Source of the DNA: Geobacter sp.
Lineage (GTDB): Bacteria > Desulfobacterota > Desulfuromonadia > Geobacterales > Geobacteraceae
Assembly (NCBI GenBank): GCA_003574885.1
Contig: PJFC01000005.1
Span: forward strand, 124,001 to 188,000
Reading direction: 5' to 3'
DNA length: 64,000 nt
The first letter of the stretch is position 1. Each line of letters opens with the position of its first letter. Of the stretch, positions 1 through 64,000 are shown in pieces. Made by a program: the position numbers and the translations under genes. Below the pieces are notes generated by a model that saw nothing but the letters and a program-made list of their open reading frames with translations, was not told the DNA's origin and made no database searches.

Positions 1-81
1 GGCCTCCGGCAGGTAAAATAACCTGCTACTTATGGCACAAAACAGCCGTTGGTGCAAACAATTTCCCCTGCTGGCAGACCA

Positions 82-1743
82 TTACCGGTTGGTAATGAGT
101 GTCTTCTTGGGAGTAAAGCCCAGTTCCCGGATGGGGGTTTTGACTAGCTGGCGGAATCCATCCACGTCGTTGCGCCGGAGGAGGAGAAATACAGGTTTCG
201 GGCCGTCCCAGATCCGGCTGAACTGCTGCGCGTCCATGAACCAGGCGGACTGGTCTCCTTGCTTGCTGCCGAATTCCAGCTCTCCCATGCCGCCGACGGT
301 GATGACCCGCCGCTGCGTGTAGAACGGTAGCCCCTGTTCGTGGCCGAAAGAGGCGATCACCGCGTCCGGTGCGGCTTTTTCTTTCACGATCAAACAGAGA
401 TCCTTGCTTGATCTTCTCGTCGCCACATTGTCCATGAGGGAAATCGGGCCGACAATCCCCAGCAGGTAAGAACAGAGACAGAGGGAGACGAAGAGAGGGA
501 CAGTGGCGCCACGACGAGTCATGGCAAGAGCGGCCGCCCCTTCGATGAGGAAAATGGAGCCGGTGCCGAGGCCCTCAAGGGGGGAAAAATCCTTTGCCTG
601 GGGAATATGGGGATAGATGCAAACGCCAATGCCGAGAATAATGAGGATGGCGGCCAGCACGTACCCCTCGATGCGCATGAGCCGGTCAGGCCCGTCGAGC
701 TGCCGGACGAAGGCCTTCCCGATCAGGAGGGCAAGGGGGGGGAAGACCGGGAGGATATAGGGGACCAGCTTGGAATCGGACTTGGAAAAGAAGACGAAGA
801 TGAAGATGGCCCAGATGGCCAGATAGAGGGCCTGGCGCCCCGTTTCGCTGAGCCGTTCCCGCCACACACCCTTGAGACCGGTCGGAATGAAAAACGACCA
901 GGGGATCATGGTGCCGAGGAGGACCGGGATAAAGAACCAGACCGGCTGGTAGCGGCCGTGCACTTTGGTGAGAAAGCGCTCGAAGTGCTCGTGGATGAAA
1001 AAGAACTGGGCGAACTCCGGATTGCGCTGGGAGACGAGGATGAACCAGGGAGCGCTGACCAGGAGAAAGAGGAGGGTGCCGGTTACAAGCCGCATCTCCT
1101 TAAGGAGCCGCCAGCGTTTGCCAAGGAGGAGATAGAGGAAGATGATCGCGCCGGGGAAGACGATGCCGATGAGCCCCTTGGCCAGGACCGCCAGGGCAGC
1201 GGAAATATAACCGAGGTAGCAGTAACGCCCCCGGCGCGGCTCGCTGTCGCGGACAGCAATGGCGAAGCAGCCGAGGCAGGCGGTCAGGCAGAAGGTGACG
1301 AGCATGTCGGTCAGGTTGATCCGCGCCTGGATGAGGAAGCCGGTGGTTGTTCCCAGGATCAGGGCGGCGAAGAGACCCTCCCGTCGGCCAAACAGGGTGC
1401 GTCCCACGTGGTAGGTTATGAGGACCGTGAGCAGCCCCGCCAGGGCACAGGCAAAACGGGCGGCGAACTCGTTCTCGCCAAAAAGGGAGAAGGAGATGGC
1501 ATTCAGCCAGTAGAGGAGAGGGGGCTTTTCAAAATATTTCACATGGTTGAGCAACGGGGTGATGAAATCCCCCCGCTCCAGCATCTCCCGAGGTATCTCC
1601 GCGTAGCGGGCCTCGTCCGGTTCGAACAGGGGGAGGTGTCCCAGGAACTGGAAGAACGCCACGCCGAAGATGACGAGAAGTGCCCCCAGGTCCTTTCTGG
1701 CAGGGCTTTCTTTGGCGGTGAGGAAGTCAACGATATATTTCAT
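82..1743 (-). CDS. PMT/ArnT-like membrane glycosyltransferase
   Basis: Predicted GT-C fold glycosyltransferase that moves a sugar from a polyprenyl-phosphate carrier onto an envelope acceptor such as lipid A or a protein. The N-terminal loop after the first membrane helix carries EPDEARYAE (residues 41-49); the acidic pair D43/E44 is the family's catalytic signature. About ten hydrophobic helices follow, then a soluble C-terminal domain. The 553-residue length is normal for the family. I start at the second ATG because AAAGG lies about nine bases upstream of it; the ATG six codons earlier has no ribosome site. The acceptor cannot be told from sequence. Confidence 0.85.
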   Translation of the reverse strand: MKYIVDFLTAKESPARKDLGALLVIFGVAFFQFLGHLPLFEPDEARYAEIPREMLERGDFITPLLNHVKYFEKPPLLYWLNAISFSLFGENEFAARFACALAGLLTVLITYHVGRTLFGRREGLFAALILGTTTGFLIQARINLTDMLVTFCLTACLGCFAIAVRDSEPRRGRYCYLGYISAALAVLAKGLIGIVFPGAIIFLYLLLGKRWRLLKEMRLVTGTLLFLLVSAPWFILVSQRNPEFAQFFFIHEHFERFLTKVHGRYQPVWFFIPVLLGTMIPWSFFIPTGLKGVWRERLSETGRQALYLAIWAIFIFVFFSKSDSKLVPYILPVFPPLALLIGKAFVRQLDGPDRLMRIEGYVLAAILIILGIGVCIYPHIPQAKDFSPLEGLGTGSIFLIEGAAALAMTRRGATVPLFVSLCLCSYLLGIVGPISLMDNVATRRSSKDLCLIVKEKAAPDAVIASFGHEQGLPFYTQRRVITVGGMGELEFGSKQGDQSAWFMDAQQFSRIWDGPKPVFLLLRRNDVDGFRQLVKTPIRELGFTPKKTLITNR

Positions 1744-1911
1744 CGGAAGGTACCTTTGCATGAATTGATTTGGTCATAAAGCGCCTCACCGCAGAGGACG
1801 CGGAGTAACATCAGGGGAAAATCGAAAGGCCATAAAACCATGACAGTCTATGTGAGTTTCTTTGCGCCCCTGCGTCTTTGCGTCAAGCCGTTGTTCGGTG
1901 TGTCTTTCTGT

Positions 1912-3138
1912 TCAACAGGCTGAGCTACCGGATTTTTCCCGCCGGATGAGGTCGTGTTTTTCGGCGGGGAACGGTACCCGGAGTGTGATGCGCTGGTTGG
2001 GATGGGCAATCTGGAGTGGTGTGCCGTCCATCCCCTGGAACTCCGTTAACCGGTATCTGCCGCCGGTCATGCCACGGCCGATGAATTCCAGTTCGTCCCC
2101 CGCCTCGATCCTGTTGCGGACCTCGACGGCGAGGGAGCCGTCGCTCGTGACGTCTTCCACGATGCCGACGAAGTCGTGGCTCCTTGTATAGCGGGAACGG
2201 TACTCGTGGTCAAGGTCTTTTGGCGGGCCGAGGAAGAAGCCGGTGGTGTACCCCCGGTGGCTGATCTTGCAGAGTTCGTCGAGCCATTCCGGCCGGCAGC
2301 GATAGCTCTCCGGATCGTCGCAGAAGCGGTCGATCGCCTCCCGGTAGACGCGGACTACCGATGCCACGTAGTGTATCCCCTTCATCCTCCCCTCGATCTT
2401 CAGGGAGTTGATACCGCTTCCCACCAGTTCGGGGATGTACTGGAGAAGGCAGAGGTCCTTGGAGTTGAAGATGAAGGTGCCGGTTTCGTCCTCAACTACC
2501 GGGAAATACTGACCGGGACGGGTTTCTTCAACCAGTGCGTAGCTCCACCGGCAGGGGTGGGCGCATTCACCCTTGTTGGCGGGGCGATTGCTCATGACGC
2601 TGGAAAGGAGGCAGCGCCCCGAGTAGGAGATGCACATGGCGCCGTGGACGAAGGACTCCAGCTCAATTCCGACCCGTTCCCGGACGTGGCACAGGTCATC
2701 CAGGGACATCTCGCGGGCCAGGTTTATCCGGGTGATCCCCTGCTTCTGCCAGAAGAGGGCGCTCTTCCAGTTGGTGGTATTCGCCTGGGTGGAAAGGTGG
2801 ATGGGGCGGTCGGGTGCTATCTCCCGGAGCATGTCGACTACCCCCGGGTCAGCGACGATGCAGGCGTCGAGGGGGATATCCCGCAGCGACTCCAGGTAGC
2901 GGAATAGTCCGTCTATGTCGGCATTGTCGGGATAGGCATTGACGGTCAGGTAGACCTTTACACGGTGAAGATGTGCATAGTCGACCGCGGCAGCAAGCTC
3001 CCCAAGGGTGAAGTTGTCAGCATGGCTTCTCAGACCGTAGGCTTTTCCTCCAAGGTAGACGGCGTCGGCGCCGTAGTGTATGGCAATTTTCAGCTTTTCC
3101 ATGTTGCCCGCCGGGGCAAGTAGTTCTGGTTTGGTCAT
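1912..3138 (-). CDS. U32 peptidase-family protein (TrhP/YegQ-like)
   Basis: Member of the U32 family, whose bacterial members act in tRNA uridine hydroxylation (TrhP) or as collagenase-like proteins. The family signature is clear around residues 161-179, ESFVHGAMC then SGRCLLS. Cys169, Cys176, Cys192 and Cys196 form the conserved cluster thought to bind iron-sulfur. The N-terminus starts directly in the TIM-barrel motif LLAPAGNMEKL. At 408 residues it is the short, single-barrel type. AGGAAG precedes the ATG. It is transcribed away from cpoB, with a 148-bp shared promoter region. tRNA hydroxylation is the likeliest role, but the exact subgroup is not certain. Confidence 0.85.
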   Translation of the reverse strand: MTKPELLAPAGNMEKLKIAIHYGADAVYLGGKAYGLRSHADNFTLGELAAAVDYAHLHRVKVYLTVNAYPDNADIDGLFRYLESLRDIPLDACIVADPGVVDMLREIAPDRPIHLSTQANTTNWKSALFWQKQGITRINLAREMSLDDLCHVRERVGIELESFVHGAMCISYSGRCLLSSVMSNRPANKGECAHPCRWSYALVEETRPGQYFPVVEDETGTFIFNSKDLCLLQYIPELVGSGINSLKIEGRMKGIHYVASVVRVYREAIDRFCDDPESYRCRPEWLDELCKISHRGYTTGFFLGPPKDLDHEYRSRYTRSHDFVGIVEDVTSDGSLAVEVRNRIEAGDELEFIGRGMTGGRYRLTEFQGMDGTPLQIAHPNQRITLRVPFPAEKHDLIRREKSGSSAC

Positions 3139-3230
3139 TGCAACTTCCTGGGGTGGGTAAAATGGTCGAAAAACATGCCGGATAGTAGCACATCGACGAC
3201 GTCAGATAAACCCGAAAAGGTGCTTTGTTC

Positions 3231-3261
3231 TTGACAAAAACAGGGAAATGGCTTTTATTAT
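3231..3261 (+). promoter_or_regulatory. Sigma70-type promoter of the cpoB-LysM genes
   Basis: TTGACA at 3231-3236 and TATTAT at 3256-3261, 19 bp apart, just upstream of the lipoprotein gene. The spacing is slightly long; TTATTA one base earlier gives 18 bp. Confidence 0.5.
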
Positions 3262-3286
3262 GCTTAGTTTTGGGTAAGGAGGGGGA

Positions 3287-4003
3287 ATGCGTTCGATCTC
3301 GTGGGTTGTCGTGGCAGGCTTGGCGATTGCGGCTTCCGGGTGCAGCGATTACGACATTATCCTGAAGAAGCAGACGGAGATGGATGCCCGGTTGGAGCAG
3401 CTGGTCCAGGGTAGCGCGGCTGCAAACCAGCGGATAGCCGCGTTGGACAATGAAGTGAAAGAGCTGCAGTCGAAGGTAAGGACCCACTCTGCCGAACTGG
3501 ATGGACTGAAAGCTGTCGCTCCACAGTTGAAGGATCTCAATCCAGCCTCTCCGGGAGTGAGCGAGCTTCCATCAGCTCCCAGTCCCGTGATCGAGGTAGT
3601 GAACAGAGATGCTGTTCCGCCCGATACCGACGCCGGTCCCCAGGAAGCCTACATGAAGGCTTTCGGCAAGTTCAGCAGCAACAAGTACGATGAGGCCATA
3701 GAAGGTTTTACCGCATTCATGGGCCGTTATCCTTCCCACGAGTATGCGGGCAACGCCCAGTACTGGATCGGCGAGTGCTATTACACAAAGCGCAACTATC
3801 CCCTGGCGCTGGAGGCGTTCAACGCGGTAGTGAAAAACTACCCGAAGGGGAACAAGGTTCCGGATGCCATGCTCAAGATCGGGTACACCTACTTCAACAT
3901 GAACGAACCGGCCAAGGCCAGGTCGATTCTTCAGACACTGGTCGATGAATATCCCGTGAGTCCGGCTGCGGCGAAGGCAAAAGAGCGGCTTGGGCGTCAT
4001 TAA
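3287..4003 (+). CDS. cpoB: CpoB/YbgF-like Tol-Pal lipoprotein
   Basis: Periplasmic protein of the Tol-Pal envelope system, which coordinates outer-membrane constriction with peptidoglycan synthesis. The N-terminal signal ends in AASGC, a slightly non-canonical lipobox, so it is probably a lipoprotein. A coiled coil (about residues 25-75) is followed by a proline-rich linker. Three TPR repeats fill residues 120-235, with the family hallmarks AYMKAFGKF, YWIGECYY and DAMLKIGYTY. The ribosome site GGAGGGGG sits right before ATG. The LysM gene follows 51 bp later on the same strand. Pal lies 29 kb away, so the tol cluster is split here. Confidence 0.85.
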   Translation: MRSISWVVVAGLAIAASGCSDYDIILKKQTEMDARLEQLVQGSAAANQRIAALDNEVKELQSKVRTHSAELDGLKAVAPQLKDLNPASPGVSELPSAPSPVIEVVNRDAVPPDTDAGPQEAYMKAFGKFSSNKYDEAIEGFTAFMGRYPSHEYAGNAQYWIGECYYTKRNYPLALEAFNAVVKNYPKGNKVPDAMLKIGYTYFNMNEPAKARSILQTLVDEYPVSPAAAKAKERLGRH

Positions 4004-4054
4004 AGAGAGTCTCTTCAGAATTTTGGGCCATTCCAACTATCCCGCGAGGTGTCT

Positions 4055-5047
4055 ATGAAACGAACTGTGCTTGCTCTGCTGTTATTTCTGTTGCTGATGT
4101 CCGGTTACACGGTCGCTTGGGCGCAGGACGAGGAGCCGACCATCTACGTGATTCAGAAGGGAGACACCCTCTGGGGGCTCTCAAATAGATTCCTGCAGGA
4201 CCCCCACTACTGGCCGCCCCTCTGGGCGGAAAATCCGAGCATCGGTAATCCCCATTTCATCTTCCCGGGGCAGAAGCTCAAGGTTTTTTCCGATCGGATC
4301 GAGGTTGTGGACGAGCATGGTGCAACTGAAGAAAAGGCCCCTGCCTCCGAGCCGGTGGGAGTGGTCCAGGAGCGGGTATTCACCGTGACGGGGGGGGAAG
4401 GTTTCCTGCTGGAGGGTGATTCCAAGCCGATAGGTCACCTCATTGCCACCTACCAGAACCGTCAGATTCTCGGCGAGGATGACATCGTCTATGCGGATAT
4501 CGGGCGCTCCCATGGGGTCAAGACCGGCAACCGCTTCTCCATTTACAAGGAACTGGAAGCGGTCAGCCATCCGGTCACCCACGTGATCCTTGGGCATCGG
4601 GTCATCCCCCTCGGGACAGTGCAGATTTCCGAAGTCGAGGAGGATACTTCCAAGGCGATCATCACGAAATCCTACCTGGAAGTAGGTGCCGGGGCTTACC
4701 TGATGCCGTACCGGGACCGGAAAAAAGTCATAGCGCTCAAGGCTCCGACGAAGGACCTGACCGGCTATATCGTCGAGACCCAGACCGGCAACAAGGCGGT
4801 AGCTGCGGGGGATGTCGTTTTCATGGACCTGGGAAAGTCCAACGGACTTGAGGTTGGAAACATGTTGTATGTGGTGCGTGACGTGGTTCCCGACCAGAAA
4901 TTCATCAGCGTGCCGATCGGCAAGCTTCCGACGGACGTGATCGGTGCGGTCGTCGTGGTCGATACCGGCGAAACCACGGCGACGGCCCTGGTGATCAAAA
5001 GCATCGATACCATTTACCGGGGAGACCGCCTGGAAATGAGAAAGTAG
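4055..5047 (+). CDS. Exported LysM-domain protein
   Basis: Secreted peptidoglycan-binding protein. The signal peptide (residues 1-24) ends at AWAQ. One LysM domain (about residues 29-80) has the typical IQKGDTLWGLSNRFL start and FIFPGQKLKV end. The remaining 240 residues carry no motif I recognise but look like beta-rich repeats (VYADIGRSHGVKTGN and VFMDLGKSNGLEVGN are two related units). GAGG five bases upstream favours this ATG over an in-frame GTG six bases earlier. It is probably co-transcribed with cpoB and ends in a strong terminator. Confidence 0.85.
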   Translation: MKRTVLALLLFLLLMSGYTVAWAQDEEPTIYVIQKGDTLWGLSNRFLQDPHYWPPLWAENPSIGNPHFIFPGQKLKVFSDRIEVVDEHGATEEKAPASEPVGVVQERVFTVTGGEGFLLEGDSKPIGHLIATYQNRQILGEDDIVYADIGRSHGVKTGNRFSIYKELEAVSHPVTHVILGHRVIPLGTVQISEVEEDTSKAIITKSYLEVGAGAYLMPYRDRKKVIALKAPTKDLTGYIVETQTGNKAVAAGDVVFMDLGKSNGLEVGNMLYVVRDVVPDQKFISVPIGKLPTDVIGAVVVVDTGETTATALVIKSIDTIYRGDRLEMRK

Positions 5048-5065
5048 GCCGGCTGCCGGATAGGG

Positions 5066-5096
5066 GGCCCAATTCACGGATTGGGCCTTTTTTTTT
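5066..5096 (+). terminator. Intrinsic terminator after the LysM gene
   Basis: Perfect 8-bp stem GGCCCAAT/ATTGGGCC with a 6-base loop, followed by nine T residues. Confidence 0.93.
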
Positions 5097-5120
5097 ATTC
5101 GATATGTAACGGGGCCACGC

Positions 5121-6200
5121 ATGGAACATTTTTACTGGTTTGCCCTGAAATCGGTACCTCATGTGGGGAATGTGACGTTCCGCCGCCTCCTGGAGCAGTT
5201 CGGGACACCGGCCAGGGCTCTTGCCGCTTCGGCTGAAGAACTGTCGGGGATAAAAGGGGTCAGCGCAGCGGCGGCCGCTGCCATTGCCAATCATGATTAC
5301 CGGCCGGCGGCTGAACGGGAGTGTGAGTTGCTCGCGCAGAGTGGCGCCCGGATCGTCACGCTGCTTGATACCGACTACCCCCGCCCCCTGCTCGAGATTG
5401 CCGATCCTCCACCGTATATATATGTCAAAGGTTCCCTGAAGGGACTTGAGCCGGCAGTGGCCATGGTCGGCTCGCGCCGGGCTTCCAGCTACGGGCTGCT
5501 GGCTACCCGGCGGCTGGCAGGTGAGCTTGCGGCACACGGGATAACGGTAGTCTCCGGCATGGCCCGTGGCGTGGACACTGCGGCCCACCGGGGAGCCCTG
5601 TCCGGGGGAGGGCGAAGCATCGGCGTTCTCGGCTGCGGCATCGACGTGATCTATCCGCCGGAAAACCGGCAGCTGTTTGCATCCATGGGGGAGGAAGGCG
5701 GGCTCGTCTCCGAGTTCCCCCTCGGAACCCTCCCCCTGGCGGAGAATTTCCCCCGCCGCAACCGGATCATAAGCGGCATCTGCCGGGGGGTCCTGGTGGT
5801 GGAGGCGGAGGAGCGGAGCGGTTCCCTCATTACCGCCCAGTACGCACTGGAACAGGGGCGGGAGGTGTTTGCCATTCCGGGGAATATCACCTGCAGTTCC
5901 AGTCGCGGGACCAACCGCCTCATCAAGCAGGGGGCAAAGCTGGTGGAGTCGGTGGAGGACATCCTGGAGGAACTGCCTCAGCGTGATGGACACCGGATAT
6001 CCCCGTCAGTTTCACCCGTGCTGGACCTTACCCATCAGGAGGCGGCCATCTATACGATCCTTGCTGCCGCGCCGCACCATATCGACGAGATCATTGTAAA
6101 AAGCGCATTGACAGTGGGGGACGTTTCCGCTATTTTACTCCGCCTGGAACTGAAGGGGGCGGTACAACAGCTCCCGGGGAAGCTTTTTGCGCTTGCGTAA
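5121..6200 (+). CDS. dprA: DNA processing protein DprA
   Basis: DprA loads RecA onto incoming single-stranded DNA during natural transformation. An N-terminal helix-hairpin-helix region (about residues 8-60) precedes the Rossmann-like DprA core. The core shows AMVGSRRASSYG, SGMARGVDTAAH, GCGIDVIYPPEN, FPRRNRIISG and FAIPGNI in the expected order. The last 60 residues are a winged-helix domain, as in the long form of the family. The length of 359 is typical. It lies upstream of topA, a very common order in bacteria. Confidence 0.95.
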   Translation: MEHFYWFALKSVPHVGNVTFRRLLEQFGTPARALAASAEELSGIKGVSAAAAAAIANHDYRPAAERECELLAQSGARIVTLLDTDYPRPLLEIADPPPYIYVKGSLKGLEPAVAMVGSRRASSYGLLATRRLAGELAAHGITVVSGMARGVDTAAHRGALSGGGRSIGVLGCGIDVIYPPENRQLFASMGEEGGLVSEFPLGTLPLAENFPRRNRIISGICRGVLVVEAEERSGSLITAQYALEQGREVFAIPGNITCSSSRGTNRLIKQGAKLVESVEDILEELPQRDGHRISPSVSPVLDLTHQEAAIYTILAAAPHHIDEIIVKSALTVGDVSAILLRLELKGAVQQLPGKLFALA

Positions 6201-6346
6201 AGGCAGGTAAAACTACGGTAAACCATTAACCAGAGAGGACACAGGAGCACAGAGAAACCTGAAAAATGATGTGCTCTCCTGTCCCGGCTTTCCCTCTGCG
6301 CACTACGTGGTAGAATTCAATTTAATCATTCAGCGCGGTGAACATA

Positions 6347-8617
6347 ATGTCCCAGCATCTCGTCATAGTTGAATCCCCGGCCAAGGCCAAGACCATAGAG
6401 AAATTTCTCGGCGGGGAGTACCGTGTCCTCGCCTCCTTCGGCCATGTTCGCGCCCTTCCCAGCAAGCAGGGGTCGGTGGATATCGAGCACGACTTCGAGC
6501 CGAAATACGCGGTGCTGCCCGAGAGCAAGAAGCACCTTGATGCGATCAAGAAGGAGCTGAAGAACTGCGACTCTCTCCTCCTGGCCACTGACCCCGACCG
6601 CGAAGGGGAGGCTATTTCCTGGCATCTGCTGGCGGCCCTCGGCCTTGACAGGAAGAAGTCCCTTCCCATACGGCGGGTGGTGTTTCACGAAATCACCAAG
6701 GATGCCATCATCGATGCCGTCAACAACCCCCGGGACATTGCCCTGGACCTGGTTGACGCCCAGCAGGCACGGTCGGTCCTCGATTACCTGGTCGGTTTCA
6801 ACCTCTCCCCCTTCCTCTGGAAAAAGATCCGTTACGGACTGTCCGCCGGGCGCGTGCAGTCGGTGGCCCTGCGCCTCATCTGCGAGCGGGAGAAGGAGAT
6901 TCAGGCTTTCCAGAACCAGGAGTACTGGACCATCGGGGCCCAGCTTGCCACCCATGGCAAGCAGCGCTTTACCGCCAACCTGATCGAGGCGGAGGGGAAA
7001 AAGCTCGGCAAGTTCGACATCCCCGACCAGGTTACTGCCGAGCGCCTGGTGGCGATGCTCGGCAAAGTTCCCTACCAGGTGCAGAAGGTCACCAGAAGCG
7101 AGCGGAAACGCACCCCTTCCCCCCCGTTCACCACCTCCACCCTCCAGCAGGAGTCGGCGCGCAAACTCGGCTTTTCCGCCAAGAAGACCATGTCCATAGC
7201 CCAGAAGCTCTACGAGGGGATCGATGTGGGTGATGGGTCGGTCGGCCTCATTACTTACATGCGTACGGACAGCGTGGTTCTTTCCAATCAGGCGCTCACC
7301 GAGGCGAAGGAGGTAATCGAGGGCCTGTACGGCAAGGAGTACTCCCTTGCCAAGCCGCGCACCTTCAAGAACAAGGCGAAAAATGCCCAGGAGGCCCACG
7401 AGGCGATCCGCCCAACCTACATCGTCAAGACTCCTGCGGAACTGAAGAAATTTCTCTCTTCCGACCAGTTCAAGCTGTACGAACTCATCTGGAAGCGGGC
7501 TGTGGCGTGCCAGATGGCAGAGGCCCTGCTGGACCAGACGTCCGTCGATATCAGCGCGGGGGAAGGGTTTACCTTCCGGGCTGCCGGCACGGTGATCCGT
7601 TTTCCCGGCTTCATGAAGCTTTATATCGAAGGGCTCGACGACGAGGCCGAGGAGAAGGAGGGGACCCTTCCGCCCCTTAACGAAGGCGAATCCCTCACGC
7701 TCGGGGAACTTCTCCCTGAGCAGCACTTTACCCAGCCGCCGCCGCGCTATACCGAGGCGACTCTGGTGAAGACCCTTGAAGAGTACGGAATCGGCCGCCC
7801 ATCCACCTATGCGAGCATCATGAACACCCTTGTGGAGCGGAAGTACACACGACTTGACAAGAAACGGTTCTTCCCGGAGGACGTGGGGATGGTGGTGAGT
7901 GACCTCCTCGTCAACCACTTCTCCAAGTACGTGGATTACAATTTCACCGCTTCCCTTGAGGAGGAACTTGACCAGGTTTCCCGTGGTGAGAAGCAGTGGA
8001 AGCCCCTTCTGCGCGAGTTCTGGGGACCGTTCAGCTCCCTTCTCCACCAGAAGGAAGGGGAGGTCAGCAAGTCGGACCTCACTACCGAGGCGACCGACGA
8101 GATCTGTCCCGACTGTGGCCAGCCGCTGGTGGTCAAGCTGGGGAAAAGGGGAAAGTTCATCGCCTGTTCCGGCTACCAGGCAGGGTGCAAGTACACCCGC
8201 AACCTGGAGCAGTCGGCCACGGAAGCAGCGGAGCCGGTCATTTCCGAGGAAAAATGCGACAAGTGCGGCAGCCCCATGCTCATCAAGGACGGCCGCTACG
8301 GCAAGTACCTCGCCTGTTCCGGTTACCCGGCCTGCAAAAACATCCAGCCGCTGGTGAAGCCGCGGGGGACCGGGGTGGTCTGTCCGGAGTGCAAGGAAGG
8401 TGAGCTGACGGAGAAGAAATCCCGCTACGGCAAGCTCTTTTACTCCTGCAACCGCTACCCCCAGTGCAAGTTCGCACTCTGGGACCCTCCCCAGCCTGGG
8501 CCCTGCCCGAAGTGCGGTTTCCCGCTTCTCGTGAAGAAGGTCTACAAACGGGAGGGGGAATTCCTCAAGTGCCCGAAAGAAGGGTGTGACTACAAGCTGG
8601 GGGGCAAAGAGAAATAG
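6347..8617 (+). CDS. topA: DNA topoisomerase I
   Basis: Type IA topoisomerase that relaxes negative supercoils. The TOPRIM domain begins at the N-terminus (LVIVESPAKAKT, then DPDREGE). The catalytic tyrosine is Tyr304 in GLITYMRTDS. The C-terminal 170 residues hold four Cys4 zinc ribbons, opening with CPDCG, CDKCG, CPECK and CPKCG. I prefer the ATG giving MSQHLVIVES over an in-frame GTG nine bases earlier, since the conserved region starts there. A terminator follows. Confidence 0.97.
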   Translation: MSQHLVIVESPAKAKTIEKFLGGEYRVLASFGHVRALPSKQGSVDIEHDFEPKYAVLPESKKHLDAIKKELKNCDSLLLATDPDREGEAISWHLLAALGLDRKKSLPIRRVVFHEITKDAIIDAVNNPRDIALDLVDAQQARSVLDYLVGFNLSPFLWKKIRYGLSAGRVQSVALRLICEREKEIQAFQNQEYWTIGAQLATHGKQRFTANLIEAEGKKLGKFDIPDQVTAERLVAMLGKVPYQVQKVTRSERKRTPSPPFTTSTLQQESARKLGFSAKKTMSIAQKLYEGIDVGDGSVGLITYMRTDSVVLSNQALTEAKEVIEGLYGKEYSLAKPRTFKNKAKNAQEAHEAIRPTYIVKTPAELKKFLSSDQFKLYELIWKRAVACQMAEALLDQTSVDISAGEGFTFRAAGTVIRFPGFMKLYIEGLDDEAEEKEGTLPPLNEGESLTLGELLPEQHFTQPPPRYTEATLVKTLEEYGIGRPSTYASIMNTLVERKYTRLDKKRFFPEDVGMVVSDLLVNHFSKYVDYNFTASLEEELDQVSRGEKQWKPLLREFWGPFSSLLHQKEGEVSKSDLTTEATDEICPDCGQPLVVKLGKRGKFIACSGYQAGCKYTRNLEQSATEAAEPVISEEKCDKCGSPMLIKDGRYGKYLACSGYPACKNIQPLVKPRGTGVVCPECKEGELTEKKSRYGKLFYSCNRYPQCKFALWDPPQPGPCPKCGFPLLVKKVYKREGEFLKCPKEGCDYKLGGKEK

Positions 8618-8634
8618 GGCCGCCTTTGAACGCG

Positions 8635-8660
8635 AGGCGGGGAGTGATCCCCGCCTTTTT
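8635..8660 (+). terminator. Intrinsic terminator after topA
   Basis: 9-bp stem AGGCGGGGA/TCCCCGCCT with loop GTGA, running into five T residues. Confidence 0.9.
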
Positions 8661-8721
8661 CATAAGAGCATTCGTTCCTCGGAACACTCACCCCGCAGCA
8701 CGGATTCAGGAAGGAGTTTTC

Positions 8722-9123
8722 ATGCCGATGGACACCCATGAAAAATGTGGCCAGTGCCGTTTCGACTATGCGCGCATCGATGTGGAATGCTGGGGGGAAA
8801 CCAGCTCCCGGCGGGTCATGTGCCCCGTCTGCGGCTGGACAAGGTACGAGGAGCACACCAGCCTCTCGGCATCCTCCACGCTGACCAAGCGGAATGAAAA
8901 ACACGGCTACGGCGCCTACCGGCTGATTCCCCCCGGAGGGTTCTCGGGTTACAATGCCTTTCACACCCCCCCGACCGACGAGGTGATCGGCCATATACGG
9001 AAACTGCTGGACCAGGGGTGGAAGGGGTACCTGACGGTGTGGGACGAGGAAAAGGGGAAGGCACGGCTTCTGGCCGGTTCTCCGTTGCATAAATTTGACG
9101 TTTCCTCCGACGATGGAGAATAG
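8722..9123 (+). CDS. Small zinc-ribbon protein, function unknown
   Basis: 133-residue soluble protein with CGQC near the N-terminus and CPVCGW about 25 residues later, a likely single zinc ribbon. The C-terminal half is a mixed alpha/beta stretch with no motif I recognise. AAGGAG seven bases upstream fixes the start; a longer reading frame to 8626 would cross the topA terminator. Its stop overlaps the start region of trmFO, so the two are probably translated together. Confidence 0.7.
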
Positions 9124-9127
9124 CACC

Positions 9128-10435
9128 ATGGCGGAGATTACCATCATCGGCGCCGGACTGGCCGGCTGCGAGGCTGCCTGGCAGGCGGCCCAGCGGGGGG
9201 TGCAGGTTACCCTCCTCGAAATGAAGCCGGACAGGTATTCCCCGGCGCACCAGCTTCCCGGCCTGGCGGAGCTGGTCTGCTCCAATTCCCTGCGGGGGGA
9301 GTCGCTGGAGAATGCCGTCGGGCTTCTCAAGGAAGAGTTGCGCCGGCTCGGCTCCCTCTTCATGCAGGCGGCGGATGCCACCCGCGTCCCCGCCGGCGGG
9401 GCGCTGGCTGTGGATCGTCAGCTGTTCTCCGACTATGTCACCGACAGGATCGGGACCCATCCCCGTATCCGGGTGGTACGGGGTGAAGTGACCGAGATCC
9501 CCCCCGCCGGGACGGTCGTCGTCGCCTCAGGCCCCCTGACGAGCGATGCCCTGGCCGGGGAGCTCGGCCGGCTGACCGGCGACTACCTCTACTTCTATGA
9601 CGCCATCGCTCCCATTGTGACAGCCGATTCCCTGGACATGGGGAAGGTGTTCCGCGCCTCCCGCTACGGGAAAGGGGAGGGGGACGACTACCTCAACTCG
9701 CCGCTGGACGAGGCGGAGTACCGGGCATTCGTGGCCGCCCTCAACGACGGGGAGAAGGTGCCGGCCCGGGAGTTCGAGAAGGTGGTCCACTTTGAAGGGT
9801 GCATGCCGGTGGAAGAGCTGGCGGCCCGGGGGCTGGAAACCCTCCGCTTCGGTCCCATGAAGCCGGTGGGGCTCGTGGACCCGCGCACCGGGGTCGAACC
9901 CCATGCCGTGGTGCAGCTTCGCCGGGAGGACCTGGCCGGGACCATGTACAACCTGGTCGGCTTCCAGACCAAGCTCACCTGGCCCGAGCAGCGCCGGGTA
10001 TTCCGGATGTTGCCGGGGCTGGAGAAGGTAGAATTCGTCCGTCTTGGCTCCATGCACCGCAACACGTTCATCAATGCACCCGCCCTCCTGCTTCCCACCT
10101 TCCAGCTCCGGAGCGATCCGCGCATTCTCTTTGCCGGCCAGATCACCGGCGTCGAGGGATACGTGGAATCGGCGGGAAGCGGTTTCCTGGCCGGCCTGAA
10201 TGCCGCCCGGCTCGCAGCGGGAGAGGACACGGCCGTCCCGCCGCCGGCAACGGCACTGGGAGCACTGGTGGGGCACATAACCAACGCCGAGCCCCGCCAT
10301 TTCCAGCCGATGAATGTGAACTACGGTCTCTTTCCCCCCCTGCCGGGACGGGTGAAGAAAAAGGAAAAGCGGGGGATGCTGGCGGAGCGGGCACTGGCAG
10401 AGCTCGATCACTGGATCGAGCAGGTAAAGGTATAG
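9128..10435 (+). CDS. trmFO: tRNA (uracil-5-)-methyltransferase TrmFO
   Basis: Folate- and FAD-dependent enzyme that makes m5U54 in the T-loop of tRNA. The N-terminus is the dinucleotide-binding motif [12 protein letters not shown]. The family block [21 protein letters not shown] follows near residue 50. Later blocks are [20 protein letters not shown] and [11 protein letters not shown]. The length of 435 is typical. The start ATG is 4 bases beyond the upstream gene's stop, with GGAG upstream. In bacteria using TrmFO the SAM-dependent TrmA is normally absent. Confidence 0.96.
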
Positions 10436-10472
10436 ATAAAGGTAAAAGGTAAAAGGATTTACCTTTACCTGC
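10420..10472. repeat. 12-bp perfect inverted repeat at the trmFO 3' end
   Basis: GCAGGTAAAGGT (10420-10431) and ACCTTTACCTGC (10461-10472) flank a 29-bp loop rich in AGGTAAA units. The left arm overlaps the end of trmFO. No T-run follows, so it is not a classic terminator. Confidence 0.7.
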
Positions 10473-10489
10473 GACTAAAAGGAGCATTC

Positions 10490-10771
10490 GTGGACAAGGA
10501 CAAGGAAAAACAGGAAGTATCGGTCATCGGCAGGCTCTTCAGCATCGAAGCGCTTCTCCTTCTCATGGGGCTTGCGTCCCTCATCCTGGGAACCGTGTCG
10601 GGGAAGGTCATTCAGATATTCTGGGGGGTGATGATCGTGTCCGGCGCCATCGTGCTCCATTTCGTCCGGAAGAAGGACTGGAAGAAGCACTGGGAGGAGC
10701 AGGAGGCGATGAAGCTTCTCTATGAACAGAGACTCAAGGAAAAGAAAGAGCGGGAAAATGCCGACAAATAA
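10490..10771 (+). CDS. Small two-helix membrane protein, function unknown
   Basis: 93 residues with two hydrophobic segments (about 18-38 and 42-60) and a highly charged C-terminal tail rich in Lys and Glu. The GTG start has AAGGAG six bases upstream. Its 3' end overlaps the start of maf by 14 bases, so the two are translationally coupled. No domain recognised. Confidence 0.65.
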   Translation: MDKDKEKQEVSVIGRLFSIEALLLLMGLASLILGTVSGKVIQIFWGVMIVSGAIVLHFVRKKDWKKHWEEQEAMKLLYEQRLKEKKERENADK

Positions 10772-11336
10772 CAGGATAGTGCTGGCATCGGCCTCCCCCC
10801 GGCGTCTGGAGCTGCTGGCGTCGGCGGGAGTTGAGGTTGACGTCTTTCCGAGCGACATCCCGGAAGAAGAGATGCCGGGTGAGACCCCCGCGGACCACGT
10901 CCTGCGGTTGGCGCGGGACAAGGCGCTCTTTACGGCGGGAAGGACAGAAGGGCGCTTCTTCATCGGCGCCGATACGGTGGTCGTCTGCGACGGCGAGATC
11001 ATGGGGAAGCCTGTCGATGCTGCGGACGCCAGGCGGATGCTGAAAAAGCTCTCCGGCGTTTCCCACGAGGTGATCACCGGTTACGCGATCTTCGATACCT
11101 TGCGTGACGATGCCCTCTGCGAGGCGGTAACCACCAGGGTCATTTTCAAGCCGCTCCGGGACGAGGAAATTGACGCCTACATCGCCACCGGCTGCCCCTT
11201 CGACAAGGCGGGGGCCTATGCCATCCAGGGTGGGGCGGCCCACATGGTCGAGAGGATCGACGGCTCCTACACCAACGTGGTCGGCTTGCCGCTCTGCGAG
11301 GTGGTGGAGGCGCTCCGGCGGCTCGGAGCTATTTAA
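10758..11336 (+). CDS. maf: Maf-family nucleotide pyrophosphatase
   Basis: House-cleaning enzyme that hydrolyses non-canonical or excess nucleoside triphosphates (dTTP/UTP subgroup). The motif ASASPRRLELL is at the N-terminus, FIGADTVV in the middle and DKAGAYAIQG near the C-terminus. The internal ATG giving MPTNNRIVLAS is the right start; upstream codons in this frame only read through the preceding gene. 192 residues is normal. Confidence 0.93.
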   Translation: MPTNNRIVLASASPRRLELLASAGVEVDVFPSDIPEEEMPGETPADHVLRLARDKALFTAGRTEGRFFIGADTVVVCDGEIMGKPVDAADARRMLKKLSGVSHEVITGYAIFDTLRDDALCEAVTTRVIFKPLRDEEIDAYIATGCPFDKAGAYAIQGGAAHMVERIDGSYTNVVGLPLCEVVEALRRLGAI

Positions 11337-11364
11337 CAGAAAAAGTATCGATACTGTCGTGCGC

Positions 11365-11392
11365 AAGGCGGTCCTGAAAGGGCCGCCTTTTT
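11365..11392 (+). terminator. Intrinsic terminator after maf
   Basis: 10-bp stem AAGGCGGTCC/GGGCCGCCTT with one G-T pair and a 5-base loop, then a short T-run. It marks the end of the GC-rich backbone before the accessory block. Confidence 0.85.
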
Positions 11393-11794
11393 CGTTGGCG
11401 TTGTGGCATTTGCAAACGGCCCGGTTCACTTATATTCCTTGCAAGCAGATTCGATTCGTACTATGTAAAAGGTGGTTAATGCGGTTGCGAGGATGTGGTG
11501 TTGTTTGAGGTGGCTTCTGTTGGGACGGAAGGTCATGCCGGTTGATCGACTTCGATCAACATGGGGATGGGAGAGTAGGCATTTCCATTTTCTTTTCTGA
11601 TACGCACGAAAGTAAAGGAAGCCGGGGGGGGGCATGGACGCAAGAAAAAAAGCTTTGGTATGTACGATTTGGAAACGTTTCAATAACGTGACTTAAAAAG
11701 CATATAGACGTAGATGCATTGGATAAGTAGCAATGAATTGCACTACGGCGGTGATCAACTGAGGTAGCCTTTTCAGAGGGCTGAGGAGAATTTC
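11393..11794. other. Gene-free left edge of the accessory block
   Basis: About 400 bp without a supportable gene. Base composition shifts towards AT here. It contains the inverted repeat at 11541-11560. I see no tRNA, integrase gene or direct repeat that would mark a conventional island attachment site. Confidence 0.5.
11541..11560. repeat. Perfect 9-bp inverted repeat, possible operator
   Basis: GTTGATCGA and TCGATCAAC separated by two bases. It is about 235 bp upstream of the metallo-hydrolase gene, has no T-run and is symmetrical enough for a dimeric regulator or recombinase. Confidence 0.6.
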
Positions 11795-13087
11795 TTGAAA
11801 AGAATACAATCAAATCCTGACACCCTCCTTTGTTCAGAAGAGATCAGATTTTCTATTGATGAGATATTTTTTGAAGGATTCCAAAAGGAATATGAAAAAG
11901 ACGTATTTTGCGTCAGGATAATACCTGACATAGATTCTAAATACTTTCCGCCTTTTCACCTTAGAAATTTTAGAGTGACAGCTGACCTGTTAGATAGGGA
12001 TTTTTTCAATGCCCACATGGCAAAATTTGCGGAAAAAGTAGATCCAAAACATGATCAATTTGCCGCATTGATTCGACAGGGTGGTTATTATTGTTTCGAA
12101 AGGGGCGCCCTTAAACCGGATATTTTTAAAAAGCCATCTGTCGTAACAGATGTTGAAATACCAGTCTTAGAAAAAGGCCTCAAGAATCCTCTGGACCGTT
12201 TCAAGGCGGTAGTGGGCAGAGAACAGGTAGAGGATATTAACGAAGTAACTGGGACTAGAAGCCAGAGGGTCATTTGTGAAAAACTTTACGTTTATTGTTT
12301 CAATGTTGGACAAGGAGATTCACTCCTCATTTTGACCCCCGCTGGTAATGCATACCTAATAGATGTAAATATTTATAGCAATGACTGCCTAGAAATATTT
12401 ATAAACAATGTGCAGGAAATTTTAAGATCACACAATCTTTCGTCTAGCGCCATCAAAGCCTTCATCATCACACATAAGCATCTAGACCACATTCGTGGAG
12501 CAGACCAACTTCTCATCGACGGTCGTTTATCATTTGAGTATTTCCTTATAAACCAGGGCTACCCTCACTATACTCTCGCTGTGGATAGGCTTCTAGCAGC
12601 TGCTAGAGATAATATTCCGAAGTGGGTTGATATAAAATCTCCCACACAATTTATCGACGGAGAAGTTGTCTTTTCTATAACGAATCCTCAACATGATATT
12701 GCCCCCGATATAAACGATAGTTCGATCGTGGCTTGCATAAAATATAGAGACAATATGGTCTACCTCACAGGAGACGCCGGGCACAGCATATTATCTGAAC
12801 AAATGATAGTTCCTTCTACGAACTCTCATAGTTTACTAAAGGTTTCCCACCACGGGAGTAGGACCGGTACCAATCAAGGCGTAGTTGATCTTGTAAAGCC
12901 TACACATGCCTTCATATCAGCAGGTGAAAGCGCCAATTTTAAACATCCACACAAAGAAGCTCTCATCTGCCTGAAAGGCGCTGAAACCAAGGTTTCCAAG
13001 AAAGTCAAACAGACCGTAAAATACATCGTTACCGGCAGTTCTATCTTTTCCTCAATTGGGGATCAGTGGGTGCAGACCACATTTTAA
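11795..13087 (+). CDS. ComEC-like metallo-beta-lactamase fold hydrolase
   Basis: Soluble relative of the hydrolase domain of ComEC. The first 160 residues are an N-terminal region I do not recognise. The fold opens at residues 166-175 (CFNVGQGDSL). Metal ligands are visible as THKHLDH (His227, His229, Asp231, His232), GDAG (Asp327) and SHHGS (351-355), with a late HPH at 384-386. The TTG start has GAGGAG six bases upstream. Codon use is AT-rich, unlike the flanking backbone. Similar standalone proteins occur in several anti-phage systems, but the substrate (nucleic acid, nucleotide or other) is unknown. It seems to be the first cassette of the array. Confidence 0.85.
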   Translation: MKRIQSNPDTLLCSEEIRFSIDEIFFEGFQKEYEKDVFCVRIIPDIDSKYFPPFHLRNFRVTADLLDRDFFNAHMAKFAEKVDPKHDQFAALIRQGGYYCFERGALKPDIFKKPSVVTDVEIPVLEKGLKNPLDRFKAVVGREQVEDINEVTGTRSQRVICEKLYVYCFNVGQGDSLLILTPAGNAYLIDVNIYSNDCLEIFINNVQEILRSHNLSSSAIKAFIITHKHLDHIRGADQLLIDGRLSFEYFLINQGYPHYTLAVDRLLAAARDNIPKWVDIKSPTQFIDGEVVFSITNPQHDIAPDINDSSIVACIKYRDNMVYLTGDAGHSILSEQMIVPSTNSHSLLKVSHHGSRTGTNQGVVDLVKPTHAFISAGESANFKHPHKEALICLKGAETKVSKKVKQTVKYIVTGSSIFSSIGDQWVQTTF

Positions 13088-13132
13088 GATATGAGGAGAA
13101 GCGAGGGCAGGTTGGTATTTCTGGTGTTTCCT

Positions 13133-13179
13133 GCTCAACCAAGCGCTGGACCGGCTAGAACCAAAACCGGCCGTTGAAC
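13133..13179 (+). other. attC-like joint A/B
   Basis: R''-like box GCTCAAC (13133-13139) fits RYYYAAC, and R'-like box GTTGAAC (13173-13179) fits GTTRRRY. Between them is an imperfect stem GG(A)CCGG/CCGGCC with one extrahelical A and a 12-base loop. It shares CAAYCAAGCGC at the left and GCCGTTG at the right with the site at 18602. At 47 bp it is shorter than most attC sites and lacks a right-hand spacer, so it may be degenerate. Confidence 0.45.
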
Positions 13180-13185
13180 TCTAAA

Positions 13186-14226
13186 ATGATAAAAAATCGC
13201 CCAAAATTACTAGAAGACATCCCCTACTATAAGCATCTACCAAGGGCGCCTTTTCGCTATGATCCTTCAGTACTCCCTTCGGTATTAAATTTTGACATTT
13301 ACGACACATGCGGCCTTCTCCCAATCACAAAAGAAGCAAGTGATCATTATGGTGAATTTCTTACCGTCCAACCACCCGAGGAAGTGGTCAACTATTATTA
13401 TGAAAAAAATATCAACTTCCAAATGGTATCAATAGTTGCGAATTTTTATGATTTGCAATTTGAAAATGGAGTTATGGTTGGAAAGCCGTACTGCATTTCG
13501 CTTGTACCGGCAACGAAGAGAGGAGAATTAGACCCGAGAAATGTAAAGTTCGCCCAATCACTAAAATTAGAAAAAATGGAAGCTTTTGGTGGCATTTATC
13601 TAGGCTTTAACCCTTTCGACGGTGGGTATGGACTTTTGGGCTCTTATTCTACTCTTATGGGTGAAAACGGTATCAATGCTTACACAGATTCAATAGGCTT
13701 CGTCGTAAATGCTTACTTTTTAGCTGACAAATACGAAAAAGAACAAGTGCTGTTGCCAAATATGGTTGATGCTCCAAAATTCATTCAGGGGAAATACACA
13801 CAATACAGAATCAACCATTATTTCAAACAGTTCAAAAACACACAGCCTAGGAAAATTTGGGGAGCAGACTCACCAATTGAACTTTTCTTAATTCAAGCAT
13901 TGGCAGCAAGAAATTTATATCCCCAAATTCAAACGTTATTTTTTGAAACTGGGGATGTATTCCCCAGCTTCTATGAAATGATAGAAGAGCAGAATTTGAC
14001 AGAAGAAACGACATTAATCACCGAGGCTGACTTATACTTTCCAGACAAGAAAGTAGCAATTTTTTGTGACTCTACTCAACATCACAGATCAAAAAAAGCA
14101 AAACAAAAAGACGAAAGAATAAGCAATGTATTAAACGAAATAGGAATTCGCTCAATAAGAGTTCAAGGGTCAAATATAGTCAATCAACTCAATAGGACAG
14201 TAAATGAAATAATTGAACAGCTATAA
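13186..14226 (+). CDS. Predicted DUF559/Vsr-like PDDEXK nuclease protein
   Basis: 346-residue protein. The C-terminal 70 residues have the layout of very-short-patch-repair-like nucleases: EADLYFPDKKVAIFCD (Glu280, Asp282, Asp295), then a histidine pair, a basic stretch and KDERISNVLNEIGIRSIRV. The first 275 residues have no domain I recognise. There is no good ribosome site; an in-frame TTG at 13174 lies inside the attC-like box. It starts right after the joint, as cassette genes do. AT-rich codon use. A role in phage defence is inference from fold and company only. Confidence 0.7.
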   Translation: MIKNRPKLLEDIPYYKHLPRAPFRYDPSVLPSVLNFDIYDTCGLLPITKEASDHYGEFLTVQPPEEVVNYYYEKNINFQMVSIVANFYDLQFENGVMVGKPYCISLVPATKRGELDPRNVKFAQSLKLEKMEAFGGIYLGFNPFDGGYGLLGSYSTLMGENGINAYTDSIGFVVNAYFLADKYEKEQVLLPNMVDAPKFIQGKYTQYRINHYFKQFKNTQPRKIWGADSPIELFLIQALAARNLYPQIQTLFFETGDVFPSFYEMIEEQNLTEETTLITEADLYFPDKKVAIFCDSTQHHRSKKAKQKDERISNVLNEIGIRSIRVQGSNIVNQLNRTVNEIIEQL

Positions 14227-14242
14227 ATAGACTATGCATGAT

Positions 14243-14302
14243 CCCCAACCAACACCTTGCACCTGCCCTTAAACCAGCAGGTGAAGGCTCACCCCGTTGG
14301 AA
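14243..14302 (+). other. attC-like joint B/C
   Basis: The clearest of the joints. CCCCAAC (14243-14249) faces GTTGGAA (14296-14302). Inside is CCTT then an extrahelical G then CACCTGC, a 10-base loop, then GCAGGTG and AAGG. That is an 11-bp stem with one extrahelical base, with unpaired spacers on both sides. Total length is 60 bp, the usual attC size. Confidence 0.55.
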
Positions 14303-14318
14303 TATAAAGGAGAACAAA

Positions 14319-16871
14319 ATGCCAGAACAGAGCCTTAGGGATTGGCTTAGTGACCGCTCGGTTTGGCTCCAAGAGGCATCGCGTCGGCTTTTTGCGGGAC
14401 AGACTTCTACGGCTGATGAACTGGCCGACCTGTGTTTACAAGAGGTATTAGGGAAAGCTAGTATCCCTGGATTCATTCTGCCAAAAGGCCTGTTCGGGGC
14501 TGGGTCTTCAAAAAGTTTACGACTTACTTCAATTCAAGACATTCAAGGCATCAATGCGCTATCTCCGAAGAAATCATTGAATTTCGGCAACAGCAACCTT
14601 TCCGTTGTTTACGGGCTGAACGGATCAGGGAAGTCAGGGTATGTTCGGATACTAAAGCATGCCTGCGGGGCGAGGCATCCAGGAGAATTGCATCCGAACG
14701 TATTTGCAGCCGCCAAAGTCGAGCAGAAATGCAAAATTTCGTACGATAAAGACGGTACTGCTATCCAGCATGACTGGCTTGCAGCATCAGGCGTGATAGA
14801 CGATCTCACTACTGTAGACATCTTCGATACCATATGTGGCCACGTCTACGTAGCTGGAGAGAATGAGGTAAGCTATGAGCCACCAATTTTATCGTTCCTC
14901 TCGGACCTGATCTCAATCAGTGAAGATGTTGCATCCATCCTTGATAAGAAGATCCAACACCTATGTTCAGCAAAACCGAAACTACCCCCGGAGTATGCTA
15001 CAACGCCATCAGGAAAATGGTATTTGCAAATCTCTTCTAACCTTTCGGAAGAACAAACCGCAAAGCAATGCGACTGGTCAGCTGCTCTTGAAGAGGAATT
15101 ACTCGGCCTGCAAAAGCGATTATCTGAAAAATCACCGGCAGAAAAGGCAACATTGCTAAGAAAACAAAAGCATAACCTTGAAATGCTTAAAAATGACGTA
15201 GATGAGAAGACTTCAGCACTCAGTGATCAATGTTGCGAAGCCATTTTTGACTTAAAGAAAGATGCATCTAAAAAGAAGGATGCTGCTAAGACGGCAGCAG
15301 AGAAGGTTTTTGCAAACGCACCACTAGATGGCATCGGTTCTGAGGTGTGGAAGGAGTTGTGGGAAAAGGCTAGGCAATATTCTGAACAGGTAGCATACAG
15401 AGATTCAATATTCCCAGTAATCGGAGATGCTGCAAAGTGCGTCCTTTGCCAGCAAGACCTTTCTGCCGATGCCAAAGTGCGTTTTCAATCATTTGAAGAA
15501 TTTGTGAAAGGGACTCTAGAGGACGATGCAAGCAAAGCATTAAAAGCTCTTATGGATGCAGTTAGCACTCTTACTGATCCGCCTAGCGAGGAGGTTTTGC
15601 GAGCAAAGATGACTGCTTCTGGATGGGATGATGAAGATGTTGTCAAGGAGCTAGTTGCCATCTGCGATGCTCTCAGAAAGAGGCGTGATGCATTGCTGAC
15701 GACTGACAGCGTCGCAGAACTTCCACCGATACCTGATAGTTGCAAATGGGTTGAAATGGCGAACCAGCTAACAGCAGGTTATGAAGAGTCTGCGCTGAAG
15801 TTTGATGAGGATGCTGCAGGGGATAACCGAGCTATGTTGCAAAGCGGTTATCTGGACCTCCAAGCGAAGAAGTGGCTTTCGCAGCAACGTGAATCCATTG
15901 ACGAAGAAATTAAAAGGCTCAAGAAGCTCAACATCCTTGAAGAAGCAAAAAGATTAACAGCTACAACTGGTCTTTCTAAAAAGAAAGGTGACCTCGCAGA
16001 GGTTCTTATTACGAAAGCGTATGTCAAGGCATTCAATGATGAGCTTAAAATCCTTGGAGCTGGGAAAATAAGGGTTGAACTCGTCAAAACCAGGGTTAGC
16101 AAAGGCCATGTTCTTCATCAACTTCGTTTATGTGGTTCAAAGGGCTGCGACTTAGAACATGTGTTGAGCGAAGGGGAGTTTCGAATTATTGCTCTAGCCG
16201 CATTTCTTGCGGACGTTGCTGGAAAGGCTGGTGCTACGCCATTCGTTTTTGATGATCCAATTTCTTCACTTGACCAAGATTATGAAGAGACCGTTGTACA
16301 ACGACTAATTGCACTGTCTAAGGATCGTCAATTAATTGTGTTCACTCACAGATTGTCACTGCTTGGCCTTATACAGGATTACGCCAAAGTTGCAGGCAGC
16401 GAAGTACATATTGTCTGTCTAAGGCAAGAATCATGGGGCGCTGGTGAACCGGGAGACACACCACTTTTTGCTAAAAAACCTGAAAGAGCCTTAAATGTTT
16501 TAATAGGTGAGAGATTATCTGGTGCGAAAAAAGTATTGGATGAGCTCGGGAAAGAACTATATGAGCCTATTGCAAAAGGACTTTGCAGCGATTTCCGTAT
16601 CTTACTTGAAAGAATGATCGAAACCGATTTATTAGCGGATGTCGTTCAGCGATATCGGCGGGCTGTCAATACAATGGGGAAGATTGAAAAACTAGCTCTT
16701 ATAACGGCGGAAGATTGTAAATTCTTTGGTGACATGATGACCAAGTATTCACGCTACGAACACTCCCAGCCCGGAGAAGCTCCCGTGCAACTACCCCTGC
16801 CCGATGAGTTACAACAGGATTTTAATGCTCTTAAAAGTTGGCGCGATGAGTTTGTAAAGAGAGACAAATAA
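14319..16871 (+). CDS. SMC/Rad50-like AAA ATPase (AAA_13, PrrC/RloC-like)
   Basis: 850-residue ABC-type ATPase. Walker A GLNGSGKS is near residue 100. The long middle is helical and carries a CVLC hook-like motif near residue 374, as in Rad50 and RloC zinc hooks. The ABC signature LSEGE is near 615, Walker B FVFDDPISSLD near 645 and the H-loop FTHRLS near 675. The C-terminal 150 residues have no nuclease motif I recognise; a PrrC-type anticodon nuclease site is not evident. AAAGGAG before ATG 14319 sets the start; the longer frame to 14238 would run through the attC-like hairpin. The next gene begins 21 bp later. Such ATPases commonly sense or act in anti-phage systems. Confidence 0.85.
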   Translation: MPEQSLRDWLSDRSVWLQEASRRLFAGQTSTADELADLCLQEVLGKASIPGFILPKGLFGAGSSKSLRLTSIQDIQGINALSPKKSLNFGNSNLSVVYGLNGSGKSGYVRILKHACGARHPGELHPNVFAAAKVEQKCKISYDKDGTAIQHDWLAASGVIDDLTTVDIFDTICGHVYVAGENEVSYEPPILSFLSDLISISEDVASILDKKIQHLCSAKPKLPPEYATTPSGKWYLQISSNLSEEQTAKQCDWSAALEEELLGLQKRLSEKSPAEKATLLRKQKHNLEMLKNDVDEKTSALSDQCCEAIFDLKKDASKKKDAAKTAAEKVFANAPLDGIGSEVWKELWEKARQYSEQVAYRDSIFPVIGDAAKCVLCQQDLSADAKVRFQSFEEFVKGTLEDDASKALKALMDAVSTLTDPPSEEVLRAKMTASGWDDEDVVKELVAICDALRKRRDALLTTDSVAELPPIPDSCKWVEMANQLTAGYEESALKFDEDAAGDNRAMLQSGYLDLQAKKWLSQQRESIDEEIKRLKKLNILEEAKRLTATTGLSKKKGDLAEVLITKAYVKAFNDELKILGAGKIRVELVKTRVSKGHVLHQLRLCGSKGCDLEHVLSEGEFRIIALAAFLADVAGKAGATPFVFDDPISSLDQDYEETVVQRLIALSKDRQLIVFTHRLSLLGLIQDYAKVAGSEVHIVCLRQESWGAGEPGDTPLFAKKPERALNVLIGERLSGAKKVLDELGKELYEPIAKGLCSDFRILLERMIETDLLADVVQRYRRAVNTMGKIEKLALITAEDCKFFGDMMTKYSRYEHSQPGEAPVQLPLPDELQQDFNALKSWRDEFVKRDK

Positions 16872-16892
16872 TCTGATAATTTTGGAGAAAAT

Positions 16893-17666
16893 GTGACTTA
16901 CAGAGTGTTGAGTGATCATTTTGGCAAGATTAAAAACAGGCTCATTGAGTATTCAAAACATTTTGACATCGCCGACCATGGAGATATCAAAGGTTATGGA
17001 CGTGAAGCTCTAGTCCAGGAATTCTTACTAACACATTTGCCGGATCAACTTGAATATTTGACTGGCGAAATCCTGGACGAAGACGATAATAGATCAGGGC
17101 AAGTCGATATAATACTTCAATCTAAATTACACCCAAAAATACCTTTGTTAGGCAATATCCACTTAACATTCGTCGACTCAGTTATTGCAGTAGTTGAAGT
17201 TAAATCAAACCTAACTACACAGCACCTTGTTGCGGCACTAGATCAATTTAAAAGACTCAAAGCATTAAAACGAAGCGTTAAGCTGGAAATGGGACCATTA
17301 GCAGCTAAGCTCAACGCAATCCCCTGTATAATATTTGCGTTCAAGGGTCCGAAGAAGGAAACACTAATAGAATCAATCAACAAGTATGCAAAGAAGAATA
17401 AGATAAACCTCAACGACTTCTGTCCTGATATGGTTGTAGTTTTGGACAGCGACTATTATATTTGCAAAAATGATGGTTGGCAGTTTCCAGTTATTCCAAT
17501 TCATGGCGCTTACTTTAGGGACTGGGGTGGCCTTCCACATGAAAATCTTGTAGGGCTTTATAACTATCTAAACAATTTAATCCAATCCTATTTGGCTGCT
17601 AATCCAAGAATTGAAATTAGAAAATACTTTGACAAATCAATTTTATCAAAAGCCAAAGATACATAA
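16893..17666 (+). CDS. DUF6602-family predicted nuclease
   Basis: 257-residue protein matching the DUF6602 pattern, a PDDEXK-like fold seen in defence islands. The likely active site is Glu38 (in GREALV), Asp72 (in SGQVDIIL) and Glu102/Lys104 (in VVEVKS). The start is GTG with GGAG five bases upstream; the ATG two bases earlier is followed at once by a stop. It sits 21 bp after the ATPase gene, so an operon is likely. AT-rich codon use. Function has not been established for the family, so the nuclease call rests on the motif. Confidence 0.75.
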   Translation: MTYRVLSDHFGKIKNRLIEYSKHFDIADHGDIKGYGREALVQEFLLTHLPDQLEYLTGEILDEDDNRSGQVDIILQSKLHPKIPLLGNIHLTFVDSVIAVVEVKSNLTTQHLVAALDQFKRLKALKRSVKLEMGPLAAKLNAIPCIIFAFKGPKKETLIESINKYAKKNKINLNDFCPDMVVVLDSDYYICKNDGWQFPVIPIHGAYFRDWGGLPHENLVGLYNYLNNLIQSYLAANPRIEIRKYFDKSILSKAKDT

Positions 17667-17741
17667 CCAAAGCGCGGGTTAAGACAAAACAGAGCCGTGC
17701 CCAACTGGCGAGTGAAATCTCTGACTAAAGAAGAGAAATAT

Positions 17742-18593
17742 ATGTCCAAAATAAGGAACCTCCAGTTGGCTCCGCCGACCGATCAGTCTGAATTTGAAAA
17801 TCTTTGCTTGGCACTTTGGAAGCGAATCCTTGAAGACCCAAATCTTCAGCGAGTTGGGCGTAGGGGGCAAGATCAAGAAGGCGTCGATCTCATTGGAAGG
17901 AAAAGTGAGACTCTAAATTGGGTAGGTATCCAGTGCAAAGTAAGAACTGGCGGCATATTAACCAAGGACGATGTCAGCCATGACGTAAAGAAGGCAAAGG
18001 ATTTCAATCCTAGGCTCTCTGAACTTTTTTTTGCGACGACAGCATCCCGCGATGCAAAGATACAAACATTTGCAAGAACCCTGACAGAACAGAATTTAAG
18101 CATTGGCAGCTTTCCTGTCACCATTATTGCTTGGGATGACATCGTAGAAGAACTAACAAAAGAGTGCAATATCGACCTATGTTATAGATTCTATTCGCAT
18201 TTTTTTGTTGATTACGAAAAACGTGGAATTGCAATCTCAAGAATTGTGCAGGTCTCAATTGGAGTTGGTTGCAATCCTGACACTTCATATGAATTAATGA
18301 TTGGTAAAACCCCTCCTTCAGAAGACTCAGCTGGCTATTCAGGGCTTGATTACTGGAGAGGCAACTACATCATCGGCAATTGGACTGAAAGAACCTTCGA
18401 TACTTTCCCATTGCCACCATTCCCATCCGACCTTGAACACGTCTTCAAGTTTAAGCGTGATGCATATATCATAACAAAGTGGCTGGCCAGCATTGCTTCC
18501 ATTGACGATCTGATTTATGGCGATGACGACAGTCATATCATGCTTATATCCGAAAATGAGTACAGGAAATATTTAGATTCGCTGAAAGATTAA
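17742..18593 (+). CDS. Mrr-like restriction endonuclease-fold protein
   Basis: 283 residues. The N-terminal third is an Mrr-type nuclease domain: FENLCLALW (Glu18), GRRGQDQEGVDL (Asp49) and GIQCKV (Gln64, Lys66), i.e. the D-QxK form of the active site. The C-terminal half has no recognised domain and could be a target or partner-binding part. I choose ATG 17742 (AAGAAGAGA upstream); a GTG at 17697 in frame would add 15 residues with no ribosome site. It is probably the third gene of the ATPase/DUF6602 unit, with a 75-bp gap. Confidence 0.75.
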   Translation: MSKIRNLQLAPPTDQSEFENLCLALWKRILEDPNLQRVGRRGQDQEGVDLIGRKSETLNWVGIQCKVRTGGILTKDDVSHDVKKAKDFNPRLSELFFATTASRDAKIQTFARTLTEQNLSIGSFPVTIIAWDDIVEELTKECNIDLCYRFYSHFFVDYEKRGIAISRIVQVSIGVGCNPDTSYELMIGKTPPSEDSAGYSGLDYWRGNYIIGNWTERTFDTFPLPPFPSDLEHVFKFKRDAYIITKWLASIASIDDLIYGDDDSHIMLISENEYRKYLDSLKD

Positions 18594-18601
18594 AGTACAG
18601 A

Positions 18602-18664
18602 TTCCAATCAAGCGCGGCAGACGGTCTACGCTTCGCTCCGCCGCTGCGCTCTCAGCCGTTGGAG
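18602..18664 (+). other. attC-like joint C/D
   Basis: TTCCAAT (18602-18608) and GTTGGAG (18658-18664) pair fully if G-T pairs are allowed. Between them AGCGCGGC pairs with GCTGCGCT. An A-C mismatch, one more pair, an extrahelical A and a CGG/CCG top follow, with a 13-base loop. The left box is 6 of 7 identical to the complement of the start of cassette C (GTTGGAA at 14296). The right box doubles as the ribosome site of the next gene. Confidence 0.5.
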
Positions 18665-18669
18665 GGGGA

Positions 18670-19236
18670 ATGAGCATCACTCAGAAGCTTCGAGATTCTC
18701 AGGACCAAATCCGTGATCGTGATTGGCGGATAAAATGGATTCCCTGGCAGGAGCCCGGCCAAGCCGAGTATATTCATAACACCCCGCTAACACTATTTAC
18801 CGGGTTTGGTGGCGCAGCACTGTTTTTTGTTTCAGCCTATTTGCTCGTTTTTAAACATGGGCAATGGCCGATACTTGCAGTCGGGCTAGCTGGGCTGGTT
18901 ATGATTTTTCTGGGCCGTATTTACGCTTCCATCAATAAGCAGGCCGGGTGGATTCACCTTACAGCGCGGTGCATTGACCAAGACATTCAGGAATGCCACT
19001 ATCCAAGCAAAGGGAATGTAAAAATCCTTTGGGAATTCAGGTTGATTTGTCTATTCACTCATAACGGGAAAGAGTACAGGGTTACTCCCGAGGCATCCCA
19101 CATAGCGGGATTCCCGTCACGGGATCTTGTCCAGAAGTATTTGGCCGAGCGAATGCAGCCGGATGGCACATGTAAATTGTGGGTCGATCCAAGAAATCCC
19201 CTTCATACGGTTTTTGATAAAAAACAACGGATCTGA
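18670..19236 (+). CDS. DUF3592-like membrane protein
   Basis: 188 residues with two membrane helices (about 42-62 and 67-88). A soluble beta-rich C-terminal domain follows, typical of DUF3592 in its WVDPRNP ending. Function unknown. GGAG five bases before ATG is part of the attC-like box. After the stop, CTCCAAC (19246-19252) is the exact complement of GTTGGAG at the gene's front, which suggests this gene is a cassette whose own right-hand site is truncated. Confidence 0.75.
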   Translation: MSITQKLRDSQDQIRDRDWRIKWIPWQEPGQAEYIHNTPLTLFTGFGGAALFFVSAYLLVFKHGQWPILAVGLAGLVMIFLGRIYASINKQAGWIHLTARCIDQDIQECHYPSKGNVKILWEFRLICLFTHNGKEYRVTPEASHIAGFPSRDLVQKYLAERMQPDGTCKLWVDPRNPLHTVFDKKQRI

Positions 19237-19267
19237 CTATTTACGCTCCAACAACGGAGGAGGTATC

Positions 19268-19660
19268 ATGAAAGTACTTTTCATTGTTTTAATGTTGGCG
19301 GTGACGACTGTTGCCCAGGCTGATACGTACACATGGACCGACAAAGAGGGTACCGTTCACTTTTCGGATTCAGCCGATGGGGTTCCGCAGACCAGGCAAC
19401 GTGCCGATGAGTATGGATCAGTTGCCCCCAAGGTGGAGGAGCTGAAAAAACAGATGCTGAACGATGATAAGACCATGGATCTGATCCGTGCAATGCAGAA
19501 CGATCCGGATATGCAGGCTCTTCTGAGTGATCCGGCGGTAATGGGTGCGATTCAGTCCATGGATATCGGCACACTGATGAACAACCCTGCGTTTATGAAG
19601 ATGCTCGATAACCCCCGGGTACGGGAAATAGAGCAAAGAATGCAACATGGCGGGAAGTAA
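19268..19660 (+). CDS. Exported DUF4124-domain protein
   Basis: 130 residues. The signal peptide ends at VAQA. A DUF4124 domain (TYTWTDKEGTVHFSD) covers about residues 19-50. The C-terminal 70 residues carry repeated short units (DPDMQALLSDP, NNPAFMKMLDNP) resembling STI1-like helices. GGAGGAGG lies upstream of ATG. The stop codon TAA is the first part of the 7-bp direct repeat that flanks the MITE-like element immediately after it. Confidence 0.8.
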   Translation: MKVLFIVLMLAVTTVAQADTYTWTDKEGTVHFSDSADGVPQTRQRADEYGSVAPKVEELKKQMLNDDKTMDLIRAMQNDPDMQALLSDPAVMGAIQSMDIGTLMNNPAFMKMLDNPRVREIEQRMQHGGK

Positions 19661-19846
19661 GCAGTTTCCATCCGGAAACGGTTCTTTTCCGCCCTGGCGG
19701 CGTCAATCGTCGGGCTTGCTTGTGCGGCGTACCAACGTACGCCCCCGCACAATCCCTTGATTTCCTTGCCAGGACGAAAAATACCTTGTTTCCAAATTGG
19801 AAACCAGTAGTGGCTCATCCGGAGTTTCCGGATGGCCACTAAGCAG
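19658..19846. mobile_element. MITE-like element, copy A
   Basis: A 175-bp element (19665-19839) flanked by the direct repeat TAAGCAG (19658-19664 and 19840-19846). The ends are inverted repeats sharing CCATCCGGAAAC. Inside are hairpins: GTTTCC/GGAAAC at the left, GGCGTAC/GTACGCC at the centre, and GTTTCCAA/TTGGAAAC then CATCCGGA/TCCGGATG at the right. It has no ORF. A second copy lies at 42966. Confidence 0.75.
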
Positions 19847-19910
19847 CTCGCCTGAGAAGTTAAGCGGATTTCCAACCATGCGCCGGACCTGGCCGTAACC
19901 TGAGGGTGCA

Positions 19911-21707
19911 ATGCCTATGCGATCTGATGAACAACGTGACACCTGTATCGATGCGCTTATTGCCAGAGTCACTGCACTCGAACGTGAAGTGGCTGCATTA
20001 AAGGGTGAACCCGCTTCCGTTGAGAAATTGACAACTCCGAAAATCCCGGTGCCTGACCCATCCCGGGAGTTTGTCTTTTCTAAAATCGACGCAAAGGTCA
20101 AACCGAAAAAAACCGGTGATTCCTCACTTGAAAATGCCATCGGCACCCGTTGGATCGGCCGTATCGGGGTGCTGGCCATTTTGTTCGGCGTGGCTTTCTT
20201 CCTCAAATATTCTTTTGACAACAAGCTGATCGGTGAAACGGGGCGGGTCATCCTCGGTATTTTCTGCGGTGCCGCATTTATCGGCGCGGGCGAGTACCTG
20301 CAGAAAAAAAAGAACATGGGATTGTACGGACAGATGTTAAGCGGGGGCGGTCTGGCCGTCCTGTACCTGGCGCTCTATGCGGCATTCGCCCTTTACCATC
20401 TGATCCCTGCATTGCTGGCTACGGCTGGCATGCTGGCTGTGACCACCACGGGGATGACCCTGTCGGTCCGCTATTCGGCCTATTCTCTGGCTGCCATTGC
20501 CCTTCTGGGCGGCTTTCTTACCCCCATCATGCTCTCCACCGGGCAGAACCAGCCCCTGACTCTCTTCGGGTATGTCCTGCTCCTGGACACGGGGACCCTG
20601 CTGCTGCTCCGCTTCCGGCAATGGCCTTCACTCGTGGCAGCCTCTCTGGCCGGTACCGTCGTGCTTTATTGCGGCTGGCATTCGGAATACTTCAGTGAGC
20701 CCCAGCACTGGCTTGCGTTTGGCATCGTTGTAACGTTTTTTCTGTTCTACAACCTCTATATCCTCGTATCCCGCCTTTATTCCCGACATGCGGAATCGAA
20801 AGTCGATCAGATCGTTATCTTTGGCGCAGCGGCCTTTTTCTTCCTGGCCTTTTTCGCTCAGTACCAATGGGAATCTACCTGGCCGGTGAAGTCCTTTACG
20901 CTGGTCCTGGCAGCCTTTGAGCTCGGCCTGGCCGAGCTTGTCCGGCGTCGCGCATCGGATGCACGTCTGACGATAGCCGCCTACGCAGCAGTTTCAGTGA
21001 TAATGACGGTCATAGCGACCTTTGTCGCTTTGGAGCAGCGCTGGATTCTGCCTGCCCTGGCGGCCGAAATGGCGGCACTGGGCTGGATAGGGATACGGCT
21101 GGATTTCCCGGTAGTACGCCGTGGCGCCTATCTGCTCGGGCTGATACTCCTGTTCCGGTTTGCCGATGATCTGGTTTTCCGGCTGGAGCCTTTTGAGCGC
21201 TTTATCCCGGTTTTCAACAGCCGGTTCCAGGTCTGTGCTACCGCGATTGCGGGCTTTTATGCACTCCTGAGCTTTATGGCGCATGACCGGGACAAGCTTG
21301 ACGCCAATGAGCGGTATCTGTCCGGACTCATCTTCGTCATCACCCAGGCCCTGTCGCTGGTACTGCTCTCTGTGGAGGTCCATGACTTTTTCCTCTACCG
21401 GTCGCCCGCACATGTTCTCGGCTGGGGGGCCTCCCACTACGCCTATCAACTGTCACTCTCGGTCCTCTGGGCACTCTATGCTTCACTGTTGACCGGCGCA
21501 GGGATCTACTGGCGGCTTCGTGGCGCACGCGTGCTCGGGATCCTTCTTCTGGGCGCAACGGTGTTGAAGGTATTCTTGCTTGATCTCTCCTCACTGCAGA
21601 CCTTTTACCGCATCATTTCGTTCATCGTTCTTGGCCTGCTGCTGCTGGCGGTGTCCTATAGCTACAATCGCTTCAAGCACTTCATTTTCGGAGAAGATCA
21701 GCCATGA
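19911..21707 (+). CDS. DUF2339 multi-pass membrane protein
   Basis: 598 residues. A short N-terminal coiled coil (LIARVTALEREVAALK) and linker are followed by the conserved block LENAIGTRWIGRIGVLAILFG. About 16-18 membrane helices then run to the C-terminus. This is the DUF2339 family, of unknown function and often paired with DUF3999 as here. TGAGGG precedes ATG 19911; ATG 19917 is an alternative. It overlaps the next gene by four bases (ATGA). Confidence 0.88.
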   Translation: MPMRSDEQRDTCIDALIARVTALEREVAALKGEPASVEKLTTPKIPVPDPSREFVFSKIDAKVKPKKTGDSSLENAIGTRWIGRIGVLAILFGVAFFLKYSFDNKLIGETGRVILGIFCGAAFIGAGEYLQKKKNMGLYGQMLSGGGLAVLYLALYAAFALYHLIPALLATAGMLAVTTTGMTLSVRYSAYSLAAIALLGGFLTPIMLSTGQNQPLTLFGYVLLLDTGTLLLLRFRQWPSLVAASLAGTVVLYCGWHSEYFSEPQHWLAFGIVVTFFLFYNLYILVSRLYSRHAESKVDQIVIFGAAAFFFLAFFAQYQWESTWPVKSFTLVLAAFELGLAELVRRRASDARLTIAAYAAVSVIMTVIATFVALEQRWILPALAAEMAALGWIGIRLDFPVVRRGAYLLGLILLFRFADDLVFRLEPFERFIPVFNSRFQVCATAIAGFYALLSFMAHDRDKLDANERYLSGLIFVITQALSLVLLSVEVHDFFLYRSPAHVLGWGASHYAYQLSLSVLWALYASLLTGAGIYWRLRGARVLGILLLGATVLKVFLLDLSSLQTFYRIISFIVLGLLLLAVSYSYNRFKHFIFGEDQP

Positions 21708-22975
21708 ACAGATTGCTCTGTTGCACGTCCTTATTCATCATTATCGTGCTTTGCGGATCAGCGGGCCTGTGCAGTACCTTCGACGAGCGTCTTTGGGAGA
21801 AGTACGCCGAGGTCGGGACATCTTCCGTGAAGAACACGGGGGGGCTGGCCGGTGTCTATCTGGAGCCCGGTCAGCTGGGTGATGTCAGCGCCAGGACGCC
21901 TTTTGCCGACATACGGGTGATGACCGACATGAAGGAGGAGGTCCCCTACCAGATCGTGGCGAGGAGACCTGTGCAGCGGACAGAAGAGCTGCCGGCCCAG
22001 CTGCGTAATCTCTCCCGTACGGAGCAGGGTGAAACGTGGCTTGAACTGCTGATTGACAGGCCTGACGCCCGTGCCAGTGCCGTGGAGGTGATTACCCCGG
22101 ATGCCGACTTTTCCCGTCAGGTCCAGGTCATGGGGAGTAATGACGGCACGTCATGGAACACCATCCGGAAGGACGGGGTCATTTTTGACATAAACCGGGG
22201 GGAAAAGCTTCGCCATACCCGCATCAGCTTCCCCCTGGCGAGTTACCGCCAGCTGGCTCTCAAGATTTCCAACGGCGATGCCCAACCGCTAACCATCAGC
22301 GGCGTCAAAGTCCTGCAGGAAAGTGACGTGAGAGGGCAAACCTATTCACTTTACGGAACGACGGAAAAACCGGAACACAATGCTTCCCGGCAGGAAAGCA
22401 GCATCGTCGTCCGGATGAACACACTCTTCCCCCTTGATCGTCTGGTAATCGGTACGGCTGAGCGTAACTTCCAGCGTTCGGTGGAGGTGCAGATCAAGCG
22501 AGGCACTGGCGACTGGGAGCGGTGGGCCCAGGGGACCATCTTCAACTTCGACACGGCAACCATGCACGAATCCCAACTGGCCATTGATATCCCGGAGATT
22601 GCGACCAGGGAATTCCGCCTGATCTTCAAGAACCTGGACAGTCCGCCCATTACTGTAGCCAACATTACCGGTGAGGGGTACCGCAGATTGCTGGTCTTCA
22701 AGCAACAGGCTGGCCAGAAGCTGTACCTGTTCTGGGGGAATCCGCTGGCCCAGCCGCCACGATATGACCTGGCCGGACTTGTTGCGAGGCAGAACCTTGA
22801 TGAGTTGCCGATTGTGTACCTCGGCCAGGTTCGCCCGAACACGAAGTTTGCCGGCAACAATGCCCGGCTTCCCTTTACCGAGCGTTACACGTACCCGCTC
22901 TCTATCGTCGTGTCGTTGGCCATAGCAGGCCTCATATTCCTTCAGTATCGCGTCTTCAGGCGGGTAGAGGAATGA
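21704..22975 (+). CDS. DUF3999 exported protein
   Basis: 423 residues. N-terminal signal peptide, a large beta-rich periplasmic part with two galactose-binding-like halves, and a C-terminal membrane helix (about 400-418) followed by a basic tail. It fits DUF3999, the usual partner of DUF2339. The four-base overlap with the upstream gene indicates coupled translation. Role unknown; a joint envelope function with DUF2339 is inferred from the pairing. Confidence 0.85.
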   Translation: MNRLLCCTSLFIIIVLCGSAGLCSTFDERLWEKYAEVGTSSVKNTGGLAGVYLEPGQLGDVSARTPFADIRVMTDMKEEVPYQIVARRPVQRTEELPAQLRNLSRTEQGETWLELLIDRPDARASAVEVITPDADFSRQVQVMGSNDGTSWNTIRKDGVIFDINRGEKLRHTRISFPLASYRQLALKISNGDAQPLTISGVKVLQESDVRGQTYSLYGTTEKPEHNASRQESSIVVRMNTLFPLDRLVIGTAERNFQRSVEVQIKRGTGDWERWAQGTIFNFDTATMHESQLAIDIPEIATREFRLIFKNLDSPPITVANITGEGYRRLLVFKQQAGQKLYLFWGNPLAQPPRYDLAGLVARQNLDELPIVYLGQVRPNTKFAGNNARLPFTERYTYPLSIVVSLAIAGLIFLQYRVFRRVEE

Positions 22976-23020
22976 CCGGTTGCAGAAATTCCAGACACTG
23001 TCGCGTTTCGGGAGAGTTCC

Positions 23021-23713
23021 ATGTCCATTGCCGATAACCTGAAAATAATACATGACCGCATCGCCGCCGCAGCCCTGAAGGCCGGTCGAGATCCTGCGAC
23101 CGTGCGCCTCGTCGCAGTCTCCAAGATCCAGCCGGCGGAGGCGGTCGTCGAGGCGGTTCGGGCCGGGCAGTTCCTGTTCGGCGAGAACTACGTCCAGGAG
23201 CTAGCCACCAAGGCGGCCGAGGTGAAAGAGCCGGTGGAGTGGCACTTCATCGGCGCCCTGCAGAGCAACAAGGTGAAGTACCTGGCGGGGCTCGTCACCC
23301 TGATCCACTCGGTGGACCGGCTCTCCCTGGCGGAGGAGATCGACCGGCAGTGGGGGAAGCTGGGGAAAAGCTGCGACGTCCTCATCCAGGTGAACATTGC
23401 CGAGGAGGAGACCAAGAGCGGCACCACGAGCGCCGGGCTCCTCAGCCTGGTGCGGTCGGTGGCGGCGCTTCCCCATCTCCGGGTGCGGGGCCTCATGACC
23501 ATGCCCCCCTTCTTCGACGATCCGGAAGGGGCGCGCCCCTACTTCCGGGAGTTGCATCGCCTTGCCGGCGAGATCGCCGCAGCGGGGATTCCCGGCGTGA
23601 CCATGGCGGAGCTTTCCATGGGGATGTCGGGTGACTTCGAGGCGGCCATCGCCGAGGGGGCAACCCTGGTGCGGGTCGGCACGGCGGTCTTCGGGGAGCG
23701 GCAGTACCGGTGA
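23021..23713 (+). CDS. YggS-family PLP-binding protein
   Basis: Single-domain fold-type III PLP carrier (PLPBP) that keeps vitamin B6 and amino-acid pools balanced. Lys35 in VAVSKIQPAE is the PLP lysine. FGENYVQE, HFIGALQSNK, GLMTMPP and LSMGMSGDFEAAI are all present. 230 residues is normal. GGGAGAG precedes ATG. In many bacteria it neighbours proC, which here is 1.5 kb downstream on the other strand. Confidence 0.93.
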   Translation: MSIADNLKIIHDRIAAAALKAGRDPATVRLVAVSKIQPAEAVVEAVRAGQFLFGENYVQELATKAAEVKEPVEWHFIGALQSNKVKYLAGLVTLIHSVDRLSLAEEIDRQWGKLGKSCDVLIQVNIAEEETKSGTTSAGLLSLVRSVAALPHLRVRGLMTMPPFFDDPEGARPYFRELHRLAGEIAAAGIPGVTMAELSMGMSGDFEAAIAEGATLVRVGTAVFGERQYR

Positions 23714-23725
23714 TTCTGGAAAAAG

Positions 23726-23857
23726 TTTCACGCAACGAACGCGACGACGCGACGTGAAATCAAGCGGTAGTGTCGGAGCCGAATTGCCTGGCCGATTTGA
23801 TTGAACATCCAGTAACTTCTTTGAATTTCGTTGCGTTCGTTGCGTCGTCGCGTGAGC
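23726..23857. repeat. Long imperfect inverted repeat
   Basis: The left arm (23726-23760) and right arm (about 23825-23857) are related as inverted copies built from ACGCAACGAACGC and GACGACGCG units, about 65 bp apart. The left arm itself begins TTTCACG and ends CGTGAAA. No gene lies in this 257-bp spacer. Confidence 0.6.
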
Positions 23858-23970
23858 ATGCCGGTTTCTATATAATTCTTACTTAACGTGCAATTTCACC
23901 ATTCCCTTTTGTAACCATTCCGTTATACACTCATCTTCGTTAACACTATTCACCGGAGGTCTATCGTTCA

Positions 23971-24792
23971 ATGAAGTCCCGTATCGCTGTCGTCCTGTTC
24001 ACCCTTTTACTGTTCCTCACCCCTGCCTTTGCCGCCAATCCCCAGCCCAAACAGCAGCAACCTGCCCTTAACCAGGGCGTTAGTGTCCCCATCCTCCTCT
24101 ATCACCGCTTCGGGCCTACCGTTGCCGACGGCATGACCATCAAGACGAGCGTCTTCGAAGAACACCTGAAATACCTGAGGGACAACGGTTACAAGGTGAT
24201 TCCCTTGCGCCAGCTGGTGAACTGGTACCTGAAGAAGGGGCCGGCCCCCGCACCGAAATCGGTGGTGATCGTGGAGGACGATGCCCACAAGACGGTCTAC
24301 AGCGACATGCTTCCTCTGGCGAAGAAGTACAACGTGCCGGTGACGGTGTTCGTCTATCCCTCCGCCATCTCCAACGCCAAGTATGCCATGACCTGGGACC
24401 AGTTGCGGGAGCTGAAGAAGAGCGGGCTGTTCGACATCCAGTCCCACACTTTCTGGCATCCCAATTTCAAGAAGGACCGGAAGAAGATGGCCCCTGCCGA
24501 GTTCGAGAAGTCGGTTGATACCCAGCTGACCAAGTCGAAGGCGCGGCTCGAGAAGGAGCTGGGGGTAAAGGTGGATATGCTAGCCTGGCCGTTCGGCATC
24601 TATGACGATTACCTGCTGAAAAAGGCGGCTGCGGCGGGATATATATCAACTTTTACTATCGAGCGCCACCACGCCTCTGCCGCCGACAGTGTCAATAAGC
24701 TTCCCCGCTACCTCCTCATCAATGCCGATCAGGGGAAGGCGTTTGCCCAGATATTGGCGGGGACGGCGCCGAAGCGGAATATCGTCTATTAG
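23971..24792 (+). CDS. Polysaccharide deacetylase-family protein
   Basis: 273-residue exported protein (signal peptide ending AFAA) with a NodB-like CE4 domain. The motif-1 aspartates appear as IVEDDAHK rather than the usual TFDDG. The metal histidines are in QSHTFWHPN. LAWPFGIYDD fits motif 3. It probably removes acyl groups from an envelope or capsular polysaccharide. GGAGG lies about ten bases before ATG. The Gly-to-Ala change in motif 1 is tolerated in some members, but activity is not assured. Confidence 0.85.
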   Translation: MKSRIAVVLFTLLLFLTPAFAANPQPKQQQPALNQGVSVPILLYHRFGPTVADGMTIKTSVFEEHLKYLRDNGYKVIPLRQLVNWYLKKGPAPAPKSVVIVEDDAHKTVYSDMLPLAKKYNVPVTVFVYPSAISNAKYAMTWDQLRELKKSGLFDIQSHTFWHPNFKKDRKKMAPAEFEKSVDTQLTKSKARLEKELGVKVDMLAWPFGIYDDYLLKKAAAAGYISTFTIERHHASAADSVNKLPRYLLINADQGKAFAQILAGTAPKRNIVY

Positions 24793-24800
24793 GGGCGCGG

Positions 24801-24901
24801 CTTTTTGCCAATTGCTGTGTTGCGTTTGTTGCGGAACGCTCAACGTACCTCCAGTACGCCTCGCGCTCCACGCCTCACGCGCCGTGCACTTGGCGAAAAA
24901 T
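24801..24901. repeat. Hairpin repeat element after the deacetylase gene
   Basis: TTTTTGCCAA at the left and TTGGCGAAAAA at the right are near-inverted. The centre CGTAC/GTACG forms the hairpin tip. It has the same architecture as the elements at 19665, 27023 and 42973. Confidence 0.55.
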
Positions 24902-24920
24902 CCACGTTCCGTGAGGTAAC

Positions 24921-25121
24921 ATGGTGCGATCTGTTGCCGAGAAAAAGCACCCCTGTCCCGATTGCAGCTTCTGCCAGTGGTGCAGCGACGAGCGGTGCAG
25001 TCTCTGTCTGCGGGAGGGGTGCGGGAGAAAGCGGAAGCTTTCGCTCCAGGAGCAGATCGCCCTCTATGACGCCATCAACCGGGGAGATGGGATATCACCT
25101 GCGGATGAGGATGAGAAGTGA
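24921..25121 (+). CDS. Small Cys-rich protein, function unknown
   Basis: 66 residues with eight cysteines. The first 36 residues hold a dense CPDCSFCQWCSDERC block followed by CLREGC, then a short helical region. The pattern suits one or two zinc or iron-sulfur sites. GAGG precedes ATG and a strong terminator follows, which supports a real gene despite its size. No family recognised. Confidence 0.65.
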   Translation: MVRSVAEKKHPCPDCSFCQWCSDERCSLCLREGCGRKRKLSLQEQIALYDAINRGDGISPADEDEK

Positions 25122-25129
25122 AGAACAAA

Positions 25130-25158
25130 AAAAGCCAGGCAAACAGCCTGGCTTTTTT
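25130..25158 (+). terminator. Intrinsic terminator after the Cys-rich gene
   Basis: AAGCCAGGC/GCCTGGCTT stem with loop AAACA, then a T-run. An A-run on the left could let it act for the opposite strand too. Confidence 0.9.
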
Positions 25159-25264
25159 CAATCTAAACAACAATTGGAACGCGGAAAAACCGGAAAAATC
25201 AGGATAACGGCGGATTCAGACAAAAATTTCAATCAACCTTCCGGGGGACTTCATTTGACCACCC

Positions 25265-26080
25265 TTACTTCACTCCGGCAAGTTCCTTCGACCGGGCCGT
25301 GGCGGCATCGACGGCGTTGATGACCGTTCCGCGGAACCCTTCCTTTTCCAGCACGTGAAGTCCGACGATGGTGGTCCCGCCGGGGGATGTCACCTTGTCC
25401 CGGAGCATGGCGGGGTGTTCGTGGGTTTCCAGGAGCAGTCGCGCAGTGCCGTAAACGGTCTGGGCTGCCAGGCTGGTGGAAACGTCACGGGGGAGGCCGT
25501 TTTTCACTCCCGCGTCGGAGAGCGCTTCGATGAAGGTAAGGACAAAGGCCGGTCCGCTGCCGGACAGGCCGGTGACCGCGTCGATGAGTTTTTCGTCAAC
25601 GATGCAGGCTTTCCCCACAAGTTCGAAGATGCGTCGAGCGGTGGTGAGGTCGTCGGCCGTTGCGTTGGCGCCGCTGCACAGGGCGGTTGCCCCTTCCATA
25701 ACCAGTGACGGGGTGTTGGGCATCACCCGGATGACCTTGATGCCGGCTGCGAATGCCGCCTCGATGGTGGCGGTTGTAACTCCGGCCATGATGGAGATCA
25801 GCAGGGCATCCGTGCGTACGGCTCCGCCCAGTCCCGTCAGCACCGGTGCGGCCATCTGGGGTTTGACGGCAAGGACCAGGATGTTGCTCGCTTCGGCCAC
25901 CTCCCGGTTGTCGCCGCTGACGTTGACTCCGTAGCGTTCCTTCAAAAAGCTGCGCCGCTCCGCTACCGGTTCCGCGACGGTCAGCTCTCCGGCCGGTACC
26001 CCTCCCGCCAGAAGCCCCTTTACCAACGCTTCTGCCATGTTGCCCCCACCGATGAAGCCGATCTTCTTGTCATTCAGCAT
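25265..26080 (-). CDS. proC: Pyrroline-5-carboxylate reductase
   Basis: Last step of proline synthesis: NAD(P)H-dependent reduction of pyrroline-5-carboxylate. Rossmann motif GFIGGGNMAEAL at residues 8-19, VKPQ near 74, RVMPNTPSLV near 118, and the C-terminal signature DKVTSPGGTTIVGLHVLE. 271 residues, standard length. It is a single gene with the regulator of the polyamine cluster divergent to it. Confidence 0.96.
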   Translation of the reverse strand: MLNDKKIGFIGGGNMAEALVKGLLAGGVPAGELTVAEPVAERRSFLKERYGVNVSGDNREVAEASNILVLAVKPQMAAPVLTGLGGAVRTDALLISIMAGVTTATIEAAFAAGIKVIRVMPNTPSLVMEGATALCSGANATADDLTTARRIFELVGKACIVDEKLIDAVTGLSGSGPAFVLTFIEALSDAGVKNGLPRDVSTSLAAQTVYGTARLLLETHEHPAMLRDKVTSPGGTTIVGLHVLEKEGFRGTVINAVDAATARSKELAGVK

Positions 26081-26285
26081 ATTCTCTCCTTACCGGTTTC
26101 TATAGTCCGGAACCTGTTCGATCGTTGCAGCGCCTCTTATGAATGAGTAATAAATCCCGCTCCAAAAGTCAATACAATTGGCGAAGCCGGAGGTGAGGAA
26201 ATGGCAGAATTGGACATTTATGCCGCCTGAACCGGAACCGGTTTTGCCGCCGTTGGGAAAATTTTCCGGGGTGTTCAAAAAATGG

Positions 26286-26314
26286 TTGACACGTTGTGGG
26301 ACATGTACTATAAA
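26286..26314 (+). promoter_or_regulatory. Strong sigma70-type promoter upstream of the XRE-cupin gene
   Basis: TTGACA (26286-26291) and TATAAA (26309-26314) with a 17-bp spacer, nearly consensus. The three operator palindromes lie directly downstream of it. Confidence 0.65.
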
Positions 26315-26343
26315 GCTTTCCTCGTGCGCGCGGGTTTAAACAT

Positions 26344-26363
26344 AAAGTTTAGCATTTCTAAAC
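26344..26363. promoter_or_regulatory. Operator O1 of the XRE-cupin regulator
   Basis: AAGTTTAGCATTTCTAAAC, a near-palindrome with GTTTAG/CTAAAC arms. First of three related sites, about 35 bp centre to centre. Confidence 0.7.
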
Positions 26364-26377
26364 CCGGCACATGACAG

Positions 26378-26398
26378 AAAGTTTACCAATGCTAAACT
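26378..26398. promoter_or_regulatory. Operator O2 of the XRE-cupin regulator
   Basis: AAGTTTACCAATGCTAAACT, same palindrome with one arm base changed. Centred 35 bp after O1. Confidence 0.7.
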
Positions 26399-26404
26399 CG
26401 TCGA

Positions 26405-26432
26405 TTGACAATAAGTTTAGAAATACTAAACT
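26405..26432 (+). promoter_or_regulatory. Second promoter, overlapping operator O3
   Basis: TTGACA (26405-26410) and TAAACT (26427-26432) with a 16-bp spacer. The -10 box is inside O3, so a bound regulator would block it. Confidence 0.5.
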
Positions 26433-26433
26433 T
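26413..26433. promoter_or_regulatory. Operator O3 of the XRE-cupin regulator
   Basis: AGTTTAGAAATACTAAACT, the most symmetrical of the three sites. It covers the spacer and -10 of the nearer promoter. Confidence 0.72.
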
Positions 26434-26474
26434 TCTTGAGTGGTATGTTCACTTTTGTCGAACTGGAGGACTGT

Positions 26475-27023
26475 TTGAAGATCGGTGAACGGCTAAAGCG
26501 GCTGAGGATGATCAATTCCCTGACCCAGGAGGAGCTGGCGAGTCGCGCCGACCTGACGAAGGGTTTCATCTCCCAGCTGGAGAACGATGCCACATCCCCC
26601 TCCATTGCGACGCTGAAGGACATCCTCGATGTGTTCGGGGTGAGCATGCAGGAGTTTTTCAGCGATGTGGCTGACGACGAGAACGTTGTCTTCGGCAAGG
26701 ACTCCCGGGTGCAGGCCACCCACGACGACGAAAAAATCAGGGTCGAACTCCTGATTCCCGGCGCCCAGAACCGGGAGATGGACCCGGTGCTCGTGACCCT
26801 GGAGCCGGGTGAGGAGATGGACGAACAGCCGTTCCACGAGGGGGAGGAATTCGGGTTTGTCCTCCTGGGGAAGATCCAGCTCCGCCTGGACGACCGGCTC
26901 CATACCATCAAGAAGGACGAGTGCTTCTATTTCACGTCCGACAAGAAACATTCGGTGAAGAATATCGGCAAAACTGCAGCAAAGATTCTGTGGGTGGTGA
27001 CCCCCCCCACTTTTTACTATTAG
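26475..27023 (+). CDS. XRE-family regulator with cupin sensor domain (PuuR-like)
   Basis: 182-residue regulator: helix-turn-helix at residues 1-60 (GERLKRLRMINSLTQEELA, then TKGFISQLENDATSPS) and a cupin domain at about 105-180 (EEMDEQPFHEGEEFGFVL). This is the PuuR architecture, where the cupin senses polyamines in E. coli. Its position directly before polyamine synthesis genes supports the same ligand. The start is TTG with GGAGG five bases upstream; the in-frame TTG at 26436 lies at the edge of operator O3. The three upstream palindromes suggest it represses itself. Confidence 0.85.
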   Translation: MKIGERLKRLRMINSLTQEELASRADLTKGFISQLENDATSPSIATLKDILDVFGVSMQEFFSDVADDENVVFGKDSRVQATHDDEKIRVELLIPGAQNREMDPVLVTLEPGEEMDEQPFHEGEEFGFVLLGKIQLRLDDRLHTIKKDECFYFTSDKKHSVKNIGKTAAKILWVVTPPTFYY

Positions 27024-27141
27024 GAAACGCGCCTTTTCCGCCCTGGCTGCGTAAGTCTTCGGGTTCGCTTGTGCGGTGTAGCGCTGCTACACCTCCGCGC
27101 TCTCCCTCGACAGCCTTGCCAGGACGAAAAAATCGCATTTC
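27023..27141. repeat. Hairpin repeat element after the regulator gene
   Basis: CCGCCCTGGC near the left and GCCAGGACGAAAA near the right are shared with the MITE-like elements. The tip is GGTGTAGC/GCTACACC (27075-27093). It starts at the stop codon of the regulator and could attenuate readthrough. Confidence 0.6.
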
Positions 27142-27170
27142 TCAACACAAATACACGAAACTGCATGCGA

Positions 27171-27280
27171 TGTCAGATTCGTGATGATAACGGCGGTGGA
27201 GAGGAGGAAGGCCCGCAGGCGTAGCAGCGCTACGTCGAGGAGCAATCCGACGAGCCGGCGTCGCCAGGGCGCAAATATGG
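27171..27280 (+). repeat. Polyamine-cluster repeat R1
   Basis: 110-bp repeat with core GCAGGCGTAGCAGCGCTACG. It ends in GCAAATATGG, 22 bp before the carboxynorspermidine synthase start. Related copies are R2 (28504, inverted) and R3 (30091, direct). Confidence 0.75.
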
Positions 27281-27301
27281 CGGCACTCTTTGGAGGAGAT
27301 A

Positions 27302-28498
27302 ATGAGTAAGGTATTGATAATAGGTGCCGGCGGCGTCGGCCAGGTCGTCACCCACAAATGCGCCCAGCGCAGGGACATCTTCAGCGAGATCACCCTGGCG
27401 TCCCGGACGAAATCCAAGTGCGACGCCATCGCCGCTCAGCTGAACAACTCCATAAAAACGGCCCGGGTTGATGCTGACAACGTCCCCGAACTGGCGGCGC
27501 TTATCAGGGCCGAGCAGCCGAAGCTTGTCATCAACGTGGCGCTTCCCTACCAGGACCTGACCATCATGGATGCCTGCCTGGAAACCGGTGTCGATTACCT
27601 GGATACCGCCAACTACGAGCCGCTGGATAACGCGAAATTCGAGTACAGCTGGCAGTGGGCCTACCTGGACCGCTTCAAGGAGAAGGGGCTCATGGCGCTC
27701 CTCGGCTCCGGCTTCGATCCCGGCGTGACCAACGTCTACACGGCACTTGCTGCGAAAAAGTATCTCGACGTGGTGGAGGAGATCGACATCATCGACGCCA
27801 ACGCGGGTTCCCACGGCCAGCCTTTCGCTACCAACTTCAACCCGGAGATCAACATCCGGGAGGTGACCGCCACCTGCCGCCACTGGGAAAACGGCCGGTT
27901 TGTCGAGAGCCCGCCGCTCTCCACCAAGCACGTTTTCGACTTCCCCGAGGGTATCGGCCCGATGAACATCTACCGCCTCTACCACGAGGAGATGGAGTCG
28001 CTGGTCAAGCATATCCCGACCATCAAGAAGGCCCAGTTCTGGATGACCTTCTCGGACAACTACCTCAAGCACCTGGAGGTGCTCCAGAACGTGGGTATGA
28101 CCCGCATCGACGAAGTGGAGTTCCAGGGGCAGAAGATCGTGCCGATCCAGTTCCTGAAGGCGCTCCTTCCCGACCCGGGGAGCCTCGGGCCGCTCACCAA
28201 GGGGAAGACCTGCATCGGCGTCATCGCCCGGGGGCTCAAGGACGGGAAGAGGAAGCAGGTCTACATCTACAATATCTGCGACCACGAGGCGTGCTACAAA
28301 GAGGTCCAGTCCCAGGCCATCAGCTACACCACCGGCGTCCCGGCGGTCGTGGGTGCCATCATGATGCTGACCGGGAAATGGCACAAGCCGGGGGTCTGGA
28401 ACATGGAGCAGTTCGACCCGGAAGTGTTCCTGGAAGAACTCGGACCTATGGGACTGCCGACAGTTGTGGTCGATGGTGGCGACTGGCCTACGCTGTAG
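27302..28498 (+). CDS. Carboxynorspermidine synthase (CASDH)
   Basis: Saccharopine-dehydrogenase-family enzyme that condenses a diamine with aspartate semialdehyde and reduces the product to carboxy(nor)spermidine. Rossmann motif GAGGVGQVV at residues 8-16. VINVALPYQDLTIMDACLETGVDYLDTA (about 80-107) and GSGFDPGVTNVY (about 135-146) are family hallmarks. 398 residues is normal. GGAGGAG precedes ATG. With nspC next, the pair makes spermidine from putrescine without S-adenosylmethionine decarboxylase. Confidence 0.93.
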   Translation: MSKVLIIGAGGVGQVVTHKCAQRRDIFSEITLASRTKSKCDAIAAQLNNSIKTARVDADNVPELAALIRAEQPKLVINVALPYQDLTIMDACLETGVDYLDTANYEPLDNAKFEYSWQWAYLDRFKEKGLMALLGSGFDPGVTNVYTALAAKKYLDVVEEIDIIDANAGSHGQPFATNFNPEINIREVTATCRHWENGRFVESPPLSTKHVFDFPEGIGPMNIYRLYHEEMESLVKHIPTIKKAQFWMTFSDNYLKHLEVLQNVGMTRIDEVEFQGQKIVPIQFLKALLPDPGSLGPLTKGKTCIGVIARGLKDGKRKQVYIYNICDHEACYKEVQSQAISYTTGVPAVVGAIMMLTGKWHKPGVWNMEQFDPEVFLEELGPMGLPTVVVDGGDWPTL

Positions 28499-28503
28499 AA
28501 ACG

Positions 28504-28613
28504 GCATATTTGCGCCCTGACGACGCCGGCTCGTCGGCCCGCTCCTCGACGTAGCGCTGCTACGCCTGCGGGTGGCCCTCCTCTCCGACGCCGTCATCAT
28601 CGCAAATCTGACG
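28504..28613 (-). repeat. Polyamine-cluster repeat R2 (inverted)
   Basis: Inverted copy of R1, about 85% alike by eye, starting a few bases after the CASDH stop. R1 and R2 thus bracket that gene as a 1.2-kb inverted pair. Confidence 0.75.
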
Positions 28614-28748
28614 TTCCTTTTATAACCATCCAGAACCAGAATTGGATGTACCGCAAGAGCAACAATTCGGGACTAAAAGTCGGAACGAAGGTTGATAAAT
28701 TCTCTCTGTGTTCCTCCGTGTTCTCTGTGGTGAAAAAAGGTTCTAACA

Positions 28749-29903
28749 TTGACCGGTATCGACATCGAAAAAATCCTTCAGCTTGCCCCATCCCCTGCCT
28801 ACGTGGTGGACCTGGGGCGGCTGCGCCACAACCTGGCCATCCTGGACCAGGTACAGCGGCGGAGCGGGGCGAAAATCCTCATGGCGCTGAAGGCGTTTGC
28901 CATGTGGTCGGTTTTTCCCCTCATCCGGGAGACGCTCCACGGGGTCTGTGCCAGCTCGCCGTGGGAGGCGCGGCTTGGGCGGGAGGAGTTCGGCCGGGAG
29001 GTCCATTCCTTCGCCGCCGCCTTCAAGGAGAGAGATGTCGTCGAGTTGCTGCAGATTTCCAACCACTTGGTCTTCAACTCCTTCAACCAACTGGAGCGGT
29101 TCCGTCCGCTCTGGGAGAAGGAGGCGGGGCGGGTGTCGATCGGCCTGCGGGTCAACCCTGAGCACTCGGAGGGGCACACCCCCATCTATGATCCCTGCGC
29201 CCCCACGTCGCGCCTCGGTATTCCGCTGCGGGAATTCGAGGGGCGGTCCCTGAGCGGAGTCGAAGGGCTGCATTTCCATACCCTCTGCGAGCAGCTGTTC
29301 GAGCCGCTGGAGCGGACCGCCAAGGTCTTCGAGGAGAAATTCGGTCAGTTCCTCCCCGGGATGAAGTGGTTGAACCTTGGCGGCGGCCACCACATAACTC
29401 GGGAGGGGTACGATATCGACGCCCTGGTGGAGCTCATCACCTATTTCAAGGGGAAGTACGGCGTGGAAGTCTACCTGGAGCCGGGGGAGGCGATCGCCAT
29501 CGGCACCGGCATCCTCGTCGGCGAGGTGCTGGACGTGGTGCACAACGAAATGGACATCGCCATTCTGGACGTCTCGGCTACCTGCCACATGCCGGACATC
29601 CTTGAGATGCCGTACCGCCCCGACATCACGGGTGGGTACGACGCCGGCGTGAAGGCCCATACCTACCGTCTCGGTGGCCCGTCGTGCCTGGCGGGGGACA
29701 TCATCGGCGACTGGTCCTTCGATCAGCCTCTCAAGGCGGGGGACCGGCTCGCCTTCGAGGACATGTCCCACTACACCATGGTGAAAACCACCACCTTCAA
29801 CGGCATCCAGCACCCGGCCATCTGTACCTGGGAGCCGGAGACAGAAGAGCTCAAGGTGGTGCGCAGGTTCGGGTACGAGGATTTCAGAAGTAGACTGTCG
29901 TAA
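28749..29903 (+). CDS. nspC: Carboxynorspermidine decarboxylase
   Basis: Fold-type III PLP decarboxylase that turns carboxy(nor)spermidine into (nor)spermidine. The PLP lysine is Lys48 in LMALKAFAMW. HFHTLCEQ, LNLGGGHHIT, LEPGEAI and DVSATCHMPD are family motifs. 384 residues. The start is a TTG with AAAAAAGG about eight bases upstream, which is weak; no better start exists nearer the conserved region. It lies 250 bp after CASDH, separated by repeat R2. Confidence 0.93.
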   Translation: MTGIDIEKILQLAPSPAYVVDLGRLRHNLAILDQVQRRSGAKILMALKAFAMWSVFPLIRETLHGVCASSPWEARLGREEFGREVHSFAAAFKERDVVELLQISNHLVFNSFNQLERFRPLWEKEAGRVSIGLRVNPEHSEGHTPIYDPCAPTSRLGIPLREFEGRSLSGVEGLHFHTLCEQLFEPLERTAKVFEEKFGQFLPGMKWLNLGGGHHITREGYDIDALVELITYFKGKYGVEVYLEPGEAIAIGTGILVGEVLDVVHNEMDIAILDVSATCHMPDILEMPYRPDITGGYDAGVKAHTYRLGGPSCLAGDIIGDWSFDQPLKAGDRLAFEDMSHYTMVKTTTFNGIQHPAICTWEPETEELKVVRRFGYEDFRSRLS

Positions 29904-29906
29904 ATA

Positions 29907-30047
29907 GGGGAGCGATCTTCCGACCATCTCGACGCCGTCCTCGGAAGCCTCGTTGTCCGGCGTAGCGCTGTTTATGCCCGCAGTTTGGGTACTACGCCTC
30001 GGCACGCTTCCTGCGGGTGCGCCGATCTGGCCGAAATCTCGCTCCCC
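29907..30047. repeat. Hairpin repeat element R4
   Basis: GGGGAGCGAT at the left and ATCTCGCTCCCC at the right form inverted ends. The centre GGCGTAG/CTACGCC is the tip. It follows the nspC stop and shares the tip motif with the other spacer elements. Confidence 0.55.
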
Positions 30048-30090
30048 GGGGAAAACCCTTTGTAGTGAAATTGAGATAACGTTACAGCGA

Positions 30091-30200
30091 TGACAGATTC
30101 GGAATGATAACGGCAGCGGAGAGGAGTTCGGCCCGCAGGCGTAGCAGCGCTACGTCGAGGAGTCGGACGACAAACCGATGTCGTTAGCGTGCGAATATGG
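30091..30200 (+). repeat. Polyamine-cluster repeat R3
   Basis: Direct copy of R1 with the identical 20-base core GCAGGCGTAGCAGCGCTACG. It ends 17 bp before the speA start, the same relation R1 has to CASDH. Confidence 0.75.
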
Positions 30201-30217
30201 CATTGCCAGGAGAGCTC

Positions 30218-32125
30218 ATGGAACGCTGGTCGATTAACGATTCCTCCAAAATCTACAACATGGACAACTGGGGAGCCGATCTCTTCTCCATCAACAAGAA
30301 GGGGAACGTCTGCGTCCACCCCTCGTCCAACTCCAAGAACGCCATCGACCTCCGGGCGCTGGTGGATGACCTGATCAAGCGGAAGATCAAGCCTCCCATC
30401 CTGCTCCGGTTCATGGATGTCCTCCAGGGGCGGATAGCCAGCATCAACCGGGTATTCCGGAGCGCCATCGCCGAGAACGACTATCCGGCAACGTACCAGA
30501 CGTTCTATCCCATCAAGGTGAATCAGCAGCGCCAGGTGGTGGAGGCGATCGCCAGCTACGGCAAGCGGTACAACCTCGGCCTTGAGGTCGGTTCCAAGCC
30601 GGAGCTGGTGGCGGGCATCTCCATCTCCAGTGGCAATGACCTCCCGATCATCTGCAACGGTTACAAGGACACCGAGTATATCGAGACGGTTCTCTACGCC
30701 ACCAAGATCGGCTATGACATCACCCTGGTAGTCGAGAAGCTGTTCGAGCTGGAAAAGATCATCGAACTGTCGAAAAAAACCGGCATCAAGCCCAAGCTGG
30801 GGATCCGGGTCAAGCTCTCCTCCAAGGGAACCGGCAAGTGGGCCACCTCTGGCGGCGAGGATGCCAAGTTCGGCCTCAGGATGGCGGAGATCATTGCCGC
30901 AATAGGCCTTCTGGAGGAAAACGGCCTGATCGACCAGGTGAAGCTCCTCCATTTCCACATCGGGAGCCAGATCACCAAGATCGACAAGATCAAGACCGCC
31001 CTCATCGAGGGAGCGCGCATCTATGCCGAGCTGCGCAAGATGGGGGTCGGCGTAGACTATGTGGACATCGGCGGCGGCCTGGGTGTTGATTACGACGGCT
31101 CCAAGTCCAGCTACTTCTCCAGCGTCAACTACTCCATTGAGGAATACGCCAACGACGTCATCTACCAGATCAAGAATATCTGCGACGACGCCGGGGTGGA
31201 ATGCCCCAACATCATCTCCGAATCGGGAAGGGCCACGGTCGCCCACTACTCGGTGCTGGTGACCAACGTCCTCAATACCAACACCCAGCGTCTCACCCCC
31301 GATTTCGAGGAGGATCTGGAAAAGGCGGAGAAGCTGGCGCCGACCGTCAAGAAGCTGGTGGACATCCACAAGAGCATCGACCGTTACTCTCTGCGGGAAG
31401 ACTACCACGATACCCAGCAGCTGATCCAGGAGGCGGTGAGCCTCTTCAATCTCGGCTACCTGACGCTGCAGGAGCGGGCCATCGCCGAGTGGCTCTATGG
31501 CAAGATCATCAGGAAGATCAACGGCATCGTGGAGAAGATGAAATCGATCCCCGAGGAGCTGCAGAATTTCCAGCTGGCCCTGCGCCAGACGTACTTTGCC
31601 AATTTTTCCCTCTTCCAGTCGGTTCCCGACTCCTGGGCCATCGATCAGCTCTTTCCCATCGTGCCGCTGCAGCGGCTTAACCAGAAACCGGATGTCATCG
31701 CCTCCATCGCCGACATCACCTGTGATTCGGACGGTGAGATCACCAGCTTCGTGGGGGAGAACGGCCGGACCAAGTTCCTGCCGCTCCACAAGATGCGCAA
31801 GGATGAGGAGTACTACATAGGTTTCTTCCTCATCGGCGCCTACCAGGAGATTCTGGGGGACCTGCACAACCTGTTCGGCGATACCAATGCCGTTCACATC
31901 ACCTTCAGCAAGAAGACCGGCTACAAGATCGACACGGTCATCAACGGCGATGCCACCTGGGAAAGCCTTAAATATGTGCAGTACAAGGGGCCGGAGATAC
32001 TGAAGCACGTCAGGGAACACCTGGAGAAGGGAGTGGCCCAGCGCAAGGTCTCCATCGAGGAGAGCAGCCACTTCATCGAACTGCTGGACCGGACCTTGCT
32101 GGGGTACACCTACCTGGGGGAATAG
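30218..32125 (+). CDS. speA: Biosynthetic arginine decarboxylase
   Basis: Makes agmatine from arginine, the entry to putrescine in this pathway. Fold-type III PLP enzyme; Lys100 in TFYPIKVNQQ is the PLP lysine. HFHIGSQI, DIGGGLGVDYDG and SESGRATVAHY follow in order. 635 residues is typical of SpeA. AGGAGA five bases upstream favours this ATG over one 21 bases earlier. I see no agmatine hydrolase gene in the window, so the step to putrescine must be encoded elsewhere. Confidence 0.96.
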   Translation: MERWSINDSSKIYNMDNWGADLFSINKKGNVCVHPSSNSKNAIDLRALVDDLIKRKIKPPILLRFMDVLQGRIASINRVFRSAIAENDYPATYQTFYPIKVNQQRQVVEAIASYGKRYNLGLEVGSKPELVAGISISSGNDLPIICNGYKDTEYIETVLYATKIGYDITLVVEKLFELEKIIELSKKTGIKPKLGIRVKLSSKGTGKWATSGGEDAKFGLRMAEIIAAIGLLEENGLIDQVKLLHFHIGSQITKIDKIKTALIEGARIYAELRKMGVGVDYVDIGGGLGVDYDGSKSSYFSSVNYSIEEYANDVIYQIKNICDDAGVECPNIISESGRATVAHYSVLVTNVLNTNTQRLTPDFEEDLEKAEKLAPTVKKLVDIHKSIDRYSLREDYHDTQQLIQEAVSLFNLGYLTLQERAIAEWLYGKIIRKINGIVEKMKSIPEELQNFQLALRQTYFANFSLFQSVPDSWAIDQLFPIVPLQRLNQKPDVIASIADITCDSDGEITSFVGENGRTKFLPLHKMRKDEEYYIGFFLIGAYQEILGDLHNLFGDTNAVHITFSKKTGYKIDTVINGDATWESLKYVQYKGPEILKHVREHLEKGVAQRKVSIEESSHFIELLDRTLLGYTYLGE

Positions 32126-32260
32126 CCGGCGGTTTGAAATATCCGCGATTTCGCTTGCCATGTACGCCAAAGAACCTGTATAGTGCTTTTTTCCCGCGTA
32201 AACCAGGGAGAAGAGGCTGTTCCGTTGGATCAGGCGGACCTTCAGTGGGCTGGAGAGATC

Positions 32261-32578
32261 GTGGTCAGGAAATTACTGATACCTTGCATGTGTGCAGTGA
32301 TATTTTTTCTCGTCTTCCTGGGGATGAGGAATCCTGCCCTTGCCGGCATTCATGGCGCCAAGCCGCGTCCGCGCGCTGTCCTTGAAAGTGTCAAGAAGGC
32401 TTCCGACGAGGTCGTCAAGAAGACCTTCCTGGTTGCAACGCTTCCTTCCCCTGTTACCCCCCTCCCTGCGGAACAGGTTTATCCCTACCCCCCGCATGTC
32501 GTCCGTCACGTCACGCTGAATCAATTTTCCCGATTTGCCGCCCGAGCACCACCCCGTTCCACCTCTCACATTTCCTGA
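32261..32578 (+). CDS. Small exported protein, function unknown
   Basis: 105-residue candidate starting at GTG with GGAG upstream. The signal peptide (LLIPCMCAVIFFLVFLG) ends at ALA. The rest is Lys/Arg- and Pro-rich with no recognised domain. A longer frame to 32183 exists. The signal peptide and ribosome site are the only support; it could be spurious. Confidence 0.4.
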   Translation: MVRKLLIPCMCAVIFFLVFLGMRNPALAGIHGAKPRPRAVLESVKKASDEVVKKTFLVATLPSPVTPLPAEQVYPYPPHVVRHVTLNQFSRFAARAPPRSTSHIS

Positions 32579-32773
32579 ATACTTACTCGGCACACATGTC
32601 CTGATTGACCATCGGGAAGGTTTTCTGCCCAGGCACCGGTGCACGTCCCCATGTCTAAGGGAATCGCGCGTGGGGAGTGTGGCCTGCGATCCGTTGAATG
32701 CCATTGAATGGTCTGCTTTGTCCCGAGACAGGGACACGATGCATTACTAACGTTACTGAAAAGGAGAATGACA

Positions 32774-33334
32774 ATGAAAGCACAGATGAAAGGGTTTATG
32801 CTGGTATTGGTTGGTTCGGCGATGTTTGCCGGTGGGTGCGCCAAGGAGGAGATGGTCAAGAAGGATGAGGGGGTTGCCCCTGTCGCGGCGGCCAAGCCTG
32901 CCCCCGTTACGCCGGCGAAAGTTGACGTAGTCAAACCCGAGCCGGTTAAGGTTGACGTTCCGCAAACCACCCGGCCTGCTGCTGTGGAGCAGTTGAAGCA
33001 GGCGCTGGAAGCGATTTACTTCGATTTCGATGCGTCGGGCCTTTCTTCCGCGTCCCGCACTACCCTCGCGAAGAATGCGGAGTTGCTGAAAAAGGATTCC
33101 GCTGCCAACGTCAGGATCGAAGGGAACTGTGACGAGCGCGGTTCCGACGAATACAACCTTGCTCTGGGTGAGCGGCGCGCCAAGGCTGCGGCCAAGTACT
33201 TGATCACCTTGGGGGTAGCGGAGAACCGTATCTCCACCATCAGCTACGGCAAGGAAAAGCCTGCGGATCCCGGCCACAACGAAGCAGCCTGGGCCAAAAA
33301 CAGAAGGGACGAGTTTTTACTGAACGCGAAGTAA
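32774..33334 (+). CDS. pal: Peptidoglycan-associated lipoprotein Pal
   Basis: Outer-membrane lipoprotein that holds the envelope to peptidoglycan in the Tol-Pal system. Lipobox FAGGC near residue 22, a Pro/Lys/Val-rich linker (residues 25-65), then an OmpA-like domain with IYFDFD and NCDERGSDEYNLALGERRA. 186 residues. ATG 32774 has AAGGAG seven bases upstream; ATG 32768 is too close to it. Confidence 0.95.
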   Translation: MKAQMKGFMLVLVGSAMFAGGCAKEEMVKKDEGVAPVAAAKPAPVTPAKVDVVKPEPVKVDVPQTTRPAAVEQLKQALEAIYFDFDASGLSSASRTTLAKNAELLKKDSAANVRIEGNCDERGSDEYNLALGERRAKAAAKYLITLGVAENRISTISYGKEKPADPGHNEAAWAKNRRDEFLLNAK

Positions 33335-33345
33335 TGCATGCCCGC

Positions 33346-33385
33346 AGGCCCTGTGTCCGGGTAACCCCCCGCACAGGGCCTTGTT
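33346..33385 (+). terminator. Terminator-like hairpin after pal
   Basis: 10-bp stem AGGCCCTGTG/CACAGGGCCT with a 16-base loop. The following bases are only weakly T-rich (TGTTAC). Confidence 0.6.
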
Positions 33386-33569
33386 ACACCCTCTGCCGGT
33401 TCTCCCCTAGTTCTTTGCGCCTGTGCGTGATGTTGCTTTTCATCAGAATCGCTTCGGGAAGGACGGTGCGGAGTGTAGCGGAATATCAGTCTTACTCAGG
33501 AAGTAGTATGTGCCGTGCGTGGTGGTGAGGGAACGTGCCTGAAAGGGTAGCGACACTATTTAACAGTTG

Positions 33570-34490
33570 TCACATGTTTATGCCGGTGACAATCTGGACC
33601 TGCCGGTTAGCGGGGTCGTTCTTCTTATCTGTCGGATAAAGGCCCTTGATCTTGCACAGAATGTCGAGGCCCTGGAGTCGTATGGGCCAATCGGGCTTTT
33701 CCACTCCTTCTACGTATTTGGTTGCTCCGCAGACTTCCTGCACCATTTTTACAACATAATCATCGCTCAGTCCATTCTCGTCGAGCAGTGAGATGATACC
33801 GTTGTCGGGCTGCTGGGGCACCATTTGCCGGAATCTCTGGTCATCAGTGACGATCTCCTGGGCAGGGCGTCTCACCACCTGCTCTTCACTACGAACCCTG
33901 TTTACTGATTGCTGTTCCGGGGTTTTCGTGAATGATGCGTACTCCTCCGGGTTAGTCGCTGTAGAGGCTGAATTGCCGGTGACAATCTCATCTTCTTCGT
34001 TGATTTCCTGGACTTCATACGGCATTTCGTAAATTTCCTGTTGTTCCGAGGTTCCGCCGTCTACCGTGGTGCCGGCTACTGTCGCAACATTCATTGTTTC
34101 ATCAGGTACGGATTCATCTTTCCCTTCATCGGCAAAGAAGCTCGAAAAGTCCCAGCTAGAACTGGCGGCCGTTTGTGATTTTGCTGATGACGCTGGAGAT
34201 GAGACGGCAGGACTCGGACTGACCTCTTCTTTCTTCGGTGCTGCTTGCTCTGCAGGAGGCGGTGTGTAAGAGTGTTCAGCAGTCTTCATCTGCTCCGGCG
34301 CCGGTTTGGTGGAAGCGGTTTCACCTTCGGACCCGCTGGTGCCCCTGATAGGGGAATCTGCTATCTTCTGTTCTTTCTTAAGGAGGAAGCGGTGCGAACA
34401 GATAGTACAGCGGGCTATGACACCGGCATCAGGTATCCTGGATTCATCGACTCTCAACGTGCTTCCACATTTTTCACAATTGACGACCAT
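33570..34490 (-). CDS. Zinc-ribbon protein with MJ0042-type N-terminus
   Basis: 306 residues. The N-terminal 40 residues are an MJ0042-type zinc ribbon: NCEKCGSTLRV, then ARCTICSHRF. A long low-complexity Ser/Pro/Ala/Glu region (about 45-220) follows. The last 85 residues are a folded part with no recognised domain. This layout is common in Deltaproteobacteria for proteins of unknown function. Convergent with pal. Confidence 0.75.
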   Translation of the reverse strand: MVVNCEKCGSTLRVDESRIPDAGVIARCTICSHRFLLKKEQKIADSPIRGTSGSEGETASTKPAPEQMKTAEHSYTPPPAEQAAPKKEEVSPSPAVSSPASSAKSQTAASSSWDFSSFFADEGKDESVPDETMNVATVAGTTVDGGTSEQQEIYEMPYEVQEINEEDEIVTGNSASTATNPEEYASFTKTPEQQSVNRVRSEEQVVRRPAQEIVTDDQRFRQMVPQQPDNGIISLLDENGLSDDYVVKMVQEVCGATKYVEGVEKPDWPIRLQGLDILCKIKGLYPTDKKNDPANRQVQIVTGINM

Positions 34491-34877
34491 ACGTTGTTCT
34501 CCGCTAACTGCTGGAATATCTCTAATGATGCGACCGTCAAGCCTGCCCGGGCATCCCGCTTCTGCTCAGTATGAGTGATCTTCGACTTTAGGGGAAGTGC
34601 GAGTATACCACATTACATCGGTCTGGTACTGCAAACTCAAGGCCAACCTTAGCTTTTTTATATCCGAATTGAGGAAAAGTGTCAATTCATGATGAAATTC
34701 AATCGTCAGGGCAAAGCAGGTGCAAGTCTACATCGTAGTGGTGCTATTCACCTCAGCTGGGACATAAATCGATGGGATTGATTGGTTTACGGGCACAAAG
34801 AGCAGATAATAGAAGGAGAAGAAGCACCTTGGAATGACACAGCCGTGGTTGAGCGGCAGATTCGGACTACCCGGAAA
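34491..34877. other. Gene-free spacer
   Basis: About 390 bp between the zinc-ribbon gene's start and the small gene's terminator. I see no gene, repeat or clear promoter in it. Confidence 0.5.
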
Positions 34878-34915
34878 AATTAAAGGGGCGGTTGCCTGGT
34901 GTGGGCGGCCGCCCC
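34878..34915 (-). terminator. Intrinsic terminator of the 51-residue protein gene
   Basis: Read on the minus strand: GGGGCGG/CCGCCCC stem with an inner loop, then TTTAATTTTT. Confidence 0.75.
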
Positions 34916-34922
34916 ATCATGT

Positions 34923-35078
34923 TTATTCCTTGTCGTCGGGCCACCTGTGCATGCAATAGGGACATTCCTCAGCGCCATGGGGGATGGTGTCCCTCAATTG
35001 TTCTTTTTCCTTGACTGCAGAGCAGCGCTTTGAGACAGGGAATGTGTGGATGGTGTTCTCCTTGACGAAGTAGAGCAT
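34923..35078 (-). CDS. Small CxxC protein, function unknown
   Basis: 51 residues, with CPYCMHRWP at the C-terminus and one earlier cysteine, suggesting half a zinc ribbon. AAAGGAG precedes the ATG and a terminator follows the stop, so it is likely real. A longer frame to 35189 lacks a ribosome site. Confidence 0.6.
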   Translation of the reverse strand: MLYFVKENTIHTFPVSKRCSAVKEKEQLRDTIPHGAEECPYCMHRWPDDKE

Positions 35079-35182
35079 GATCTGTTTCTCCTTTCTTGAG
35101 AATGATATGCCGCCGTTAATGCCCGGCTTAACCAGAAAAGTATGACATCCAGGAGCGTTTGTCAATGGTGACCCGTCGATCA

Positions 35183-35210
35183 TTGACACGATGCCCCTCC
35201 ACGGTATAGT
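35183..35210 (+). promoter_or_regulatory. Promoter of the MATE gene
   Basis: TTGACA (35183-35188), 16-bp spacer, TATAGT (35205-35210). Transcription would begin at about 35217, almost on the start codon. Confidence 0.5.
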
Positions 35211-35215
35211 GGTGC

Positions 35216-36604
35216 ATGATGAACGATTCGCCGGCTGCCGGTAACCACCATAACCACCTTCTGACCGACCCCGTACCCCGTCTGCTGCTCCGGCTGTCGG
35301 TGCCGGTCGGGATCGGCTTCTTCTTCAACACCATGTTCAACGTGGTGGATACCTTCTACGGCGGCCTCGTCTCAACCCAGGCGCTGGCGGTCATGTCCCT
35401 CGCCTTCCCCACCTTCTTTGTCGTCATCGCCGTGGGGGCAGGCATCTCCACCGGCGCCACCGCCCTCATAGGCCATGCCCTGGGCGGGGGGGCGCAGGTG
35501 GATGCGTGCCGCTTCAGCGTGCAGTCCATCTCCTTCGGGCTCCTCCATGGTCTCCTCCTCTCCCTTGCAGGACCGTTGCTGACGCCTTTCCTGTTCCACT
35601 GGCTCGGAGCGGAGGGTAACGATCTCTCCCAGGCACTTTCCTACATCAACGTGCTCCTCGCAGGGGCGGTCTTTTTCATCTTCAACCAGGTGCTCAACGC
35701 CAGCCTCAACGCCTCCGGCGATACGAAAAGCTTCCGCAACTTCCTCGTGACCGGCTTCTTCCTCAACCTCGTCTACGATCCCTGGTTCCTGTTCGGCGGC
35801 TTCGGCGTTCCCCCCCTGGGGCTTCCCGGCATCGCCTGGGCGACGGTGGCGGTGCAGCTCTGCGGCAATATCTACCTGCTGACCCGGGTTCGCCGTACCG
35901 GCCTCCTGTCAGGGTTCCAACCCTCCCATCTCCTCCCCCGGCGACAGACCTATATCGACCTGGCCCGGCAGGGGTTTCCCGCAAGTCTTAACATGCTGAC
36001 CGTGGCCATCGGAATATTCGTCATCACCTGGTTCCTGGGGCGGTTCGGCAAGGACGCCGTCGCCGCCTACGGCATCGCCGCCCGGCTTGAACAGATGGCG
36101 CTTCTGCCGGTCATGGGGCTGAACATCGCCACCCTGGCCCTGGTAGCCCAGAACAGCGGAGCCGGTCTGACGGGACGGGTGCGTGAGACCATCAAGGGGG
36201 CGCTGGTGTACGGGGTTTCCGCCATGGTGGGGATCGCCCTCCTGTTTTTCCTCTTTGCCGACCGGTTGGTGCAACTTTTTACCCATGATCCCCGGGTCAT
36301 TGCCGTCGGCACCAGCTACCTCCATGTGGCGGCGTTTGTCTTCTGCGCCTATGTTATTCTCTATATCAACGTCTTTGCCCTGCAGGGGCTCAAGCGCCCC
36401 CAGTTCGCCATCTGGATCGGCATCTACCGGCAGTTTCTGGTGCCGTTGCCGGTGTTCTACCTCTTCTCCCTTCATTTCGGCTGGGGGGTCAAGGGGATCT
36501 GGTGGGGGATTTTTCTCGTCACCTGGAGCGCAGCACTCATCTCCATCGTGTACATCAGGCGGGTAATGAAGGAGTTGCCGGAGGATAAGGGGAGGGGGGA
36601 CTAA
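35216..36604 (+). CDS. MATE-family efflux transporter
   Basis: 462 residues with twelve predicted membrane helices in two six-helix halves, starting after DPVPRLLLRLSVPVGIG. MATE proteins export drugs or metabolites using a sodium or proton gradient. VVDTFYGGLVS in the first half is a typical helix-2 motif. There is no ribosome site before the paired ATG codons (35216, 35219). The stop overlaps the convergent kinase gene by four bases. Confidence 0.92.
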   Translation: MMNDSPAAGNHHNHLLTDPVPRLLLRLSVPVGIGFFFNTMFNVVDTFYGGLVSTQALAVMSLAFPTFFVVIAVGAGISTGATALIGHALGGGAQVDACRFSVQSISFGLLHGLLLSLAGPLLTPFLFHWLGAEGNDLSQALSYINVLLAGAVFFIFNQVLNASLNASGDTKSFRNFLVTGFFLNLVYDPWFLFGGFGVPPLGLPGIAWATVAVQLCGNIYLLTRVRRTGLLSGFQPSHLLPRRQTYIDLARQGFPASLNMLTVAIGIFVITWFLGRFGKDAVAAYGIAARLEQMALLPVMGLNIATLALVAQNSGAGLTGRVRETIKGALVYGVSAMVGIALLFFLFADRLVQLFTHDPRVIAVGTSYLHVAAFVFCAYVILYINVFALQGLKRPQFAIWIGIYRQFLVPLPVFYLFSLHFGWGVKGIWWGIFLVTWSAALISIVYIRRVMKELPEDKGRGD

Positions 36605-39072
36605 ACATGCGCAACAGGCAATGAAACGAAAAAGGTGCTTCCCTTGCCGACCTCGCTTTCAACCCGCACGCTTCCACAGCAGGCAATCACAATCTCTTTT
36701 ACCAGCGCCAGTCCCAGTCCGATACCGCTGAAAGTCCGGCGGTCACCGCTTTCGACCTGGTAAAATCGGTCGAAAATCTTGTCCTTGACATCAGGAGCTA
36801 TACCGATCCCCTCGTCTCGGACCCAGAAGGTAACCATATCGTTCTCGTCCACCGTGGCTCCGAGGGTAATCTCACCCCCTTTGGGGGAATATTTTATTGC
36901 GTTAGAGAGAAGGTTATTCAACAACTCGTTCATGTGCCTTTCACTGATGAGGACAGGGGGTAAATAGTGGGGTATATCAGTGGTTATTCTGTGGTTTGCT
37001 GTCCTTGCGGCGAAGATCACGGCTGCTTCCTCCAGTAGAGGAGTGAGGGACAGCGGGGCGGTATTTTCAAGAGAAGTACTGGCTTTGAGGCGCTGCAGGT
37101 TGAGAAAGTTTTCGAGCAAATCATTGAGGCGTTTACTCTCTTTCTGAATGACATTGAGGAACTCGTGCGCATTAACTTTATCCACTCCACACTCCAGGAG
37201 GAGTTCCGTATAACCACAAATTGCGGTCAATGGCGTTCTCATTTCATGACTGACTGCTGAAATTAAATCATCCTGCATTTGCATTATGTTTTTAAGGTCG
37301 GTTACATCACTGGCGACGGTGATAAGGACATGTCTTCCGTCGATCCAGTCCATCTGCGTTTCCACGCATTTGTACCATCTACCGTTCGAGCTGTTTTTGT
37401 ATACATAGCTGTGCTGCAGATTTGCCTGACCTTCCGGGAGGTGTAGTTCCTCATCGGTTAATGCGCAGGGGTGGAGAGAGCCACAACGCAATATTTCATG
37501 GCACGGTTTCCCCTGCCATTCGGTACCGAAGATCGAAGCACCGTATTTGTTCAGGTAAAGCAGTTCGTGGCTCACCGGATCGACAACATGAGCAATGACG
37601 CCCATCCCGTCAAATATTGCCGAAATTTGTTTGAACTGTTCTTGCAATGCCACTTCTGCCCGCTTGTGTTCGGTAATGTCCCTGATAATACAGACAACCT
37701 GAGCAAGTTTCCCCTCTTCATCGTGGACCGGATCAACGGAAACGGCCATCCAGATGCCTTTTGCTTCGTTCCAGAGTTCTGCCTCCTCATGCTCCTTTGA
37801 GGCGAGCATCTTGGGTAAGGGAGAGCCGGGGGGAGGCTCGCTCGTTCCATAGACCAGTTCGTAGTAGTTCCTGCCGATGATGTCTCTAGCCGGTAGTCCC
37901 AGAAATTGGGTCGTTGCCTGGTTTACCCGCTCAACCCTGTAATCCCTGCCGAACAACAGATAGATGTCATGTGCCGCATCAAATGTCGTTTGCCACTGTT
38001 CAGCTGCATTTTTCAACTTCAGTTCATACTGCTGATGCTGCTCTGCCATTGTATTGAAATAACCCGCAATATCGGCCAATTCGTCATCGCCCCGGAGTTC
38101 CAGGCGATAGTCGAGTTGACTGTTGCCGACGGCTTTGATTCCCTTCACAATCTGATATATGTTGCCGGTAATTCGACGGCTGGTTAAAAAGGATATGCTC
38201 AGCCCCAGTATGGCGGCAAAGAGGATAGCTGAGAGGTAACGGCCATTTACCTGTCGGGCATTCCGGTTCAATGCCGATGAGGGAACGCCGACGATGACGC
38301 GCCAGTCAGTTGCTGCGGGGGTGGTGACGTAATAGAGGCGCTCGATAGCATCGCCGGCGGTCATTTCCATGAAATTGTTACTGACTTTTCTGGCTGCCTT
38401 TATCACTGGCATATCGCTACGGTTTGTGCCGACGTGCTCCTTGTGCAGGGTGTCAACGAGAATATTGCCCGCACCGTCGACAACAATGACACTCGATCGA
38501 GGAGGGAGCTGCCAGTCTTTGACGATCTTGTTTCTGATGCTGTCGAGATTCAGAGGGAAGCCGATGACTCCCTTCTGGGAGGCATCATCTCCGTAGACCG
38601 GTCCGGCGATCATTATTGCTGGGGCCTTGAATAGTTTTGAGGTATGGAGGTTGCCGACGATACGTTTACCGCGGCTGGAACGCTGGAACCACTCCTTGTC
38701 CAGGTAATTGAGCTGGTGGATGTTGGCTGAGGAAATAGCGCTTCCCGCATTGAATCCGTCCATACGAGCGGCGAGAATGTTCAGATGCAGTGGATAAGAT
38801 GGGAGCAGTTTGGCGAAGAGTCGGTCGCATGCTGCAGGATCCATGTTTTTCACTGCAGGATGAGTGGCAAGGGTTTCGATTATATCGAACGATTTGTCGA
38901 AAATATCTTCAAAGACCCTGGAAATATCTGTGGCGATAAGACGGATATGCAATGAGGATTCATGGCGGGTTGCCTGCACCATCATGTAATAGCTGTAGCT
39001 GGAAACGGCAAGCAGCGGTAACATGATGATCAGGGTAATGGAGATGAGTTTCTGGCGAATAGTCATCTTCAT
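36601..39072 (-). CDS. Membrane sensor histidine kinase with Cache, HAMP and two PAS domains
   Basis: 823 residues. Membrane helix at about 9-30, a periplasmic double-Cache sensor (about 35-270), a second helix near 280-300 and HAMP at 300-350. PAS domains are at about 365-485 and 490-605. HisKA follows with the phospho-accepting His609 in SHEMRTPL, then HATPase with NLLSNAIKYSP, DEGIGI and GIGLGLALV. No response regulator gene is adjacent, so it is an orphan kinase in this window. The periplasmic ligand is unknown. Confidence 0.93.
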   Translation of the reverse strand: MKMTIRQKLISITLIIMLPLLAVSSYSYYMMVQATRHESSLHIRLIATDISRVFEDIFDKSFDIIETLATHPAVKNMDPAACDRLFAKLLPSYPLHLNILAARMDGFNAGSAISSANIHQLNYLDKEWFQRSSRGKRIVGNLHTSKLFKAPAIMIAGPVYGDDASQKGVIGFPLNLDSIRNKIVKDWQLPPRSSVIVVDGAGNILVDTLHKEHVGTNRSDMPVIKAARKVSNNFMEMTAGDAIERLYYVTTPAATDWRVIVGVPSSALNRNARQVNGRYLSAILFAAILGLSISFLTSRRITGNIYQIVKGIKAVGNSQLDYRLELRGDDELADIAGYFNTMAEQHQQYELKLKNAAEQWQTTFDAAHDIYLLFGRDYRVERVNQATTQFLGLPARDIIGRNYYELVYGTSEPPPGSPLPKMLASKEHEEAELWNEAKGIWMAVSVDPVHDEEGKLAQVVCIIRDITEHKRAEVALQEQFKQISAIFDGMGVIAHVVDPVSHELLYLNKYGASIFGTEWQGKPCHEILRCGSLHPCALTDEELHLPEGQANLQHSYVYKNSSNGRWYKCVETQMDWIDGRHVLITVASDVTDLKNIMQMQDDLISAVSHEMRTPLTAICGYTELLLECGVDKVNAHEFLNVIQKESKRLNDLLENFLNLQRLKASTSLENTAPLSLTPLLEEAAVIFAARTANHRITTDIPHYLPPVLISERHMNELLNNLLSNAIKYSPKGGEITLGATVDENDMVTFWVRDEGIGIAPDVKDKIFDRFYQVESGDRRTFSGIGLGLALVKEIVIACCGSVRVESEVGKGSTFFVSLPVAHV

Positions 39073-39384
39073 GGGTCAACACACCAATGGTTGGATGGTA
39101 AGCGTAGCACATTCCATTCTGAAAATTGCCCTATGATAGATGATACTGCTCACGGGAAATGGTGCTGCTGCGGTTGCAGTCGGCAACAATCCAAGTGGTG
39201 TCACAATGTGAGATGAGTTCACTATTGCAAAGCATAGCATTTTTGGGCTGTTGTACAACACTTTGTGATGATGGCTCGTTGCGCCAAGGGGTATGTCCTG
39301 TAAAATTTAGGGCATGTTCGCTCAATGCCGGAGCGATTGCGACCTTGATTGCACGTTAAGTACGGCCGGGGGAGTAGAGTTACT
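39073..39384. other. Divergent spacer between the kinase and DUF3108 genes
   Basis: About 310 bp without a gene. The only symmetrical site I see is TCACAATGTGA (39201-39211), a short palindrome that might bind a regulator. Confidence 0.4.
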
Positions 39385-40155
39385 ATGCATTTACCTGCCT
39401 GTAAAAGGCGAATAATGGCTGTGCTCGTCTGGATGAGCTTTGAAGCCCTCCTTGCCCATTCCTCTGGTACCTTCGCCCAGACCGTGCCGGAGAAGCTCGT
39501 CTACGAACTGAGCTGGACCGGCATTCCGGTCGGGACGGCCACCCAGGAGATCACGGAGAGAGGAAATGTCCGGCGGATCCTTTCCACTGCCCGTTCCAAC
39601 GACTGGCTTTCCGTCTTCTTCCCGGTGGACGACCTGATCGAAAGCATCCTGGTCAAGGGAGGCGCACCTTTCCCAGGACTTACCCGTTACTATCGGATGC
39701 AGATACGAGAGGGGAGGCATAATCGGGACCGGGAGATAACCTTTGACCAGGCAAAAGGGGTTGCCGTCTACCATGACCGCCGTTCGAACGAACTCCGGGA
39801 GATACCCATACCGTCTCCCACATTCGACATATACGGGAGCTTTTATTTCACCCGTCATCTGCCGCTGGAAGTGGGAAAGTCCTACGTGGTGGCGGTGCTT
39901 GACGGCAAGGATGTGGAACGGGTTGAGGTGCGGGTGCTCCGGAGGGAAAAGCTGAAGACCGTTCTGGGAGAACTGAACACCATCGTCATCCGCCCCATGG
40001 TCAAATCGGAGGGGGTTTTCGAAGGGAAAGGGTCGGTGCATATCTGGCTGACCGACGACAAGCGACGCATCCCGGTCCGGGCTCAGACCAAGGTCACCGT
40101 GGGAAGCGTCACCGCCAACCTCATCGGGGGGAGTTACGGTCCTGCCTCACATTGA
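39385..40155 (+). CDS. Exported DUF3108-domain protein
   Basis: 256 residues. A signal peptide (about residues 1-32, ending TFAQ) is followed by a single DUF3108 domain spanning the rest. Hallmarks are EKLVYELSWTGIPVGTA at its start and IWLTDDKRRIPVRAQTKV near its end. Function unknown; members are periplasmic. GGGGGAG lies ten bases before this ATG. Confidence 0.85.
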   Translation: MHLPACKRRIMAVLVWMSFEALLAHSSGTFAQTVPEKLVYELSWTGIPVGTATQEITERGNVRRILSTARSNDWLSVFFPVDDLIESILVKGGAPFPGLTRYYRMQIREGRHNRDREITFDQAKGVAVYHDRRSNELREIPIPSPTFDIYGSFYFTRHLPLEVGKSYVVAVLDGKDVERVEVRVLRREKLKTVLGELNTIVIRPMVKSEGVFEGKGSVHIWLTDDKRRIPVRAQTKVTVGSVTANLIGGSYGPASH

Positions 40156-40169
40156 ATGGCCTTTACCGG

Positions 40170-41021
40170 TCAGTCCGTCAGGTAGTAGTCGGCGTCGCTG
40201 TCGTCCAGGCTCTTCCGTGCGCCGGTGGTGAGCCGCGGGATGACGACCTTGATGGGGAGCGGTGCCAGCTGCTGGAGCTCATAGGGAATGCCGCGCTTCA
40301 TGGCATGCCCTACTCCCGTGAGGACCACCACGAGCCGTTGCGGTTCCCTCTGGTGGTAAGAGAGGAGGTACCAGGCCATGGTCTGGTTCCGCAGTTGCTG
40401 GGCTTCGCAGAAGTGCATGAAGTGCTGTGTGCCGTTGCTACCATGATTTTCAAAGGCGCGGCGGATGAATTCCATATAGGGGGCGTCGATCCGGCAGCTT
40501 ACCACGTTGGGTAGCTGTTGTCGGGCAGCAGGAGGAAGGGATGCAAAACCGTGGCGGGAAACCATCCGGGCGATCTCCAGCGGCACGTCGAGGGCGATCA
40601 GGGGGATGCGGTTGTCCCGTGCGTAAAGGAAAATGTCGCCGTACATGGCCCAGGGAACGGTCCAGCTCTGTTGGTAGCCCCTGACGAACTCGGCGAAGGG
40701 GATTTCCCCCGCACTCCATTTGTCCAGGAGAGGCTGATAATTGTAGCTGAACATCTCAACACCGATGGCAATCGGTATTCCACTCTTGTTCAGGGCCTTG
40801 ATCACGTCAAGCTGGAGGTCGTGATGCTCCCGTTTGTCGTGAACTTCGCCGATGAATACCGCCCCGGCACCCTTAAGGTCTCCGACCATGGCGTCAAAAT
40901 CAACGATCTTGCCGTCTCTGACCCGTTCGAAACGGCTTGCGCAGTCTCCATTTCCGGAAAAAAGCAGGAGCAGGAGCAGACTGGCCAGGAGTCTGAAGAA
41001 TTTCGTGGGGAAGGGCTTCAT
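40170..41021 (-). CDS. ChaN-like exported haem/iron-associated protein
   Basis: 283 residues with a signal peptide (LLASLLLLLLFSG). The ChaN family (DUF399) holds haem-iron regulated proteins. GAVFIGEVHDKREHHDLQ and IAIGVEMFSYNYQPLLDKW mark the family. A canonical lipobox is absent (NGDC), so it may be periplasmic rather than lipid-anchored. The start overlaps the upstream radical SAM gene's stop by four bases (ATGA), so the two are translated together. Confidence 0.85.
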   Translation of the reverse strand: MKPFPTKFFRLLASLLLLLLFSGNGDCASRFERVRDGKIVDFDAMVGDLKGAGAVFIGEVHDKREHHDLQLDVIKALNKSGIPIAIGVEMFSYNYQPLLDKWSAGEIPFAEFVRGYQQSWTVPWAMYGDIFLYARDNRIPLIALDVPLEIARMVSRHGFASLPPAARQQLPNVVSCRIDAPYMEFIRRAFENHGSNGTQHFMHFCEAQQLRNQTMAWYLLSYHQREPQRLVVVLTGVGHAMKRGIPYELQQLAPLPIKVVIPRLTTGARKSLDDSDADYYLTD

Positions 41022-42799
41022 GTGTCTTCCGCCATCCCGGGCTGGCCAATTTTGGCGATCTCCACCGACAGTCCCTTGCCGGGGGCGGAAAGGTAGACGA
41101 ACAGGAGTTCGATCTCCCCTTCCTGCCAGGGTGCCATGCGGTAATCCCGGGCAAACCGACGGCTGATCCACCGTACCCTGCCTCCCACGTCGTCCCCCCC
41201 CTGCCGGGCCAGTTCCAGCGCCTGTTCCTTCATGTTCGGACCCTTTCCACCTTCATCTTCCTTCAGGAAAAACGCCAGTTCCCGTCCCCCAGGGTAGTCG
41301 GTCAGGCAGAGGTCGTAGCAGAGGGCATCCCGGATACCTTCCCTCGCTTCCAGCGGCGCAAGCTCGTTAGCGCAGCGCCAGAACGCAGCGAAGAGGTCGT
41401 GCTGGGACAGGGTGAGGGGGATTTCCGTTGTCTCCCAATACTCGGCCATTGCGGCGAATATCCGGGCAGATGGGGTGGTTTTCTCCCAGGCGGCAAGAGC
41501 GGTGGCGAACCGGCCGCTGTTGTACACGAGATCCAGGAGCCGGGCGATGGTCTCGATGCGGCATATATCGCCGTAGCTGAGCCAGGGGGTGGTGAGTATC
41601 TTGTAGGGTGGGGTGGCGGAGAAGCGGTACCCTTCCTCCCGGGCGATGGCCCGCATGGGTGACCCCTTGAGCACCTTGAGCGGCTCCACTTGTATGTGAC
41701 AATCCGTCTTTTTCCGCCTGCCGGCGTTGGCAGAGAGGAGGTCGAAGACCTGCTGCAGCGAACAGAGGAAACCGTCGAAATCTTCATGGGGTAGTCCCGC
41801 CACCAAGTCCAGATGGACCGTCACGGCTGTTTCGTTCACGAGCCGCCGGACGTTGGCGAAGAGCCGCTCCAGGTCCGAATTCCGGCCAACCCGGTCGAGG
41901 GTTTCCTTCCCCTCGGCCTGCACGCCGATCTCGAACCGGAACATGCCGGGTGGAACCCGCTTCAGTAGTTCGATGTTGGCGCCGGTCAGGATGTCGGCGG
42001 CAATTTCGAAGTGGAACGCGCTTCCCTGGTTGCGGGACAGGATGAACTCCCATATCCGGTTGGCCCGTGGGGCGTCGTAGTTGAAGGTCCGGTCCACCAG
42101 CTTGACGGTCCTGACCCCTGCCGCCATGAGGATATTCAGGTCGGCCTCGATGCGGGAAGGTGGGTAGCTTCGCACCCCCTTCTCCAGGGAGGACATGCAG
42201 AATGCGCAAGAGAAGGGGCATCCGCGGGAGGTCTCGTAGTAGACCAGCGGCTTGGCCAGATCCACCAGGCCCGCGGTGAAGGGGGAGGGGAGGGTGTCCA
42301 GGTCGGCCACCGCCTCCCGTTCCGGATTGGCGACGACATCCTCGTCAGTTCGGAAGGTGATTCCCTCAACTACGGACAGTCCGGCTGCCGCATCCTCCCA
42401 GGAAGCTGTGCCGGCCAGGGCTAGCAAGGCATCGTGGAAGGAGGTTTCCCCTTCTCCCCGGATGACCATGTCCACCGCCGGGTTGCGCTCCATCAGCTCG
42501 AACACCCCGTGGGATGCTTCCGGCCCACCCAGAACAATAACGGTGCCGGGGCGGAGCTGTTTCAGGTCGGCCCCGAGTTTCAGGGTTGCCTCGATGTTCC
42601 AGATATAGCAGGAGAAGGCGATAAGGTCGGCCTCTTCAACCACCAGTCGGCGCAATACCCCGTCGGCCGGCTCGTTCACTGTGAATTCACGGATGACGAA
42701 TTCCGTATCCGGCAAATCGGCACAGGCGGCGGCGAGGGAAGGAAGCGCCAGGGAAGCATGGACGTACTTGGCGTGGAGGGTGGTGAGGAGGACTTTCAT
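41018..42799 (-). CDS. B12-binding radical SAM protein with DUF4080
   Basis: 593 residues. A cobalamin-binding Rossmann domain (residues 1-140; LGGPEASHG near 90) is followed by a radical SAM domain with CPFSCAFC near residue 200. A DUF4080 tail makes up the last 190 residues. The reaction is unknown; the class includes methyltransferases and ring-forming enzymes. ATG 42799 begins the conserved MKVLLTTLHAKY. No ribosome site precedes it, and a TACAAT box ends about ten bases upstream, so the mRNA leader may be very short. Confidence 0.88.
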   Translation of the reverse strand: MKVLLTTLHAKYVHASLALPSLAAACADLPDTEFVIREFTVNEPADGVLRRLVVEEADLIAFSCYIWNIEATLKLGADLKQLRPGTVIVLGGPEASHGVFELMERNPAVDMVIRGEGETSFHDALLALAGTASWEDAAAGLSVVEGITFRTDEDVVANPEREAVADLDTLPSPFTAGLVDLAKPLVYYETSRGCPFSCAFCMSSLEKGVRSYPPSRIEADLNILMAAGVRTVKLVDRTFNYDAPRANRIWEFILSRNQGSAFHFEIAADILTGANIELLKRVPPGMFRFEIGVQAEGKETLDRVGRNSDLERLFANVRRLVNETAVTVHLDLVAGLPHEDFDGFLCSLQQVFDLLSANAGRRKKTDCHIQVEPLKVLKGSPMRAIAREEGYRFSATPPYKILTTPWLSYGDICRIETIARLLDLVYNSGRFATALAAWEKTTPSARIFAAMAEYWETTEIPLTLSQHDLFAAFWRCANELAPLEAREGIRDALCYDLCLTDYPGGRELAFFLKEDEGGKGPNMKEQALELARQGGDDVGGRVRWISRRFARDYRMAPWQEGEIELLFVYLSAPGKGLSVEIAKIGQPGMAEDT

Positions 42800-42935
42800 A
42801 AGGGAAATTGTAGCGGATTGGGATGGTGAAAACCAGCGAAAGTTAATTGGGTGGACTGTTACGTGTACAAAAGGCATTAGGGGTAAAAACAGGGAGAATT
42901 TGGAAAGAGGATAGCGTTTGGTCAATCAATTAAAG

Positions 42936-42963
42936 TTGTCAATTATGGTATTTAGTTTAGACT
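42936..42963 (+). promoter_or_regulatory. Possible promoter upstream of the BON gene
   Basis: TTGTCA (42936-42941), 16-bp spacer, TAGACT (42958-42963). It now lies 245 bp from the gene, with the MITE-like copy B in between. Confidence 0.4.
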
Positions 42964-42965
42964 GC

Positions 42966-43142
42966 TAAATAGTTTCCATCCGGAAACGGTTCTTTTCCGC
43001 CCTGGCGGCGTCAATCATCGCGGCGTACCGACGTACGCCTCCGCGCAATCCCTCGTTTTCCTTGCCAGGACGAAAAACTCCTCGTTTCCGAATTGGAAAC
43101 CAATAGTGTCACATCCGGAGTTCCCGGATGGACACTAAATAG
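42966..43142. mobile_element. MITE-like element, copy B
   Basis: A 163-bp element (42973-43135) flanked by TAAATAG at 42966-42972 and 43136-43142 (an extra C precedes both). Ends and interior match copy A: TTTCCATCCGG at the left, the tip GGCGTAC/GTACGCC, and CATCCGG/CCGGATG at the right. No ORF. Confidence 0.75.
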
Positions 43143-43207
43143 CTTCAACAGTCCAATTGCAGAGAAAAGTTCACGGTACCTGAACCTTGCACTGAAGGAG
43201 TGACATC

Positions 43208-43528
43208 ATGGTTAAATCGAACTTCCTCCTGAAAACGATGGCTTGCATCTGTTTGATAATTGCATTGGCGGGATGTGAAACTACCCAGAGCAGAACTCAG
43301 GAAAGATCTAAAGTGCGTCTTGATGATGCTGTAGTAACCGCCAAAGTAAAGGAAGCCCTTTCAAAAGATCCAGCACTTCAAAAGTACACTATTGAGGTGC
43401 GAACAGTGGGCGGAGAAGTAGCTCTAAAAGGTCATGTCGGTTCTCTTCAGGATATCTTCAAGGCAGCAGAGATCGTTAACAAGATCGAAGGTGTTGATTC
43501 GCTGTATAACGGTCTTACGGATAAATAG
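43208..43528 (+). CDS. BON-domain lipoprotein
   Basis: 106 residues. Lipobox LAGC near residue 23, then one BON domain (about 40-105) with VVTAKVKEALSKDPAL, VRTVGGEVALKGHV and VDSLYNGL. BON proteins bind membranes or phospholipids in the envelope. AAGGAG precedes ATG. Single gene. Confidence 0.88.
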   Translation: MVKSNFLLKTMACICLIIALAGCETTQSRTQERSKVRLDDAVVTAKVKEALSKDPALQKYTIEVRTVGGEVALKGHVGSLQDIFKAAEIVNKIEGVDSLYNGLTDK

Positions 43529-43610
43529 GTTCCCCACTTCCAGCGTCTGCTACACGGTTTGAGTATTTTGCTGAATTCTGGGGGAATTCCGTCCGGCGTA
43601 TCCCCTCGAT

Positions 43611-44021
43611 TTACGGGGAAGGGGGCGGAGAAAGGCCCAGATCCCGCAGTGCCCGCTCAATGGCGGGGATGTCGTACCCGTCGACGATCCGCTTGCCGTC
43701 GTTGAAGACGACCATCGGCACGATGTCGCCATGGTAGCGTTCGCTCCATTCCTGGCGCGCTTTCTGGTCTTTGCGGATGTCCCTGCTGGTATACGGGATT
43801 CCTTTTCGGGTGAAATAACTTTCCACCTTGGCGCAGTATGGTCAGCCGCTGCCGACGTAGATGGTGATGGCCGGATAGCGGGAAGCGCCGGCGATGAGTT
43901 CGGACGACGGGGCGCAGGCAAGAAGAGAAAGTGTTATGACGAAGAGAGCGATTGCCATCACCAAGCTAGTTTTCCAGTGCGGTTGGGGGGTGGGTGCGCT
44001 CATGCTCGGGCAATTCTTCAT
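43611..44021 (-). CDS. Selenocysteine-containing glutaredoxin-like lipoprotein
   Basis: 136 residues when the in-frame TGA (43842-43844) is read as selenocysteine. Signal peptide with lipobox LLAC (Cys36), then a glutaredoxin fold beginning AITIYVGSG. The active site is Sec60-Pro-Tyr-Cys63, the glutaredoxin CPYC motif with Sec in place of the first Cys. It continues AKVESYFTRKGIPYTSRDI and VPMVVFNDGKRIVDGYD. GGGGAG eight bases before ATG 44021 fixes the start. Without recoding, the gene appears as two short frames ending and starting at the TGA. It is probably a periplasmic thiol-disulfide or selenol-dependent oxidoreductase. Selenoproteins, including glutaredoxin-like ones, are known in Geobacter. 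Confidence 0.85.
43809..43827 (-). promoter_or_regulatory. SECIS-like hairpin for the glutaredoxin UGA
   Basis: On the mRNA, GGUG(G)AAA pairs with UUUCACC around loop GUUA, with one bulged G. The loop G is 23 nt after the UGA. That fits the bacterial SECIS rule of a short hairpin with G/U in the loop about 16-37 nt downstream. Confidence 0.65.
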
Positions 44022-44204
44022 CGGGTTTACTCCCCTGCGTATTTCATCAATCGTACCACTCGATGATGAGACAAACAACCATCATTCATGCGTTCCCTCA
44101 TAACGTCACTCTTGTTTTGCCAATGCGCCGGGCGCTTGCCTGGCAGCCCCACGGTCAGGTCTCCGGCCTTGCCCGTCGCCGACCAATTGTGGTAAGGTGA
44201 CGGC

Positions 44205-45533
44205 ATGAAACGAAAAACTTTGCCCAAGCTTCTCTACGCCGACGCCAAGGGGAACATCTTCGACCACCCCTACTTTACCATGGCCGGGATGAACGGCACC
44301 GAGCCGGTCCTCCCCGACGACGTGGAACTGATCCCCCTCCCCGAGGACAGCCGTCTCTTCACCATTCCCAATACCCCCCCCATGGCCTGGGACGCCAAGA
44401 AGCGCGCCTTCGTCACCGTCGAGACGGTGCGTGAGGGGAAACGGGAGCAGCGGGTCCAGGCGGTTTCCGCTTTCATGGCCCCCGGCTATGTCCGGACCCT
44501 TCTTCCCGCCTGCGACTATGGCCGCAAGAAGGTCCATCTTCCCCTCTGGTCCTATACGGCCGTCGGTTGGGATGAGGAGAGCGAACGGTTCGTGGTGGCG
44601 GCCAGCCGGGTGGACGGCAATGAGAACTGGCTCCCCAAAAACTACGACGACCGGAAGCTCGATCCCATGGTGCGCAAGCTGGTGGCGGAATTCCCCGACA
44701 ACCGGCTCCTCGTTCAGCTGGCACGCTGCGCCGTGGATTACCATTGTTTTGCCGCCAAGAACCTCTTCTTCCGCCGCTGGGAGGCTCCTATCCCCACCTC
44801 TCCCGCCTGCAATTCCCGCTGTCTCGGCTGCATCAGCCTGCAACCGTCCGACTGCTGCCCTTCCAACCAGGAGCGGATCGGTTTCGTCCCGACTCCGGAA
44901 GAGATCGTGGAGCTGATGCTTCCCCACCTGAACGAGGCTCCGGAACCGATTGTTTCCTACGGCCAGGGGTGCGAGGGAGATCCGATCCTCCAGGCGGACA
45001 CCATCGCCGAGGCGACCCGGCGACTGAAGGCCGCCACGAGCCGAGGCACGGTCAATTTCAACTCCAACGGCTCCTTCCCCGACCGGATCGCGCTTCTTTG
45101 CGACGCGGGTGTGGATTCCATGCGCTTTTCCATGAATTCGGTGCAGGAGGAGTTCTACAACCGCTACTACCGCCCCGTGGGATACACCTTTTCCTCGGTG
45201 AAGGAGTCGGTCCGGCTTGCGAAGGAGCGGGGGCTCTTCACCATGATCAACTACCTGGTGTCGCCGGGACTGACTGACCGGGAGGACGAGGTAGAGGCGC
45301 TCCTCCGCTTCATCGGAGAGACCGGTGTGGACATGATCCAGATGCGGAACCTCTCCATCGATCCTGATTTCTACAACAAGAGGATGGGTGTGTCGGGAAA
45401 AGGAATCGGGATGTACCGGATGCTGGAACGGGTGAAAAAAGAGTTCCCACGCATCCAGTACGGCTACTTCAACCGGACGCGAGAGAATTTCTATCCGGCG
45501 GGGTACGAGGCGGGATGGCCGATCCGGGGGTAG
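44205..45533 (+). CDS. Radical SAM protein
   Basis: 442 residues. About 190 N-terminal residues precede the radical SAM core with CNSRCLGC (CxxxCxxC) near residue 200. SYGQGCEGDP and VNFNSNGSFP follow as the SAM-binding part of the barrel. A CCPSN just after the cluster motif adds more cysteines. No substrate can be assigned. AAGGTG precedes ATG. Transcribed divergently from the selenoprotein gene, 183 bp away. Confidence 0.85.
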   Translation: MKRKTLPKLLYADAKGNIFDHPYFTMAGMNGTEPVLPDDVELIPLPEDSRLFTIPNTPPMAWDAKKRAFVTVETVREGKREQRVQAVSAFMAPGYVRTLLPACDYGRKKVHLPLWSYTAVGWDEESERFVVAASRVDGNENWLPKNYDDRKLDPMVRKLVAEFPDNRLLVQLARCAVDYHCFAAKNLFFRRWEAPIPTSPACNSRCLGCISLQPSDCCPSNQERIGFVPTPEEIVELMLPHLNEAPEPIVSYGQGCEGDPILQADTIAEATRRLKAATSRGTVNFNSNGSFPDRIALLCDAGVDSMRFSMNSVQEEFYNRYYRPVGYTFSSVKESVRLAKERGLFTMINYLVSPGLTDREDEVEALLRFIGETGVDMIQMRNLSIDPDFYNKRMGVSGKGIGMYRMLERVKKEFPRIQYGYFNRTRENFYPAGYEAGWPIRG

Positions 45534-45536
45534 GGA

Positions 45537-46487
45537 TCACCACCAACGCCAGAGGGCCACGACCAGCGTGATGAGGAATACCATGGTCAGGTTCATGTAG
45601 GCCATGAAGTAGAATACCCGCACGTGCAACGGCTGCTTCACCTTGACCGATTCCGTTACCAGGTCGCCGATCCGCGGCATGGCCAGCACCCGGTCTTCGC
45701 CGTGGGGCGCCTGGGAGAGCGCCTCCGTCAGGTCAATTCCGGCCTGATGCCGGCGCATGTGCGACCCTTCCTTCCAGAGCCTGCTTTCCGTCACATCGTA
45801 GATTCCCCCCTGATAGGCCACGTAGGTCGGCCGACCCTCTTTCCCGTCGAATCCGCCGAGTACTTCCATTGTCATATCCCCGCCGGTCGCTGCAGGTGTC
45901 CCGCCGTTTCTTATCTGTCGCCGGAGTTTGGGGCCGATGACGGTTACCACGTAAAGGGCGGAGATGACCATGATGGCGAAGAGGGAGACCTTGATCGTGA
46001 GGAGGATGCCGAAGCGGGTGGTGAGGATGAGCGCCGGGTCAGGCACCCGGTAGTGGGTGAGGATGGCGCCGGTCACGGCCATCGTGGCCATGGAGGCGAG
46101 GCCGACCCGCATTTCTCCCCGGGGAAGCCCGGATGCGGCGTAGGCCGGCTTCAGTACGAGGTGGACGTAGAGGATGGTGCCGAACCAGAGGATGGCAGTG
46201 ATGAGGTGGAGGTAGCCGGCCACCAGCCGAAAGAGCCGGCTGGCCGCGGAGCGTTCCGGTGCTGTAGCGGGAGCCGGTGCTGCGGCAGGAGAAGTGGCGA
46301 GGGTGCCGCTCTTCTGGAAACCGACCCCCGCCGCGGTCAGCTCGCCTCCCCCGGCCGGGTCGATATGGCAGGTCTTGCAAGGCTGGCCGGTCTGGCGGGC
46401 GTACTCTTCTGTCGCCATGGCCCCCAGCGGAAGGGCCAGCAGGATGAGGGAGAAAAGAAGCGCTCTAGCGCCTGATGGCAAAGTCAT
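45537..46487 (-). CDS. Cytochrome c / CopD / cytochrome b5-like fusion
   Basis: 316 residues with three parts. After the signal peptide, one c-type haem site CKTCH lies near residue 38. A CopD-like membrane domain with four helices (about 85-205) follows. A cytochrome b5-like haem-binding segment comes next (about 215-285; YVAYQGGIYDVTESRLWKEGSHM) and a last helix ends the protein. It probably passes electrons across or along the inner membrane. GGGGGAG four bases before this ATG sets the start. It overlaps the upstream acylphosphatase gene by 23 bases. Confidence 0.8.
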   Translation of the reverse strand: MTLPSGARALLFSLILLALPLGAMATEEYARQTGQPCKTCHIDPAGGGELTAAGVGFQKSGTLATSPAAAPAPATAPERSAASRLFRLVAGYLHLITAILWFGTILYVHLVLKPAYAASGLPRGEMRVGLASMATMAVTGAILTHYRVPDPALILTTRFGILLTIKVSLFAIMVISALYVVTVIGPKLRRQIRNGGTPAATGGDMTMEVLGGFDGKEGRPTYVAYQGGIYDVTESRLWKEGSHMRRHQAGIDLTEALSQAPHGEDRVLAMPRIGDLVTESVKVKQPLHVRVFYFMAYMNLTMVFLITLVVALWRWW

Positions 46488-46740
46488 CGAACTCCCCCGT
46501 GTAGGTGTCACGCTCTGTCACCACTGCATCCACCCTGGACGCGCTCGGGCCGGTACGGCACCAGTCGACGAGGGCCAGAACCTTTGCCTCTTCTCCCTCG
46601 AAGCACCCCTCTACCGAGCCGTCGGGAAGGTTCTGCACCCATCCCGTCACCTGCAAGCGGATGGCATTCTGCTGCGTGAAGCGACGGAAATTAACCCTCT
46701 GTACGAGCCCCTTTACAATTACCATGGTACGGATTTTCAT
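46465..46740 (-). CDS. acyP: Acylphosphatase
   Basis: 91-residue enzyme that hydrolyses acyl phosphates. The phosphate loop reads VKGLVQRVNFR with Arg19, and Asn37 is in GWVQNLPDGSVEG; both are the expected catalytic residues. The Gly-Val-Gly-Phe form of the loop is changed to Arg-Val-Asn-Phe. AAAGGA precedes ATG 46740. Its 3' end overlaps the cytochrome fusion gene. Confidence 0.9.
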   Translation of the reverse strand: MKIRTMVIVKGLVQRVNFRRFTQQNAIRLQVTGWVQNLPDGSVEGCFEGEEAKVLALVDWCRTGPSASRVDAVVTERDTYTGEFDDFAIRR

Positions 46741-46933
46741 GCTGCTTCCTTTCATAGACATTTACCACAGAGGATATGGAGAAAATCAAAAGCCATTTAA
46801 CAGGGATGGACAGGATGGACAGGATAAAACCTTGAAAACCTGAATCTCATGTAAAATCCCCCCTCGTGGGGTGAGGGGGGGCGGGAATCAGTAGTTCTCA
46901 GTGCCTCTGTGTCTCTGTGGTAAGGTGAACCGG

Positions 46934-49268
<2,335 letters not shown>

Positions 49269-51311
49269 ATGCTCGATCTCCATACCATGAACCCCCCGCA
49301 GCTGGCTGCGGTGAAACATACGGAAGGGCCGCTCCTGGTACTGGCCGGTGCCGGCTCGGGGAAGACCCGGGTCATCACCTACCGGATTGCCTACCTGCTT
49401 GAAAAGCTGCAGGTGCCGCCGACGCAGATCCTTGCGGTCACCTTTACCAACAAGGCGGCCCGGGAGATGCAGGAACGGATGACTGAGCTGGTGGGGCGGG
49501 AGCGGTGCAAGGGGGTGATTCTCTCCACCTTCCACTCCCTCGGGATGCGCATCCTCCGGCGGGATATCGAGCGGCTCGGCTACAAGCGGAATTTTTCCAT
49601 CTACTCAACCTCCGACCAGGTGGGGCTCATCCGCCAGCTCATGCGGGAGATCGACGACACCGGCAAGAAATACGACGCCGAGACTGTCCTCTGGAAGATC
49701 TCCGGCGCCAAGAACGCCCTCGTGACCCCCGACCGTTATGTCCCCCGCTCCGGCGACGACTACGAGCTCCTGGCCGCACGGCTCTACCCCCGCTACCAGT
49801 CGGCCCTGCAGGCCTGCAACGCCGTTGACTTTGACGATATCATCATGCTCACCGCCTGGCTGTTCCAGGAGCACCCCGAGGCTCTCAAGCACTGGCAGGA
49901 GCGATTCCGCTTCATCATGGTGGACGAGTACCAGGATACCAACCCCGCCCAGTACCTCCTCATCAGCCAGTTGGCGGCCCACCATAAAAACCTCTGCGTG
50001 GTGGGGGACGACGACCAGTCCATCTATGGCTGGCGCGGCGCCGATGTGGAGAAGATCCTGGCCTTCGAGCACGACAACCCCGGTTGCCGGGTGATCAAGC
50101 TGGAGCAGAACTACCGCTCCACCGGCACCATCCTCTCCGCCGCCAACAGCGTCATCAGGAACAACCCGAAGCGGAAGGAGAAGACCCTCTGGACCGACAG
50201 CGGCCCCGGCCGCGCAATCGACCTTGTGGTGGCCGCCGACGACGAGGAGGAGGCGACGACGGTTGTGGAGCGGATCCAGGTTGAGTGCACGCGGAACCAG
50301 CTGGAGTACGGCGACTTCGCCATCCTCTACCGGACCAACGCCCAGAGCCGCGCCCTGGAGGAGCAGCTCCGCTTCGAGGGGATACCCTACGTCCTCATCG
50401 GCGGGATGCAGTTCTACGAGCGGAAGGAGGTGAAGGACACCCTCTGCTACCTGAAGGCGATCGACAACACCGACGACGAGCAGGCGCTGCTCCGGATTAT
50501 CAACTTCCCCCGCCGGGGGATAGGTGACGGCACCATGCTGAAGCTCAACCAATGGTCCCTGGCCCAGGGTGTCCCCCTGTTCGAGGCGCTGGGGCGGGTG
50601 GGGGAGGTGGACGACATCCCTGCCGCCATCCGGGAGAAGGTCCTGTCATTCCACAGCCTTATGAGCGAGGAGTCTAATCGCTTCCGGAACCGGAAGGCGG
50701 CACTGTCTGAGGGGGTGATGACGCTCTTCAAGCGGCTCGGTATCGAGGAGGAGCTGTACCGGACCATCGACGACCGGGCAGTGGCCCGGCGCAAGGTGGA
50801 AAACGTGGAGCAGATCGTCAACTCCCTCGCCTCCTACGAGGAGCGGGTTCCTGCGCCCACCCTGTCAGGCTTCCTGGAAAAGGTCTCCCTGATGGACGAG
50901 GACCGGTTTTCCGGCAAGGACAAGAAGGAGCACGGACAGAACGCCGTCACCCTCATGTCGCTCCACTCAAGCAAGGGGCTGGAGTTCCCCTACGTCTTCC
51001 TGGTCGGGCTGGAGGAGGAGATTCTTCCCCACAAACGGTCGATCTACGAAGATTTCTCCGTCGACGAGGAGCGCCGGCTCATGTACGTGGGGATAACCCG
51101 CGCCCGCCGTCACCTCACCATTACCCGCTGCCTGCGGCGGAAGAAATACGGCAAGCTGGAGGAGCGGGTCCCGTCCCGGTTCCTGGATGAGATTCCCGCC
51201 GACCTGCTCAACGTCCAGCAGGCCGCCGCGGCCGCCGTCCTCACCGAGGAGGAGACGGAGAAGGTGGCAAGCGATACCTTCTCCCGGCTGAAGGCGATGT
51301 TCGGGGAGTAG
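49269..51311 (+). CDS. rep: Rep/UvrD-type superfamily 1 DNA helicase
   Basis: 680-residue 3'-5' helicase. Walker A GAGSGKT at residues 27-33, VDEYQDTN (motif II), VGDDDQSIYGWRGA (motif III), EQNYRST (motif IV), LMSLHSSKGLEFPYVFLVG (motif V) and MYVGITRARRHL (motif VI). The length and N-terminal layout are closer to Rep than to UvrD. PcrA is the alternative name. It likely clears proteins from DNA ahead of forks. Confidence 0.93.
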   Translation: MLDLHTMNPPQLAAVKHTEGPLLVLAGAGSGKTRVITYRIAYLLEKLQVPPTQILAVTFTNKAAREMQERMTELVGRERCKGVILSTFHSLGMRILRRDIERLGYKRNFSIYSTSDQVGLIRQLMREIDDTGKKYDAETVLWKISGAKNALVTPDRYVPRSGDDYELLAARLYPRYQSALQACNAVDFDDIIMLTAWLFQEHPEALKHWQERFRFIMVDEYQDTNPAQYLLISQLAAHHKNLCVVGDDDQSIYGWRGADVEKILAFEHDNPGCRVIKLEQNYRSTGTILSAANSVIRNNPKRKEKTLWTDSGPGRAIDLVVAADDEEEATTVVERIQVECTRNQLEYGDFAILYRTNAQSRALEEQLRFEGIPYVLIGGMQFYERKEVKDTLCYLKAIDNTDDEQALLRIINFPRRGIGDGTMLKLNQWSLAQGVPLFEALGRVGEVDDIPAAIREKVLSFHSLMSEESNRFRNRKAALSEGVMTLFKRLGIEEELYRTIDDRAVARRKVENVEQIVNSLASYEERVPAPTLSGFLEKVSLMDEDRFSGKDKKEHGQNAVTLMSLHSSKGLEFPYVFLVGLEEEILPHKRSIYEDFSVDEERRLMYVGITRARRHLTITRCLRRKKYGKLEERVPSRFLDEIPADLLNVQQAAAAAVLTEEETEKVASDTFSRLKAMFGE

Positions 51312-51360
51312 GGGACCACTTTTGCTTCACAGGGGAAGGTATGGGAACCCCCTGAACAGA

Positions 51361-51394
51361 GACAGAAAGGCGGCCGATTGGCCGCCTTTCTGTC
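51361..51394. terminator. Strong bidirectional terminator
   Basis: 15-bp perfect stem GACAGAAAGGCGGCC/GGCCGCCTTTCTGTC with loop GATT, between the convergent rep and Sel1 genes. Confidence 0.88.
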
Positions 51395-51424
51395 AAGCGT
51401 ACGTGTAATGTAGAAGATTGGGAG

Positions 51425-52522
51425 CTAATCGGTTTTGGCAATAATGCTTTTGTTCAGGAGCATCTCTTTTTTCAGACGCTGGGCTTCATAGAAACGGGGG
51501 CGCGTCATTTCACCAGCGACCATGTCCCTTTTGTCGGCTGCTTTGGAGAGCCCCTGTCGTGCAGCAATATCGAGCCATGCGTATGCCTTGACCAGGTCCT
51601 TTTCCACTCCTTTCCCCTCGTCAAACATTTCTCCAATGCTGTACTGGGACTCGGCGTTTCCCTTCCAGGCAGCAATCAGGTGCCACTTGGCCGCTTCGGC
51701 GGGATTCCTCGTTTCAACCGGTCCGGATAAGAAAAAAACCCCCAACTGATGTGCAGCAGGGATATATTCCTGCAAGGCAGCCGCGCGAAGCCAGATGACA
51801 GCTTCCGTGTGATTCCGGGGGACTTGCTCCCCTCTGATGCACTCCATCCCCAGAAGGTAGGCTGCTTCAGGAGTTTTGTGCGTCGTTGACAGAGCCTGCC
51901 ATCTGGCCGTTTCCGCTGTATTCTGCGGGGTTGCCCGCCCGGTCAGGTACATCCTGGCGAGGCTGTCTTGGGCAGCCGCATGCCAGTTCCCGGCGGCCAG
52001 ACGATACCATCGGGTAGCTTCATCGTCGCTTTGCGGCACCCCGCACCCATATTCATACATGGTTCCGAGTATGTGCCCCGATTCGACGTCGCCCTGCCCT
52101 GCGGCCATCCTGAACCATCTGGCAGCGGTTTTGTCGTCCCGCGGGACCCCCTGACCGGTGGCGTACAGGATGCCCAGATTGAAACCGGCCTCCGGGTGCA
52201 ACTGCTGCGCGGCCATGTAGAACCAGCGGAGCGCTTCAGGGTAATTTTGCGCCATATTCCTGCCACTGGCATAATCGACTCCGAAGTCGTTCATGGCTGC
52301 GGCATTGCCTCCTACCCCCTTTGTGCCATGAGAACTGCCGGGCAGATTGCGGGCTGGCGTACTGTCGGACGGCTGCTCTCCTCCTGCCGACTTGCGGAAA
52401 TCCAGTGCTTCGTTGCTGTCCAGATACGGCTGCGTGCATACACTCTGCTCAGACGCAAGAGAAACTCCGATTCCCAGGGGGATCAACAGCACAAGCAGCG
52501 ATATGGCAATGGTTCGTTTCAA
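51425..52522 (-). CDS. Exported Sel1-repeat protein
   Basis: 365 residues with a signal peptide (ending SLAS) and about seven Sel1-like repeats from residue 75 to 340. Examples are ALRWFYMAAQQLHPEAGFNLG and AARWFRMAAGQGDVESGHILG. Sel1 arrays are protein-binding scaffolds, here periplasmic. It follows the nine-heme cytochrome gene by 36 bp on the same strand, so the two are probably one operon, and it may help assemble or dock the cytochrome. Confidence 0.85.
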   Translation of the reverse strand: MKRTIAISLLVLLIPLGIGVSLASEQSVCTQPYLDSNEALDFRKSAGGEQPSDSTPARNLPGSSHGTKGVGGNAAAMNDFGVDYASGRNMAQNYPEALRWFYMAAQQLHPEAGFNLGILYATGQGVPRDDKTAARWFRMAAGQGDVESGHILGTMYEYGCGVPQSDDEATRWYRLAAGNWHAAAQDSLARMYLTGRATPQNTAETARWQALSTTHKTPEAAYLLGMECIRGEQVPRNHTEAVIWLRAAALQEYIPAAHQLGVFFLSGPVETRNPAEAAKWHLIAAWKGNAESQYSIGEMFDEGKGVEKDLVKAYAWLDIAARQGLSKAADKRDMVAGEMTRPRFYEAQRLKKEMLLNKSIIAKTD

Positions 52523-52558
52523 CTGTTCCTCCGCGAGCAGTGGCTGCGAAATGATGCC

Positions 52559-53317
52559 CTACATGTCATGGCAGCGGACACAGTCTTCCCTTACCGTGAA
52601 GGCTGTGTAATCGTCATGGCAGGCTCCACAGGACTTGTGTTGGTCCATGTCGTCCATGGAAGCTCTCTGTCTGATGTAGCCCAGGGGAAAGATCTTCGGA
52701 TGGCAGTCGGCACAACGGTACAAGGCCGTGTGAAAGGAATGGCTGAATGTGACGGGCCCGGCATTTGTCACCTTCATGAGCACGTTGCCGGCAAGATGGC
52801 AACGGGAACAGTCGGACAGGTCAAAAGCCGTCTTCCCCTTGTGGCAGGCACCGCACGATTTCCCTTTTTCCATCTCCGCCATGGTGGCGGGACGGTTTCT
52901 CCCCGGCTTGAACAGGCGTGGATGGCATTTGTTACATGCCATTTTCCTGGTGTGGGGTGCGTGGACAAAAATGACATCACCGGTAGGCTGGACCTTGAAG
53001 GTGATGTCCCTGATCGTATGGCAGCGCCCGCAGTCCGAAAGGGGAAAAGCGATCCTGCCGTGACATGCTCCACAGGACTTCCCTTTGTACATCTCTGCCA
53101 TGGTCACGGGACGCTTGCTCTTGGTCGCATAGATCTTGTCATGACAGGTGTGGCAGTTGTCGTTGATACGGGGGCTTTTCGTGTGGACATCATGACTGAA
53201 TACGATGTTACCCGCATTGCCGGTCCTGAAGGTGACATCACCGATATCCGAAGCAGACGTTGGGGAATGGAGCAGAACTACGGTGGTAAGTATCATGAAA
53301 ATGCGTACAAAAACCAT
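52559..53317 (-). CDS. Nine-heme c-type cytochrome with three three-heme repeats
   Basis: 252 residues. The signal peptide ends near SASD. Nine CxxCH sites start at residues 55, 82, 96, 128, 155, 170, 202, 230 and 246. They fall into three repeats of about 74 residues. Each repeat has a distal His in FSHDVH, FVHAPH or FSHSFH, then three haem sites. The repeat matches the three-heme 'nanowire-type' pattern (M-x5-K-SCGACH, then DC-x-RCH). Likely periplasmic or outer-surface electron transfer. ATG 53317 has AGGGAAAG upstream; a longer frame to 53377 has no signal-peptide-like N-terminus. Confidence 0.9.
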   Translation of the reverse strand: MVFVRIFMILTTVVLLHSPTSASDIGDVTFRTGNAGNIVFSHDVHTKSPRINDNCHTCHDKIYATKSKRPVTMAEMYKGKSCGACHGRIAFPLSDCGRCHTIRDITFKVQPTGDVIFVHAPHTRKMACNKCHPRLFKPGRNRPATMAEMEKGKSCGACHKGKTAFDLSDCSRCHLAGNVLMKVTNAGPVTFSHSFHTALYRCADCHPKIFPLGYIRQRASMDDMDQHKSCGACHDDYTAFTVREDCVRCHDM

Positions 53318-53557
53318 TGACTTTCCCTGACATGCTTGCATCTGCGACGGTTTTTGCTTGCCTGATTCCCCTTCCACAAGGCTTACGGAACGTAACGCAG
53401 CATTCGAATAAATGAAATAATTCTGGACACGCCGGGCAGGTGTAAAGGGGCGGCAGCATCACTGATTTTCGTGTTTTTATCACTAAAAGATGCAGTGTGT
53501 CAATGAAAACGGGCAAGACGAGGTGAGGTTGCCGGGACAGGCTGCTCGTGGATTTGC

Positions 53558-54493
53558 TCAGTTGCCAAAGACGGCAGTCTCCCCGGCAAGAGAAGGGTTT
53601 TGCTGCACATTTCTTGTCTCCTCCAGGAGGCCAAGGTACGCCTTCAGCAGCGTCGTCTGCTGCTCGTTGTGCCGTGTCAGGATTATCAGCGTTCTCCGCA
53701 AATCCAGCGGTGACGTTACTTCCACAAGCCAGCCGTTATCCATCTCTCTCTGGACCGCCATTCTCGACAGGCATCCGACACCCAATCCCGCCTCCACCCC
53801 CTTTTTGATCGCCTCGGTATGCCCCAGTTCCATGGCTACCCCATACCTGATACCCTGCTTTGCCATGGCGGCTTCAAATACCTCTCTGGTCCCGGAACCT
53901 TTTTCACGCATGATCCATGGGGCATCCTCCAGCATTTTCAGGGACGCGATTCCCTCATGTTCCCATGGGTGACCTTTCCCGACGATAATTACCAGTTCAT
54001 CCGCTTTCCACGGCATTGTATCGAGTGTGGTTATGTGGCACGGTCCCTCGATGAGCCCGAGGTCAACGTCGCCGTTCTCCACCGCCCGCTCGATCTGGTG
54101 GGCATTCCCGACCTGCAGCAGCGCCTTTGCACGCGGGTACTGCCGCGAGAATTCGCCGACGATCAGCGGAAGCAGATAATTTCCGATGGTGGTGCTCGCC
54201 CCTACGTTGAGTGTCCCGTGAGGTTCTCCAACGGATTCATTCAGAACCTGTTCTATGGTATGAACTCTCGCGAGCACGTCATGCACCTCCGGCAGAATCC
54301 GCCGCCCCCGGTCATTCAGGAGAAGCCGTCTCCCCTGACGTTCAAAAAGCGGCGCACCGGCAAACCGCTCCAGTTCGGCAAGCGCCATGCTGACTGCCGA
54401 TTGGCTCAAGAGCAGTTGTTCGCTTGCCCTGGTGACCTGCCCGCACTGCGCAACTTGTTCGAAAATCTCCAGCTGTCTCAAGGTGATGGCCAT
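53558..54493 (-). CDS. LysR-family regulator
   Basis: 311 residues. Winged helix-turn-helix at residues 1-60 (LRQLEIFEQVAQCGQVTRASEQL) and a substrate-binding domain for the rest. Divergent from the YeiH-family gene, the classic layout for control of a neighbour. ATG 54493 begins the conserved MAITLRQLEIF; an in-frame start 39 bases earlier only adds an unrelated tail. Confidence 0.92.
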   Translation of the reverse strand: MAITLRQLEIFEQVAQCGQVTRASEQLLLSQSAVSMALAELERFAGAPLFERQGRRLLLNDRGRRILPEVHDVLARVHTIEQVLNESVGEPHGTLNVGASTTIGNYLLPLIVGEFSRQYPRAKALLQVGNAHQIERAVENGDVDLGLIEGPCHITTLDTMPWKADELVIIVGKGHPWEHEGIASLKMLEDAPWIMREKGSGTREVFEAAMAKQGIRYGVAMELGHTEAIKKGVEAGLGVGCLSRMAVQREMDNGWLVEVTSPLDLRRTLIILTRHNEQQTTLLKAYLGLLEETRNVQQNPSLAGETAVFGN

Positions 54494-54600
54494 GGTGATT
54501 GCCTTATCAATAATGCTGATATAAATGATCAATATTTTTAAATTTTATTTATATAGTATTTTTGCTAGAGTGCAAGAAAAATTACGGTGGGGGAGCAGGA
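54494..54600. promoter_or_regulatory. AT-rich divergent control region of the LysR/YeiH pair
   Basis: A 107-bp spacer, strongly AT-rich. TGATATAAATGATCA is a T-N11-A-like dyad that would suit a LysR regulator. Confidence 0.45.
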
Positions 54601-55530
54601 ATGAACGACAGGTTACGCCAGACCCTTTTTGTCCTGTGTCTGGCATTATGCGCCTTTCCGTGGGTCAGTACCGCCGTGGCGCTCGTCATGGGGGTGGCTT
54701 TCAGCTTCCTGATCGGGAATCCCTGGCCCTACAAGTCCGCAAAAGTGAGCAAAGTGATTCTCCAGGTATCAGTAGTCGGCCTCGGCTTCGGGCTCAGTCT
54801 CGGGGAGGTCCTCCACACCGGGAGGAGTTCCCTGCTCTACACGGTTGTCGGTATCATCTTCACGCTGTCAGTAGGGTACCTGCTGGGAACTCTGTTCAAA
54901 ACCGACAAGAATACGTCTTTGCTCATTTCGTTCGGAACCGCCATATGCGGGGGAAGTGCCATCGCCGCCATGGCGCCGGTGCTCAAGGCGAAGGACGACG
55001 AGACCGCCGTGGCACTGGCGACCGTCTTTACCCTGAATTCCGTTGCGCTTCTGCTGTTTCCGCTGGTAGGGCATATCCTGAACCTCAGCCAGGGGACGTT
55101 CGGCACCTGGGCCGGGCTTGCCATCCACGATACGAGCAGTGTCGTCGGCGCGGCTTCCGCATACGGCGCGTCGGCGCTGGCCGTTGGGACGACGGTAAAG
55201 CTTACCCGTACTATCTGGATAACACCGGTCGTCATCGGGACCGCATGGCTCAAGAAGTCGGAGCGTAAAGCCGGAATCCCCCTGTTCATCATCGGGTTTG
55301 TGCTGGCTGCAACCATCAGGACTTTGCTGCCGCAGTATGATTTCTATTGGGGAGGTCTGGCGTCTGTGGCAAAGCAGTGCCTGGTGGGGACCCTGTTTCT
55401 GGTCGGCGCCGGATTGAGCAGGGAAGTGCTGAAGAAGGTGGGAGTCCGGCCTCTTTTGCAGGGGGTAACGCTCTGGCTGCTCGTCAGTGTTCTGACCCTG
55501 GCAGCATTGATGCTGTTCGGCATCGCGTGA
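54601..55530 (+). CDS. YeiH-family (UPF0324) membrane transporter
   Basis: 309 residues with about ten membrane helices. Family motifs are VVGLGFGLSLGEVL, GTAICGGSAIAA, and LAIHDTSSVVGAASAYG. The family is annotated as putative sulfate or sulfonate exporters on limited evidence. GGGGGAGCAGGA before ATG 54601 sets the start. Pairing with a LysR gene is the same as in E. coli yeiE-yeiH. Confidence 0.88.
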   Translation: MNDRLRQTLFVLCLALCAFPWVSTAVALVMGVAFSFLIGNPWPYKSAKVSKVILQVSVVGLGFGLSLGEVLHTGRSSLLYTVVGIIFTLSVGYLLGTLFKTDKNTSLLISFGTAICGGSAIAAMAPVLKAKDDETAVALATVFTLNSVALLLFPLVGHILNLSQGTFGTWAGLAIHDTSSVVGAASAYGASALAVGTTVKLTRTIWITPVVIGTAWLKKSERKAGIPLFIIGFVLAATIRTLLPQYDFYWGGLASVAKQCLVGTLFLVGAGLSREVLKKVGVRPLLQGVTLWLLVSVLTLAALMLFGIA

Positions 55531-55613
55531 GATGCCGGAAATCCGCATGATGAGCGAATGTCCTGGATGGTGCATGTCGAGTAGTTAACAGATCAAGTAG
55601 TAGGTACCACAAT

Positions 55614-55642
55614 GACAAAGGCCGTGTAGAGCGGCCTTTGTC
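55614..55642. terminator. Bidirectional terminator between the YeiH and paaK genes
   Basis: 11-bp perfect stem GACAAAGGCCG/CGGCCTTTGTC with a 7-base loop. Confidence 0.85.
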
Positions 55643-55671
55643 GTGTCCGGAATGGTGTCCCCGTTGAGGGA

Positions 55672-56964
55672 TCAGGTGAACTTGCGGTTGTCGAAGATCC
55701 GCTTCGTTTTTTTCTCCGAACGGGGGAGGGTGCCATAATCAAGCAGTTCGACGGTGCAGGAGACCAGCAGGGTATGCTTGATTCCTGAGACGATGCTCTT
55801 TACCAGCTGGCTGTCCGGCACTTCTCCATTGCGGCCGCGTTCCACCCGGGCCAGCATGTAGTCCCGGCCATCCTCGCCGTGATCCAGGATAATCTGGTAT
55901 TCGCTGCCGATGCCGGGAACGCGGGTCAGCACCTCGTCCACCTGGCCGGGGTAGATGTTGACTCCGCGGAAGATGACCACGTCGTCGGATCGGCCTTGTA
56001 TCCGGTCGTGGCGGGGGAACGGACAGCCGCACGGGCAGTCTCCTTCCAAAAGCCGGGTCAGGTCCCGGGAGCGGTAACGGATGAGTGGCACCCCTTCCTT
56101 CCCCATGGTGGTGAAGACCATCTCTCCCACTTCTCCCGGAGCGACCGGCTCCAGGGTCTCCGGATTGAGCACTTCCAGGATGTAGTAATCGGCCCAGTAG
56201 TGGATGCCGTTGTCATGGCTGCAGGAGAGGCCGGTGCCGGGGCCGTACAACTCGGTAAGGCCGGTTATGTCGTAAATCTCCTGGACGCCGAGAAACTCGC
56301 GCATGGTGGCGAGCATGGCACGGGAACTCCGCTCAGCCCCCATGATGACCTTTTTCAGGTTGAGGGTGTCCCTGATCCCCAGCCGATTGACCTCCTCGGC
56401 AAGGAGTAGCCCCATGGAGGCGGTACAGCAGAAAACCGTCGACTGCAGGTCCTGGAGGAAACCGATCTGGATATCCAGATTGCCGGGCCCGACCGGTATG
56501 GCCATGGCGCCGAATTTTTCACAGGCCAGCTGGAAGCCGATGCCGGCAGTCCAGAGTCCGTAGCCCACCGCGATCTGCACCCGGTCTTCCCTGGTCAGCC
56601 CCGCCAGTTCATAGCAGCGGGCAAACATTGCCTGCCAGTCATCCAGGTCTTTTTGCGTATAGCAGAGGACCTTCCGTTTGCCGGTGGTGCCCGACGAGGC
56701 GTGAATGCGGACGATATCACTGAAGGGGGCGGCGCGGAGCGCAAAAGGGTAGCCTGCTGCGAGATCCTGGGCGGTGGTAAAGGGGAGCCGGCGCAGATCG
56801 TCAAGGGTTTTTACCTCGTCAGGTGTGACCCCTGCGGCCTCAAGCTTGCTGCGGTAGAAGGAAGAATTGTTCCAGGCATGGCGCACCGTCCATTGCAGAC
56901 CTGAGAGCTGATGGTCGGCCAGTTCGGCCGGAGTGGCAAACTTGGGGGGGAAACGTTTCAGCAT
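55672..56964 (-). CDS. paaK: Phenylacetate-CoA ligase-like enzyme
   Basis: 430-residue AMP-forming ligase of the PaaK type. The AMP-binding motif is HASSGTTGKRK near residue 90, with YGLWTAGIGFQLA, GAERSSRAML, TGLTELYGPG and RYRSRDLTRLL following. It activates phenylacetate or a related aryl acid to the CoA thioester. It sits last in iorA-iorB-paaK, so it may recover the acids made from aromatic amino acids, or act with Ior during aromatic acid metabolism. Confidence 0.9.
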   Translation of the reverse strand: MLKRFPPKFATPAELADHQLSGLQWTVRHAWNNSSFYRSKLEAAGVTPDEVKTLDDLRRLPFTTAQDLAAGYPFALRAAPFSDIVRIHASSGTTGKRKVLCYTQKDLDDWQAMFARCYELAGLTREDRVQIAVGYGLWTAGIGFQLACEKFGAMAIPVGPGNLDIQIGFLQDLQSTVFCCTASMGLLLAEEVNRLGIRDTLNLKKVIMGAERSSRAMLATMREFLGVQEIYDITGLTELYGPGTGLSCSHDNGIHYWADYYILEVLNPETLEPVAPGEVGEMVFTTMGKEGVPLIRYRSRDLTRLLEGDCPCGCPFPRHDRIQGRSDDVVIFRGVNIYPGQVDEVLTRVPGIGSEYQIILDHGEDGRDYMLARVERGRNGEVPDSQLVKSIVSGIKHTLLVSCTVELLDYGTLPRSEKKTKRIFDNRKFT

Positions 56965-56986
56965 AAGACACTACTCCTGACAGGAT

Positions 56987-57523
56987 TCATGGTGTTGCTC
57001 CAAGCCCGGCGCGGAAGGCGGCCATTGCGCCATCCAGCGGTCCTTTCTTCATCTCCAGTTTTCTCTGGATTGCCTCCTCTACCTCGGCTGCCGTGCAGAA
57101 AAGTCGGCCAGACTCGGCAATGGCCCTGCCGAGCACCATGAGATTCACCGACTGGGGGTTGCCCATGGTCAGGGCCAGGGAATCAGCATCCATGATAGAA
57201 AGAGGGTGTGCTACCTCGACGATTGCAAGGGGCGGGGCGTTGGCGACGATCCATCCCTCCTGTTTCAGAAAGTGGCGGTGGAGGGGGACGGTCTCCGGTT
57301 TGAGCGCCAGCAGGCCATCCGCCTGCCCCGGTCGCACCAGGGGGCTGGAAAAGTCGCCGACCTTGAGGTGGGAGATGACAATGCCGCCGCGCTGGGCCAT
57401 GCCGTGGGTTTCCGAGGTGAGGACGTGGAATCCCTTTGCCATTGCCGTTTCGGCCAGGAGACGGGTGATGAAGAGGATGCCTTGGCCGCCGACGCCGGAA
57501 ATGATAAGCTGCTGGTTGTTCAT
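56987..57523 (-). CDS. iorB: Indolepyruvate:ferredoxin oxidoreductase, beta subunit
   Basis: 178 residues of the gamma-domain type (NQQLIISGVGGQGILFITRLLAE). HGMAQRGGIVISHLKVG follows. Forms the Ior complex with IorA. ATG 57523 overlaps the iorA stop by four bases, so expression is coupled. The paaK start is 22 bp after its stop. Confidence 0.93.
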   Translation of the reverse strand: MNNQQLIISGVGGQGILFITRLLAETAMAKGFHVLTSETHGMAQRGGIVISHLKVGDFSSPLVRPGQADGLLALKPETVPLHRHFLKQEGWIVANAPPLAIVEVAHPLSIMDADSLALTMGNPQSVNLMVLGRAIAESGRLFCTAAEVEEAIQRKLEMKKGPLDGAMAAFRAGLGATP

Positions 57524-59331
57524 GGCTTTTCCTCGCGGGGTTTGATGGAGCGGGACGGGCAGACGTCCATGCAGACGCCGCAACCGCTGCAGATGAGCAG
57601 ATCGGTCGTGACCTTTTTCGTCGCCTCATCGAAAACCAGGGCCGGGCATTCGAACTGGCTGGTGCAGACCTTGCAACCGGTGCAGGTGACGTCAATCTCC
57701 ACCTGGTCGCGCTGCAGTTTCGGCCGGTTACGATCCACCAGGCAGGGACTCTTGGCGATGACGACCGCCACGCTATCCTTGCGGGCGAACTCCACCGCCT
57801 CTTTCACCAGGCGGGTGAAGCCGGGAAGGTCAAGGGGATCGCCGGTCTTGCAGAAGCGGACACCGCACCCTTCGACGACGGAGCTGATCTCCACCGGAAC
57901 GCCGCCGGCAAGGGGCACGGCCGGCGTCGGCTGATTGCCGGTCATGGCCGTGGTGGCATTGTCCAGGATGACGAGGACAAAGCGCGACCTTTGGGTAACG
58001 GCATCGATCAGGGGAGGGATGCCGGAGTGGAAGAAGGTGGAGTCACCGATGGTGGCGACCACATCCCGCTCTTCCCCCGTTACCCGGTAGGCATGGTGAA
58101 ACCCTGCCGCCTGACTGACGGAAGCTCCCATGCAGAGGACGGTATCGACGCCGCCAAGATTTGCCCCAAGGGTGTAGCAACCGATGTCACTGGGATAGAT
58201 CCCCTTGGGCGCTGTCTTTTTGATGGCATAGAAACTTGCCCGGTGCGGGCAGCCGGGGCAGAGGGTGGGACGTCTGCCGCCGCCGGTCGGCGGCTGGGGC
58301 ACGGCCGGAACCGTAACACCGGCAAACCCGGCAATGATTCCTTCGATCAGTTCGGGAAGAAGCTCGCCCGCCTCGGGAACGGCGCCGGACAGTTTGCCCC
58401 GTACCTTGTCACGGTCACGGAGCTGCATTTCAATGACGCCGGTGGTCTCTTCCAGGACGAGGATCTCGTCAAAATCCCGCAGGATTTCCGTGGTGAACTC
58501 ACTATGGAGCGGATAGGGCTGGATTACCTGGAAGAAGGGAATGTTATCCCACAGGCCGAGGTTTTTCATGATTTCCCGTGCATGCCCCGCCGCCGCGCCG
58601 GACGCCACTATCGCCTTGTTAGCTCTGGCCCCGGGATTGAGACGGCGGGGAGCCGTGGGACCATAAGCTGCCATGCGGGCAAGCTTTTCGTTCAGTTCCA
58701 GGTGGAGACGGTAGCGGAAATTGGGGGTTGCAGCCCAGCGGGAGGGATTTTTCCTGAAATCCGCCGTGCGTCCCAGCTTCTTCACCGGCGCAGGCTGAAT
58801 GTCCTGGCAGGCATGACAGACACGGGTCGTCGGACGGAGCATGACCGGCACCTGAAACTCCTCGGAAAGCTCAAAGGCGAGGGCTACCAGCTCCTGAGCC
58901 TGGCCAGGCGAATCCGGGTCCAGCACCGGAATCTTTGCCAGCATGGCCAGCAGGCGGCTGTCCTGCTCGGTCTGGGACGAATGGGGGCCCGGATCGTCGG
59001 CGCTGATGACGATGAAGCCTCCCGTCACTCCCAGATAGACGGCGCTCATGAGTGGGTCGGAGGCCACATTGAGTCCGACCTGTTTCATGGCAACTGCCGT
59101 CCGCAGCCCGGACTGGCTCCCTGCGTAGGCGATCTCCAGCGCGACTTTCTCGTTGATCGCCCATTCCACATGCATGGCAACCCCTTCGGCCTTCTGCCAT
59201 GACATCACCCCTGACAGTATCTCCGAAGCAGGGGTCCCCGGGTAGGATGTTGCTACGACACAGCCATTTTCAATAAGAGCACGGGCAATGGCCTCATTCC
59301 CCTGCATCAGTAGAGGGTCTATCCTGTCCAA
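57520..59331 (-). CDS. iorA: Indolepyruvate:ferredoxin oxidoreductase, alpha subunit
   Basis: 603-residue subunit that oxidatively decarboxylates aryl pyruvates to aryl-acetyl-CoA, giving electrons to ferredoxin. N-terminal pyrimidine domain (NEAIARALIENG, SYPGTPASEI). The thiamine-diphosphate domain has LCPGCPHRASFYAI near 350 and GDSTFFHSGI near 430. Two [4Fe-4S] sites lie at the C-terminus: CTGCKVC...C and CSGCGVCMDVCP. The TTG start has GGAGG seven bases upstream, across a T-run. Confidence 0.95.
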   Translation of the reverse strand: MDRIDPLLMQGNEAIARALIENGCVVATSYPGTPASEILSGVMSWQKAEGVAMHVEWAINEKVALEIAYAGSQSGLRTAVAMKQVGLNVASDPLMSAVYLGVTGGFIVISADDPGPHSSQTEQDSRLLAMLAKIPVLDPDSPGQAQELVALAFELSEEFQVPVMLRPTTRVCHACQDIQPAPVKKLGRTADFRKNPSRWAATPNFRYRLHLELNEKLARMAAYGPTAPRRLNPGARANKAIVASGAAAGHAREIMKNLGLWDNIPFFQVIQPYPLHSEFTTEILRDFDEILVLEETTGVIEMQLRDRDKVRGKLSGAVPEAGELLPELIEGIIAGFAGVTVPAVPQPPTGGGRRPTLCPGCPHRASFYAIKKTAPKGIYPSDIGCYTLGANLGGVDTVLCMGASVSQAAGFHHAYRVTGEERDVVATIGDSTFFHSGIPPLIDAVTQRSRFVLVILDNATTAMTGNQPTPAVPLAGGVPVEISSVVEGCGVRFCKTGDPLDLPGFTRLVKEAVEFARKDSVAVVIAKSPCLVDRNRPKLQRDQVEIDVTCTGCKVCTSQFECPALVFDEATKKVTTDLLICSGCGVCMDVCPSRSIKPREEKP

Positions 59332-59476
59332 AAAAAACCTCCAGCGCGTAGTTTTCGTCCGTTAAATCCTGGTACGGCAGACCGGTGTTACGCACACAAA
59401 GGAGCCATTTTCATGTCCGGCAGTGGGATTTGTCAATACAAAATAATGGTGCAGACGAGGTTACGGTGATTTTGTC

Positions 59477-59504
59477 TTGACTTGGGATTGCCTGCCATTA
59501 GAAT
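59477..59504 (+). promoter_or_regulatory. Promoter of the small exported protein gene
   Basis: TTGACT (59477-59482), 16-bp spacer, TAGAAT (59499-59504), 52 bp before ATG. Confidence 0.5.
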
Positions 59505-59556
59505 TTACCAGGAATGTGACTTTGGGTGTGCGTGCCGTTGCTGCGGAGGAGGAATC

Positions 59557-59886
59557 ATGAAGTGTTTGGCAATCAAACTTCTTGTTGGTGTCGTATCTGT
59601 TCTTCTTACTGTGGGAACTCTGTGGGGAGCCGATGAAGAGACGCCGGCAAATGAACCGGCTGTTGACAGCCAGCAGGCACCGCCGGAACTCCCCTCCCAG
59701 GCTCCCGCCTCACCAACTCCGTCCCGGCAGGAAACGCCGGCCGCTGAAACGCCGGGCCGGGAAACGCCGCCACCGGATACCGTTTCGGCGCCTGCGGCGC
59801 CGACCGAATCCCCGGCCGATCCGTGCAAGGGTTGCGTCTGTAGTGGCGGGATGGTGTCTCCTGCGTGCCTGGAGTGCTGCCGGTGA
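59557..59886 (+). CDS. Small exported Pro-rich protein with Cys-rich tail
   Basis: 109 residues. A signal peptide (ending LWGA) precedes a 60-residue Pro/Glu/Thr/Ala-rich stretch with repeated ETP units. The C-terminus has six cysteines in CKGCVCSGG...CLECC. No known family. GAGGAGG before ATG, a good promoter upstream and a strong terminator downstream all support a real gene. The tail might bind metal or be disulfide-bonded on the cell surface. Confidence 0.7.
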   Translation: MKCLAIKLLVGVVSVLLTVGTLWGADEETPANEPAVDSQQAPPELPSQAPASPTPSRQETPAAETPGRETPPPDTVSAPAAPTESPADPCKGCVCSGGMVSPACLECCR

Positions 59887-59941
59887 GCGGGCAGGACGGT
59901 TGACTGCCGTCGCGGGGTCAGGTCGACAGGATTCAAGAACA

Positions 59942-59969
59942 GCAAAGGCCGCGTCACCGCGGCCTTTGC
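59942..59969. terminator. Bidirectional terminator
   Basis: 12-bp perfect stem GCAAAGGCCGCG/CGCGGCCTTTGC with loop TCAC, between the small exported protein gene and the convergent peroxiredoxin gene. Confidence 0.88.
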
Positions 59970-59990
59970 CATGTCCGGAATATGCTGATC

Positions 59991-60659
59991 CTATTTTCCC
60001 AGCGTCTTCTGCCCCGGCTTCCAGCCGATGGGGCAGAGCTCGCCGGTCTGGAGCGCTTCCAGGACCCGCAGGGTCTCGTCCACGCTCCTGCCCACCGAGA
60101 GGTTGTGCACCAGCTCGTACTGGAGAACGCCGTTCGGGTCGATGATGAAGAGGCCGCGCAGGGCTTCCCCTTCCTTTTCGTCGAGAATGCCGTACTTGCT
60201 TGCCACCTCCTTCTTGAAGTCGGCAAGGAGAGGGTATTTCAGGTCTCCCAGATCACCCCGCTGAATCCATGCCAGGTGGGAATACTTGCTGTCCACGGAG
60301 GCGCCAAGGACTTCGGCGTTCAGTTTCCGGAAGGTGTCGAGGGCGGCGTTGAATCCCCTGATCTCGGTGGGGCAGACAAAGGTGAAATCGTTGGGGTAGA
60401 AGAAGAGGACCACCCATTTCCCCCGGTAATCGGCCAGCCCCACCTTCTTGAATTCCCCGTTGACCACCGCATCAAGGGTGAAGCCGGGAGCAGGCTGGCC
60501 TACCTTTGCGGTTCCGCCCTCCTTCTGGGGTTCAAGGGTGTGGGCTGTCGCGAACATGTTGTGGGCTCTTTGCACTTCGACGGCGAAGGCTCCTCTGACG
60601 CCGCATGAAAGAATGATCGCCGCTATCGCCGCTCCCCGTAGCCATTGTCGTCCGTTCAC
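59991..60659 (-). CDS. Exported 2-Cys peroxiredoxin
   Basis: 222 residues. A signal peptide (IAAIILSCGVRGAFA) precedes an AhpC/Prx domain. The peroxidatic Cys is in DFTFVCPTE and the resolving Cys in GELCPIGW, so it is a typical 2-Cys type. The domain begins at VGQPAPGFTLDAV. Most members of this group are cytoplasmic; the clear signal peptide implies a periplasmic role in removing peroxides. Confidence 0.88.
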   Translation of the reverse strand: MNGRQWLRGAAIAAIILSCGVRGAFAVEVQRAHNMFATAHTLEPQKEGGTAKVGQPAPGFTLDAVVNGEFKKVGLADYRGKWVVLFFYPNDFTFVCPTEIRGFNAALDTFRKLNAEVLGASVDSKYSHLAWIQRGDLGDLKYPLLADFKKEVASKYGILDEKEGEALRGLFIIDPNGVLQYELVHNLSVGRSVDETLRVLEALQTGELCPIGWKPGQKTLGK

Positions 60660-60833
60660 CGTTATCCCCCTGTATAGATTGTTGTCGTTTTGTTCCCGGC
60701 CGTTCGCCGGCAGGCCTGTTCATTGTACTTCACTGCAGCCGTATTGCAACCACCACTCCAATGGCAAAAAGTCTTCTGTTGCCAGGGGAATTGTGCTACA
60801 AAAGACCATTATTTACCCGTAAAGGAGATCGTC

Positions 60834-61352
60834 ATGAGCGAAACAAAAAATCCCCAGGTCCTTATGGAAACCTCCATGGGAAACGTCACCATCGAGCTTT
60901 TCCAGGACAAGGCCCCCATCAGCGTGCGCAACTTCCTCTCCTACGTGAAGGACGGGTACTACGACGGGCTCATCTTCCACCGGGTCATTGCATCCTTCAT
61001 GGTTCAGGGTGGCGGTATGGACGAGAACATGATGTCGAAAAAGACCAAGTTCGCCATCAAGAACGAGGCGGCCAACGGCCTGTCCAACAAGCGGGGGACC
61101 CTGGCCATGGCCAGAACAAACGTTGTGGATAGCGCCACGTCCCAGTTCTTCATCAACGTGGTGGACAACCTGTTCCTCGACCACCAGGGAAAGACCCCCG
61201 ACCGTTACGGTTACGCCGTGTTCGGCCAGGTGACCGCCGGTATGGAGGTGGTGGATGCCATCAAGGGAGTGAAGACCGGTTCGAAGGGCGGGCATTCGGA
61301 CGTCCCCGTGGAACCGGTGTTCATAACGTCCATGAAGGTTGTGGAAGGGTGA
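60834..61352 (+). CDS. Cyclophilin-type peptidyl-prolyl isomerase
   Basis: 172-residue cyclophilin without a signal peptide, so cytoplasmic (PpiB-like). Motifs are [25 protein letters not shown] and [19 protein letters not shown] precedes ATG 60834. The longer frame to 60690 has no support. Confidence 0.94.
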
Positions 61353-61372
61353 TCAGTACTAGTGAAAAGTGA

Positions 61373-61408
61373 AAAAGGCCGGCCGGGATTTCCCCGCCGG
61401 CCTTTTTT
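61373..61408 (+). terminator. Intrinsic terminator after the cyclophilin gene
   Basis: Long GC-rich stem AAGGCCGGC/GCCGGCCTT with inner GGG/CCC pairs, then a run of T. Confidence 0.9.
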
Positions 61409-61431
61409 GTTGTGGGACTGCCTGATTTTTC

Positions 61432-62004
61432 CTACCAGTTTTCCCCGAGCAGTTCGAAGTGGGCCTGGGCATGGTTGCAGGCCTTGCAGCTGTCGGGGGC
61501 GTCGGTGCCATGGTGGAGGTAACCGCAGTTGCGGCAGCGCCAGGTGACGGAGGTGTCCCGGCTGAAGACCCGGTTCTGCTCGATGTTGTCCAGGAGGGCG
61601 AGGTAGCGCTTCTCGTGCTGAGCTTCCGCTACGGCGATGGCGAGAAAAACATCGGCGATCTGGGAGAATCCTTCTTCCCGCGCAACGGTAGCGAATGAGG
61701 GATACATGTCGGTATGTTCGTAGTGCTCCCCTGCCGCCGATTCCCGCAGGTTTTCCGCAGTGGAGCCGATTTTCCCGGCGGGGAAGCTGGCGGTGACCTG
61801 TGCCTCGCCACCCTCCAGGAACTTGAAGAGCCGCTTGGCATGCTCCCTTTCCTGGTTGGCGGTTTCCTCGAAGATATCGGCCATCTGGACGTAGCCTTCG
61901 TTCTTCGCCTTCGCGGCGAAGTAGGTGTAGCGGTTACGTGCCTGACTTTCACCTGCAAAAGCCGTCAACAGGTTGATTTCGGTGCGGGTGCCCTTCAGAC
62001 TCAT
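61432..62004 (-). CDS. Rubrerythrin
   Basis: 190-residue diiron peroxidase used by anaerobes against peroxide. An erythrin four-helix domain with GESQARNRY, EETANQEREHAKR and EAQHEKRY iron-binding motifs is followed by a rubredoxin-like domain (CRNCGYLH, CKACNH). AGGAGG precedes ATG 62004. Together with the exported peroxiredoxin nearby it suggests a peroxide-defence neighbourhood. Confidence 0.96.
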   Translation of the reverse strand: MSLKGTRTEINLLTAFAGESQARNRYTYFAAKAKNEGYVQMADIFEETANQEREHAKRLFKFLEGGEAQVTASFPAGKIGSTAENLRESAAGEHYEHTDMYPSFATVAREEGFSQIADVFLAIAVAEAQHEKRYLALLDNIEQNRVFSRDTSVTWRCRNCGYLHHGTDAPDSCKACNHAQAHFELLGENW

Positions 62005-62150
62005 GGTGATCCTCCTGTGCTGGGATGATGATCCCCGGTGTAAGGACATCTGCCGGGGATGGGGAATGTGTGTCGTTGCATGACGGATTGCGTTGACGGG
62101 AGCATACTGGCTGGACGGGGTCCAACATTACCGTTTCGGGGAAGGGGGTG

Positions 62151-64000
62151 TCAAGCCGATTTTGTGGCTTCCTGCTCGTGGGGCTCTTCTTTTTCACGGG
62201 GAGGGGTGGAAAAGGTGATACGGTTACGCCCATCGGCCTTGGCCTGGTAGAGAGCGATATCCGCCGCGTGAATAAGGGCCGTAGCTGTATCGCCGTCTTC
62301 CGGGAATGCGGCCAGTCCGATGCTGGCGGTCAACCGCCCCAGGGGGAGTTCTTCCTCGCCGGCGAACGACTCGCTTTCGATGCCACGCCGGATTCTTTCG
62401 GCCACGAAAATCGCCTCCCGCTTTATGGTCGACGGCAGAATGATGCAGAACTCCTCACCGCCGTAACGGGTCACCATGTCCATATCCCGCACGGAGGTCC
62501 TGAGTATTTTGGCGGTTTTCTTCAGGGCCTTGTCTCCGGCAATGTGGCCGTTGTAATCGTTGTACTGTTTGAAATGGTCCAGATCTATCATCATGACGGT
62601 GAGGCTCAGCCCCTGACGGATGCTCCGGTTCAGCTCCTCTTCGATCCGTTTCTCCAGGAAGCGTCGGTTGTAGAGTTCGGTGAGCGGATCGGTGAGAGAG
62701 AGCTTCTCCAGCATCTCCGCCCGTTCCAGGGAAAGTGTCCGGACGATCATGGCGGCGGCGTGGTTCACGTAGGTGGTGAGAAGCTCCAGGTCCGCTTCGG
62801 TGAACAGCCCCTGGTTTTTCTTGTCCGCCAGGTTGAGTACGCCGAGGATCTGTTCCTTGAATTTGAGTGGTATGCTGATGAACGACTTGGTCTTGAAGCG
62901 GGGGCGGTTGACCCCCTGGCCGAGGTTGGTCTTCTCGATGTCGTTAACCAGCAGGGGGGTGCCGTTCAGGGCTACCCTTCCCGCGATCCCTTTTCCTACC
63001 TTCAGGTTGAGGCTGCGTGCCAGGTTGAGGTTCATGCCGATGGCCGCTTCGATCTGAAGGTTTTCTCCCCGGTCGTCGACCCGCATGAGGGAACCGCTGG
63101 TGGCATTTACCAGGTCGGCTCCCATTTCCAGGACCTGCCTGACCAGCTCCGCCTGCCCTTCGGTGAGTGCCAGGGAACTGATGACGTCCATGAGCTTGTC
63201 GGAAATGGACGTTTCCCTGCCATATTCAGCCTTCTGTCGTAACTGGCGCAGCTTGGCCGCAACCCGGCCGGTAATGATCTGGGTGATAAGGAGGTCGCGG
63301 GTGGGGAGGTCGCGGTCGAAGACGAATACCATGCCGAACAGTTCATTTGCTGAGGTGAGGGGGATGCAGGTGAGCATGTCGGCGACCCCTCCCGGCAGCA
63401 GCTCCTCCACATCCTCGCTCTGTATTACGGTCATGTCGGTGGCATAGTTGGGAATCACCCGCCGCAGCTTTTCCGTACTGAGACTGGCCTGGTCGAAAAA
63501 TGTATCCCCCCAGGTCTTCCGCAGGGAGAAACTGTGGTCCCCTTCCTCGGGGAGGGCCACGACGATGATCGGCACGTCGAAAAGAATTCCGATGGTTTCG
63601 CTCAGAAGAGCAACCACTTCTTCGTCCGTAACGGCGGAGTCGATATCAGCTGCTACCTGTACGATGGCATTGAGCTGCTCGGTTGTCTTTTCCACGTAGA
63701 TGACGTGGTGCTCTTCCTTCTGGAAGGAGGGAATGAGGCTGTGGACCTTCTGTGCAACCCGGAGCAGTTCCACTTCGCTGACGGCGGGAAGTTTCTGCAA
63801 CCGGTCGAGGATTTCCATCGGGTTGATGTCCTCGGTGCGGGCAATGGTTTCCAGTTTTAACAGGTCTAAGGACCGCTCCCTGACTCCGCCGCCGATGACG
63901 CAGCACAAGGGTGCGGCCGATGAATTCAGGGGTACCGCGAAGTTCAGGAGTCCGATGGGGCAGCGGAAGACGGCTGGCTGGCCGGAAGTCACCACGCTTT
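62151..64000 (-). CDS. GAF-GGDEF diguanylate cyclase (5' end may be outside the window)
   Basis: At least 614 residues. Two GAF-like sensor regions (about 120-260 and 265-430) precede a GGDEF domain (about 440-595). The active site is RYGGEEF, an active form, and LTDPLTELYNRRF marks its start. It makes cyclic di-GMP in response to a soluble signal. A GTG at 63995 could be the start but has no ribosome site in view and the frame is still open at the window end, so I treat it as partial. The rubrerythrin gene is next on the same strand. Confidence 0.9.
   Translation of the reverse strand, partial: SVVTSGQPAVFRCPIGLLNFAVPLNSSAAPLCCVIGGGVRERSLDLLKLETIARTEDINPMEILDRLQKLPAVSEVELLRVAQKVHSLIPSFQKEEHHVIYVEKTTEQLNAIVQVAADIDSAVTDEEVVALLSETIGILFDVPIIVVALPEEGDHSFSLRKTWGDTFFDQASLSTEKLRRVIPNYATDMTVIQSEDVEELLPGGVADMLTCIPLTSANELFGMVFVFDRDLPTRDLLITQIITGRVAAKLRQLRQKAEYGRETSISDKLMDVISSLALTEGQAELVRQVLEMGADLVNATSGSLMRVDDRGENLQIEAAIGMNLNLARSLNLKVGKGIAGRVALNGTPLLVNDIEKTNLGQGVNRPRFKTKSFISIPLKFKEQILGVLNLADKKNQGLFTEADLELLTTYVNHAAAMIVRTLSLERAEMLEKLSLTDPLTELYNRRFLEKRIEEELNRSIRQGLSLTVMMIDLDHFKQYNDYNGHIAGDKALKKTAKILRTSVRDMDMVTRYGGEEFCIILPSTIKREAIFVAERIRRGIESESFAGEEELPLGRLTASIGLAAFPEDGDTATALIHAADIALYQAKADGRNRITFSTPPREKEEPHEQEATKSA

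Follow-up and report, generated by a model that had tools for sequence, protein, structure and literature searches.

A probable glutaredoxin-like selenoprotein family, apparently exported and encoded through an in-frame UGA, in Geobacter and related genera

Glutaredoxins that contain selenocysteine (Sec) and glutaredoxins that are exported have both been described. One of the former is cGrx1 of Clostridium oremlandii (PDB 7c10 and 7c12), a native selenoprotein described as a thiol-disulfide oxidoreductase, in which Sec was replaced by Cys for structure determination (PMC7642778). A preliminary description of this locus stated that selenoproteins, glutaredoxin-like ones included, are established in Geobacter. 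A Sec glutaredoxin is listed for G. sulfurreducens (PMC1794560), and a glutaredoxin selenoprotein, WP_010943784.1, is given as an example with its host not stated (PMC13188914). An exported glutaredoxin is represented by GSU2812 of G. sulfurreducens, which rises under cobalt stress (PMC7726332). No description of a glutaredoxin that is both exported and Sec-containing was found in the accessible text of the open-licence literature; the available portions of PMC13188914 make no mention of lipoprotein, periplasm or Geobacter, and in those of PMC9312934 lipoprotein and Geobacter are absent and the two mentions of periplasm concern selenite reduction.

The window analysed here is the whole stretch of 64,000 nucleotides of Geobacter sp. 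DNA, and the locus within it is a single 136-codon frame plus TAA on the minus strand (44021-43611) whose sole interruption is a TGA at 43844-43842 (Table 1). The frame opens with an ATG at 44021, starts MKNCPSMSAPTPQPHWKTSLVMAIALFVITLSLLAC and, with the TGA read as Sec, runs via GSGUPYC to a final TAA that reaches 43611; a Shine-Dalgarno-like GGGGAG, read from the sequence by eye, lies 8 nt before the ATG. In its own genome the gene is at C12:167614-168021, with one internal TGA. The listing of open reading frames cuts it in two, a 78-codon frame that begins at a TTG ahead of the ATG and runs to the TGA, and one of 71 codons after it (43826-43611) with a GTG start. The preliminary description had joined two minus-strand frames across the TGA at 43842-43844, and its coordinates are exact.

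Table 1. Predicted features of the Sec glutaredoxin locus, in window positions.
Feature	Position	Strand	Basis
Full-length selenoprotein frame of 136 codons, one of them for Sec, closed by TAA (predicted)	43611..44021	-	Translation, Pfam, 24 orthologues including the window gene
UGA decoded as Sec60 in the U-P-Y-C active site (predicted)	43842..43844	-	TGA in 24/24 orthologues
N-terminal export signal, residues 1-36 (predicted)	43914..44021	-	Translation, motif scan of 24 orthologues, low-confidence model helix 16-35
SECIS-like hairpin GGUGGAA-AGUUA-UUUCACC, 7 bp, 5-nt loop	43809..43827	-	Fold, covariation, published SECIS model
Glutaredoxin-fold domain, residues 52-126	43644..43868	-	Pfam, structure model, Z 12.7 to 7c10 (model residues 49-126)

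Orthologues of the gene occur in a minority of the genomes of the order. A first search of 58 genomes, 45 of which have some match at E <= 1e-8, yielded 12 orthologues with a TGA inside each. When 141 genomes of the order were searched with a profile (E <= 1e-22), 25 gave a single match each; in 24 of them (24/141) it is an orthologue bearing U-x-[YH]-C, and in the remaining one a Cys paralogue (L154). The carriers span seven genera and three families by manual count, and at the border of the family the score drops by 50 bits, from 134 to 84, to the next matches. A class-wide search (277 genomes, E <= 1e-16) revealed no orthologue besides these 24, and a search of 395 genomes drawn evenly from the phylum (E <= 1e-19) recovered five, all within the order and all among the 24. 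The plasmid search gave no match, and among viral contigs 23 stretches fit a pattern, none of which is a relative. The distribution is patchy, since one genome (G002) has no orthologue in a genus in which three others (G000, G001 and G003) do; G002 has SelA.

All 24 orthologues have TGA at the active-site codon and none has a Cys codon there, the motif reading GUSYC in 11, GUGYC in seven, GUPYC in four, and GUTYC and GULHC in one each. In ten of the 24 the terminal stop is also TGA, such that UGA would be both Sec and stop within the same gene, a double use that calls for a local signal. One alternative is that the internal UGA is a true stop, leaving a 59-residue truncated lipoprotein with a decaying or re-started remnant behind it, and it is in keeping with a standard translation that ends at 43842 and with the GTG-started frame downstream. 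A protein re-started at that GTG would be without the active site and the first strand of the fold, and the region past the UGA is conserved in a manner not expected of a remnant: every one of the 24 orthologues keeps the resolving Cys, the predicted cis-Pro motif [IM]VP and an open frame, and across seven compared pairs dN/dS past the UGA is 0.09-0.40 (0.10-0.45 without the hairpin codons). The reading frame after the UGA is thus under purifying selection, as estimated from these comparisons, and with both the TGA and the downstream frame retained throughout, their combination is not a matter of chance. We regard a true stop as very improbable.

A SECIS-like hairpin follows the UGA, with a gap of 14 nt to the stem and 21 nt to the loop. 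The bacterial SECIS model, as given in the available text of PMC13188914, allows 16-37 nt from UGA to loop, a loop of 3-9 nt and a stem of 4-16 bp, with a G within the first two loop bases and a minimum free energy of at most -7.5 kcal/mol. The window hairpin is within the limits of that model for spacing (21), loop (5), stem (7) and G (second base), and its energy of -6.9 kcal/mol for 45 nt is weaker than the -7.5 of the model, a value reached by a 51-nt stretch. The position and distance proposed in the preliminary description hold, with the energy limit reached only at 51 nt. The 45-nt fold is ordinary against shuffles (z = -0.07), so that the hairpin of a single sequence is no evidence on its own, and it is the conservation that counts. 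An Rfam scan of the window gave nothing above cut-offs.

Pairing of the stem is kept in 99.4% of cells among 23 of the 24 Sec sequences, and in 167/168 cells with all 24 included, against 72/119 cells at the same positions in 17 Cys paralogues used as a control (17 of 19 loci; L105 and L109 were dropped for having Arg where the pattern asks for Lys). The covariation score over the 23 sequences is 0.164, compared with a shuffled mean of 0.088 (0/500 as high) and slid values of at most 0.027, with the qualification that relatedness among sequences can by itself give scores above such shuffles in the absence of structure; the sequence left out, L139, has the same hairpin letters as the window gene. 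Two pairs show changes on both sides, pair 20-34 (UA 16, CG 7) and pair 24-30 (AU 22, GC 1). Seven of the eight both-side changes lie within one genus (g18), with L150 as a separate case, and the seven CG cells of pair 20-34 may go back to one inherited event. L149 lacks the outermost pair, and its 45-nt fold reaches only -3.9 kcal/mol; in seven of the 24 the isolated stem has an eighth pair and a 3-nt loop.

Codon usage within the hairpin is uniform, with codons +5, +6, +7, +8, +10 and +11 past the UGA each using one codon for the majority amino acid (expected homogeneity 0.23-0.52, with background taken from the 3' portions of these 24 genes). Examples are Val GTG (17/17), Glu GAA (23/23), Ser AGT (21/21), Phe TTC (24/24) and Thr ACC (17/17), and codon +9 is Tyr TAT in 16 of 17 and TAC in one; codons outside the hairpin are equally uniform, namely -2 (AGC 14/14), +2 (TAC 23/23), +13 (AAA 15/15) and +44 (ATC 16/16).

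The genome contains the full machinery for Sec insertion, which the preliminary description had named as a check, and all four components are above curated cut-offs: tRNA-Sec at C10:184865 (74.7 bits, cut-off 47), SelA at C14:43627 (616.7 bits), SelB at C1:334003 (338.9 bits, or 369.2 with its neighbour, cut-off 242.25) and SelD at C1:974792. The SelD gene has its own in-frame TGA near the start (L180:1531-1533), read AAGUAAK, so that SelD is probably itself a selenoprotein and provides an internal sign that UGA is used for Sec in this genome. ARAGORN reports no tRNA within the window. SelA is present in 120 of the 141 genomes of the order (119 above cut-off). Among the 24 carriers, 23 have it, the lone one without a SelA match (G081) being an 88% complete metagenome-assembled genome; with SelA so common, its co-occurrence with the gene is weak evidence.

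Low-level readthrough of UGA occurs in bacteria, and the UGA could in principle be read by an ordinary amino acid, or the two halves be made as separate proteins by stop and restart. Against this are a hairpin that covaries, lies at SECIS spacing and does not stay paired in the Cys paralogues, the complete Sec machinery, and the coincidence of the UGA with the catalytic Cys position of glutaredoxins, at which no orthologue has a Cys codon; we give such ordinary decoding very little weight. The reading of GSG-U-PYC as a Sec active site within a glutaredoxin domain, put forward in the preliminary description, draws support from the orthologue TGA codons, the conserved hairpin and the Sec machinery, and these comparisons make it very probable that the UGA is read as selenocysteine and that this is a selenoprotein gene. 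SelB carrying Sec-tRNA-Sec would recognise the hairpin just downstream and the ribosome would insert Sec at the UGA, a step strongly supported by comparison.

The domain that surrounds the UGA is predicted to adopt a normal glutaredoxin fold, as had been proposed. Pfam Glutaredoxin (PF00462) matches residues 52-108 (3.6e-13; 49.9 bits against a cut-off of 22.9), and a structure model (whole-chain mean pLDDT 79.2, pTM 0.61) has block means of 88-95 over residues 51-130. The model consists of a low-confidence helix at 16-35, a low-confidence linker and the domain, whose strands and helices follow the glutaredoxin order and whose helix 61-72 starts right after residue 60. The best PDB match by sequence is GSSG-bound cGrx2 (4tr0; 4.1e-07), with Sec60 aligned to the first Cys of its CPYC site. 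VIA-align ranks 7c10 (cGrx1) highest, at Z 12.7 with an rmsd of 1.3 for 75 aligned residues, and 7c12, 3zit and 3zij tie with it to within 1; Foldseek places BC3987 first (E 6.2e-06) and 7c10 seventh. The best NCBIfam match is the YruB family model TIGR02196, at 61.1 bits against a cut-off of 88.55; it matches all 24 members at E <= 0.001, with no member beating the E-value of the window protein. No NCBIfam model reaches its cut-off on the window protein and a plain translation ends after residue 59, and the gene is thus prone to mis-annotation.

The N-terminus of the window protein resembles an export signal, with an n-region at residues 1-17, a hydrophobic segment at about 19-35 and a lipobox-like SLLAC containing Cys36; lipobox rules call for a Cys following a hydrophobic segment. 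Most of the 24 orthologues have an N-terminal hydrophobic stretch, as judged by eye. A PROSITE-like lipobox pattern is matched in eight of the 24 (L131, L132, L134-L138 and L150), the window gene among them; six others carry a Cys at the matching site that deviates from consensus (L130, L139, L140-L142 and L145) and ten have no Cys there, four of these having Cys18 in another setting, with the latter two groups split by reading. Signal calls are weak for three members: L139, whose start was placed manually at a non-start codon, and L149 and L150, whose starts are uncertain. From these motifs we predict with good confidence that the Sec glutaredoxin is exported by its N-terminal signal. An export signal is likely general in the family and a lipid anchor likely a trait of some members, the window protein included; on the window protein itself, a lipid on Cys36 is favoured with some reservation. 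The earlier proposal of a lipoprotein is therefore upheld in part, in that SLLAC is present in the window protein, but a consensus lipobox is found in only eight of the 24 orthologues.

The next matches below the 24 orthologues are Cys paralogues wherever they were read (19 loci and four more genomes). All have C-x-x-C, mostly as W-C-P-H-C, and any TGA comes after the end of the protein. Five matches flagged as having a TGA inside, L154 (G031), L155 (G073), L158 (G029) and those of G007 and G042, were rejected as candidates, the TGA lying past the end of a C-x-x-C protein; among matches flagged with TAG or TAA only, the genes read were L097 and the L101 to L103-type loci. Homologues with Cys in place of the UGA, anticipated in the preliminary description, do therefore exist, as paralogues, while the orthologues all retain TGA. 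The genome of the window has such a paralogue at C11:107351-107653, 34% identical to the Sec protein, with W-C-P-H-C and no UGA. Signal-like N-termini, judged by eye, are common among the Cys paralogues of these genomes, some with a lipobox-like Cys, and GSU2812 is described as exported, so that the view that export is uncommon for glutaredoxins does not apply to this group. Three Cys paralogues (L095, L155 and the single gene L099/L158) have a lipobox-like LAC, so that anchoring of glutaredoxins by lipid may have evolved more than once. In a tree of 52 rows, built from few columns with long branches and an unsettled bootstrap, the 17 Cys paralogues group together on a separate branch (support 98/91). 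The 24 Sec rows fall on one side of a branch at only 58/0, which does not establish a single origin of the Sec family. The question raised is why no Cys form of the Sec family is seen although a Cys paralogue is present in the same genome.

The Sec glutaredoxin gene is a solitary one: on one side a radical SAM gene (44205-45533) diverges from it, and on the other a BON-domain gene (43208-43528) converges on it. Neighbourhoods of about 12 kb from 20 of the 23 other carriers, shorter for G068, G081 and G137 and with G136, G138 and G139 left out, show neighbours that differ between genera and recur in genus g13 and in small groups. Among the listed clusters of at least four genomes in these 20 neighbourhoods, no operon partner was found at a constant place; clusters that overlap the gene were set aside as its own 3' frame or as antisense or shifted frames. 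Several of the adjacent genes have features of their own. The BON-domain protein (plus strand) is small and has a lipobox-like LAGC, and the locus is flanked by two different radical SAM proteins (44205-45533, plus; 41018-42925, minus), one with a B12-binding domain and DUF4080, both of which are also nearby in G001 and G003 as judged by their first residues. At 45537-46511 (minus) is a membrane protein with an N-terminal C-x-x-C-H and CopD and cytochrome b5-like domains, an unusual-looking electron-transfer fusion.

The product would be exported through its N-terminal signal and, in the window species, probably anchored by lipid at Cys36, and the extracytoplasmic glutaredoxin domain would act as a thiol-disulfide or a peroxide/sulfoxide reductase. 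The selenolate of Sec60 would attack an oxidised target and Cys63 would resolve the product as a selenenylsulfide, chemistry that we infer from the U-x-[YH]-C motif and cGrx1. How such a protein is recharged outside the cytoplasm is a question raised by the gene. Searches of the genome (rated 100% complete, 23 contigs) for two glutathione-synthesis domains, PF02955 and PF04107, gave no match, with an E. coli control positive for both, and a glutathione cycle is consequently doubtful. The usual glutathione-binding residues of glutaredoxins are a Lys before the active site and TVP. Where cGrx2 has Lys, three residues before the catalytic one, all 24 orthologues have Gly (17) or Ala (7), and in place of the TVP Thr they have Ile (21) or Met (3). 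CcdA and DsbD are electron donors of the envelope, and with both the undetected domains and the two altered residues pointing from glutathione to a protein donor, recharging would come from a CcdA/DsbD-like membrane protein; on this sequence evidence recharging without glutathione is the slightly better supported option. The protein could instead be an exported, canonical glutathione-dependent glutaredoxin, a reading compatible with Sec that differs in the recharging step. The Pfam match, U-P-Y-C, [IM]VP and the GSSG-bound cGrx2 as best PDB match would all suit it, but the two domains not found and the two substitutions common to every orthologue make it rather unlikely.

A 2026 review points to a different function: in SaoB, SaoC and UXX-star proteins, the Sec residue may serve as a ligand for metals or encounter other substrates (PMC13188914, available text). 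The Sec glutaredoxin might in the same way mainly bind metal or selenium species outside the cytoplasm rather than exchange disulfides, and the behaviour of GSU2812 under cobalt stress would fit this. The resolving Cys present throughout the family (U-x-[YH]-C), UXX-star models that remain under their cut-offs, and the position of cGrx1, a thiol-disulfide oxidoreductase, among the top fold matches all tell against it, and we think this function improbable, though not negligible. Returning to disulfide exchange, a distinct and obligately Sec-using exported branch might, beside the Cys paralogue, run a selenium redox relay of the cell envelope that needs no glutathione; this can be offered tentatively and is a doubtful proposition as a whole. 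If true, such a relay might for instance keep the CXXCH of c-type cytochromes reduced or repair metal-oxidised envelope proteins in these iron reducers.

The closest parallels share some features with the window protein and differ in others. As is predicted for it, cGrx1 has Sec first in the active site, and a V-x-G-[FY]-D stretch near the end is common to both; their identity is 25% over the fold alignment, the cGrx1 PDB chain of 84 residues begins at the domain, the motif of the Cys-replaced structure is CPHC, and cGrx1 is the proposed reductant of a Sec MsrA. The thioredoxin-like BC3987 (3zij and 3zit) is similar in fold (Z 12.1-12.3) with 26-30% identity, and compared with the YruB family the window protein has a predicted Sec and an apparent export signal in addition. 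The Uxx-star selenoproteins likewise resemble glutaredoxins and have Sec as the first residue of the active site, but on the window protein NF041212 scores 45.5 bits against a cut-off of 66, and NF041114, NF041211 and NF047338 score 20.2, 21.1 and 18.9, far under their cut-offs; the motif of NF041114 is UxxT (PMC13188914, available text), whereas the window family keeps the resolving Cys in all 24 members. The G. sulfurreducens Sec glutaredoxin belongs to the same broad group, and is likened here by description only. The Cys paralogue of the window genome and, again by description only, GSU2812 share a signal-like N-terminus and a glutaredoxin domain with it, but unlike the Sec family the apparently exported Cys glutaredoxins of the genomes searched have no UGA and do not keep the hairpin pairing. 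Sec glutaredoxins and an exported glutaredoxin were thus already known, and what stands out, and is added here, is an apparently exported glutaredoxin family that spans seven genera and is predicted to be UGA-encoded in each of the 24 members found.
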